Source: Phycisphaerae bacterium
Lineage (GTDB): Bacteria > Planctomycetota > Phycisphaerae > Sedimentisphaerales > Anaerohalosphaeraceae
Direction: 5' to 3'
Length of the DNA: 33,371 bases
Assembly (NCBI GenBank): GCA_016782835.1
Contig: JADHXS010000010.1
Span: 1-33,371 of the forward strand
Made by a program: the position numbers and the translations under genes. A model generated the notes under the pieces. The model had not been told where the DNA came from and made no database searches. It worked only from the letters and a program-made list of their open reading frames with translations. The stretch's first letter is position 1; the number at the start of each line of letters is the position of its first letter. Positions 1 through 33,371 of the stretch are shown in pieces.

Positions 1-37
1 TAACGAACACTTTGACGATATAATCAGCGATATTCAT
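1..37 (-). CDS. 5' end of an unidentified gene (partial, runs off the left edge)
   Basis: On the minus strand an ATG at 37-35 is preceded by a near-perfect Shine-Dalgarno sequence, AAGGAGGT, at 50-43 with 5 bases between. The visible codons read MNIADYIVKVFV before the window ends. The start is well supported by the ribosome site, but twelve residues cannot identify a product. The sequence is loosely like the N-terminus of thiamine-diphosphate enzymes (ADYI..F), which is only a guess. The gene is divergent from the zinc-ribbon gene at 169, so the 131 bases between them should hold promoters for both. Confidence 0.6.
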   Translation of the reverse strand, partial: MNIADYIVKVFV

Positions 38-168
38 TTTAGACCTCCTTGTCTCAATAAAGGTTATCGTTCAATCTCCTTTATCGACCAGGTGGTCTTT
101 TTTGTTATAAAACGTAAAAAACTCGCACAATACGTTAATGTTTAATCTGAATTTGAGGGAGGTATTTT

Positions 169-939
169 ATGGTTTGTTCAAAATGCGGTGTTCAAAACAA
201 CGACGGTTCGACCCATTGTACCAATTGCGGCAGTGTATTAGTGGATGCAGCGACACACCCTGTCGCCGGACAGGTTCAAGCGGCAGCGATGCAGGTTGTC
301 CCCAAAACCTCCGGCTTGGCCATTGCAGCGTTTGTCATGGGGCTGCTTAGCTTTTGCGGTTTATGGCCTTTGTTGGGTTTGCCTGCAATCATTTGCGGTA
401 TTATTGCATTGATTAATATCAGTAAGAGCAATGGCCGGTTCAAAGGCACTGGTTTTGCTGTGACGGGCCTGGTGATTCCTGTGGTTTTGGGGCCGATTAT
501 GATGGCTATCCTTATGCCGGCATTAAGTCATACAAGAAAAATTGCCATGCGGGTGGTGTGCGGGACAAATCTTAAAGGTCTTTCAACAGCCATGATCGTT
601 TATAACGATGAATACCCCATGCCGGAAGCATGGTGTGATTTGCTGATGCAGGAAGCAGATGTGTCGCCGAAAAGTTTTCAATGCCCCGAAGAGCCGGAAG
701 GGTCGTTTAGCTATGCGATTAATAAAAATGTCTATGAAATCGAACCCGGAAAGATGGATGCACAAATGGTCGTGCTTTTCGAGGCAAACCTTGGCCGCAA
801 TGGTGTTGGCGGGCCGGAGGATTTAGTACTTCGACACGAGCGAAACGGTCGACTCGGTTGTAACATTGCCTTTGCCGATGGGCATACGGAGTTTGTCGCC
901 GAAGATCGCATTGCAGAGTTGCAATGGACGGCGGAATGA
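169..939 (+). CDS. Zinc-ribbon membrane protein with a pseudopilin-like C-terminal domain
   Basis: 256 residues, start fixed by GAGGGAGGT at 155-163. The N-terminus is a four-cysteine zinc ribbon (C3, C6, C17, C20). Residues about 48-83 and 95-119 form hydrophobic segments separated by a short polar stretch (ISKSNGRFKGTG), the pattern of DUF4190-type membrane modules. From about 125 to the end is a soluble domain resembling the C-terminal part of planctomycete prepilin-like (DUF1559/H-X9-DG) proteins: RHERNGRLGCNIAFADGHTEF at about 222-242 carries the conserved His and the FADGH turn. The usual N-terminal pilin methylation motif is missing; the membrane module takes its place. Function is unknown. 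I infer an inner-membrane protein whose C-terminal domain is held at the surface. It is monocistronic as far as can be seen; ispD follows after a 90-base gap containing a repeat. Confidence 0.75.
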   Translation: MVCSKCGVQNNDGSTHCTNCGSVLVDAATHPVAGQVQAAAMQVVPKTSGLAIAAFVMGLLSFCGLWPLLGLPAIICGIIALINISKSNGRFKGTGFAVTGLVIPVVLGPIMMAILMPALSHTRKIAMRVVCGTNLKGLSTAMIVYNDEYPMPEAWCDLLMQEADVSPKSFQCPEEPEGSFSYAINKNVYEIEPGKMDAQMVVLFEANLGRNGVGGPEDLVLRHERNGRLGCNIAFADGHTEFVAEDRIAELQWTAE

Positions 940-950
940 TGAATAAAAAA

Positions 951-1016
951 TCTTGTAAATCCAGTTAATCCTGTCTAAAAAATAATCAGTGAAAATCAGC
1001 ATTAATCTGTGTCTAA
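951..1016 (+). repeat. Phrase-like intergenic repeat ahead of ispD
   Basis: Two modules lie side by side. The first, around 951-983, contains TGTAAATCCAGTTAATCCTG and reappears in reverse orientation at about 4394-4414. The second ends in TTAATCTGTGTCTAA (1002-1016), identical to 7592-7606 ahead of rpe, with a rearranged version ahead of cysS (11581-11612). The repeat ends 13 bases before the ispD start. Its function is unknown. Confidence 0.7.
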
Positions 1017-1029
1017 GGTAAGTAGAGCT

Positions 1030-1770
1030 ATGAAAAAGATATCAGTGATTATTTGTGCCGCCGGCGCCAGCAGTCGCTTTGGCGGGGACCGCAAGAAGCC
1101 GTTTGTGGATGTGGCGGGGCGGCCGGCGTTTCTGCGCAGTATCGACTTTTTTGCCGACCGTGAAGATGTTAAACAGGTTATCCTGTCGATTTCCAAAGAA
1201 GACGAGGAACTGGTTACGGTCAAATGGGGTGCGGCATTGGGATTTAACGGCGTCAAGCTCTGTTTCGGCGGAGCCGAACGGTTTGAAACGGTTGCCAATG
1301 CTCTCGAAAAAGTGAGCGACGATGCCGACCTGATTGCCGTCCATGACGCAGTGCGATGCTGCCTGACGAATGAATGGTTGGATGAACTGTTTGCAAAAGC
1401 CGGCGAAACCGGTGCGGCCATGCTGGCCTGCCCGGTGGTGGCGACGCTGAAAAAGGTTGCGGATGGGAAAATCATTGATACGGTGGACCGCGCAGGTCTG
1501 TATGAAGCTCAGACGCCGCAGGTGTTCGATGCCAAACTGCTCAAAGATGCCTATGCCAAGCTGGACACACTGGACACATCCAGGATTACCGACGATGCGC
1601 AACTCGTCGAAGCGATGGGTCATCCGGTCTCGATTGTGGAAACCGACCATTCGAATATTAAGATAACCCGCAAAAATGACCTGCCCGTTGCCGAGGCGAT
1701 TATCAAATCCCGTCCCAAGCCCAAGGGTGACGGACCTGGCGGGCCGTTCAATGAAGAGGCAATGTGGTAA
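1030..1770 (+). CDS. ispD: 2-C-methyl-D-erythritol 4-phosphate cytidylyltransferase
   Basis: IspD joins CTP and MEP to give CDP-methylerythritol in the non-mevalonate isoprenoid pathway, in the cytosol. The protein starts MKKISVIICAAGASSRFGG, the glycine-rich nucleotide-binding loop of the family; the catalytic-site Arg and Lys of this loop region (SSRFGGDRKKPF) are present. Later motifs are VHDAVRCC, where family members have VHDAARP, and YEAQTPQVF followed by TDDAQLVEAMG. The length of 246 residues is slightly above the usual 225-240. I chose the ATG at 1030; a GTG at 1009 would add seven residues but lies inside a repeat copy. AAGGT at 1015-1019 may serve as a weak ribosome site. The pathway partner ispF is in the same window (10985) but not adjacent, and the next gene is unrelated, so this gene seems to stand alone. 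Confidence 0.93.
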   Translation: MKKISVIICAAGASSRFGGDRKKPFVDVAGRPAFLRSIDFFADREDVKQVILSISKEDEELVTVKWGAALGFNGVKLCFGGAERFETVANALEKVSDDADLIAVHDAVRCCLTNEWLDELFAKAGETGAAMLACPVVATLKKVADGKIIDTVDRAGLYEAQTPQVFDAKLLKDAYAKLDTLDTSRITDDAQLVEAMGHPVSIVETDHSNIKITRKNDLPVAEAIIKSRPKPKGDGPGGPFNEEAMW

Positions 1771-1866
1771 TTCGATTGACGATTATCCCGTGATGGCAGG
1801 CGATTTTGACGTATAAATGACCGGTTTTTAAGGGATTAGGGGGCGAAAACCGATAGCATAATATGC

Positions 1867-1894
1867 TTGACACCCCGATAAAAGCTGGTATTTT
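1867..1894 (+). promoter_or_regulatory. Sigma-70-type promoter for the TPR lipoprotein gene
   Basis: TTGACA at 1867-1872 is a perfect -35 box; TATTTT at 1889-1894 is a plausible -10 after 16 bases. Transcription would start near 1901, about 40 bases before the gene at 1943. Confidence 0.5.
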
Positions 1895-1942
1895 TAGGGA
1901 AATAATAACCGAATTCTTTCAGGAATCGAAAGGAGTATAACA

Positions 1943-2824
1943 ATGGTAAGGAATCGAATAATCGCCGCAGTGATACTGGCGGGCATATTTTTGGCGGGTT
2001 GTGACAACCCCCGAAAGTCGGATGCGCATCTGTTGGTGACCCAGGCCGATATGCAGATGGCTCAGAGTGAAGGCTTTTTGGTGCCGGATGCGATGGAGGT
2101 CGATTATGCGGAGAATGCCGCTGCCGCACGTCAGGCGTATCGTAATGCCCTGATTTCACTGGCCGATTACTATTCCTCTGTCGGCAACGCCACCAAACTG
2201 CAATGGGCCAATACCGAATTGAAGACATTTGACCAGATGGTACAGTACCGCTACCTGCAGCCCGCCGAATGGGTGCCGGAGAATTTGACGGCCATGAATT
2301 CCATCGAAGATGCCGATATTTTATATAATGAAGCTATCCGGTTGTATCGGCGGGCCGGCGGATTTTTGATCATTACCAGCGAAGCCAAACTCCGCCAATC
2401 ACTGGGGGTGTTTAATGAGGTTATTGCTCAGTATCCTACCAGTGACAAGATCGATGATTCTGCTTACCGGGCGGGCCTGATTTATGAACATCTGAAAAAT
2501 TACGAACTGGCGGCGGTTTATTATCAGCGCACGTTCCAGTGGAATGAAACCACACCGTATCCGGCACGGTTCCGTGCCGCCAAGGTCATGGACCAGAAAC
2601 TGCGGATGCGGAAAGAAGCGCTGGCGCTTTATAAACTGGCGGTGGAAAAAGAATCGCGCTATGTGGATAATACGGAGTATGCGAATCTGCGAATACAGGC
2701 GCTTTCGACGCCCGCTGTGGAAGAAGAAAACATCCCGCCGGCCGAAGAATTTGTCCCATACGAAGAAGCACCGACGACGGATGGCCAGATGGTTCCGTTG
2801 GAAGACCAGTCGTCTGAGCAATAA
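1943..2824 (+). CDS. TPR-repeat lipoprotein of unknown function
   Basis: 293 residues, start set by AAAGGAG at 1929-1935. The N-terminus (MVRNRIIAAVILAGIFLAGC) is a lipoprotein signal peptide with lipobox LAGC, so the mature protein begins at Cys20 and is anchored to a membrane. Residues about 120-250 are helical with TPR-like units, for example SLGVFNEVIAQYPTSDKIDDS and AAVYYQRTFQWNET, an arrangement similar to BamD/YfiO or YbgF-type outer-membrane assembly proteins. The C-terminal 40 residues are acidic and Pro/Glu-rich and look disordered. A BamD role is possible but unproven: TPR scaffolds are common and the spacing of units is not diagnostic. The gene has its own promoter and terminator and is likely monocistronic. 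Confidence 0.75.
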   Translation: MVRNRIIAAVILAGIFLAGCDNPRKSDAHLLVTQADMQMAQSEGFLVPDAMEVDYAENAAAARQAYRNALISLADYYSSVGNATKLQWANTELKTFDQMVQYRYLQPAEWVPENLTAMNSIEDADILYNEAIRLYRRAGGFLIITSEAKLRQSLGVFNEVIAQYPTSDKIDDSAYRAGLIYEHLKNYELAAVYYQRTFQWNETTPYPARFRAAKVMDQKLRMRKEALALYKLAVEKESRYVDNTEYANLRIQALSTPAVEEENIPPAEEFVPYEEAPTTDGQMVPLEDQSSEQ

Positions 2825-2850
2825 AATTATGTATCAAATGCATTTGACAG

Positions 2851-2884
2851 GGCCTGTTTCTTTTTTTGAAGCAGGCCTTTTTTA
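2851..2884 (+). terminator. Rho-independent terminator of the TPR lipoprotein gene
   Basis: Ten-base arms (GGCCTGTTTC with GAAGCAGGCC, one G-U pair) enclose a seven-T loop and are followed by a T tract from 2878. Confidence 0.9.
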
Positions 2885-2948
2885 TTTATATCAAAAAGCA
2901 AATATCAAATGTTAAAAATGAGGAAACCGCCTTCGGCGAATATTTTTT

Positions 2949-4358
2949 ATGATGCCTTTTGAGGTCAAGTTACAGGATTGGATTCAAGCCAAAGGTCTAT
3001 TTGAAGGAATTGACCGGGTGCTTTTAGCTGTTTCCGGCGGGGCCGATTCAGTGGCGATGGTAGATGCGCTGCACCGACTGCGGCAAGCAGGGCATTTGCA
3101 GTGTGAGTTTGTGATTGGGCATGTCAATCACGGCCTGCGCGGTGCTGATTCGGATGCAGACGAAGTCTTTGTGACCGAATTGGCTCGGCAGTTGGGAATT
3201 AATGTGGTTGCCGCATCCGTTTCTGTTAATGACTATGCACAACAGAAAAAGCTTTCTATCGAAACTGCCGGACGGACGTTACGGCTAAAAGCATTGGCGG
3301 CGATGGCGCAACAGCATCATTGTGATGCAATTGCCACAGCTCATCATAAGGACGATCAGGCTGAAACGATTATTCATCGCCTCATGCGGGGAACGGGATT
3401 TCGGGGATTGTGCGGGATCCGGCCGGTATCCGAAGTTTATGGCACCGAGTTCATCCGGCCCATGCTGGGGATGCGCCGCAGTGACATCATTGAATACTGC
3501 GATGAAAACAATCTTTCCTGGCGAGAGGATGTCTCCAATAAAAATGTCAACTTTATGCGAAATCGAATTCGCCATTATATATTGCCTGAGTTACAAGCCG
3601 AAAGCAATACCATTATTGACCGGTTATCTGCATTGTCCTGCAAAAGCCGGCAGTTTCTGTTATGGACTGAAAAGCACGCCCAATCAATTCTTGCTAAGGG
3701 GCGGATGGATGTAACGAAAAAAGAATTTGTTTTGGAAAAAGACGTTATAAAGGACTGCCCGCCGTGGGTGTTTTATGAAGTTCTGCTTGGGGTTTTGACT
3801 AAGCTTGGTGTTGGGTTGCGGAATTATAAACAAGAGCATTTTAATGTCATGCGACAGCTTATTGAGCAAAAAAAAGCCAAAGCCGAATTTCCCGGCGGCA
3901 TTGAAATTGTTGTCAATAAAGCAACGGCACACATTCAACTAAAAAGGCAACCGGTGATTCTGTCGCAGGAATCGGTGATGCTTCAAATCGGGCAGACCGT
4001 TGAATTTGGCCCGTGGAAAATTTCCTCCAAAGTGCTGAATCGTGATGAAGTTGATGTTGGACAATTTTTAAAAACGAAGGATACTTTTGTCGAATGGTTC
4101 GATGCGGAAAAAATCATCGGCCCCATTGAAATTCGAAATCGTCAGGCCGGCGACCGCTTTTGGCCCATCGGCGCCAAAGGCGAAAAGAAAGTAGGGCGGT
4201 TTCTGATGGATGCGCAACTGGAGGCCGATATCCGGCAAAATGCCTTTGTCATTGCTGATGCCGAAAAAATCCTCTGGCTGACGCCGATTCGAATGGCCGA
4301 AGCGGTGAAAGTGACGGAAAAGACGACTCGAATCGTCGAGGTACAAGTTGGACGATAA
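2949..4358 (+). CDS. tilS: tRNA(Ile)-lysidine synthase
   Basis: TilS uses ATP and lysine to turn C34 of the CAU-anticodon tRNA(Ile) into lysidine, so that the tRNA reads AUA. The PP-loop motif SGGADS is at residues 29-34, HVNHGLRG at 58-65 and AHHKDDQAET at 131-140, all characteristic of the N-type ATP pyrophosphatase domain. RNRIRHYILPEL marks the end of this domain. The C-terminal TilS domain is recognisable from NRQAGDRFWPIGAKGEKKVG to RMAEAVKVTEKTTR. At 469 residues it is full length. The start is either of two adjacent ATG codons (2949, 2952). No ribosome site lies at normal distance; GAGGA occurs about 25 bases upstream, separated from the start by a small hairpin (CGCC-TTC-GGCG) that could bring it closer. 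Upstream bases 2886-2930 carry an AT-rich phrase repeat. Confidence 0.95.
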   Translation: MMPFEVKLQDWIQAKGLFEGIDRVLLAVSGGADSVAMVDALHRLRQAGHLQCEFVIGHVNHGLRGADSDADEVFVTELARQLGINVVAASVSVNDYAQQKKLSIETAGRTLRLKALAAMAQQHHCDAIATAHHKDDQAETIIHRLMRGTGFRGLCGIRPVSEVYGTEFIRPMLGMRRSDIIEYCDENNLSWREDVSNKNVNFMRNRIRHYILPELQAESNTIIDRLSALSCKSRQFLLWTEKHAQSILAKGRMDVTKKEFVLEKDVIKDCPPWVFYEVLLGVLTKLGVGLRNYKQEHFNVMRQLIEQKKAKAEFPGGIEIVVNKATAHIQLKRQPVILSQESVMLQIGQTVEFGPWKISSKVLNRDEVDVGQFLKTKDTFVEWFDAEKIIGPIEIRNRQAGDRFWPIGAKGEKKVGRFLMDAQLEADIRQNAFVIADAEKILWLTPIRMAEAVKVTEKTTRIVEVQVGR

Positions 4359-5009
4359 TTGGCTTTGATTGCGGCTGTTTTTTTGATTTTTTTTGACAGG
4401 ATTAACTGGATTTACGGGATATATATTTAACCATGGAGGACACGGAATGACACTGAAAGAGCGGGTTTAACCATGAAGAGCGTGAAGGACTTGAAGGTTT
4501 TTTTGCCACCGAGGGCACAGAGTTCGCAGAGGGAATCGTGAGGAGCATTTTCAACGCTCTTATCTGTTCAGAGCCGGTCGGGGTGCTCTCCCGATAAATC
4601 GGGATGTGCTTTCCGACCCATTTTAATCAGCCGTCACTTGACGTGACGGACGATTCCGGGGGGATTATTGGCCCACTTCCACGCCGGGTTGCGTAAGGTC
4701 AATCATAATGATGTTACCGCGGAGCAATGGGAGCAATGCAGGCAATGTCCGCGCCGAATGAGAAAAATCAGGCATTTGCTGTTGATACTGTCTTAAAATC
4801 ACCCTCCTAAACCTGTCTTGGCTGTGTAAATCAGACTTAACAGTTTTCTTGAAAATTGTCAATCCTTCACAAATTCATGGCCGGATGAATTTTTGCGTAG
4901 AAAATATGGAACGACCGGCCCTGCGCTTGCGATTCGGGCTTCTGTTTGGGGTCATACAGGGTCGTGATAATCGGGTACAAAAAAGCGGTGTTTCTTTCCT
5001 ATAAATTTC
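4359..5009. other. Intergenic region between tilS and gap: repeats and stem-loops, no gene supported
   Basis: No convincing gene is present. From 4387 to 4534 is a mosaic of phrase repeats. At 4576-4617 a nested stem-loop has outer arms GGTCGG/CCGACC and an inner TCCCGAT-AA-ATCGGGA hairpin. At 4631-4649 CCGTCAC and GTGACGG form a hairpin around TTGAC. A minus-strand reading frame at 4862-4665 uses a TTG start, has no ribosome site and runs through repeat-like sequence, so I do not call it. The stem-loops could belong to a small RNA, but I see no promoter tied to them. Confidence 0.6.
4387..4534 (+). repeat. Mosaic of phrase-like intergenic repeats
   Basis: Three modules occur in a row: GACAGGATTAACTGGATTTAC (reverse complement of the module near 951-983), TTAACCATGAAGAG followed by variants of GAAGGAC (4467-4498), and CCACCGAGGGCACAGAG followed by TTCGCAGAG (about 4506-4532). 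The second module recurs at 11500-11533. These phrase-like sequences have no coding potential. Confidence 0.7.
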
Positions 5010-5038
5010 TTGACAATCACCCGGTGTGGTTCTACATT
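5010..5038 (+). promoter_or_regulatory. Sigma-70-type promoter for gap
   Basis: TTGACA at 5010-5015, a 17-base spacer, then TACATT at 5033-5038. The predicted transcript starts near 5045, giving a leader of about 70 bases before gap. This matches the strong expression expected for GAPDH. Confidence 0.65.
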
Positions 5039-5116
5039 ATCGCTTCCGTATGTCTGTCCCAGAACGGGGGCAGTCTGTAGATAAATGAGGTTTTTAAAAG
5101 TTACAGGAGATTTTCG

Positions 5117-6127
5117 ATGGCAACAAAAGTTGCAATTAATGGTTTCGGTCGAATCGGCCGTGCAGTCGCTCGCATTTTGATGGAGCGTAAAGATATGGAA
5201 CTGGTCGCGATTAATGACCTGGCTCCGGCCAAGAGTCTGGCGCATTTGTTCAAATATGACACTGTTTTTGGCCCCTATCAAGGAACCGTCGAAGGCAAGG
5301 ATGATGCAATCGTCATTGACGGCAAGAGTGTCAAGGTGACTGCGATTCGCAATCCCAAAGAACTGCCGTGGAAAGAGATGAAAATTGACGTTGTGGTTGA
5401 ATCCACCGGTATTTTCCGCACCAAAGCCTCTGAAAAGGGCGGTTATGAAGACCACATCGTTGCCGGTGCCAAGAAAGTTGTTCTGACCGTTCCGGCCAAG
5501 GACGACATCGACGCGACCGTCGTTATGGGTGTGAACGATAACCAGATCACCGCGGCGACCAAGTCTGTTTCCAACGCAAGCTGTACGACCAACTGCCTGG
5601 CCCCGCTGGCGAAGGCGCTGCATGAAGCGTTCGGCATTGAAAAAGGCATGATGGTTACCGTTCACGGTTACACCAATGACCAGAACGTCTGCGACCAGAT
5701 TCACAGCGACCTGCGTCGTGCCCGTGCGGCGGCTCAGAATATTATTCCGACAACCACCGGCGCCGCCAAGGCAGTCGGGCTTGTTCTGCCTGCCCTGAAG
5801 GGCAAACTGGACGGTTATGCACTGCGCGTTCCGGTGATTACCGGCAGTTGTGTGGACCTTGTTGCTGATTTGGGCAAGGAAGTGACCAAGGACGACGTTA
5901 ACGCCGCGATTAAAGCCGCTTCAGAAGGTGCCCTCAAGGGGATTCTGGCCTACTGCGATGAGCCGATCGTCAGCAGTGACGTTATCGGTAATACCAACTC
6001 CAGTATCTTTGATTCGCTGTGCACGATGGTACAGGGCAAGACCGTCAAGGTGGTTAGCTGGTATGATAACGAGTGGGGGTATTCAAATCGTACGGTTGAT
6101 ATCATTGCAAAGCTTGCCGCCGTATAG
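5117..6127 (+). CDS. gap: Type I glyceraldehyde-3-phosphate dehydrogenase
   Basis: Catalyses the reversible, NAD-linked phosphorylation and oxidation of glyceraldehyde 3-phosphate to 1,3-bisphosphoglycerate. Residues 8-15 NGFGRIGR form the Rossmann nucleotide loop; Asp34 in AIND ends the second strand, as in NAD-specific enzymes. The catalytic cysteine is Cys156 in SNASCTTNCLAP, and the active-site His falls in MVTVHGYTNDQ. The C-terminus has SWYDNEWGYSNR. Length of 336 is typical. AGGAGA at 5105-5110 sets the start. The next gene is pgk, the following glycolytic step, but a terminator at 6263-6287 separates them, so pgk may be transcribed partly on its own. Even codon choice and strong promoter elements suggest high expression. 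Confidence 0.98.
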   Translation: MATKVAINGFGRIGRAVARILMERKDMELVAINDLAPAKSLAHLFKYDTVFGPYQGTVEGKDDAIVIDGKSVKVTAIRNPKELPWKEMKIDVVVESTGIFRTKASEKGGYEDHIVAGAKKVVLTVPAKDDIDATVVMGVNDNQITAATKSVSNASCTTNCLAPLAKALHEAFGIEKGMMVTVHGYTNDQNVCDQIHSDLRRARAAAQNIIPTTTGAAKAVGLVLPALKGKLDGYALRVPVITGSCVDLVADLGKEVTKDDVNAAIKAASEGALKGILAYCDEPIVSSDVIGNTNSSIFDSLCTMVQGKTVKVVSWYDNEWGYSNRTVDIIAKLAAV

Positions 6128-6150
6128 TATGATGAAAGCCCGATACGGGC

Positions 6151-6218
6151 CCACCCTTAAAGGGTGGTAAGTTTCCGCGAGCAGGATTGTAGCTTATTGA
6201 TAGGATACAGTGCCGCGC
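6151..6218 (+). promoter_or_regulatory. Shared palindrome + CCGCGAG element, copy A (between gap and pgk)
   Basis: The palindrome CCACCCTT-A-AAGGGTGG (6151-6167) is followed at 6175 by CCGCGAG and at 6213 by CCGCGC. Copy B at 9174-9237, after accD and before hisC, has the same parts at the same spacing to within one base. It could be an operator/promoter region, an RNA leader or a repeat; the sequence alone does not decide. Confidence 0.5.
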
Positions 6219-6262
6219 CGAAACGTGAACTTTCAATGGTGATAAGTACAAAAAATCAAAAG

Positions 6263-6287
6263 CCCGCATTTATTGCGGGTTTTTGTT
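6263..6287 (+). terminator. Rho-independent terminator between gap and pgk
   Basis: Arms CCCGCA (6263-6268) and TGCGGG (6274-6279) surround a five-base loop, followed by TTTTTG. It ends gap transcripts or acts as an attenuator ahead of pgk, 49 bases downstream. Confidence 0.85.
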
Positions 6288-6335
6288 TGAACAGCAAATA
6301 AAAAACAGCTTTTTGACTTCAGAAAGGCTTAAATT

Positions 6336-7574
6336 ATGGCAAAAAAAACGGTTGCGGATATTAATGTAAAAGGCAAAAAGGTTCTGATGCGGTGCGATTT
6401 CAATGTGCCGCTGGATGAGAACCAAAATATTACGAATGATAATCGGATTGTCCAGGCACTGCCGACAATCAAACATGTTCTTGCCGGCGGCGGGGCGCTG
6501 ATTCTGATGAGCCATCTGGGACGACCCAAAGGTGAGCCGGAAGCCAAATACTCGCTGGCCCCGGTCGCCAAACGATTAGGCGAACTGCTGAGCAGGAAAG
6601 TGATTTTTGCCGGTGACTGTATTGGTGAAGACGTCAAAAGCAAAGCCGCGGCGCTGAAGCCCGGCGATGTGCTGTTGCTGGAAAACGTTCGTTTCCATAA
6701 GGAGGAAACGATTAAAGATAAGGCCGCCAAGGAAGATGCCCAGTTGCGTCAGGCCAAAGATGACTTTGCCAAACAGATTGCGGAGTTGGCGGACGTGTAT
6801 GTGGATGATGCATTTGGCACCGCTCACCGTGACAATGCGTCGATGTATACCGTGCCCTGCATGATGGAAGGCAAGCCCCGTGTATCCGGTTTCCTGATTG
6901 AAAAGGAACTGAAATTCCTCGGCGAGACCGTGGACAACCCCGAAAAGCCGTTTGTGGCAATTTTAGGCGGAGCGAAGGTTTCGGATAAAATTGCGGTCAT
7001 TGAAAATCTCTTGACCAAAGTGGATACGATTTTAATTGGCGGTGCTATGGCTTACACCTTCTTTAAGGCGCAGGGCAAGCAGGTCGGTAATAGCTTGTGC
7101 GAAGATGACTTCGTGGAGAAGGCCAACAGTTTAATGAATCAGGCACATGAGATTGGCTGTGAGCTCGTTCTGCCGATTGATACGGTAGTCGCTACGGCGT
7201 TTAAGGCCGACGCTGAACATAAGGTGGTTGAAGGCGATATCGAAACGGGGTGGGAAGGTCTGGATATCGGGCCGAAAACGGCTGAGTTGTTTGCTTCCAA
7301 GGTCCAAAGCGCCAAAACGATCGTCTGGAATGGCCCGATGGGCGTGTTTGAAATGGAACCGTTTGCGGTTGGAACCAAGGCGGTTGCCACTGCGGTTGCC
7401 GAGGCCACCGACAAGGGGGCCCGCAGTGTGATCGGCGGCGGCGACAGCGCCAGTGCGATTATGCAAATGGGCCTGCAGGACCGGGTCAGCCACATCTCCA
7501 CCGGCGGCGGGGCGAGTCTGGAATTTCTGGAAGGCAAGAAATTCAAATGCCTGACGATTCTGGACGATAAATAA
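6336..7574 (+). CDS. pgk: Phosphoglycerate kinase
   Basis: Transfers the acyl phosphate of 1,3-bisphosphoglycerate to ADP, making ATP in glycolysis. RCDFNVPLD at residues 19-27 is the family signature; SHLGRPKG with its substrate-binding His and Arg follows near 59. The C-terminal nucleotide domain has the glycine-rich segment VIGGGDSASAI and STGGGASLEFLEGK. The 412-residue length is normal to slightly long; a short insertion sits near KEDAQLRQAKDDF. Start supported by AAAGG about nine bases upstream. rpe begins 38 bases downstream and accD soon after, so pgk-rpe-accD may form one transcript. Confidence 0.98.
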   Translation: MAKKTVADINVKGKKVLMRCDFNVPLDENQNITNDNRIVQALPTIKHVLAGGGALILMSHLGRPKGEPEAKYSLAPVAKRLGELLSRKVIFAGDCIGEDVKSKAAALKPGDVLLLENVRFHKEETIKDKAAKEDAQLRQAKDDFAKQIAELADVYVDDAFGTAHRDNASMYTVPCMMEGKPRVSGFLIEKELKFLGETVDNPEKPFVAILGGAKVSDKIAVIENLLTKVDTILIGGAMAYTFFKAQGKQVGNSLCEDDFVEKANSLMNQAHEIGCELVLPIDTVVATAFKADAEHKVVEGDIETGWEGLDIGPKTAELFASKVQSAKTIVWNGPMGVFEMEPFAVGTKAVATAVAEATDKGARSVIGGGDSASAIMQMGLQDRVSHISTGGGASLEFLEGKKFKCLTILDDK

Positions 7575-7582
7575 AAAACAAG

Positions 7583-7610
7583 GAATCAGTGTTAATCTGT
7601 GTCTAAAAAA
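7583..7610 (+). repeat. Phrase-like repeat directly ahead of rpe
   Basis: Contains AATCAGTG and TTAATCTGTGTCTAA (7592-7606), the latter identical to 1002-1016 ahead of ispD. It ends within three bases of the rpe start codon and replaces any normal ribosome site. Confidence 0.7.
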
Positions 7611-7612
7611 GA

Positions 7613-8287
7613 ATGATGAACAGACTGCCCAAAGCTGGAACACTGGAAATCGCACCGTCGATTCTCAGTGCGGATTTTGCAAGTCTTGCTTCCGAGATTG
7701 CACAAGTGACCGCGCAGGGCATTCAGGTCGTTCACCTGGATGTCATGGACGGGCATTTCGTGCCGAATATTACGATTGGTCCACCGGTTGTTAAATGGAT
7801 ACGTCAATGTACGGATGCGGTGCTGGATACGCATTTAATGATTACCGACCCGGAAAAATATGCTCCGGAGTTTATTAAGGCCGGTTCCGACCACATTACG
7901 TTTCATATTGAAACCGTTGATGATCCGGCTGTCTTTATCGATGAATTGCGCAGTCAGGGGGTCACAGTCGGTGTCACGCTGAATCCGGAAACTCCCGTCA
8001 AATCGATTGAAGCAGTTGCTCGGCTTTGTGATATGGTGCTGGTGATGACGGTTCATCCCGGATTTGGCGGACAATCTTTTATTGACGAAGCGGCGCAGAA
8101 ATGCCGACAGGTTCGCCAAATCGTCGGCCCCGGCGTACGTATTGAAGTGGATGGCGGCATTGATGCGACAACGGTTGCGACGGCTAAAAACTATGGTGCC
8201 GATACATTTGTGGCGGGCAACGCCATTTTTGGACAAAAAGATAGAGCCGCGGCAATTACGGCAATTCGGCAGGCAATGAAAGGCTGA
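7613..8287 (+). CDS. rpe: Ribulose-phosphate 3-epimerase
   Basis: Interconverts ribulose 5-phosphate and xylulose 5-phosphate in the pentose phosphate pathway. The TIM-barrel motifs are clear: APSILSADF at residues 14-22, HLDVMDGHFVPN at 41-52 with metal-binding His and catalytic Asp, MTVHPGFGGQSF near 144, and EVDGGID near 182 with the second catalytic Asp. 224 residues is the usual size. Two adjacent ATG codons (7613, 7616) are possible starts; there is no real Shine-Dalgarno sequence, only AAAAAAGA at the end of a repeat. The gene lies between pgk and accD in the same direction. Confidence 0.97.
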   Translation: MMNRLPKAGTLEIAPSILSADFASLASEIAQVTAQGIQVVHLDVMDGHFVPNITIGPPVVKWIRQCTDAVLDTHLMITDPEKYAPEFIKAGSDHITFHIETVDDPAVFIDELRSQGVTVGVTLNPETPVKSIEAVARLCDMVLVMTVHPGFGGQSFIDEAAQKCRQVRQIVGPGVRIEVDGGIDATTVATAKNYGADTFVAGNAIFGQKDRAAAITAIRQAMKG

Positions 8288-8328
8288 CTTTTTGCAGCAA
8301 TGACAGCAGTTTACTAAAGAAACATTAA

Positions 8329-9174
8329 ATGGCGAAAAACAATAAATCAAGCTGGAACGGGTTTTCACTGAAACCTCGGAAGGAAATGCCGGGAGGACTG
8401 TGGCTGTCCTGTCCGTTCTGCAAGAATATGCTGTACAAAAAAACGGTCGATGAAAATATGGGTATTTGCCCGGAATGTGAGCATCATTTTCGCATTGATG
8501 GTGTCACGCGTACCAGTCAGCTTGTGGATGAGGGGTCGTTTGAGGAAATTGGTCCGGATCTGGCCAGCAACGACCCATTAAAGTTTACCTGGGGCGACAA
8601 AAACTACAAGGACCGAATCAAAGTCGATCCCGCACAGATGTCCGCCCATGAAGCCATGCTGGCAGGCAAAGCGTTTATTCGCGGTCGCGGCGTGATGCTG
8701 GCGGTGATGAATTTCGACTTTCTCGGCGGTTCGATGGGCATGGTCGTCGGCGAAAAGTTTTGTCAGGCGGTGGACCGGGCGATTGAAGAATCGCTGCCGT
8801 TTGTGGTGATTTGCTGCTCCGGTGGGGCGCGGATGCATGAAGGGCTGGTGGCGCTTCAGCAGATGGCCAAAACCAGTGCCGCACTGGCCCGATACGACGA
8901 GGCTAAGGGGTTGTATATCTCCGTTTTGACCGACCCGACGACCGGCGGTGTGGCTGCCAGTTTTGCCATGCTGGGCGATGTCATTATTGCCGAGCCGAAG
9001 GCCTTAATCGGGTTTGCCGGACCGCGTGTGATTCAGCAAACGATTAAAATTGAGCTCCCCGAGGGCTTCCAAACCGCCGAATTCCTGCTGGAGCATGGGT
9101 TTGTGGACATGATCGTGCATCGCAAGAAGCTGCGAAGCGAAATCGGCCGGCTCATCGACTATTGCGGCAAATAA
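8329..9174 (+). CDS. accD: Acetyl-CoA carboxylase carboxyltransferase subunit beta
   Basis: AccD with AccA transfers the carboxyl group from biotin to acetyl-CoA, making malonyl-CoA for fatty acid synthesis. The N-terminal zinc ribbon has C28, C31, C47 and C50. The crotonase-fold carboxyltransferase domain shows GGSMGMVVGEK, CSGGARMHEG and LTDPTTGGVAASFAMLGD. At 281 residues it is a normal beta subunit. Ribosome site is weak (AAAGAAA). accA is not in this window, so the subunits are encoded apart. The TAA stop overlaps the first base of copy B of the shared palindrome element. Confidence 0.97.
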   Translation: MAKNNKSSWNGFSLKPRKEMPGGLWLSCPFCKNMLYKKTVDENMGICPECEHHFRIDGVTRTSQLVDEGSFEEIGPDLASNDPLKFTWGDKNYKDRIKVDPAQMSAHEAMLAGKAFIRGRGVMLAVMNFDFLGGSMGMVVGEKFCQAVDRAIEESLPFVVICCSGGARMHEGLVALQQMAKTSAALARYDEAKGLYISVLTDPTTGGVAASFAMLGDVIIAEPKALIGFAGPRVIQQTIKIELPEGFQTAEFLLEHGFVDMIVHRKKLRSEIGRLIDYCGK

Positions 9175-9237
9175 CCCTTATAGGGTCATAAATGCCGCGA
9201 GTAAGATTTTTGAGATTGTATGATGGTATTTCCGCGC
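9174..9237 (+). promoter_or_regulatory. Shared palindrome + CCGCGAG element, copy B (between accD and hisC)
   Basis: ACCCTTATAGGGT at 9174-9186, CCGCGAG at 9195 and CCGCGC at 9232 match copy A at 6151-6218. TATGAT at 9219-9224, aligned with TAGGAT in copy A, could be a -10 box. Farther on, AAAATCTT at about 9276-9283 can pair with AAGATTTT inside the element. Confidence 0.5.
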
Positions 9238-9343
9238 ATTGTCATATTCTTATACGGAGCGTCCTTAACTTTTTCAAAATCTTCTTTTGTCGATAAGCCA
9301 GGGCCGGTATAATCATCCTCAACTGGACAGCAAAGGTGCGTCG

Positions 9344-10384
9344 ATGGCATATTTTCGTGATACAATTGAACAAATGGCGGGATATACGCCCGGCTTTCAG
9401 CCGAAAGAGGCCGATGTGGTCAAGCTGAATACCAATGAAAATCCCTACCCTGCCTCCCCCGATGTATTACAGGCAATACAGAATTTAACGGCTGAAAATC
9501 TTCGGCGTTATCCGGATCCGATGGCAGGAACCTTCCGAAAAGCGGCTGCAAAGGTGTTGGCTGTTCAGCCGGAAAATATCATCTGTACCAACGGGGGAGA
9601 CGATTTACTGAATATCTGTGTCCGCGCCTGCTGTGAGCGGGGTCGCCCACTTGCTTACGCGCAGCCGACTTATTCCCTGTATCCGGTGTTGGCACAACTG
9701 CACGGTTGTGAAGTGATTGAGATCCAGCGGGATGCGAACGGTTCGCTCGAACAGCTTGCGGAAGTTAATGCGGCATTGACGATTGTATGCAATCCCAATG
9801 CCCCCACGTGCCAGTTGCTGCCGATTGATGCACTGGCAACACTGGCGTCGGCGTTGTCCGGCGTGTTATTGATTGACGAAGCCTATGTCGATTTTGCAGA
9901 GGATAACGGCATTCGGCTGGTGAATGAATTTGACAATGTGGTGCTTCTTCGGTCCATGAGCAAAGGGTATTCACTGGCCGGAATGCGGTTCGGGTTTGGG
10001 ATTACGGGCAAACGTTTGATGGAAGGCTTGATGAAGGTTAAGGATTCGTATCCGGTGGATGCGGCGGCGATTGCGGCGGCAACGGCGGCGATTCAGGACC
10101 AGGCCTGTTTCAAGGCCAATGTTGAAAAAATCAAAACCGAACGGGCACGTTTAACTGATCAGTTATCAGCGTTGGCTTTTGAAGTACCGAACAGTCAGAC
10201 CAATTTCATATTAGCCCACTGTGTTAAAAAAGAAGCCAAAGAAGTCTATGAATCTCTGGTGCAGCGAAATATTTTTGTGCGATATTTTGCTTTGCCGGAG
10301 TTGGAAGATAAATTACGAATTACCATTGGTACGCCGCAGCAAAATAATCAATTGCTGGACGCGCTGAAAGAAATAATTGGTTAA
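9344..10384 (+). CDS. hisC: Histidinol-phosphate aminotransferase
   Basis: A PLP-dependent class II aminotransferase that makes histidinol phosphate from imidazole-acetol phosphate, with glutamate as amino donor. Seen: NTNENPYPASP near residue 29, CNPNAPT at 149-155, the PLP-contacting DEAYVDF at 178-184, the Schiff-base Lys207 in SMSKGYSLAGMRFGF, and RITIGTPQQN near the end. I chose the ATG at 9344 because AAAGGTG (9332-9338) lies five bases before it; an upstream TTG at 9287 would add 19 unconserved residues without a ribosome site. The 346-residue length fits the family. hisB follows 11 bases after the stop, then ispF, so these form an operon. Confidence 0.96.
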   Translation: MAYFRDTIEQMAGYTPGFQPKEADVVKLNTNENPYPASPDVLQAIQNLTAENLRRYPDPMAGTFRKAAAKVLAVQPENIICTNGGDDLLNICVRACCERGRPLAYAQPTYSLYPVLAQLHGCEVIEIQRDANGSLEQLAEVNAALTIVCNPNAPTCQLLPIDALATLASALSGVLLIDEAYVDFAEDNGIRLVNEFDNVVLLRSMSKGYSLAGMRFGFGITGKRLMEGLMKVKDSYPVDAAAIAAATAAIQDQACFKANVEKIKTERARLTDQLSALAFEVPNSQTNFILAHCVKKEAKEVYESLVQRNIFVRYFALPELEDKLRITIGTPQQNNQLLDALKEIIG

Positions 10385-10395
10385 GGAAGATGGAT

Positions 10396-10980
10396 ATGGC
10401 AGAACGGACATCAAAAATTGAACGTAAGACGAATGAAACGGATATTGTCGTCGAGCTGAATCTCGATGGACAGGGCCGATACGAAATCAATTCCGGCGTC
10501 GGCTTTTTCGACCACATGCTGACACATCTGAGTAAGCACAGCAAAATCGATATGGCGGTTAAAGCCAAAGGCGATCTTGAAATTGATGCCCATCATACAA
10601 TTGAAGATGTAGGCATTTGTCTGGGTGAGGCGCTCGGTAAAGCATTAGCGGACAAAAAAGGCATTGCCCGTTACGGCCACAGCATTGTGCCAATGGAAGA
10701 CGCCAAGGCCGAAGTGACAGTAGATTTGTCGGGCCGGCCGTTTCTGGTTTACAAGGTGGCTTTTCCAACGGAGAAAATCGGCGAATTCGATGTCGAATGT
10801 GTCGAGGAATTTCTGCGGAGTTTTTCGACGGTCGGCAAATTTAATCTCCATGTGGATGTGCCTTACGGGATAAACAGTCACCACATCGCCGAGGCTATTT
10901 ACAAGGCTCTGGGGCAGGCGATTGGGATCGCCGTCAAAATCGTCGGCACGGATATTCCCAGCACGAAGGGAGTGTTGTAA
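10396..10980 (+). CDS. hisB: Imidazoleglycerol-phosphate dehydratase
   Basis: Dehydrates imidazole-glycerol phosphate to imidazole-acetol phosphate, the substrate of the preceding HisC. This is the single-domain form, without the histidinol-phosphatase domain found in enterobacteria. Metal-binding motifs are present: GVGFFDHMLTHLSKHS, DAHHTIEDVGICLGEAL and SHHIAEAIYKALGQA. I prefer ATG 10396 (194 residues) because AAGGAAG at 10383-10389 is six bases away; the ATG at 10390 would leave too little room. It overlaps neither neighbour; ispF starts four bases after its stop. Confidence 0.97.
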   Translation: MAERTSKIERKTNETDIVVELNLDGQGRYEINSGVGFFDHMLTHLSKHSKIDMAVKAKGDLEIDAHHTIEDVGICLGEALGKALADKKGIARYGHSIVPMEDAKAEVTVDLSGRPFLVYKVAFPTEKIGEFDVECVEEFLRSFSTVGKFNLHVDVPYGINSHHIAEAIYKALGQAIGIAVKIVGTDIPSTKGVL

Positions 10981-10984
10981 AATC

Positions 10985-11494
10985 GTGGACGGATTGCAGT
11001 ACGAGTATCGAACGGGGATCGGAACCGATATTCATCAATTGATTGCGGATCGCCCGCTGATGCTGGGCGGCGTGCAGGTGCCGTTTGAGATGGGGCTGTT
11101 GGCCCACAGCGACGGTGATGTCGTGCTGCATGCGGTGATGGATGCGGTGCTTGGCGCAACGGGACAGGGCGATATTGGAATGCTGTTTCCCGATACCGAC
11201 TCGCAGTGGCAGGATGCCGACAGTCGGGACTTGACCTTGCGGGTACGTGAGAAATTCAAAAAGGACCGTTGGGAAGTGGTCAATCTGGATGTGATTATTC
11301 ACGCCCAGGCGCCCAAGCTCGGGGTCTATAAGGGACAAATGAAACGGGCGATTGCGGGGCTGCTGGATACGGATTTTGCCAATGTCAACATCAAGGCCAA
11401 AACCAATGAGGGGCTGGACGCCGTCGGCGAGGGCAAGGCCATCGCCGCAACGGTGTCCGTATTATTAAAAAGAAAAATCAAACGAACGCTGTGA
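10985..11494 (+). CDS. ispF: 2-C-methyl-D-erythritol 2,4-cyclodiphosphate synthase
   Basis: IspF cyclises CDP-methylerythritol phosphate, releasing CMP, in the isoprenoid pathway. The metal ligands are in GIGTDIHQL (Asp15, His17) and His49 of LAHSDGDVVLHAVMDAVLGA. GDIGMLFPDTD and NVDVIIHAQAPKL-type segments (here NLDVIIHAQAPKL) match the family, as does KAKTNEGLDAVGEGKAIAA. The start is a GTG at 10985, with GGGAG at 10968-10972 inside the end of hisB, suggesting translational coupling. Length 169 residues, about ten more than usual because of an N-terminal tail. Placing it with two histidine genes is unusual but may be simple operon packing. Confidence 0.95.
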   Translation: MDGLQYEYRTGIGTDIHQLIADRPLMLGGVQVPFEMGLLAHSDGDVVLHAVMDAVLGATGQGDIGMLFPDTDSQWQDADSRDLTLRVREKFKKDRWEVVNLDVIIHAQAPKLGVYKGQMKRAIAGLLDTDFANVNIKAKTNEGLDAVGEGKAIAATVSVLLKRKIKRTL

Positions 11495-11498
11495 TTTT

Positions 11499-11612
11499 TT
11501 TAACCATGAAGGGCATAAAGAACATGAAGAAAAATAATATAAAAAATACCTTCATGATCTTCGTGTACTTCGTAGTGAATTATTTATCTGTGTAAATCAG
11601 TGTCAAAAAAAG
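11499..11612 (+). repeat. Mosaic of phrase-like repeats between ispF and cysS
   Basis: TTAACCATGAAGGG at 11500-11513 and ACATGAAG nearby match the module at 4467-4498. From about 11550 the phrase returns in inverted form (CTTCATGATCTTCGTG, ACTTCGTAGTG), so the two halves could fold together imperfectly. 11581-11612 carries the ATCTGTG/ATCAGTG module seen ahead of ispD and rpe. Confidence 0.7.
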
Positions 11613-11625
11613 AGATGAAAAGTTT

Positions 11626-13050
11626 ATGAGTCAGATACGTTTTTATAATACCTATTCAAAGCAAGTTGAACCGTTCGAGCCGCTTCAGGCGGGCAAGGTG
11701 AAAATATACAGTTGCGGCCCGACAGTCTATTCGCATCCGCATATCGGCAATTTCCGTTCGTTCCTGATGGCGGACTTGCTGAAGCGTTTCCTCGAATTTA
11801 AGGGCTTTACAGTATCGCATGTTATGAACATTACGGATGTTGGTCATTTGCTGGACGATGCCGATGAAGGAGTTGATAAACTCGAAGAGGTGGCGAGAAA
11901 AGAAAAAAAGGATCCTCTGGAAATCGCGAAGTTTTATACGGATTCTTTTATGACGGCCAGCAAGATGCTCAATATCAAGCCTGCTGACAGTTATCCGCGA
12001 GCGACTGAACATATTCCTGAAATGATAGATATGGTGCAGAGCCTGATTGACAAAGGACACGCCTATGTCGTCGGCAACAATGTCTATTATGATGTGACGA
12101 CCTTTAAAGATTACGGCCGGTTGTCTGGCAACATGCTGGACGACCTGAACGCCGGGGCGAGGATCGAAGTGAACGCCGAAAAGAAAAACCCGCAGGACTT
12201 TGCCCTGTGGAAGCATGACCCCCGACACATCCAGCAGTGGGACAGCCCGTGGGGACGTGGTTTTCCCGGTTGGCATATTGAATGCTCGGCGATGAGTACG
12301 AAGTATCTGGGTGAGCAGTTCGATTTCCATACCGGCGGTGAAGACAACATCTTCCCGCATCACGAATGCGAAATTGCCCAGTCCGAAGGCGCTTCCGGTA
12401 AAAAGTGGGTCAGGTACTGGATGCATACTCGCTTTTTGATGGTCGATGGTGAAAAAATGTCCAAGTCCAAGGGCAATCTGTATACGATTCAGGAACTGGT
12501 TGACAAAGGCTTTAAAAAGAACGCGATTCGCTATGCGTTAATTTCATCGCATTACCGCCAAAACTATAACTTTACATTCGATGGCTTAAAAGCCGCCGAA
12601 CAGGCGATTGATAAGATTAGCCAATGCGTCTTCCTGCTCCGGCAGGTTACCGCTGAAGGTGATGCGGTTCGAGACGAAGTGCCTGCCTTTATTGAAAAAG
12701 CCATCAATGATTTTGGCGAGGCTTTGTCGGATGATTTGAATATTTCCAAGGCATTGGCGGCAGTGTTCGAGCTTGTTAAAGATGCCAATAAGTTGACCGA
12801 TGCCAATACGGCCGAAGTCAAAGTGATACTCGATGCGATTGAAAGAATCGATTCGGTACTGGGTGTGTTAGAAACGTCTGCCGATGAAATACCGCCGGAG
12901 ATTATGTCATTGGCCGAAGAGCGCCGAACAGCCAAACTGGCGAAGAACTGGACGCGGGCCGATGAAATCCGCAATGAGCTGACGGCCAAAGGCTTTGTCG
13001 TCGAAGACATGCCCGGCCATGACTACCGGATTAAATGCAGGGATGCTTAA
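11626..13050 (+). CDS. cysS: Cysteinyl-tRNA synthetase
   Basis: Class I synthetase charging tRNA(Cys). The zinc cysteine Cys30 begins CGPTVYSHPHIGNFRSF, whose HPHIGN (37-42) is the HIGH-type ATP motif. Other zinc ligands lie in GWHIECSAMS and the FPHHECE segment. KMSKS is intact near residue 275 (GEKMSKSKGNLYT). The C-terminal helical anticodon region has RRTAKLAKNWTRADEIRNEL, typical of CysRS. 474 residues is normal. AAAGAG upstream is a weak ribosome site; the leader consists of repeat sequence. The ruvCAB group follows after a gap with a hairpin repeat. Confidence 0.98.
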   Translation: MSQIRFYNTYSKQVEPFEPLQAGKVKIYSCGPTVYSHPHIGNFRSFLMADLLKRFLEFKGFTVSHVMNITDVGHLLDDADEGVDKLEEVARKEKKDPLEIAKFYTDSFMTASKMLNIKPADSYPRATEHIPEMIDMVQSLIDKGHAYVVGNNVYYDVTTFKDYGRLSGNMLDDLNAGARIEVNAEKKNPQDFALWKHDPRHIQQWDSPWGRGFPGWHIECSAMSTKYLGEQFDFHTGGEDNIFPHHECEIAQSEGASGKKWVRYWMHTRFLMVDGEKMSKSKGNLYTIQELVDKGFKKNAIRYALISSHYRQNYNFTFDGLKAAEQAIDKISQCVFLLRQVTAEGDAVRDEVPAFIEKAINDFGEALSDDLNISKALAAVFELVKDANKLTDANTAEVKVILDAIERIDSVLGVLETSADEIPPEIMSLAEERRTAKLAKNWTRADEIRNELTAKGFVVEDMPGHDYRIKCRDA

Positions 13051-13062
13051 CGATTTACTTTT

Positions 13063-13092
13063 TTGTCACTCCCGCGAAGGCGGGAATCCAGA
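13063..13092 (+). repeat. GTCATTCCCGC-type hairpin repeat, copy 1
   Basis: TTGTCACTCCCGC, GAAG, then GCGGGAATCCAGA. The arms TCCCGC and GCGGGA pair. Related copies lie at 16779-16809 (second arm mutated) and 29119-29150. It resembles the dRS3-like ATTCCC-N8-GGGAAT repeats known in Neisseria. It could act as a weak terminator for cysS. Confidence 0.75.
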
Positions 13093-13109
13093 CTTGAAAT
13101 TAAGGGCAA

Positions 13110-13592
13110 ATGATTATATTAGGGATTGATCCGGGATTACAGGTGTGCGGCTATGCGGTGGTCGAAGCTAAGCGGCTGGAAACGAAGCTTCTGGAAGCCG
13201 GGGTGTTTCGCACCGACGCCAAGGCGCCGTTAGAGACGCGACTGAACCAGATCGCTGACGATATTGGGCAGATATTGAAAAATCATAAGCCCGAAAGGGT
13301 GGCTGTCGAGCAATTGTATGCTCATTATAAGCATCCGCGGACGGCAATCTTGATGGGACATGCTCGTGGCGTCATTTTGCAAAAGGCAGCCGAAAGTGGT
13401 GCCGGTGTGAAAAGTTTTGCGGCGACCCGCATTAAAAAATCGCTGACCGGTAACGGTCGGGCCGGCAAACAGCAAATGCAGCGGGCCATTCAAACGATAC
13501 TGGCGTTACCGGATTTGCCGGAACCGGCCGATGTGGCCGATGCGATTGCTATCGCACTGTGCTGTGCAAGTGAAGGTGACAGGAAATTATGA
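13110..13592 (+). CDS. ruvC: Holliday junction resolvase RuvC
   Basis: Endonuclease that cuts Holliday junctions at the end of homologous recombination. The four acidic catalytic residues are visible: Asp7 (ILGIDPGL), Glu67 (VAVEQLY), Asp141 and Asp144 (PADVADAIAIAL). KSLTGNGRAGKQQMQ corresponds to the basic loop before them. 160 residues is typical. The start ATG has AAGGG only a few bases upstream. Its TGA stop overlaps the ruvA start (ATGA), a sign of coupled translation. Confidence 0.97.
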   Translation: MIILGIDPGLQVCGYAVVEAKRLETKLLEAGVFRTDAKAPLETRLNQIADDIGQILKNHKPERVAVEQLYAHYKHPRTAILMGHARGVILQKAAESGAGVKSFAATRIKKSLTGNGRAGKQQMQRAIQTILALPDLPEPADVADAIAIALCCASEGDRKL

Positions 13593-14218
13593 TAGCGCAG
13601 ATTGAAGGAAAACTTGTTTCGCTGGACCCGGATAAATGCCTTGTGCAGGTCGGGCAGATTTGTTACGAAGTCATGCTCCCCGGCTATGCCGTCAGCGGCT
13701 TGTCCGGCAAGATTGGCTCAGACATCGTGTTATGTACCATCGAATATTATGAAGGCACGCCCGGCGGCGGAAATCTGATTCCCCGCATGGTCGGCTTTCT
13801 GACACACGGCGAGAAGGAATTTTTCCGGCTTTATACCAGCGTCAAAGGCATGGGTATCAAGAAGGGCCTCAAATCCCTGACCATGCCCATCGCGAGGATT
13901 GCCGACAGCATTGAGTCCGGCGACGAAAAAATGCTGACAACACTGCCGGCAATCGGCAAACGGTTTGCGCAACTGATTATCGCCGAGCTAAAGGGCAAAC
14001 TGGGCGAGTTCGCCTTTTCGGTAACGCCTTCCGGCAAACCCATCGCGGCCTTTGGAACATTCCAGACGGAAGCATTGGAAATCCTGATTGCCTGGGGCGA
14101 AAAGCGAAACGAGGCGATGGAGTTGATTGAACTGACCTGTAAAAAACACCCGGATATCAAAACCGCCGAAGAACTCGTCCCCCTGGTCTACCGCCTGAAA
14201 CAAGGCATCGAAGCCTAA
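13589..14218 (+). CDS. ruvA: Holliday junction branch-migration protein RuvA
   Basis: RuvA tetramers bind the four-way junction and load RuvB. The N-terminal OB fold begins MIAQIEGKLVSLDPDKCLVQVG. The helix-hairpin-helix pair is seen as VKGMGIKKGLKSL (family: GVGPKLA) and LTTLPAIGKRFAQLIIAELKGKL (family: GIGKKTAERLVLELK). The C-terminal RuvB-binding helical domain from about 155 is preceded by a flexible link. 209 residues is normal. GMGIKKGLK and PAIGKRF differ from the common consensus but keep the glycines. It overlaps ruvC by four bases. Confidence 0.95.
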   Translation: MIAQIEGKLVSLDPDKCLVQVGQICYEVMLPGYAVSGLSGKIGSDIVLCTIEYYEGTPGGGNLIPRMVGFLTHGEKEFFRLYTSVKGMGIKKGLKSLTMPIARIADSIESGDEKMLTTLPAIGKRFAQLIIAELKGKLGEFAFSVTPSGKPIAAFGTFQTEALEILIAWGEKRNEAMELIELTCKKHPDIKTAEELVPLVYRLKQGIEA

Positions 14219-14221
14219 AAA

Positions 14222-14310
14222 AATGCAAAATGTAAAATGAATAATGTAAAATGGTGGACGGGCCAGAGGCCCGGACTTCAATAATTTTGATTTTTAATAT
14301 TTAATTTTTG
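14222..14310 (+). repeat. Composite repeat leader ahead of ruvB
   Basis: Three parts: AAAATGTAAAATGA-type tandem phrases (14222-14252), a hairpin CGGGCC-AGA-GGCCCG (14259-14273), then an AT-rich stretch with TATTTAATTTTTGATTT. The same order of hairpin and AT-rich stretch precedes rnr at 29161-29219. No Shine-Dalgarno sequence lies between it and the ruvB ATG. Confidence 0.65.
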
Positions 14311-14320
14311 ATTTGATGAT

Positions 14321-15373
14321 ATGGCTATAGATAGAGTATTAAGTTCGGATTCACGCGGCGACAAAGAAGAGCAGTTCAATACTGCCCTTCGTCCGCAAAG
14401 TTTAGGCGAATGCATCGGACAAAAGAACGTCAAGGAAAAGCTGTCCATCGCGATGCAGGCCGCCCACCAGCGCAGCGAGCCGCTGGAGCATATTCTTTTT
14501 TATGGCCCGCCGGGGTTGGGTAAAACCACGCTGGCCCATGTCATCGCCAACGAAATGGGCGCCAACATTCGCGTCACCTCCGGCCCGGCCATCACCAAGC
14601 AGGGCGACCTGATGGGCCTCTTGTCCAACATCAATACCGGTGACGTGTTGTTCATCGACGAAATCCACCGCCTCAGCGCTCCCGTCGAAGAGTTTATCTA
14701 CCCGGCGATGGAAGACTTCAAAGTTGATTTCACCGTCGACAGCGGCATGCACGCCAAGACCATCAACTTCCCGCTGAAGCGTTTTACGCTCATCGGAGCC
14801 ACCACCCGCGCCGGTCTGCTCAGTGCCCCATTGCGGGGACGCTTTGGCATCCTGCATCATTTGGAATTTTATAACGTCGATGAACTGACCGACATTCTCA
14901 AACGCTCGGCGGGACTCCTCGAATTAAAAAGCGCCGACGGCACACTGGAAATGGTGGCCTCCCGCTCCCGCGGCACGCCGCGTGTCGCCAACCGCCTCCT
15001 CAAGCGCGTGCGCGATTACGCGCAGGTCAAAGGCTCCGGCAAGCTGACCACCGACATCGTCGAGAATGCCCTCAAGATGGAGCAGATTGACCATCTCGGT
15101 CTGGACGAACTGGACCGCAGCTTCCTGCGGACTTTGATCAAAGTCTATGACGGCGGCCCGGCCGGTATCGAAGCGATGGCCGCAACGCTCGGTGAAGAAC
15201 GGGATACGCTGGAGGATGTCGTTGAACCGTATCTGCTGCAGATCGGCTTTGTCCGCCGCACCAAACGCGGCCGCGAAATAACCCCCGCCGCCTGCAAACA
15301 TCTCGGCCTTAAACTCACCGGTGGAAAAAAGAACAGTGGGGGAGTGACCCTATTTGAAGGTCATGAGGAATAA
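14321..15373 (+). CDS. ruvB: Holliday junction branch-migration helicase RuvB
   Basis: AAA+ motor that drives branch migration with RuvA. Walker A is GPPGLGKTT (residues 62-70), Walker B is FIDEIHRL (111-118), sensor 1 is IGATTRAG and the arginine finger region is LRGRFGI. The C-terminal winged helix contains GLDELDRSFLRTLI and the closing RTKRGREITPAA. 350 residues is normal, with a slightly extended tail. The start ATG has no ribosome site; bases before it are repeat-derived. A small membrane protein gene begins on the base after its stop. Confidence 0.98.
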   Translation: MAIDRVLSSDSRGDKEEQFNTALRPQSLGECIGQKNVKEKLSIAMQAAHQRSEPLEHILFYGPPGLGKTTLAHVIANEMGANIRVTSGPAITKQGDLMGLLSNINTGDVLFIDEIHRLSAPVEEFIYPAMEDFKVDFTVDSGMHAKTINFPLKRFTLIGATTRAGLLSAPLRGRFGILHHLEFYNVDELTDILKRSAGLLELKSADGTLEMVASRSRGTPRVANRLLKRVRDYAQVKGSGKLTTDIVENALKMEQIDHLGLDELDRSFLRTLIKVYDGGPAGIEAMAATLGEERDTLEDVVEPYLLQIGFVRRTKRGREITPAACKHLGLKLTGGKKNSGGVTLFEGHEE

Positions 15374-15655
15374 GTGAATAAGAAGAAGCTCAAAAAATAT
15401 GTTTTGATAATTGTATGTGTTTATTTGTTTACTTATCTTTTTTTGAGTAGGGCATCCCTTTATTTAAACAGGCAGTATGAGGGTGCTAGTTTCTACTACA
15501 TTCCAGTCAAAGAAGCAGTTTTTAAAGACTATGAGTCGTTATTTGTTATTCACGTTGTTTTATACCATATTTACTATCCGCTGTATTGGGTTGATCACAA
15601 TTTGTTTTCAGGACCCCACTGTGCAAAAAGTTTGCCACTGTGGGAATTAAAATAG
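15374..15655 (+). CDS. Small membrane protein, function unknown, coupled to ruvB
   Basis: 93 residues starting with GTG directly after the ruvB stop codon. GAGGA at 15365-15369, inside the end of ruvB, is five bases upstream, so translation is probably coupled. The N-terminus (KKKLKKYVLIIVCVYLFTYLFLSRASLYL) is one transmembrane helix with a positive cytoplasmic end. The rest is rich in Tyr, His and Phe, ending HIYYPLYWVDHNLFSG and SLPLWELK. I know no family for it. Base composition is clearly more AT-rich than ruvB, which may mean a recent arrival or weak selection. It is unlikely to be part of the RuvABC machine. Confidence 0.7.
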   Translation: MNKKKLKKYVLIIVCVYLFTYLFLSRASLYLNRQYEGASFYYIPVKEAVFKDYESLFVIHVVLYHIYYPLYWVDHNLFSGPHCAKSLPLWELK

Positions 15656-15758
15656 ACAAAACGAAGAAAGAAGAATGGTTAAATTTATTTGAGGAACAGG
15701 TAAAAATACGGATTACAGGGACGCTTTTTTTGTTTTTCTGTGATTTCCTGAAACGTTT

Positions 15759-15787
15759 TTGAGTTTAGCGCGTCTACTGTTTATAAT
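15759..15787 (+). promoter_or_regulatory. Promoter for the MTA phosphorylase gene
   Basis: TTGAGT at 15759-15764, 17 bases, then a perfect TATAAT at 15782-15787. Transcription near 15794 would leave a leader of about 90 bases. Confidence 0.7.
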
Positions 15788-15824
15788 TAGAAAAACTCTG
15801 TAAATATACTTCGTGAGTCGATGC

Positions 15825-15852
15825 GTGGCAGCCACCGAATGAAATGAGGTGG
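15825..15852 (+). promoter_or_regulatory. Possible alternative hairpins in the mtnP leader
   Basis: GTGG-CAG-CCAC (15825-15835) and CCACC (15832-15836) with GGTGG (15848-15852) share the CCAC strand, so only one can form at a time. The start codon is 34 bases beyond. I recognise no known riboswitch. Confidence 0.3.
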
Positions 15853-15885
15853 ATGGAAGTTAGCAATTCTTAAAAAGGAAAAACC

Positions 15886-16761
15886 ATGACGGACAGAATA
15901 ATCGGGATTATCGGGGGAAGCGGGCTTGGCGATGCCTTAGCCGCTAAGATTCAGGATGTCAAAGAAGAAAACATCGACACCCCCTTCGGCAAACCCAGTG
16001 CTCCCGTCATGGTCGGCAGGCTGGGCAATAACAAGATCGCTTTTCTGGCTCGCCACGGCAAAGGCCACGTTTACAATCCCAGCGTTGTCCCCTACACGGC
16101 CAATATTTTCGCCCTCAAAAAGCTGGGCGTCACCACGCTCATCGCCAGTGCCGCCGTCGGCTCACTCCGCGAGGAAATCAACCCCGGGCATTTGGTGCTG
16201 GTTGACCAGTTCATCGACAAAACCTTCCGTCGGCAAAACACCTTCTTCGACAAATTGGGTGCTGTCCATGCCGAGTTCGCTCAGCCGTGTTGTCAAAGAC
16301 TGCGAGCAAAGATTATGACCGCTGCTGAAACGATTTCGACCGTCACCCACGCCGACGGCACCTATGTCTGCATGGAAGGCCCGCAATTCTCATCTCGCGG
16401 CGAATCGCTCATGCACCGCCAGTGGGGCGGCGACCTCATCGGCATGACCGCCATGCCGGAGGCCAAACTGGCCCGCGAGGCCCAGATGTGTTACGCCCTC
16501 GTTGCACTGGCCAGTGATTACGACTGCTGGCGCGAACATGACACAACAAAAGACAAACAAAGCCTTCTGGCCGAGATTATCGGCAATCTGAATAAAGCGA
16601 CAGACAACGCCATTGAGCTGATTGAAAAAGTGCTGCAATCCGATGGTGCCCTGTGTGATGAAACCTGCCCCTGCCGCAAAAGCCTCGAACTGGCAGTCTG
16701 GACAAATCCAAAAGCGATTGATCCAACCGTTAAATCCGAATTGGCGCCGCTGTTTCATTAG
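15886..16761 (+). CDS. mtnP: S-methyl-5'-thioadenosine phosphorylase
   Basis: Splits methylthioadenosine with phosphate into adenine and methylthioribose 1-phosphate, recycling the by-product of polyamine and other SAM-using pathways. IIGGSGLGD is the phosphate-binding loop; ARHGKGHVYNPSVVPYTANIFALK, SAAVGSLREEINPGHLVLVDQFIDKT and YVCMEGPQFSSRGES are family motifs. ASDYDCW carries the Asp residues typical of adenine-specific MTAP rather than the Asn of purine nucleoside phosphorylase, so I favour MTA as substrate. 291 residues is normal; a cysteine-rich spot (CDETCPCRKS) lies near the C-terminus. AAGGAAAAACC sets the start. It has its own promoter and converges on the rmuC unit. Confidence 0.92.
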   Translation: MTDRIIGIIGGSGLGDALAAKIQDVKEENIDTPFGKPSAPVMVGRLGNNKIAFLARHGKGHVYNPSVVPYTANIFALKKLGVTTLIASAAVGSLREEINPGHLVLVDQFIDKTFRRQNTFFDKLGAVHAEFAQPCCQRLRAKIMTAAETISTVTHADGTYVCMEGPQFSSRGESLMHRQWGGDLIGMTAMPEAKLAREAQMCYALVALASDYDCWREHDTTKDKQSLLAEIIGNLNKATDNAIELIEKVLQSDGALCDETCPCRKSLELAVWTNPKAIDPTVKSELAPLFH

Positions 16762-16778
16762 CCAGCCTGTCAGCTAAT

Positions 16779-16809
16779 TTGTCATTCCCGCGTAGGCGCC
16801 GAATCCAGC
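16779..16809 (+). repeat. GTCATTCCCGC-type hairpin repeat, copy 2 (decayed)
   Basis: TTGTCATTCCCGCG, TAGG, CGCCGAATCCAGC. The right arm has changed from GCGGGAAT to GCGCCGAAT, which breaks the stem. It sits between the convergent mtnP and the minus-strand gene ending at 16825. Confidence 0.7.
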
Positions 16810-16824
16810 GATAGCATTTTGTAG

Positions 16825-17169
16825 CTATCTAAAAAACCTTTGCCAAAAAGAGGGGCGAACAGGAAGAATACGATAGTGAATGATTTTTTCTTCCGCAAGC
16901 TTTTTGATAAATTCTATTTCTGAAATATTTGCCCAAAAAAATCCACTTGGATAATCATGGAAGCCAAAAAGTGCTTTATCTTCTCTTGTCACAAGAAAAT
17001 CAAGGGTTGCTTTCAGTTGTCTATTTGCGAAAAATTCCTTTAAATAAGGGATGTCTTTGTCGTGATAAATAGCTCCATCAATGTTGATAAGTATGTTAGT
17101 GTATTCGTCCAAAATGCGATGAACAAATGTTGAGTATCTTCGTGTTCTGATTTCTATTGTTCTTTCCAT
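16825..17169 (-). CDS. Hypothetical protein in an operon with rmuC
   Basis: 114 residues, ATG at 17169, with AGGGA eight bases upstream. It starts 35 bases after the rmuC stop and runs in the same direction, so both are likely on one transcript. No signal peptide or membrane segment is apparent. The sequence (for example IDGAIYHDKDIPYLKEFF, LVTREDKALFGFHDYPSGFF) has a mixed alpha/beta look and a very basic end, PSFWQRFFR. I do not recognise the family. Composition is lower in GC than rmuC. A role connected with rmuC cannot be inferred from position alone. Confidence 0.6.
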   Translation of the reverse strand: MERTIEIRTRRYSTFVHRILDEYTNILINIDGAIYHDKDIPYLKEFFANRQLKATLDFLVTREDKALFGFHDYPSGFFWANISEIEFIKKLAEEKIIHYRILPVRPSFWQRFFR

Positions 17170-17204
17170 AACAGTTGGTCCCTGTGCGTAGAATCTTGCT
17201 CTCT

Positions 17205-18230
17205 CTATCCATTCTCCTCCTGCTGTATTTGTTCCAGTTGCATCAGGAATTTGCCGAGTTTATTCTGTCCTTCGTCGTATTGTCCCTGTGCGTTTCGGAT
17301 ATGTTTGCCGAGCACCTCCCAATTACTCGTGAAAGCCTCCAGACCCATCGACAGCTTTTGCAGGTTTTTCCGTATCATCGCCGCTTCTTTTTCAATCTGC
17401 AATCCGTGCAGTCCCATCACAATCGTCATCAGGTACGCATACAGCAGGTTCGGCGACACCGGAATCACCTTCTTTTCCAATGCGTAATTCAGCAAGTCCA
17501 TCCGGTCATTGTCATATTTCACAATGGTTTCATAATAAACATTCTCTGCCGGGATGTACATCAGCGCAAAATCCATCGTGCCCTCTGCGGGCAGGATATA
17601 GCTTTCAGCAATCTTGTCGATGTGCCGGCAAACATCATTTTGAAATGTTCGCCGCAGTTTAGCTTTTTCGCCATCATCAGCCGCAGCATTCATCTGTTCA
17701 AATGCCGGCAGCGGAAACTTCGCATCCACCGATACCGAAAAGTCCGGCAGCTTGATCAATGCGTCAACAATTTTTCCATTTGCAAAACCATGTTGCAAAA
17801 CAAAACTGTCGCCCGGCAGTATTTGTTTCAGCAGGGCGGCTAACGAATATTCACCCATCTGCCCCCGCAGTTTCGGAGCTTTTAAGATATTTTGTAAACT
17901 GCGCACATCGGCGCCAAGTTGAAGCATCCGCTCACTGTCACTTTTGAGCTTGCCGATCTGCTCCTTCAGTTCACCAAAGGTCTTCTGACTGGTTGTCAAA
18001 AACGAACTAATGTTTTCCTGTCCGGTTCTTAGGTTTTTTTCCAGCATCTGACTCAGGCTTTCCTGATTCTTGCGCAGCCCGTCCAGATTTTCCTGCACGG
18101 TTTTAATGACGGCGTTTTGCTGGGCCGCCTCCCGCCGCGATGCACTCAATGACAGCATCATCACCGCAACCAGAATCAGTAAACCCAGCAACAGCAGGAT
18201 GATAATTGTAATCAGGATATTTAATATCAT
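17205..18230 (-). CDS. rmuC: DNA recombination protein RmuC homologue
   Basis: RmuC limits inversions at short inverted repeats and has a nuclease-like core. Residues 3-27 form a transmembrane helix (ILNILITIIILLLLGLLILVAVM). About 35-110 is a coiled coil (ENLDGLRKNQESLSQMLEKNLRTGQ). The conserved RmuC domain follows: LRGQMGEYSLAALLKQILPGDSF, DALIKLPDFSVSVDAKFPLPAF, FALMYIPAENVYYETI and VIPVSPNLLYAYLMTI. 341 residues is within the family range. AGAGGA lies just before the ATG at 18230. The gene is notable in a genome segment so rich in inverted repeats. Confidence 0.93.
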   Translation of the reverse strand: MILNILITIIILLLLGLLILVAVMMLSLSASRREAAQQNAVIKTVQENLDGLRKNQESLSQMLEKNLRTGQENISSFLTTSQKTFGELKEQIGKLKSDSERMLQLGADVRSLQNILKAPKLRGQMGEYSLAALLKQILPGDSFVLQHGFANGKIVDALIKLPDFSVSVDAKFPLPAFEQMNAAADDGEKAKLRRTFQNDVCRHIDKIAESYILPAEGTMDFALMYIPAENVYYETIVKYDNDRMDLLNYALEKKVIPVSPNLLYAYLMTIVMGLHGLQIEKEAAMIRKNLQKLSMGLEAFTSNWEVLGKHIRNAQGQYDEGQNKLGKFLMQLEQIQQEENG

Positions 18231-18382
18231 GCTATTCCTCTCAAAACAGGACCTATTATAAGCCGATTGCTAAGACGAATCAACAAAAGTATAACCCATT
18301 ATTTTGTAAACCTTTAACAAAAAATCAGAGTCCCCCCAAAAGAGGACATTTCAGGTTTTTTCGCTATATTTATAAAAAGAAC

Positions 18383-18411
18383 TTAACAAATCTTTGTCGC
18401 GTACGTAAAAT
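18383..18411 (+). promoter_or_regulatory. Promoter for the DUF11 lipoprotein unit
   Basis: TTAACA at 18383-18388, 17 bases, TAAAAT at 18406-18411. Predicted start near 18418 gives a leader of about 155 bases that holds the short ORF at 18465. The remaining part of the 345-base gap after rmuC (18231-18382) shows nothing else I can support. Confidence 0.6.
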
Positions 18412-18464
18412 AGGCTTGATGGAACGAATAACCTGAACTGTTTTTCGGAAGGGAGAAAACGAAC

Positions 18465-18503
18465 ATGGTTACAGGTACAGAAAATAACAAGGGCCCGCCT
18501 TGA
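18465..18503 (+). CDS. Possible 12-residue leader peptide ahead of the DUF11 lipoprotein
   Basis: ATG at 18465 with the strong ribosome site GAAGGGAG at 18448-18455, nine bases away. It reads MVTGTENNKGPP and stops at TGA 18501-18503. It lies in the leader after a good promoter and 72 bases before the lipoprotein gene. The strong site argues for translation; whether the peptide matters is unknown. No terminator-type hairpin follows, so classical attenuation is not evident. Confidence 0.35.
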   Translation: MVTGTENNKGPP

Positions 18504-18575
18504 TAATCATATCTCAATATTCATCAATGTATTTCTGTGAAAAATAACGGATTTTATTAAAGATGGGAGGTTTTT

Positions 18576-20069
18576 ATGAAAGCTCTAATTTGGACAACAT
18601 TAGCGGCATTTTTGATTATAGGTGTCGTGGGTTGTGCATGTCCCGGTCCGGCCCCGAAGCCCGCACCGGCACCGAAAGCCGCCTGTGGAGCCTATTCAGT
18701 ATCGCAGGATTATATGCTTTCCGGAGCGGTTCGTCTTGAAAAAGTCATGCCGGCATCGGTTCAACTTAACGCACCGTTCGAGTACACCATCAATCTGACA
18801 AACCTGACCGATATGATGCTCACCGACATTGAGGTCAAAGAGCGGATTCCCACTACGTTAAAAGATCTCAGTTCTGCACCCGCAGGAAAACTGGAAGGCG
18901 GTATTGTCACGTGGAAGATGGATTCTCTCGGTCCTAAAGCGACCGACAAGATCGTTGTTCAGGCAACTGCAACCGAAGCCGGATGTCTGCAAACCTGTGC
19001 GGATGTAACATACGTCATCTTGGCTTGCGCGAATACACAGGTAGTACAGCCTGCGCTGACAATCAGCAAATCAGCACCTGATAAAGTAACCATTTGTGAC
19101 GCCATTCCGCTGAAATTTGTCGTGACCAACAAAGGCACCGGGACCGCAACCAACGTCAAGATCATGGATACCCTTCCTGACGGTCTGATGACACAGGACG
19201 GCAAGAAGTCCATCGAAATTGCTCTCGGGAGTCTGGCGACCGGGCAATCCGCAACGCGTACGGTTGTGACCAAAGCGGCCAAAACCGGAACCTTCAAGAA
19301 TCAGGCCTCTGCCGTCGCAGATGGCAACCTGAAGGCTCAATCGGAAGTAACAACCACCGTTGTGACCCAACCCGTTCTGGCCATCCAAAAGACCGGTTCC
19401 AAGAAGGAATATCTGGGCCGGTCCATCAAGTATGACATCACCGTGACCAACAAAGGTGATGCGGTGGCGGCCGATACGGTCATTACCGATACGATTCCCG
19501 CAGGCGTTGGAAACATTCAGGCCACTGCCGGCGGCGTACTGGCTGAAAATCGCGTAACATGGAAAGTGGGTAATCTGGCTCCGAAAGCCAGCAAGACGGT
19601 TAGTGTTTCCTATATGCCTGCCGGAGAAGGCACACTCAGCAATACCGCAAGAGCCACAGCCGTTTGTGCCGATGCTGTCAGTGCTTCAGCCCAGACGGAA
19701 ATCAATGCGATTTCGGCAATTTTGCTGGAAGTTGTTGACGTAACAGATCCGATCGAAGTTGGCAACAATGTAACCTATGTCATCACCGTCACCAACCAGG
19801 GGTCGGCGACCGGTACGGGTATTTTGATTAAGGCCATGTTGGAAGATACCATGTCCTATGTCAGTTCCTCCGGAGCTACCGCTGGGGCTATCGATGGCAG
19901 CACGATTACCTTTGCGAAACTGCCGAGTCTGGCTCCGAAGGCCAAGGCAACCTGGAAGGTTGTTGTCAAGGCCGCCAAGGCCGGCGATGTCCGCTTCAGA
20001 GTTACCATGAACAGCGACCAACTCGGTCGTGACGTCGAAGAAACCGAAGCCACCAACTTCTATGAATAG
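18576..20069 (+). CDS. DUF11 repeat lipoprotein, OmcB-like
   Basis: 497 residues, start set by GGGAGGT. The signal peptide ends in a lipobox-like VVGC with Cys20 as the lipidated residue, followed by a Pro/Ala linker (GPAPKPAPAPKA). Four DUF11 (conserved repeat 01) immunoglobulin-like units follow at roughly 50-150, 160-265, 268-378 and 382-490. Each has the pattern EYTINLTNLTD / KFVVTNKGTGTATNVKIMDTLP / YDITVTNKGDAVAADTVITDTIP / YVITVTNQGSATGTGILIKAML. Eight cysteines include C137, C141, C151 and C174. Chlamydial OmcB, a disulfide-linked envelope protein, has the same kind of repeats, so I infer an outer-membrane-anchored structural protein. Strong promoter, ribosome site and terminator suggest abundant expression. 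The MscS gene downstream is separated by a terminator. Confidence 0.85.
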   Translation: MKALIWTTLAAFLIIGVVGCACPGPAPKPAPAPKAACGAYSVSQDYMLSGAVRLEKVMPASVQLNAPFEYTINLTNLTDMMLTDIEVKERIPTTLKDLSSAPAGKLEGGIVTWKMDSLGPKATDKIVVQATATEAGCLQTCADVTYVILACANTQVVQPALTISKSAPDKVTICDAIPLKFVVTNKGTGTATNVKIMDTLPDGLMTQDGKKSIEIALGSLATGQSATRTVVTKAAKTGTFKNQASAVADGNLKAQSEVTTTVVTQPVLAIQKTGSKKEYLGRSIKYDITVTNKGDAVAADTVITDTIPAGVGNIQATAGGVLAENRVTWKVGNLAPKASKTVSVSYMPAGEGTLSNTARATAVCADAVSASAQTEINAISAILLEVVDVTDPIEVGNNVTYVITVTNQGSATGTGILIKAMLEDTMSYVSSSGATAGAIDGSTITFAKLPSLAPKAKATWKVVVKAAKAGDVRFRVTMNSDQLGRDVEETEATNFYE

Positions 20070-20087
20070 TCTGTAGGTTAATTTTAA

Positions 20088-20124
20088 GGCTGCAAGCGTT
20101 TAGCGTTTGCAGCCTTTCTTTTTT
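20088..20124 (+). terminator. Strong terminator of the DUF11 lipoprotein gene
   Basis: Eleven-base arms GGCTGCAAGCG and CGTTTGCAGCC (one G-U) with loop TTTAG, then TTTCTTTTTT. Confidence 0.92.
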
Positions 20125-20149
20125 GTCTTTTTTTTGAAAGGCATATGAA

Positions 20150-21061
20150 ATGAAAAAGAGATGGATATTTATATTAGTGCTTGTGTTGAGCCTTAATGTC
20201 TTTGCTGCTGATGCGGAAGAACAAATGGCCCAACCCCAATCTGTTGGTGGAATGGTTGAGAGTGCAAAAGCCTATTTGGCTGAAAACGGGATTAGTTTTC
20301 TATTAAATCTTCTTGCCGCGGCGGCGATTTTCTTCATTGGCCGCTGGGTAGCCCAATTGGTCACAAGCCTTGTGTTCAAGGCAATGGACAAAGCCAAAAT
20401 AGACCATACGCTGGGCAAATTTGTGAAGAATTTAGTTTACACAATTCTTCTGGTTTTCGTCGTGATTGCGGCGTTGGCCAGATTAGGTGTGCAAACCGGC
20501 TCGTTCATTGCCATTATTGGTGCGGCCGGTTTGGCGGTTGGTTTGGCATTGGGCGGTACGTTGTCCAATTTTGCTTCGGGCGTTCTCTTAATCATCTTCA
20601 AACCCATCCGGGTAGGTGATTTCGTTGAGGCCGGCGGCGCGACAGGCGCGGTGAAGGAAATTCAGATTTTCAACACCATTTTAAACACGCCGGACAACAA
20701 AAGAGTAATTGTCCCCAATTCACAGGTGACCGGCGGCAATATCATCAACTACAGTGTCAACGGCACCCGCCGGGTCGATTTGGTGATGGGTGTCTCCTAT
20801 CAGGACGACCTCAAAAAGGCTCGTCAGGTCATGGAAGGCGTTCTCAAGGCTGATTCCCGCATTCTCGCCGAACCGGCCTATACCGTCGCGGTTTCGGAAC
20901 TGGGTGACAGCAGTGTCAACTTCGTGGTCCGCCCCTGGGTCAAAGTCGAAGATTATTGGGGTGTTTATTTTGACACGACCGAGAAAATCAAAGTGGCATT
21001 GGAAGCAAGCGGTCTGTCAATCCCGTTCCCGCAGCACGATGTGCATATGATACAGAGCTAA
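20150..21061 (+). CDS. MscS-family small-conductance mechanosensitive channel
   Basis: Releases solutes when membrane tension rises in hypo-osmotic shock. A signal peptide (MKKRWIFILVLVLSLNVFAADA) precedes three transmembrane helices: about 50-70, 90-110 and the pore helix 117-140 (IAIIGAAGLAVGLALGGTLSNFASGV), rich in Gly and Ala as in MscS TM3. The cytoplasmic beta domain follows (FKPIRVGDFVEAGGATGAVKEI, NTPDNKRVIVPNSQV), then the C-terminal alpha/beta domain. 303 residues, close to E. coli MscS (286). GAAAGG at about 20136 serves the ATG. A cleavable signal peptide is an addition to the simplest family form. It begins 26 bases after a strong terminator, so its own promoter is unclear. Confidence 0.93.
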   Translation: MKKRWIFILVLVLSLNVFAADAEEQMAQPQSVGGMVESAKAYLAENGISFLLNLLAAAAIFFIGRWVAQLVTSLVFKAMDKAKIDHTLGKFVKNLVYTILLVFVVIAALARLGVQTGSFIAIIGAAGLAVGLALGGTLSNFASGVLLIIFKPIRVGDFVEAGGATGAVKEIQIFNTILNTPDNKRVIVPNSQVTGGNIINYSVNGTRRVDLVMGVSYQDDLKKARQVMEGVLKADSRILAEPAYTVAVSELGDSSVNFVVRPWVKVEDYWGVYFDTTEKIKVALEASGLSIPFPQHDVHMIQS

Positions 21062-21090
21062 GCGGTTGCATAACCATGTGTTACAAAAAG

Positions 21091-21120
21091 GGTCCGGCGA
21101 GAATGCCGGACCTTTCTTTG
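21091..21120. terminator. Bidirectional terminator between mscS and the convergent lipoprotein gene
   Basis: Perfect eight-base arms GGTCCGGC and GCCGGACC with a six-base loop. Plus-strand tail TTTCTTTG; the minus-strand side reads CTTTTTG, so it can end both genes. Confidence 0.9.
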
Positions 21121-21139
21121 TTAGCTAAGGATTGTCTTC

Positions 21140-21703
21140 TTACAGCATCAAATCCTTTACGTCTCCGCCTTTGGCCTTGATTGCGTCCACATAAACCCCA
21201 AAACGTTCTTTCAAAGGCGCAATGCTCTCGGTGAGTTTTTTGATTTTTGTCGTCAGCGTTGTAGCTTCTTCGCCCAGCTTTTCCGTCATGGGAATCGCTT
21301 TCAGCTTATCCATCAGCGGCTTCAGGGTGGCTTGTTTTTCAGCGATAGCGTCCTTATACTTCATCGCGATCTTCGTCAGGCTTTCGACATCCATCTTGGC
21401 TGCCTCGGCTTTCAGGTCGCTGACGGTCTTGGCCATGTCGATATCCATCGACAACGATTCCTTGACAGTCTCAGCCACTTCTTTGGCGGTTGCCATTGCA
21501 TCCTTGCCCGCTTCTTGGGTGGTTTCCGCTGCCTTCTCGACCGCTTCCGTTGTGGTCTCCTTCATGCTGTCCATCATGCCTGTTGCTTCCTCTTGGGCAT
21601 CCGGTTCGGCGGCCGGTTTCACCGGTTCTTCCTTTTTGCTGCACCCGGCCATGATACAAAGACTTGCGATTAACAGAACTGTAACCATCCATCGAGTTTT
21701 CAT
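21140..21703 (-). CDS. Helical lipoprotein of unknown function
   Basis: 187 residues with a strong ribosome site (AGGGAGG) before the ATG at 21703. The signal peptide ends in lipobox MAGC (Cys21). An acidic, Pro/Glu-rich link (KKEEPVKPAAEPDAQEEA) is followed by long amphipathic helices: residues about 40-85 have Thr/Ala/Glu/Lys repeats (KETTTEAVEKAAETTQEAGKD) like LEA or apolipoprotein-type sequences, and 90-185 has two to three further helices (KDAIAEKQATLKPLMDKLKA, ATTLTTKIKKLTESIAPLKE). No family is recognised. I infer a periplasmic, membrane-tethered coiled-coil protein, perhaps related to envelope stability like its convergent neighbour mscS. A palindrome just upstream may regulate it. 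Confidence 0.75.
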   Translation of the reverse strand: MKTRWMVTVLLIASLCIMAGCSKKEEPVKPAAEPDAQEEATGMMDSMKETTTEAVEKAAETTQEAGKDAMATAKEVAETVKESLSMDIDMAKTVSDLKAEAAKMDVESLTKIAMKYKDAIAEKQATLKPLMDKLKAIPMTEKLGEEATTLTTKIKKLTESIAPLKERFGVYVDAIKAKGGDVKDLML

Positions 21704-21718
21704 AATGACCTCCCTAAA

Positions 21719-21738
21719 TTAAATAGTGTACTATTTAA
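21719..21738. promoter_or_regulatory. Operator-like palindrome upstream of the helical lipoprotein gene
   Basis: Perfect nine-base arms TTAAATAGT and ACTATTTAA around GT. It ends 15 bases before the start codon and next to the ribosome site, where a bound repressor would block transcription or translation. It is AT-rich with no T tract, so not a terminator. Confidence 0.45.
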
Positions 21739-21827
21739 ATTCCTGAATGAGTTCAATTCTACCCGCCAAACAAGCACCCGTTCAATGAAAAAGTGCAAAA
21801 AGAAGATTTTCAGGATGCTTTCGGCAA

Positions 21828-22241
21828 TCAGCTCAGGTTAAAGATGGATTGATCAATAACCTCACCGCAGTACAGGCATGCCGCATGCCGTGCCGAAACA
21901 GTCCGTTGGCATTTGGGGCATTGGGTAGCTTTTCGCTGGTTTTTGTTGTCCTGAACGTCGTCCCGTATATCGACCTCGAGTATTTTCTGATAAAGCTCCT
22001 GCTCCGTCAGGCCGGTTCTTTCCGCCAGCAGTTCCCACAAGGATTCGCAGATCATCATAGTCTTGGCCAGATTGGCTTCGAGGATTTTTACCTGTCGCTC
22101 GGCACGCTGGGCGGTATGTTTGGCGCTGTAGGATTCATTGATGGCCCCAACGGACTCATTGGGGATGGTTCTGTTTTGTGTCACTTGGCCATCGACAACA
22201 GTCCCAACGATAGCAGGTAACAAAGAAAATAGCGGATTCAT
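21828..22241 (-). CDS. Small protein with a C-terminal zinc ribbon
   Basis: 137 residues; AAAGGAG precedes the ATG at 22241. Residues 1-20 are mildly hydrophobic (MNPLFSLLPAIVGTVVDG). Residues about 38-95 are helical and probably coiled coil (SAKHTAQRAERQVKILEANLAKTMMICESLWELLAERTGL). The C-terminus is a CPKC...CLYCG zinc ribbon (C108, C111, C122, C125). I recognise the ribbon but no whole-protein family. It has no close operon partner: the lipoprotein gene downstream begins 125 bases away, across a possible operator. Divergent from the radical SAM gene; the gap contains a GATTTTT-CCAG-AAAAATC hairpin at 22297-22314. Confidence 0.65.
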   Translation of the reverse strand: MNPLFSLLPAIVGTVVDGQVTQNRTIPNESVGAINESYSAKHTAQRAERQVKILEANLAKTMMICESLWELLAERTGLTEQELYQKILEVDIRDDVQDNKNQRKATQCPKCQRTVSARHAACLYCGEVIDQSIFNLS

Positions 22242-22392
22242 TTTTACTCCTTTTTAAAACAACAGTCATGGAATGCTTATCATAGGCATTTTCAGCGATT
22301 TTTCCAGAAAAATCTGTTTGCCCCGTTGTAATTATCATCCACTGTGATTATAAGTGGGTAAGCATGGATGCCGCTTAAATGGAATGGAGAAC

Positions 22393-23529
22393 ATGACCGC
22401 GATTATCCGCAAACCCGATACACTCGACAAACTGAAGATTCTCAGTGCTGACGCCCAGTACGACCTGGCCTGCGCCTGCGGTTCGACCAAAGACGAACAC
22501 CGCCATCGCGGCGCCGACGGCAAATGGATTTACCCCGTGACATTAGCCAACGGCGGCCGGGCGAGCATTTTCAAAATCCTGCTGTCCAATGTCTGCTCCA
22601 ACGACTGTAAATACTGCCCGCTGCGTCAGGATATGAATATTCGCCGGTGTACCCTGCAAACCGAAGAAACAGTCCGGCTGTTTCTCGACTATTACAACCG
22701 GAAAAAGGTCTTCGGCATTTTCATCTCCTCAGGCGTCATCGGTACCCCCGACAACACCGCCGAGCGTATCAACGCCATCGCCCGCGTCCTGCGCTATCGC
22801 CATCGCTTCAAGGGCTATATTCACCTGAAAGTCATTCCCGGCTCCAGCACCGCCGCCATCGAGGAAGCGGTTTCGCTGGCCTCGTCCGTCTCGTTGAATA
22901 TTGAAACGCCGGGTGCGGACAATCTTGCGAAACTGTCGAATAAGAAAGACTATCTTGCCGACATCATTGAGCCGATGAAACGCATCAGCCAAATGACCGC
23001 CAGGGGAAATCGTTACGAAAGAGTCCACCAAACCACCCAGTTCATCGTCGGCGCCGCCGAAGAAGACGACCGGCAGATTATTCGCTACATGGGCGGCCTG
23101 TACGACCGCCTGCACCTGAACCGCATTTACTTCAGCGCCTACCAGCAGGGCCTGGGGGCGGCCGACCTGCCCGCCGAACAGACACTCCAGAATCCGAAAG
23201 AAATCCTGACGCGCGAACACCGCCTCTATCAAGTCGATTTCCTCATGCGTAAATACGGCTTCAAAGACAGCGAGATTCTGTTTGACGAAAAGGGCAGACT
23301 GTCCCTCGACAAAGACCCCAAAGAGATTTGGGCCGACAACCACCCCGAACGCTTTCCCATCGACATCAACCGCGCCGATAAATTCCAACTGCTCCGTGTC
23401 CCCGGCCTGGGACTGGTCTCCGTCAACCGTATCCTCAAACAGCGTCAATTCGCAAAAATCCGCCGAATCCAAGACATCGCAAAACCCAACAAACGCCTCA
23501 ACAAAGCAACCCAATACCTGAAATTTTAA
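22393..23529 (+). CDS. Radical SAM protein with C-terminal helix-hairpin-helix (putative DNA modification/repair)
   Basis: The 4Fe-4S motif CSNDCKYC (Cys68, Cys72, Cys75) shows a radical SAM enzyme. After the TIM-barrel-like core (FISSGVIGT, GYIHLKVIPGSS, SLNIETPGADNLAKLSNKKD) comes a C-terminal helix-hairpin-helix, INRADKFQLLRVPGLGLVSVNRILK, expected to bind DNA. This layout matches the family annotated as putative DNA modification/repair radical SAM protein (TIGR03916), usually encoded beside a uracil-DNA-glycosylase-like partner. That partner is absent on either side here. Start is uncertain: ATG 22393 has GGAG close by; in-frame ATG 22384 and GTG 22354 are alternatives. Length from 22393 is 378 residues. 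No substrate is known to me. Confidence 0.88.
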   Translation: MTAIIRKPDTLDKLKILSADAQYDLACACGSTKDEHRHRGADGKWIYPVTLANGGRASIFKILLSNVCSNDCKYCPLRQDMNIRRCTLQTEETVRLFLDYYNRKKVFGIFISSGVIGTPDNTAERINAIARVLRYRHRFKGYIHLKVIPGSSTAAIEEAVSLASSVSLNIETPGADNLAKLSNKKDYLADIIEPMKRISQMTARGNRYERVHQTTQFIVGAAEEDDRQIIRYMGGLYDRLHLNRIYFSAYQQGLGAADLPAEQTLQNPKEILTREHRLYQVDFLMRKYGFKDSEILFDEKGRLSLDKDPKEIWADNHPERFPIDINRADKFQLLRVPGLGLVSVNRILKQRQFAKIRRIQDIAKPNKRLNKATQYLKF

Positions 23530-23827
23530 ATGGGAAAAGCGCCCGTCTCGCCCCCAATAAAAACGCAACGGCGCAAGCCCTGCGAATAAAACGCCAAAAT
23601 TCCATAATCCCGTAGGGACGACAGTTTATTAGCCGGGCGGCGTAAGCCCCCGGAACAAGATGTTCATTCCCTACCCCCCGAAGCCCCAACGGGGCGAAAG
23701 ACACTTCTTACACAAAATGTACAGATGACACTCGTAAAATAAAAGCGCGAGGACGTAAGTCCTCCGATAAAACGCTAACGTATTCGCAAACCTTCCGGTT
23801 TCAGTGGATCAGAGGAGGGTGTGATTT
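23530..23827 (+). repeat. Hairpin-repeat cluster between the radical SAM gene and the permease
   Basis: No gene is seen. The central element (23606-23702) has three inverted repeats: TCCCGTAGGGA, CCGGGCGGCGTAAGCCCCCGG and GCCCCAACGGGGC. A second copy of the same order is at 32444-32535. Two smaller hairpins flank it: one ends GAATAAAACGC at 23584-23594, the other is GAGGACGTAAGTCCTC followed by CGATAAAACGC at 23749-23775. AAACC-TTCC-GGTTT is at 23788-23801. Such REP-like elements are often spread by a RAYT transposase, but none is encoded here. Confidence 0.7.
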
Positions 23828-23896
23828 ATGAACAAATTGTTGCTGATCTTCGTAAATCCTTTTGAATACAGTATTTTGAGAGACTCAGATGCATGA
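23828..23896 (+). CDS. Possible 22-residue leader peptide overlapping the permease start
   Basis: ATG at 23828 has the strong ribosome site GAGGAGGG (23812-23819) eight bases upstream. It reads MNKLLLIFVNPFEYSILRDSDA and stops at TGA 23894-23896, eight bases inside the permease gene in another frame. The permease has only a poor ribosome site, so its translation probably depends on ribosomes ending this ORF. The peptide is hydrophobic at its start. No known leader peptide matches. Confidence 0.5.
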   Translation: MNKLLLIFVNPFEYSILRDSDA

Positions 23897-24926
23897 TTTT
23901 ATCAAAACAATCGGGTTGAATTTCTGGCAGGTACTGTCGGAGATGTCGCCGTACCTTTTGTTCGGCTTTGCCGTAGCAGGTCTGCTGAGTGTGTTTATCA
24001 ACGCCCAGATTGTCGAAAAGCACCTGGGCGGGGCGGGCTTTTGGCCGGTGTTCAAGGCGTCGCTGTTCGGCGTGCCGCTGCCGTTGTGTTCGTGCGGTGT
24101 GATTCCGGTGTCCATGTCCCTGCATAAACACGGCGCCAGTAAAGGCGCGACGATCTCATTTCTCTTATCCACACCCCAGACGGGCGTGGACAGTATTCTG
24201 GTTACGTACGGCCTGATGGGGCCAATCTTCGCGGTCTTCCGTCCGGTCGCTGCCTTCATCACCGGCCTTCTCGGCGGCAGCGTTGTCAATCTGTTTGAAA
24301 AACATAATACACACACGCCGCAGGAGAAAAAAGAATCCTGCACCGATGACTGCTGTGCCAATCACCCCAAACAAAACCGCTTGCTCCGTGCGGCCAAACA
24401 CGGCTTCATCACACTGCCCGCCGACATCGGCAGGGCGATGTTTGTCGGACTTGTGATTGCGGCGTTGATTTCGGCCCTCATACCGGAAGACTTTTTTGCC
24501 GAGACTCTTGCCGTCAGCGGCGGCGGCATTCTTGCCATGCTGGTCATGATGGTGCTCGGCATTCCTGTGTATGTCTGTGCAACGGCATCAGTACCCATAG
24601 CCGCAGCGCTGATTGCCAAAGGTCTCAATCCCGGCGCCGCAATGGTCTTTCTCATGACCGGCCCGGCTACCAACGCCGCGACACTGGTCACACTCACTTC
24701 CCAGCTCGGAAAACGGTCGGCCCTGATTTTCCTGCTGACAGTCATGGTCAGTTCGCTGGTTTGCGGCATCATTCTGGACGCGATTTTCCGCGGCGATATT
24801 TCCCAAATCACCCATGCCCACGGCTTTATGTTGCCCGGCTGGTTCAAAAGCACGTGTGCGGTCATACTGTTGGCAGTGCTGGGTTACGGCATATTCGCCA
24901 AAAAACCAAAGGCCGAAAATAATTAG
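23889..24926 (+). CDS. SO_0444/ArsP-type permease (putative metal or metalloid efflux)
   Basis: 345 residues with about eight transmembrane helices (for example 20-38, 55-75, 105-135, 182-200, 211-243, 278-300, 322-336). Two family motifs, PLCSCGVIPV (65-74) and STPQTGVDS (94-102), place it in the DUF318/permease superfamily, near SO_0444-type Cu/Zn efflux and ArsP proteins. The central loop has a cysteine cluster, CTDDCC (151-156), likely to bind a metal ion. The second half repeats the layout with GIPVYVCATASVPIA and TGPATNAATL. The exact substrate cannot be read from the sequence. Start ATG 23889 has only GAGAG nearby; an upstream small ORF likely drives its translation. No ArsR- or MerR-type regulator is adjacent. 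Confidence 0.88.
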   Translation: MHDFIKTIGLNFWQVLSEMSPYLLFGFAVAGLLSVFINAQIVEKHLGGAGFWPVFKASLFGVPLPLCSCGVIPVSMSLHKHGASKGATISFLLSTPQTGVDSILVTYGLMGPIFAVFRPVAAFITGLLGGSVVNLFEKHNTHTPQEKKESCTDDCCANHPKQNRLLRAAKHGFITLPADIGRAMFVGLVIAALISALIPEDFFAETLAVSGGGILAMLVMMVLGIPVYVCATASVPIAAALIAKGLNPGAAMVFLMTGPATNAATLVTLTSQLGKRSALIFLLTVMVSSLVCGIILDAIFRGDISQITHAHGFMLPGWFKSTCAVILLAVLGYGIFAKKPKAENN

Positions 24927-24968
24927 ACGCGACATAATAAGCCGCTGAACGCCCTAAAAGAATTTCAG

Positions 24969-24997
24969 TTGTCAAGTCTTACGGTGACCGGTACAAT
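24969..24997 (+). promoter_or_regulatory. Promoter for the DUF4954 gene
   Basis: TTGTCA at 24969-24974, 17 bases, TACAAT at 24992-24997; each box has five of six consensus bases. Predicted start near 25004, 36 bases before the gene. Confidence 0.65.
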
Positions 24998-25039
24998 ACA
25001 CCCTGAACGGTATCGAGGATTCGTCACGGAAGGGTCATT

Positions 25040-27058
25040 ATGAACCAAAACACAGGTCGCCGTCTTCTAACACAGCAGGAAATTGACAGCCTCGTCCAAA
25101 ACGGCTGCACCGCCGCCGACTGGAAGCAGATTCAAGTCACCGAACCGTTTTACTCGGGTCGCATTATCAAAACACATTTCTCCGGAAAAATCTCGCTTGG
25201 ATTACTCAGCGGCGTGGTTCGACGGACTCCCGGGGTGGAAATCCCCTGCGGTATCTATCATGCGTCGCTTCACAATTGCCGTGTCGGATTCAATACCCTG
25301 ATTCGCAATGTTTCCGACATCATCGCCAACATGGACATTGAAGACCATGTTGTGATTAACGATGTCCGGTCAATTACGACCCACGGCACAACAACCTTCG
25401 GCAGCGGAACGGGCGTGGCGGTTGTCAATGAAAACGGCGGCAGGGCATTTCCCATTTACGAAGGGCTCAGTGCTCAGGTGGCCTATTTACTTTCGATGTA
25501 TCGACATCAACCCCGCTTATTAAATAAGTTGCAGGAGATGATCTTTGAGCATGTTCGCCGGAGCCAATCCGATTGCGGATTCATCGGTACCGGCGCCAAC
25601 ATTCAGCATTGTGGTGTTTTAAAAAATGTCAAAATTGGCCCCGCTGCAATTTTGGAGGGTGTTAGCAGGCTCGAAAACGGCACGGTAGTCAGTTGTCCGG
25701 AAGATCCCACGCGCGTGGGTGTCAATGTGATTGCCAAAGATTTTATTTTCGCCGAAGGCTCAGACATTTCCGATGCCGGCATGTTGACTCGCTGTTTTGC
25801 CGGACAGGGTGTTCGACTTGGAAAAGGGTTTTCGGCGGTCGATTCGGTGTTCTTTGCTAATAGTCATTTTGAGCAGGGCGAGGCGTGTTCGGTTTTTGCC
25901 GGGCCGTTTACCGTCAGTCATCATAAATCTACATTGCTGATTGCCGGTCTGTATAGTTTTTACAATGCCGGCAGCGGCACGAATCAATCTAACCACATGT
26001 ACAAGCTCGGTCCTGTCTATCAGGGCATTTTCGAACGCGGCTGCAAGACCGGGTCGGAGTCTTATCTCCTTTGGCCCGCACGCATCGGCGCCTTTACCAC
26101 GGTCATCGGCAAACACAGCAAAAAGATGGATTTGTCTGACCTGCCGTTTTCGTGTCTCGTCCAGCGTCATGAAAAGTCGCAAATTTTCCCCGGCCTGAAT
26201 TTAACGAATATCGGGTTGGTGCGGAATGAGAAGAAATGGCTTGCACGTGATGTGCGAAAAGCCCCGGACATTCTCGATTTTGTGAACCCCGCGATTTTAA
26301 CACCCTATACAGCCCAAAAAATGGTAGCCGGGATTAAGTTACTCAGCGAACTGATGCAAAAACACCCCGGTTCTGACAGCGTTCTCTATTCCGGCATTCA
26401 TATTCCCGCGCCCGGCTGGGCGGTGGAGTTATACCAGTTGGCACTGGATAAATTTTACGGCCAGGTGCTGGCTTGTCGGATACAGGCACTGTTCGATTCC
26501 AAGCAGCAGCATTTTGCGACCGAAACGCCGACCGACCGATTCTCGTCATTAAAGCAGTATCTCCGGCGCAAGGTGGATTTGGGCCTTTCGCGATGGGTCG
26601 ATGTGGCCGGGTTGTTAACGCCCGCCGATGCGCTGAGCCTGTTACTGGAAGACATCCAGGCATCTCGGCTGGATAGTCTCGACGAAATCCAAACGCGGTT
26701 TGAGGCGTTGCATACCAATTACGCCGAGTACGAATGGGCATGGGTGCTGAATCAACTCGAAGCCATCCAGGGCAAATCGCTGCTCGAATGGTCAAAAGCG
26801 GATTTCAAAACGATTCTTGAAAAAGGCGCCCGCGCCGACGAAAAACTGACCGTACTGGTGATTGAAGATGCAGCCAAAGAATTTGTATTCGGCTCACAGA
26901 TTGGCTACGGCATCGACGGTCCCGCCGAAGCGGCAGCGGACGATTTTGAAAAGGTCTGCGGAACCCTGCAAAACAATCCAACCGTCAAAATGCTGACCGA
27001 ATCACTGGAAGCGAAAAAAGCACAACTTGCAGAAATCGTCGAGAAGTTTTTCGCATAA
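25040..27058 (+). CDS. DUF4954 family protein with left-handed beta-helix region
   Basis: 672 residues; start set by GGAAGGG. The N-terminus RRLLTQQEIDSLVQNGCTAADWKQIQV and the following pattern fit my memory of DUF4954, best known from Bacteroidetes. Residues about 65-110 and 180-270 have hexapeptide-like runs of a left-handed beta-helix: IYHASLHNCRVGFNTLIRN, GFIGTGANIQHCGVLKNVKIG and FAEGSDISDAGMLTRC. Such folds are common in acyl- and nucleotidyl-transferases, and the C-terminal 270 residues are helical (SLLLEDIQASRLDSLDEIQTRFEALHTNYAEYEWAWVLNQLE). Substrate and role are unknown. It has its own promoter; the TPR gene downstream also has one, so the two need not be co-transcribed. Confidence 0.8.
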   Translation: MNQNTGRRLLTQQEIDSLVQNGCTAADWKQIQVTEPFYSGRIIKTHFSGKISLGLLSGVVRRTPGVEIPCGIYHASLHNCRVGFNTLIRNVSDIIANMDIEDHVVINDVRSITTHGTTTFGSGTGVAVVNENGGRAFPIYEGLSAQVAYLLSMYRHQPRLLNKLQEMIFEHVRRSQSDCGFIGTGANIQHCGVLKNVKIGPAAILEGVSRLENGTVVSCPEDPTRVGVNVIAKDFIFAEGSDISDAGMLTRCFAGQGVRLGKGFSAVDSVFFANSHFEQGEACSVFAGPFTVSHHKSTLLIAGLYSFYNAGSGTNQSNHMYKLGPVYQGIFERGCKTGSESYLLWPARIGAFTTVIGKHSKKMDLSDLPFSCLVQRHEKSQIFPGLNLTNIGLVRNEKKWLARDVRKAPDILDFVNPAILTPYTAQKMVAGIKLLSELMQKHPGSDSVLYSGIHIPAPGWAVELYQLALDKFYGQVLACRIQALFDSKQQHFATETPTDRFSSLKQYLRRKVDLGLSRWVDVAGLLTPADALSLLLEDIQASRLDSLDEIQTRFEALHTNYAEYEWAWVLNQLEAIQGKSLLEWSKADFKTILEKGARADEKLTVLVIEDAAKEFVFGSQIGYGIDGPAEAAADDFEKVCGTLQNNPTVKMLTESLEAKKAQLAEIVEKFFA

Positions 27059-27123
27059 AGACAAATTACGAATGCTGCTTTGTGCATAAGAGCTTCGACC
27101 TTTTAAAATCTACTTCATTTTTG

Positions 27124-27153
27124 TTGACAATCGCCCCAAAAAGGTGATATGAT
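27124..27153 (+). promoter_or_regulatory. Promoter for the TPR protein gene
   Basis: Perfect TTGACA at 27124-27129, 18 bases, TATGAT at 27148-27153. Predicted start near 27160, about 34 bases before the GTG at 27194. Confidence 0.7.
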
Positions 27154-27193
27154 ATCGTCTTTAATGCCTTAATTGATGGAGAGTTAGTGGATT

Positions 27194-28594
27194 GTGAGCC
27201 AGCCGGATTCTTATAATGCAGGATTGGACAAGGCCCGGGCCTTTTTCGAACGTGCCGAAGAAGTTGCTTCGACGGACAATTTCGATTATGCCATCGACCT
27301 GTATCTGGAAGGGCTTCGACTGTTCCCGGATGCCCTTGAGGACGGCCATGCGCCGCTGCGCCGATTGGCCTTGATGCGTCAGGGCAAAGGCGGGAAAAAG
27401 CCGTCAATGATGGAAAAAATGAAGCATATGAGGGGCAAAACGCCTCTCGAGGAAATGCTCAATGCCGAATTCCTGCTCGCCAAAGACTCCGACCATCTGC
27501 CATACGCCGAGGACATGCTCAAGGCCGCCGTGGCGGGGGGATATTTACGAACTGCCGAATGGCTGGCATTGCTGATTTTTGACGCCAACCACTCCAGCGA
27601 CAAGCCCAGCTTTGCAACCTATATCATGCTCAAAGACGCTTATATAAAGATGCAGATGTTTACCAAGGCAGTGGCGGCCTGTCAGCATGCCATTGAGATA
27701 AAGCCCGATGACAGCGTCCTTCGAGACGAATTACGGGACCTGTGTGCCAGTATGACGATGGAGAAGGGCAGGTACGGGAAAACGGACGATTTCCGAGACT
27801 CCATCCAGGACAGGGATTCGCAGGAAATGCTTCAGCATCAGGACAGCATCATCAAAACCGTGGATTATAAAAAACAGGCTATTCAGCAGGCTCGCAAAAA
27901 AATCCAGGACGGCTACGCCACCACTACCAATATTCTTGAACTGGCCGATGCACTTTTTGCACTGGAATCCAATGAATCTGAGGCCGAAGCGATGACCCTG
28001 TTGCAAAATGCCCATGAAAAAAGCAAAGATTTTACGTTTTTAAAACGGGTGGGCGAGTTTCGTATCAAAAAGCTCAAAAACCAGATTCGTCAGATTGGCG
28101 GACAGCTTCGTCAAAATCCGGACGATACGGTTCTTCAAAAGCAGATCCAGCAGGTTCAACACCAATTGGATGAAGTTGAACTGGAGCATTTCAAAAAATG
28201 CCAGCAGAATTATCCGACAGACCTGCGATTGAAGTTTGAATACGGTCGGTGTTTGCTCAAGGCACAGCAGTTTGATGCGGCGATCCCGATCTTTCAGGAG
28301 TCCCAGAAAGACCCCCGTTTGAAGCTTGCATCAATGGACAAAATCGGTTTATGTTTCCTTTTAAAGGGCTGGATGGAGGATGCAATTGATATTTTTCGGG
28401 CCGCACTGGAACACTGCGTCAACAAGGAAGGAACAATCGCAAAAGACATAAGATACAATCTGGCAAGGGCTTACGAGTCGAGCGGTGAAAATGTCAAGGC
28501 CCTGGAGATTTACCGAAAACTGGCCCAGACCGATTTTAGTTATAAAGATGTCGGTCAGCGTATTGACAATTTACGAAAAGATGGTAAAAGATAG
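27194..28594 (+). CDS. Large TPR-repeat protein of unknown function
   Basis: 466 residues, GTG start with GGAGAG at 27178-27183. No signal peptide, so cytoplasmic. Helical repeats of TPR type run through the protein: ARAFFERAEEVASTDNFDYAIDLYLEGLRLFP (15-48), AYIKMQMFTKAVAACQHAIEIKPDDSVL (about 150-178), GRCLLKAQQFDAAIPIFQESQKD and ARAYESSGENVKALEIYRKLA near the C-terminus. Residues about 270-345 form a charged coiled coil (IKKLKNQIRQIGGQLRQNPDD, QKQIQQVQHQLDEVELEHFKKC). It looks like a scaffold for protein complexes. A lysine-rich stretch near 65-90 is odd but not diagnostic. rpsT follows after 77 bases. Confidence 0.78.
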   Translation: MSQPDSYNAGLDKARAFFERAEEVASTDNFDYAIDLYLEGLRLFPDALEDGHAPLRRLALMRQGKGGKKPSMMEKMKHMRGKTPLEEMLNAEFLLAKDSDHLPYAEDMLKAAVAGGYLRTAEWLALLIFDANHSSDKPSFATYIMLKDAYIKMQMFTKAVAACQHAIEIKPDDSVLRDELRDLCASMTMEKGRYGKTDDFRDSIQDRDSQEMLQHQDSIIKTVDYKKQAIQQARKKIQDGYATTTNILELADALFALESNESEAEAMTLLQNAHEKSKDFTFLKRVGEFRIKKLKNQIRQIGGQLRQNPDDTVLQKQIQQVQHQLDEVELEHFKKCQQNYPTDLRLKFEYGRCLLKAQQFDAAIPIFQESQKDPRLKLASMDKIGLCFLLKGWMEDAIDIFRAALEHCVNKEGTIAKDIRYNLARAYESSGENVKALEIYRKLAQTDFSYKDVGQRIDNLRKDGKR

Positions 28595-28671
28595 AGCTTT
28601 TCTATTCGTCAAAACAAGAAACGGACCTCTCAGTTGTAGATTAATATAGTCGAGAAATTTAGGAGTCAAAA

Positions 28672-28950
28672 GTGGCACATTCTTTATCAGCCAAAAAGAG
28701 AATACGGCAGAATGCCAAAAAACGTGTGATTAATCGTGCACGAAAAAGCATGGTGAAAACTCAGATTAAACATTTTGAAGCGGCTCTCAGCGCCGGCGAA
28801 CTGGAAAAAGCTCAGGAGCAGTATCGGCTGCTCGCCAGGAAGCTGGACAAAGTCGCTTCCACCAGTACGATGCACAAAAACACCGCGTCACGGATGAAGT
28901 CACGGATGGCACGTCGTTTCAATGCAATGAAGGCTAAGGCGGCCGGATGA
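28672..28950 (+). CDS. rpsT: 30S ribosomal protein S20
   Basis: Binds 16S rRNA early in small-subunit assembly. 92 residues, very basic, with the family start MAHSLSAKKRIRQNAKKRVINRARKS and the typical TIHKNTA-like segment (here TMHKNTASRMKSRMARRFNAM). The GTG start has AGGAG at 28661-28665, six bases away. A non-ATG start is also usual for S20 in some bacteria, where it limits expression. The gene is followed by a strong terminator and then repeat elements before rnr. Confidence 0.97.
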   Translation: MAHSLSAKKRIRQNAKKRVINRARKSMVKTQIKHFEAALSAGELEKAQEQYRLLARKLDKVASTSTMHKNTASRMKSRMARRFNAMKAKAAG

Positions 28951-28983
28951 TCGGTTTGAGGACCGTCTTTTCTTTTCAGAATC

Positions 28984-29029
28984 AAAGGCGTCTCGTCGAT
29001 AATAGACTATCGACAGGACGCCTTTTCTT
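28984..29029 (+). terminator. Large terminator of rpsT
   Basis: Arms GGCGTC-TC-GTCGATA (28987-29001) and TATCGAC-AG-GACGCC (29008-29022) pair in two helices with a small internal loop, followed by TTTTCTT. Confidence 0.9.
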
Positions 29030-29039
29030 ATGGATGTTG

Positions 29040-29095
29040 GGAACGCGGGCGTCCCGCCCGCTTAAAAGGAACGCAGACTTCCAGCCTGCGCAAAA
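29040..29095 (+). repeat. Two tandem 28-base hairpin units
   Basis: Unit 1 (29040-29067) and unit 2 (29068-29095) align without gaps. Both start GGAACGC and end AAAA. Stem arms are GCGGGC/GCCCGC in unit 1 and GCAGAC/GCCTGC in unit 2; one G-C pair has become A-T, a compensating change. Confidence 0.75.
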
Positions 29096-29118
29096 GCGGT
29101 GTGGCGTGAGCTGTCTGA

Positions 29119-29150
29119 TTGTCATCCCGGCCTCCGAGCCGGGATCCAGA
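29119..29150 (+). repeat. GTCATTCCCGC-type hairpin repeat, copy 3
   Basis: TTGTCATCCCGGC, CTCCGA, GCCGGGATCCAGA. The stem is intact (CCCGGC with GCCGGG), but its bases differ from copy 1, showing that pairing is kept while sequence drifts. Confidence 0.7.
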
Positions 29151-29160
29151 ATAAAAACAG

Positions 29161-29219
29161 TTTCGGCCAGGGGCCGAGTCCTTATTTTTGCTATTTAATG
29201 TTTGATCTTTGATTTTGCT
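29161..29219 (+). repeat. Composite repeat leader ahead of rnr
   Basis: A hairpin CGGCC-AGG-GGCCG (29164-29176) is followed by AT-rich phrases TATTTAATGTTTGATC and TTTGATTTTGC that end at the rnr ATG. The leader of ruvB (14259-14320) has the same parts in the same order. No Shine-Dalgarno sequence is present. Confidence 0.65.
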
Positions 29220-31418
29220 ATGGAACGACTCAAGAAACAAATTCTGACAACATTGACCCGGCGGGATTACACGCCACTTTCGACCAAAAAGCTGGCTCAG
29301 TCCATCGGTGTTTCATCACAGGAGTACCCTCAATTCCAAGCTGCTCTTGAACAACTGCGTCAAAACCAGCAGGTGGTAGTGGATGCAAGGAAAAACATCA
29401 ATCTTCCCACAATGGGCCATCGTGTCATTGGCACATTTCGTGCCAACGCACGCGGATTTGGCTTTGTGATTCCGCTAGCGCCGAATGCCTACGGGGATTT
29501 ATATGTGTCGCCCGAAGATACCGCAGGCGCGATGAACAATGACACTGTCGTGGCCCGCGCGGTCAAAAAAGGCCATCGCGACGGGCAGATGCGGTATTCC
29601 GGGATTATTATCGATATCATCGAACGCGGCAGTGAACGTTTTGTCGGAACGCTGGTTCGTAACAAAGGGCTGTGGATGGTTCAGCCGGAAGGCAAAGGGT
29701 TTTTCCCGTCAATTTTGGTCGATGATGCGCCAAGCAGCGGAGCAAAAGAAAACGATAAAGTGGTGTTGGAGATTGTCAGCTTTCCCACCGAACACATGCC
29801 CGGCCGCGGGGCGATTGTCGAAGTGCTCGGGCGGGCCGGTCAATATGATGCGGAAATTCGCTCCATCATCGCCCGTTATGGACTGCCGGCCGAATTTGAT
29901 ACGGCTTGTCGTGACCAGGCTCGGTTAGCGGCCGAAAATTTCAAACCGGACCCGTCACGACATCGAAGCGATATAACCGATAAGGTCATTGTCACGATTG
30001 ACCCGCCGGATGCGCGGGATTTCGACGATGCGATTAGCCTCAAAAAAGACAAATCCGGCAACTGGCAGTTGGGCGTACATATTGCCGATGTCAGCCATTT
30101 CATCCCGCAGGAGTCTGCGCTGGATAAAGAGGCTCGTCTTCGCGGCAACAGCGTTTACTTGCCCCGGAAAGTCATCCCCATGCTGCCGGAGGTATTGAGC
30201 AACGGGATTTGTTCGCTTCAGCCCGGTCAGAAGCGTTTCGCCAAAAGTGCCCTTATTACTTATGATGCCGAAGGAAATGTATTGGGTGCCGAGTTTGACA
30301 ACAGCATCATCTGTTCCAGAAAACGATTGACCTATCTGGAAGTCGATGCGATTTTAAAGGGCAAAGCCAAAGACTATCCCGGCGAAGTTGTCGCACTGCT
30401 CAAAGACATGGAGCAACTGGCGCGGACGATTGAAAAACGCCGCGAAAAAAACGGCATGTTGCATCTGGACCTGCCTGAAACAGAACTGGTCTATGACGAA
30501 AAAGGCCGCGTCATCGATGCTCACCCGGCTGATGACAGCTATCCCCATACGATGATTGAGATGTTCATGGTCGAAGCGAATGAAGCCGTGGCGGGTCTGT
30601 TGGATCGGTTCGGCGTCCCGTTCATGCGGCGAATTCATCCGGATCCCGATGCAATTACCTCTAAAAATCTCGGCCGCTTTGTCAAAATCTGCGGTCTGAA
30701 AGTCCCTCGGCATCTGAACCGCAATGCCATTCAGGATTTGCTTGCGGCGGTGAAAAATACACCACTCTCATACGCCCTCAATATGCACGTCCTTCGCAGT
30801 ATGCAGAAGGCCGAGTATTCGCCGCTGCACATCGGGCACTTTGCACTGGCTTCGACCCATTACTGCCATTTCACCAGTCCCATCCGCCGCTATGCGGATT
30901 TGCTGGTGCATCGCCTCATCGATTGTTATGTCCACGGCAAACTTACCAAGATTGGCCTCGACGAAGTCCTCTCCGAAGGCGAACTCATCGAAATCGGCAA
31001 ACACATCACCTTTACCGAACTGCAGGCCGCCGATGCCGAAAAAGAACTTAAAACCGTACTCATTTTACAGATGCTCTCCGAACGCATCGGCCAGGACATG
31101 GACGTGGTTGTCTCCGGCCTGACCAATTTCGGCATCTTTGTCCAGTGTATGAAGTTCGGCATCGAGGGGCTAATCGAGCCGGGCGATTTGGGACTGGATG
31201 AATGGAAATTCGACGAACGCGCCCAAGCCGTCGTTGGTAAATGGTCCGGCGAAAGCGTCCATCTCGGCCAACTCATGAAAGTTCGCATTGCCGCCGTCAA
31301 TGTCGCTGCCCGCCAACTGTTCCTGGCCCCCGCAGAACCCCTCGTCAAAGAACGCCCAACCATCAACCGCCGAAAATTCAAACGCAAACACCACACGCAC
31401 AAAAAAAGCCGACGTTAA
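29220..31418 (+). CDS. rnr: Ribonuclease R
   Basis: A 3'-5' exoribonuclease that digests structured RNA. 732 residues in family order: N-terminal helix-turn-helix (MERLKKQILTTLTRRDYTPLSTKKLAQSIG), cold-shock OB domains (FRANARGFGFVIPLAPNAYGDLYVSPED), the RNB catalytic domain with the metal-binding acidic cluster DPPDARDFDDAIS near residue 260, FTSPIRRYADLLVHRL, an S1 domain near 625-690 (VVVSGLTNFGIFVQCMKFGIEGLI) and a basic tail KHHTHKKSRR. ATG 29220 is the likely start; an upstream TTG at 29202 lies in the repeat leader. There is no ribosome site. It is a full-length, unremarkable protein with an unusual 5' region. Confidence 0.96.
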   Translation: MERLKKQILTTLTRRDYTPLSTKKLAQSIGVSSQEYPQFQAALEQLRQNQQVVVDARKNINLPTMGHRVIGTFRANARGFGFVIPLAPNAYGDLYVSPEDTAGAMNNDTVVARAVKKGHRDGQMRYSGIIIDIIERGSERFVGTLVRNKGLWMVQPEGKGFFPSILVDDAPSSGAKENDKVVLEIVSFPTEHMPGRGAIVEVLGRAGQYDAEIRSIIARYGLPAEFDTACRDQARLAAENFKPDPSRHRSDITDKVIVTIDPPDARDFDDAISLKKDKSGNWQLGVHIADVSHFIPQESALDKEARLRGNSVYLPRKVIPMLPEVLSNGICSLQPGQKRFAKSALITYDAEGNVLGAEFDNSIICSRKRLTYLEVDAILKGKAKDYPGEVVALLKDMEQLARTIEKRREKNGMLHLDLPETELVYDEKGRVIDAHPADDSYPHTMIEMFMVEANEAVAGLLDRFGVPFMRRIHPDPDAITSKNLGRFVKICGLKVPRHLNRNAIQDLLAAVKNTPLSYALNMHVLRSMQKAEYSPLHIGHFALASTHYCHFTSPIRRYADLLVHRLIDCYVHGKLTKIGLDEVLSEGELIEIGKHITFTELQAADAEKELKTVLILQMLSERIGQDMDVVVSGLTNFGIFVQCMKFGIEGLIEPGDLGLDEWKFDERAQAVVGKWSGESVHLGQLMKVRIAAVNVAARQLFLAPAEPLVKERPTINRRKFKRKHHTHKKSRR

Positions 31419-31548
31419 TACACCCCTAAAAAATATCTGCATTTCCGGAGGTGTGCCCGATAAAATCATGCTTGGTGAGGATGTGTCCGCCTTCTTTGAT
31501 AAAACAGATCTTTTTGAGTCCTGCGCGGTTCCCCATCCGGCCCGATTG

Positions 31549-31557
31549 TGGTATGAT
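31549..31557 (+). promoter_or_regulatory. Possible extended -10 promoter for the C39-like gene
   Basis: TGGTATGAT at 31549-31557 fits an extended -10 box; no good -35 is seen. The surrounding 200-base gap (31419-31620) shows no supported gene. An 18-residue acidic frame at 31553 overlaps this site but has no ribosome signal. Confidence 0.35.
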
Positions 31558-31620
31558 GAAGGCAGAAGAAGATGATGAAAAGCCGGATGATTCCGGTGAA
31601 TCTATATGAGAAGGGTGAAA

Positions 31621-32436
31621 ATGAGTCTCTGGATGGAGACAATCGGTATCCTGGCTGTCGCCGCCTGCGGTCTTTGGGCGGGGGCATGGGCTTCGAAACA
31701 TTCTTCCGCCGCACGTATCACAGCGATGGCGATTTCACTTGTCATTGTTGGGATTATTTTGCTATCCCGACTCAGCATTTTATGGCAGGTTCTCCCCACC
31801 CTGTGCCCGATTGCGGCCGGTCGTTTGCGGTTCGTACTGCTTGCTTTTGCAGTCACCGTCGGACTGACCTCGCCGCTGACCCAACTGCGAAACATGCTTT
31901 CCCGATTTGTAACCTGCCTGGTTATGAGCTTTATCATTGCAGTATTGATAACCCTGCCATTCATGGGCCCGGCTCTGGTCCAGCAGGACCTTTCCAGCAC
32001 GCCAACCCGAATGGACATCGACGGTGTCTGCCGCCAGAGTCTGTCATTTACCTGCGGTCCGGCTGCGGCGGTAACGGCACTGAAACACTTCGGTATGAAC
32101 GCCACCGAAGGGCAGCTTGCGGTCGCCGCCCGTACGTCGCCGGTTATCGGCACCTCGCCGTGGGAGCTTTATCGGGCCATCAAAGCCAATTACGCCTCGC
32201 AGGGGCTGCGATGCAGATTTAGTTATCTGGATTCGCTGGACGCAATCCCGGATGACAGTATTGCACTGGTGGTGATTAAGAATGCGCTTCTGACCGACCA
32301 CTGCGTGGCGGTAATGACCTATAATGAACGGACAGTTACAATTGCCGACCCCGTGGAAGGATTGGTCCGTATCCCGCGGGTACAATTCACCCGGCAATGG
32401 CGTCACTGCGGTATCATCCTCCAGCGACCGCTGTAG
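31621..32436 (+). CDS. Membrane-anchored C39-like cysteine peptidase
   Basis: 271 residues; ATG 31621 has AAGGG five bases upstream (an ATG at 31606 would add five residues). Four hydrophobic segments occupy about 5-24, 33-50, 69-86 and 97-116. The C-terminal domain, from about 130, has the layout of family C39 peptidases: Gln139 for the oxyanion hole, catalytic Cys145 (SFTCGPAAAVTALKHFG), His227 (TDHCVAVMTY) and Asp243 (TIADPVEG). C39 domains usually sit at the N-terminus of bacteriocin-exporting ABC transporters and cut double-glycine leaders; here there is no ATPase and the domain follows the membrane part. The target is unknown. No bacteriocin-like small ORF stands out nearby. Confidence 0.78.
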   Translation: MSLWMETIGILAVAACGLWAGAWASKHSSAARITAMAISLVIVGIILLSRLSILWQVLPTLCPIAAGRLRFVLLAFAVTVGLTSPLTQLRNMLSRFVTCLVMSFIIAVLITLPFMGPALVQQDLSSTPTRMDIDGVCRQSLSFTCGPAAAVTALKHFGMNATEGQLAVAARTSPVIGTSPWELYRAIKANYASQGLRCRFSYLDSLDAIPDDSIALVVIKNALLTDHCVAVMTYNERTVTIADPVEGLVRIPRVQFTRQWRHCGIILQRPL

Positions 32437-32443
32437 TAAAGGT

Positions 32444-32535
32444 AATCCCGAAGGGATGGCAGTATCGTAGCCGGGGGTGTAAACCTCCGGAAAAGAGGGT
32501 TTCTCTCCTCCTTCAGGCCCCGAAGGGGCGACAGA
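32444..32535 (+). repeat. Three-hairpin REP-like element, second copy
   Basis: ATCCCGAAGGGAT (32445-32457), TAGCCGGGGGTGTAAACCTCCGG (about 32468-32490) and GCCCCGAAGGGGC (32517-32529) follow the order seen at 23606-23702. It lies between the C39-like gene and the convergent end of ackA. Confidence 0.75.
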
Positions 32536-32572
32536 ACAAAAGCTTTTCGACAGTCTTTGATTTTTGAATTAC

Positions 32573-33371
32573 TTACGAATTGGCAACTGCCAATTCGTAG
32601 GTATCACCCGTAATCGCCGCTTCTTCGTCCGTCGGAATGACATACACTTTGACGCGGCTGGTGTCGGTGCTGATGAGCCGCTCGTCGGATGATTTGGCGT
32701 TGTTGCGTGCCGCGTCGATTTCGATACCGATTTGCGACTGCTCCCCGCAAACATCTGCCCGCAGGCTTGCATTATTTTCGCCGATGCCGCCGGTAAAGAC
32801 AATCGCATTCAGTTTGCCCAGCACGGCGGTATAGGCACCGATGTATTTTTTGATACGGTAGCCGAAAATATCTACTGCCAGTTTGGCCCGTTCGTTGCCT
32901 TGTTCGACCAGTTCGTTCAGATTCCGCATATCGTTGGAAATGCCGGAAATCCCTAACAGTCCGCTTTGCTTGTTGCACATATCATTCAACTGGTCGATGG
33001 TGTAACCCTTGTCGGCTAATTGGAACAGGATGGCCGGGTCGATGTCGCCGCAGCGGGTGCCCATGACCAATCCTTCCAGCGGGGTCAGACCCATCGAGGT
33101 ATCGACGCTGTTGCCTTCCTTGACCGCTGTCATCGAGCAGCCGTTGCCCAGATGGCAGGTGATGATGTTGGCGCCGGTTTTATCGACGCCCATCAGTTTG
33201 GCGCATCGGCGGGCCACATACCGGTGGCTGGTGCCGTGGAAGCCGTACCGGCGGATGCGGTACTTTTCATAAATCTCGTACGGCAGGGCGTATAGGTAGG
33301 CCGTTTGCGGGATGGTCGTGTGAAATGCCGTGTCAAAACAGGCGACCTGCACCGCGTTGGGCAATAAATGC
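32573..33371 (-). CDS. ackA: Acetate kinase, 3' part (5' end lies beyond the right edge)
   Basis: Interconverts acetate + ATP and acetyl phosphate + ADP, usually for ATP gain in fermentation with Pta. About 265 of some 400 residues are visible; the first visible codons read HLLPNAVQVACFDTAFHTTIPQ, so the missing part is the N-terminal domain of about 130 residues. Signature GFHGTSHRYVARR, the phosphate-binding HLGNGCSMTAVKEGNSVDTSMG, GTRCGDIDPAI and the nucleotide loop VFTGGIGENNASLR are intact. The stop codon lies in a perfect palindrome (32574-32599), which gives the last codons (YELAVANS) unusual symmetry. Whether pta is upstream cannot be seen. Confidence 0.97.
   Translation of the reverse strand, partial: HLLPNAVQVACFDTAFHTTIPQTAYLYALPYEIYEKYRIRRYGFHGTSHRYVARRCAKLMGVDKTGANIITCHLGNGCSMTAVKEGNSVDTSMGLTPLEGLVMGTRCGDIDPAILFQLADKGYTIDQLNDMCNKQSGLLGISGISNDMRNLNELVEQGNERAKLAVDIFGYRIKKYIGAYTAVLGKLNAIVFTGGIGENNASLRADVCGEQSQIGIEIDAARNNAKSSDERLISTDTSRVKVYVIPTDEEAAITGDTYELAVANS
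32574..32599. repeat. Perfect inverted repeat across the ackA stop codon
   Basis: Twelve-base arms TACGAATTGGCA and TGCCAATTCGTA around AC. It covers the last eight ackA codons and its stop. No T tract follows on the minus strand, so a standard terminator is unlikely; it may be an mRNA 3'-end stabiliser or a protein site. Confidence 0.6.

Follow-up and report, generated by a model that had tools for sequence, protein, structure and literature searches.

The ruvB and rnr leaders of a Phycisphaerae bacterium probably belong to a dispersed family of non-coding palindromic repeats

The leaders of ruvB and rnr in a Phycisphaerae bacterium are probably, with a likelihood that we put at slightly above three in four, copies of a palindromic repeat that is dispersed and non-coding, a passenger of intergenic spacers of the MITE/REP type. 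A full copy measures about 100 nt and is composed of an arm of A-rich 7-nt units, a short perfect GC hairpin whose sequence is variable, and an arm of T-rich 7-nt units. The initial annotation had noted the same order of parts in front of both genes, namely a GC hairpin, AT-rich phrases and the ATG, and this order is indeed seen in both sequences. Two explanations had been offered: a mobile 5' UTR as the source of an unusual translation start, and a repeat that has replaced the old leader.

The window, that is, the whole stretch of 33,371 nt that was analysed, is an entire contig (C22) of a 2.25-Mb genome (G000), the host of which was placed in the class Phycisphaerae of the Planctomycetota from RuvB matches (the closest RuvB is 90% identical, and the matching relatives are labelled Phycisphaerae, Sedimentisphaerales or Planctomycetales). 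Genes were called in this analysis with a simple codon model and the 5'-most acceptable ATG, and the genomes compared are incomplete metagenome-assembled genomes.

The leaders of ruvB and rnr

The ruvB leader (14219-14320) extends directly from the ruvA stop codon to the ruvB ATG at 14321 and comprises, in this order, five A-rich 7-nt units, GTGGA, the hairpin, GACTTCAATAA, T-rich 7-nt units, GAT and the start codon. Its three main parts are:

14219-14254, plus strand: A-rich arm of the ruvB copy, five units (AAAATGC AAAATGT AAAATGA ATAATGT AAAATGG) right behind the ruvA stop; from the sequence and Tandem Repeats Finder
14259-14273, plus strand: GC hairpin of the ruvB copy, CGGGCC-AGA-GGCCCG; from the sequence and a hairpin scan
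14282-14317, plus strand: T-rich arm of the ruvB copy, units TTTTGAT, TTTTAAT and ATTTAAT, ending 3 nt before the ATG

The AT-rich phrases described initially are present and are in fact 7-nt units, for which Tandem Repeats Finder returned a period of 7/14 in the ruvB leader. The extent given at that time omitted the A-rich arm at ruvB and a palindrome at rnr, both of which are parts of the repeat. The proposed hairpin formula, CGGCC-AGR-GGCCG, describes the rnr copy (29164-29176), but the ruvB hairpin does not fit it even with one mismatch. The literal pattern CGGCCNNNGGCCG was rejected as a search key, as it matched exactly only at rnr and gave 3 matches with one mismatch versus 1.76 expected.

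Among 40 relatives, the top matches of the ruvB leader are the ruvB leaders of G021, which belongs to another genus (82% identity over 94 nt, at the same position), and of G008, which belongs to the same genus (88% over 71 nt); the A-rich arm is conserved in both. These leaders are closer than any paralogue in the own genome, the best of which reaches 74% identity, and therefore the ruvB copy is, as far as sequence comparison can tell, the older one, inherited at the ruvA-ruvB junction across genera. The identity with the G021 leader exceeds that of the fourfold sites of ruvB between the same two genomes (62%). This could reflect selection and keeps a function conceivable, but low-complexity words, or copies that exchange sequence, are also able to raise the identity of the leader. 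In orthologous leaders, the stem of the hairpin has changed and its pairing has been kept (CGAGCC-GAA-GGCTCG in L123, CGGGC-AAA-GCCCG in L031), and in G008 the place of the T-arm is taken by another repeat module (...ATTCGTGTTAATTCGTGGCTAAAAA), which also terminates the ruvB leaders of G001, G004 and G009. In many relatives, the gap between ruvA and ruvB amounts to only -1 to 12 nt. A sigma-70 scan revealed no promoter carried by the ruvB element.

The rnr leader consists of GTCATCCCGGCCTCCGAGCCGGGATCCAG, a hairpin, T-rich 7-nt units and the ATG at 29220, and it lies within a larger insert:

29030-29219, plus strand: insert between the rpsT terminator and rnr, about 190 nt without counterpart in relatives, a mosaic to which at least three repeat families contribute; from spacer comparison and BLAST
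29038-29061, plus strand: repeat TGGGAACGCGGGCGTCCCGCCCGC inside the insert, with copies identical in 24 of 24 positions at L243 and L257 (BLAST)
29121-29149, plus strand: palindrome GTCATCCCGGCCTCCGAGCCGGGATCCAG (GTCATCCC...GGGATCCAG), the first module of the one-armed composite, of which the stretches analysed contain about a dozen copies
29163-29177, plus strand: GC hairpin of the rnr copy, TCGGCC-AGG-GGCCGA, from a hairpin scan; it has a weak resemblance to a terminator
29180-29216, plus strand: T-rich arm of the rnr copy, composed of 7-nt units and separated from the ATG by 3 nt; about 25 stretches are related to it

The rpsT-rnr spacer is 269 nt long in this genome versus 83-102 nt in seven relatives (G001, G005, G006, G008, G009, G019 and G021), all of which have the terminator in the same place and a clean junction from which the insert is absent. 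The only promoter match at rnr in the sigma-70 scan precedes the insert. The hexamer TATGGA is found at both ends of the insert (29029-29034 and 29219-29224), at the right end across the start codon of rnr, and may be a 6-nt target duplication or a product of chance. The spacer of G004 (L144) differs from those of the other relatives in that it is 1016 nt long and seems to contain an extra gene on the other strand; a search for rpsT in G010 gave no match. That a repeat has entered the leader is thus supported by the insert-free rnr junction of the relatives and the tiny ruvA-ruvB gap, together with the high copy number and the presence and absence of copies in sister species that are described below.

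A repeat family at the gene edges of the host genome

The ruvB leader has 46 BLAST matches in its own genome, and a lag-7 detector revealed 71 arrays of T-rich or A-rich heptads, of which 69 lie outside called genes, in stretches totalling 1.12 Mb of the 2.25 Mb, a number that is no density estimate because part of these stretches, on which all own-genome statistics are based, had been selected for containing matches. Five second-order Markov shuffles of intergenic DNA contained 0, 0, 1, 1 and 2 arrays, and the initial judgement that the likeness of the two leaders exceeds chance is confirmed by these numbers. An earlier, strict definition of the unit had yielded only 26 arrays. Behind 31 of the 71 arrays, at a distance of up to about 40 nt, there is a GC hairpin with a perfect stem of 6 bp or more, versus about 0.9 in shuffles, and the array-linked hairpins have 14 different stems, all of them perfectly paired.

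The copies follow two layouts. The first is arm-hairpin-arm (ruvB, L218, L227, L183 and L185), in which the A-rich and T-rich arms are roughly complementary but degenerate. In one-armed copies, a palindrome of the type GTCATTCC/GTCATCCC...GGAATC/GGGATCC replaces the other arm, and the order is GTCATTCC...GGAATCTATTTAAACAGCC or GTCATCCC...GGGATCCAG, hairpin, ATTCCTTAATTTT and T-arm (rnr, L207, L210, L225 and others). The window contains a third copy:

2888-2919, minus strand: T-arm that follows a hairpin of the TCGCCGAAGGCGG type; both neighbouring genes are on the plus strand, and the arm points to the stop of the upstream one at a distance of 63 nt

The perfect pairing of so many different stems would be expected if the hairpin acted in the transcript, as a terminator, a processing site or a barrier to exonucleases, and thereby fixed how much upstream relative to downstream product an operon yields. 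Such a role would also fit the terminator-like, albeit weak, score of the rnr hairpin and the location of most heptad spacers between genes of the same direction (16 of 76 tandem spacers are 7-nt periodic versus 4 of 56 others, in the ruvA-ruvB loci of the class but outside that junction itself). Nevertheless, it is quite improbable: a palindromic mobile repeat equally predicts perfect pairing, no terminator-like site was found at the ruvB copy, the ruvB and rnr leaders fold no better than shuffles, and the share of tandem spacers among those with arrays in the own genome (46 of 59) is close to that among all spacers (309 of 464). A special structured RNA was rejected as well, on the same folding result and on a search with Rfam at gathering score that gave no match in the window.

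The placement of the arrays relative to starts and stops, obtained by lag-7 detection and BLAST, does not single out the start codon. The T-arm faces a stop in 36 of the arrays and a start in 28. Measured against uniform placement in the same spacer, 19 array ends lie at most 12 nt from a stop, versus 5.9 expected (p < 5e-5), and 8 lie at most 12 nt from a start, versus 4.4 expected (p = 0.014). Thus, the arms adjoin coding edges more often than uniform placement would have it, clearly at stops and weakly at starts. Part of this abutment is to be expected, because the target gaps are tiny, as exemplified by ruvA-ruvB and by the short stretch between the rpsT terminator and rnr; the rest may reflect the avoidance of promoters and terminators.

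It had also been claimed that neither gene has a ribosome site, which is true at ruvB and rnr but nothing special, as 60% of the 841 ATG genes sampled have no Shine-Dalgarno (SD) 4-mer 3-13 nt upstream. The SD motif is in use in this host, since the 4-mer precedes 40% of these genes versus 13% of shuffled leaders, yet by this test most genes are without it. The element-free orthologues whose sequences were read have no SD motif either, ruvB following ACG in G005 and TCAT in L035, and rnr following TTTTTGAACAATT in G006. Therefore, the element did not create the SD-free starts, and the absence of SD is a trait of these genes and of the lineage that is not borne by the element.

These results bear on the possibility that the repeat is a translational element, that is, that an AT-rich, SD-free arm beside the ATG, bound for example by a protein of the S1 or cold-shock type, permits the ribosome to start. 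A precedent has been published for the TAACTGA heptamers of Beggiatoaceae (PMC4679880), and the arms that end a few nucleotides from the ATG at ruvB, rnr and a few other genes, the mild excess at starts and the retention of the ruvB leader across genera at 82-88% identity would all agree with such a function. It is nonetheless unlikely, given that copies face and adjoin stops more often than starts, that the element-free orthologues keep their SD-free starts, that in sister species the T-arm is sometimes followed by an SD-like GAGG/AGGAG motif and then the ATG (e.g., TTTTTCAAAGAGGAAAGATAATG), and that the leaders have no extra RNA stability. A distribution of genome matches that is random relative to starts, which had been named as the outcome that would speak against a start-linked leader, is not literally what was found, in view of the mild start excess; the start-codon reading still falls because stops are preferred. 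The mobile 5' UTR of the initial annotation is not supported, given the same placement, the commonness of SD-free genes and the orthologues, and with it a false lead, the mobile SD-free translation start, is removed. Annotators of these genomes should be prepared for such elements at gene edges, where they can mislead the prediction of starts and terminators.

Two further repeats of the genome should be mentioned. A second dispersed family, also at gene ends, is represented in the window at 936-1016, 4388-4434 and 7584-7606 (AATCCAGTTAATCCTGTCTAAAAAA and AATCAGTGTTAATCTGTGTCTAA) and has copies elsewhere in the genome; the module GTGTTAATTCGTGGCTAAAAA, which is kindred to this family, closes the ruvB leaders of four sister species. 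At G000:C13:56068-56385 (L002 and L003), a stretch of about 223 bp that contains a two-armed element beside a gene end is present in two tandem copies.

Distribution, turnover and comparison with known repeats

Of 148 genomes in the order, 43, representing 29 of 83 genera, contain the pattern TTCCWYAATTTTGATATTTGATTTTTGAT with up to 3 mismatches, whereas none contains its reversed control; among 294 genomes sampled across the phylum, only the own genome has the pattern. Within this sample, the family thus appears to be restricted to one order of Planctomycetota.

Two species of one genus, G139 and G080, reveal how the copies behave on a shorter time scale. Copies of about 95 nt are 97-99% identical at unrelated loci, and a copy at G139:C8 is missing from the aligned junction G080:C55, although the flanks are 95-97% identical. 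The spacer without the copy has diverged at this junction, where no target duplication is visible, and for this reason the ends of the element are not defined to the base. At two loci common to both species, the same arms enclose a wholly different hairpin (TGCCGC..GCGGCA versus CCCTTAGGG), the length of one arm differs by a single, exact 7-nt unit, and G139 has nested insertions, all of which suggests that copies exchange or convert one another and that arms expand and contract in 7-nt steps. In four stretches of G139 (L320, L323, L327 and L351), ACCTATACCTAAGGCACAGGTGGC, sometimes together with GCTCTGCCACAGG, is nested in the A-arm of copies with a CCCTYAGGG hairpin, which looks like copying en bloc.

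The repeat occurs in junctions that have no element in relatives, for example, rpsT-rnr; some copies have persisted at one site for a long time, as at ruvA-ruvB, and copies appear to be homogenised or exchanged, with arms that change in 7-nt steps. As dispersal and presence/absence suggest, new copies would arise by transposition or recombination. The position beside the ATG would follow if the repeat inserts into gaps of a few to about 30 nt within operons or behind terminators, and the copies at ruvB and rnr would be functionally near-neutral. A link to a transposase was not found at the nine Y1_Tnp loci of the genome, which have no heptad arrays beside them (one has GTCATTCC, and some have simple GGCC/CGCC palindromes), and mobilisation by a RAYT was rejected on this ground; no target duplication could be established.

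Like MITEs, the repeat has many copies at non-homologous intergenic sites and is present or absent at the same junction in relatives (rnr; G139:C8 versus G080:C55). Correia/NEMIS and ERIC are other small intergenic repeats of about 100 nt that are non-coding and have inverted arms. The resemblance to bacterial MITEs and to the enterobacterial elements RU-1/2/3 (PMC2759123) includes a length of about 100 nt, the lack of coding capacity, inverted arms, intergenic location and presence/absence; in contrast to MITEs, the arms are degenerate 7-nt arrays and seemingly no fixed terminal inverted repeats, and neither a target duplication nor a parent transposon was identified.

Planctomycetes are among the phyla with REPs, according to PMC3733652, PMC2817692 and PMC3116915, and as described there the REP/BIME/REPIN elements with their RAYT (Y1) transposases share with the repeat a high copy number of intergenic palindromes, stems that are kept paired, and composites. 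The two differ in that the hairpins of the ruvB and rnr copies, on reading of the sequence, have no GTAG or CGTC tetranucleotide beside them, in the missing heptads at the Y1_Tnp loci, and in the heptad arms, which are not a part of REPs as presented in the abstracts of the three papers.

The nearest published system is that of the TAACTGA heptamers of marine Beggiatoaceae, some Cyanobacteria and Bacteroidetes, which form intergenic arrays, many of them directly upstream of mostly SD-less starts (MacGregor 2015, PMC4679880), and which differ between related strains by indels mostly in 7-nt steps (PMC4679880). Intergenic arrays of a 7-nt unit are common to both systems. However, the unit of the Phycisphaerae repeat is degenerate (approximately TNTTTRM), with TTTTGAT/TTTTAAT/ATTTAAT and AAAATGT in place of TAACTGA, the repeat includes a GC hairpin together with either a second arm or a palindrome, and its arrays face stops more often than starts. 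No earlier description of this hairpin-heptamer family was found in the literature searched for heptamers in Planctomycetes and for Phycisphaerae repeats; what is described here is an order-restricted intergenic repeat of unusual build, with degenerate 7-nt arms around an exchangeable hairpin.

Periodic spacers across the class

A 7-nt periodicity extends beyond this family. Of the 36 ruvA-ruvB spacers with a length of 40 nt or more across the class, 26 have a window with 7-nt periodicity, versus 0 when shuffled, 1 at lag 6 and 2 at lag 8, and so do 20 of 132 other spacers in the same loci, one of which (L068) is a run of N and has to be discounted. The words at the ruvA-ruvB junction vary by species (TTTTGAT, GTAGTTC, ACTAACG, GAACGTT, AAGACCA and others).

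That one junction is filled by different heptad words in different species, and that orthologues differ by one exact 7-nt indel, would be in line with local slippage, by which the arrays arise in place and the likeness of copies is convergence on AT-rich words, with no defined dispersing element. This is highly improbable, as the composite layout, the junction sequence ATTCCTTAATTTT and nested insertions are common to non-homologous loci, near-identical copies reside at unrelated loci of G139 and G080, and the family is confined to one order. A dispersed palindromic repeat remains the preferred reading of the ruvB and rnr leaders, and the class-wide periodicity is broader than the hairpin-heptamer family. 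One could imagine an active process with a 7-nt step that continually rewrites spacers near hairpins and stops at coding edges, but this is rather doubtful. To our knowledge, no process is known that generates degenerate 7-nt arrays and swaps palindromes. The sharp periodicity of spacers across Phycisphaerae, with many words and a concentration at some operon junctions, constitutes a testable puzzle.

Several ruvA-ruvB spacers (L053, L061, L070, L076 and others) have words that are unrelated to TTTTGAT, namely AAGACCA, GAACGTT, ACTAACG and GTAGTTC, some of which form inverted arms. In L113 and L115 (G001 and G004), units resembling CACGAAGGA (CCACGAAGGACACGAAGAGCACGAAG / CTTCGTGACCTTCGTGCTCTTCGTGG) form the long inverted repeat of which the same spacer consists, and they recur about every 9 nt, not every 7.
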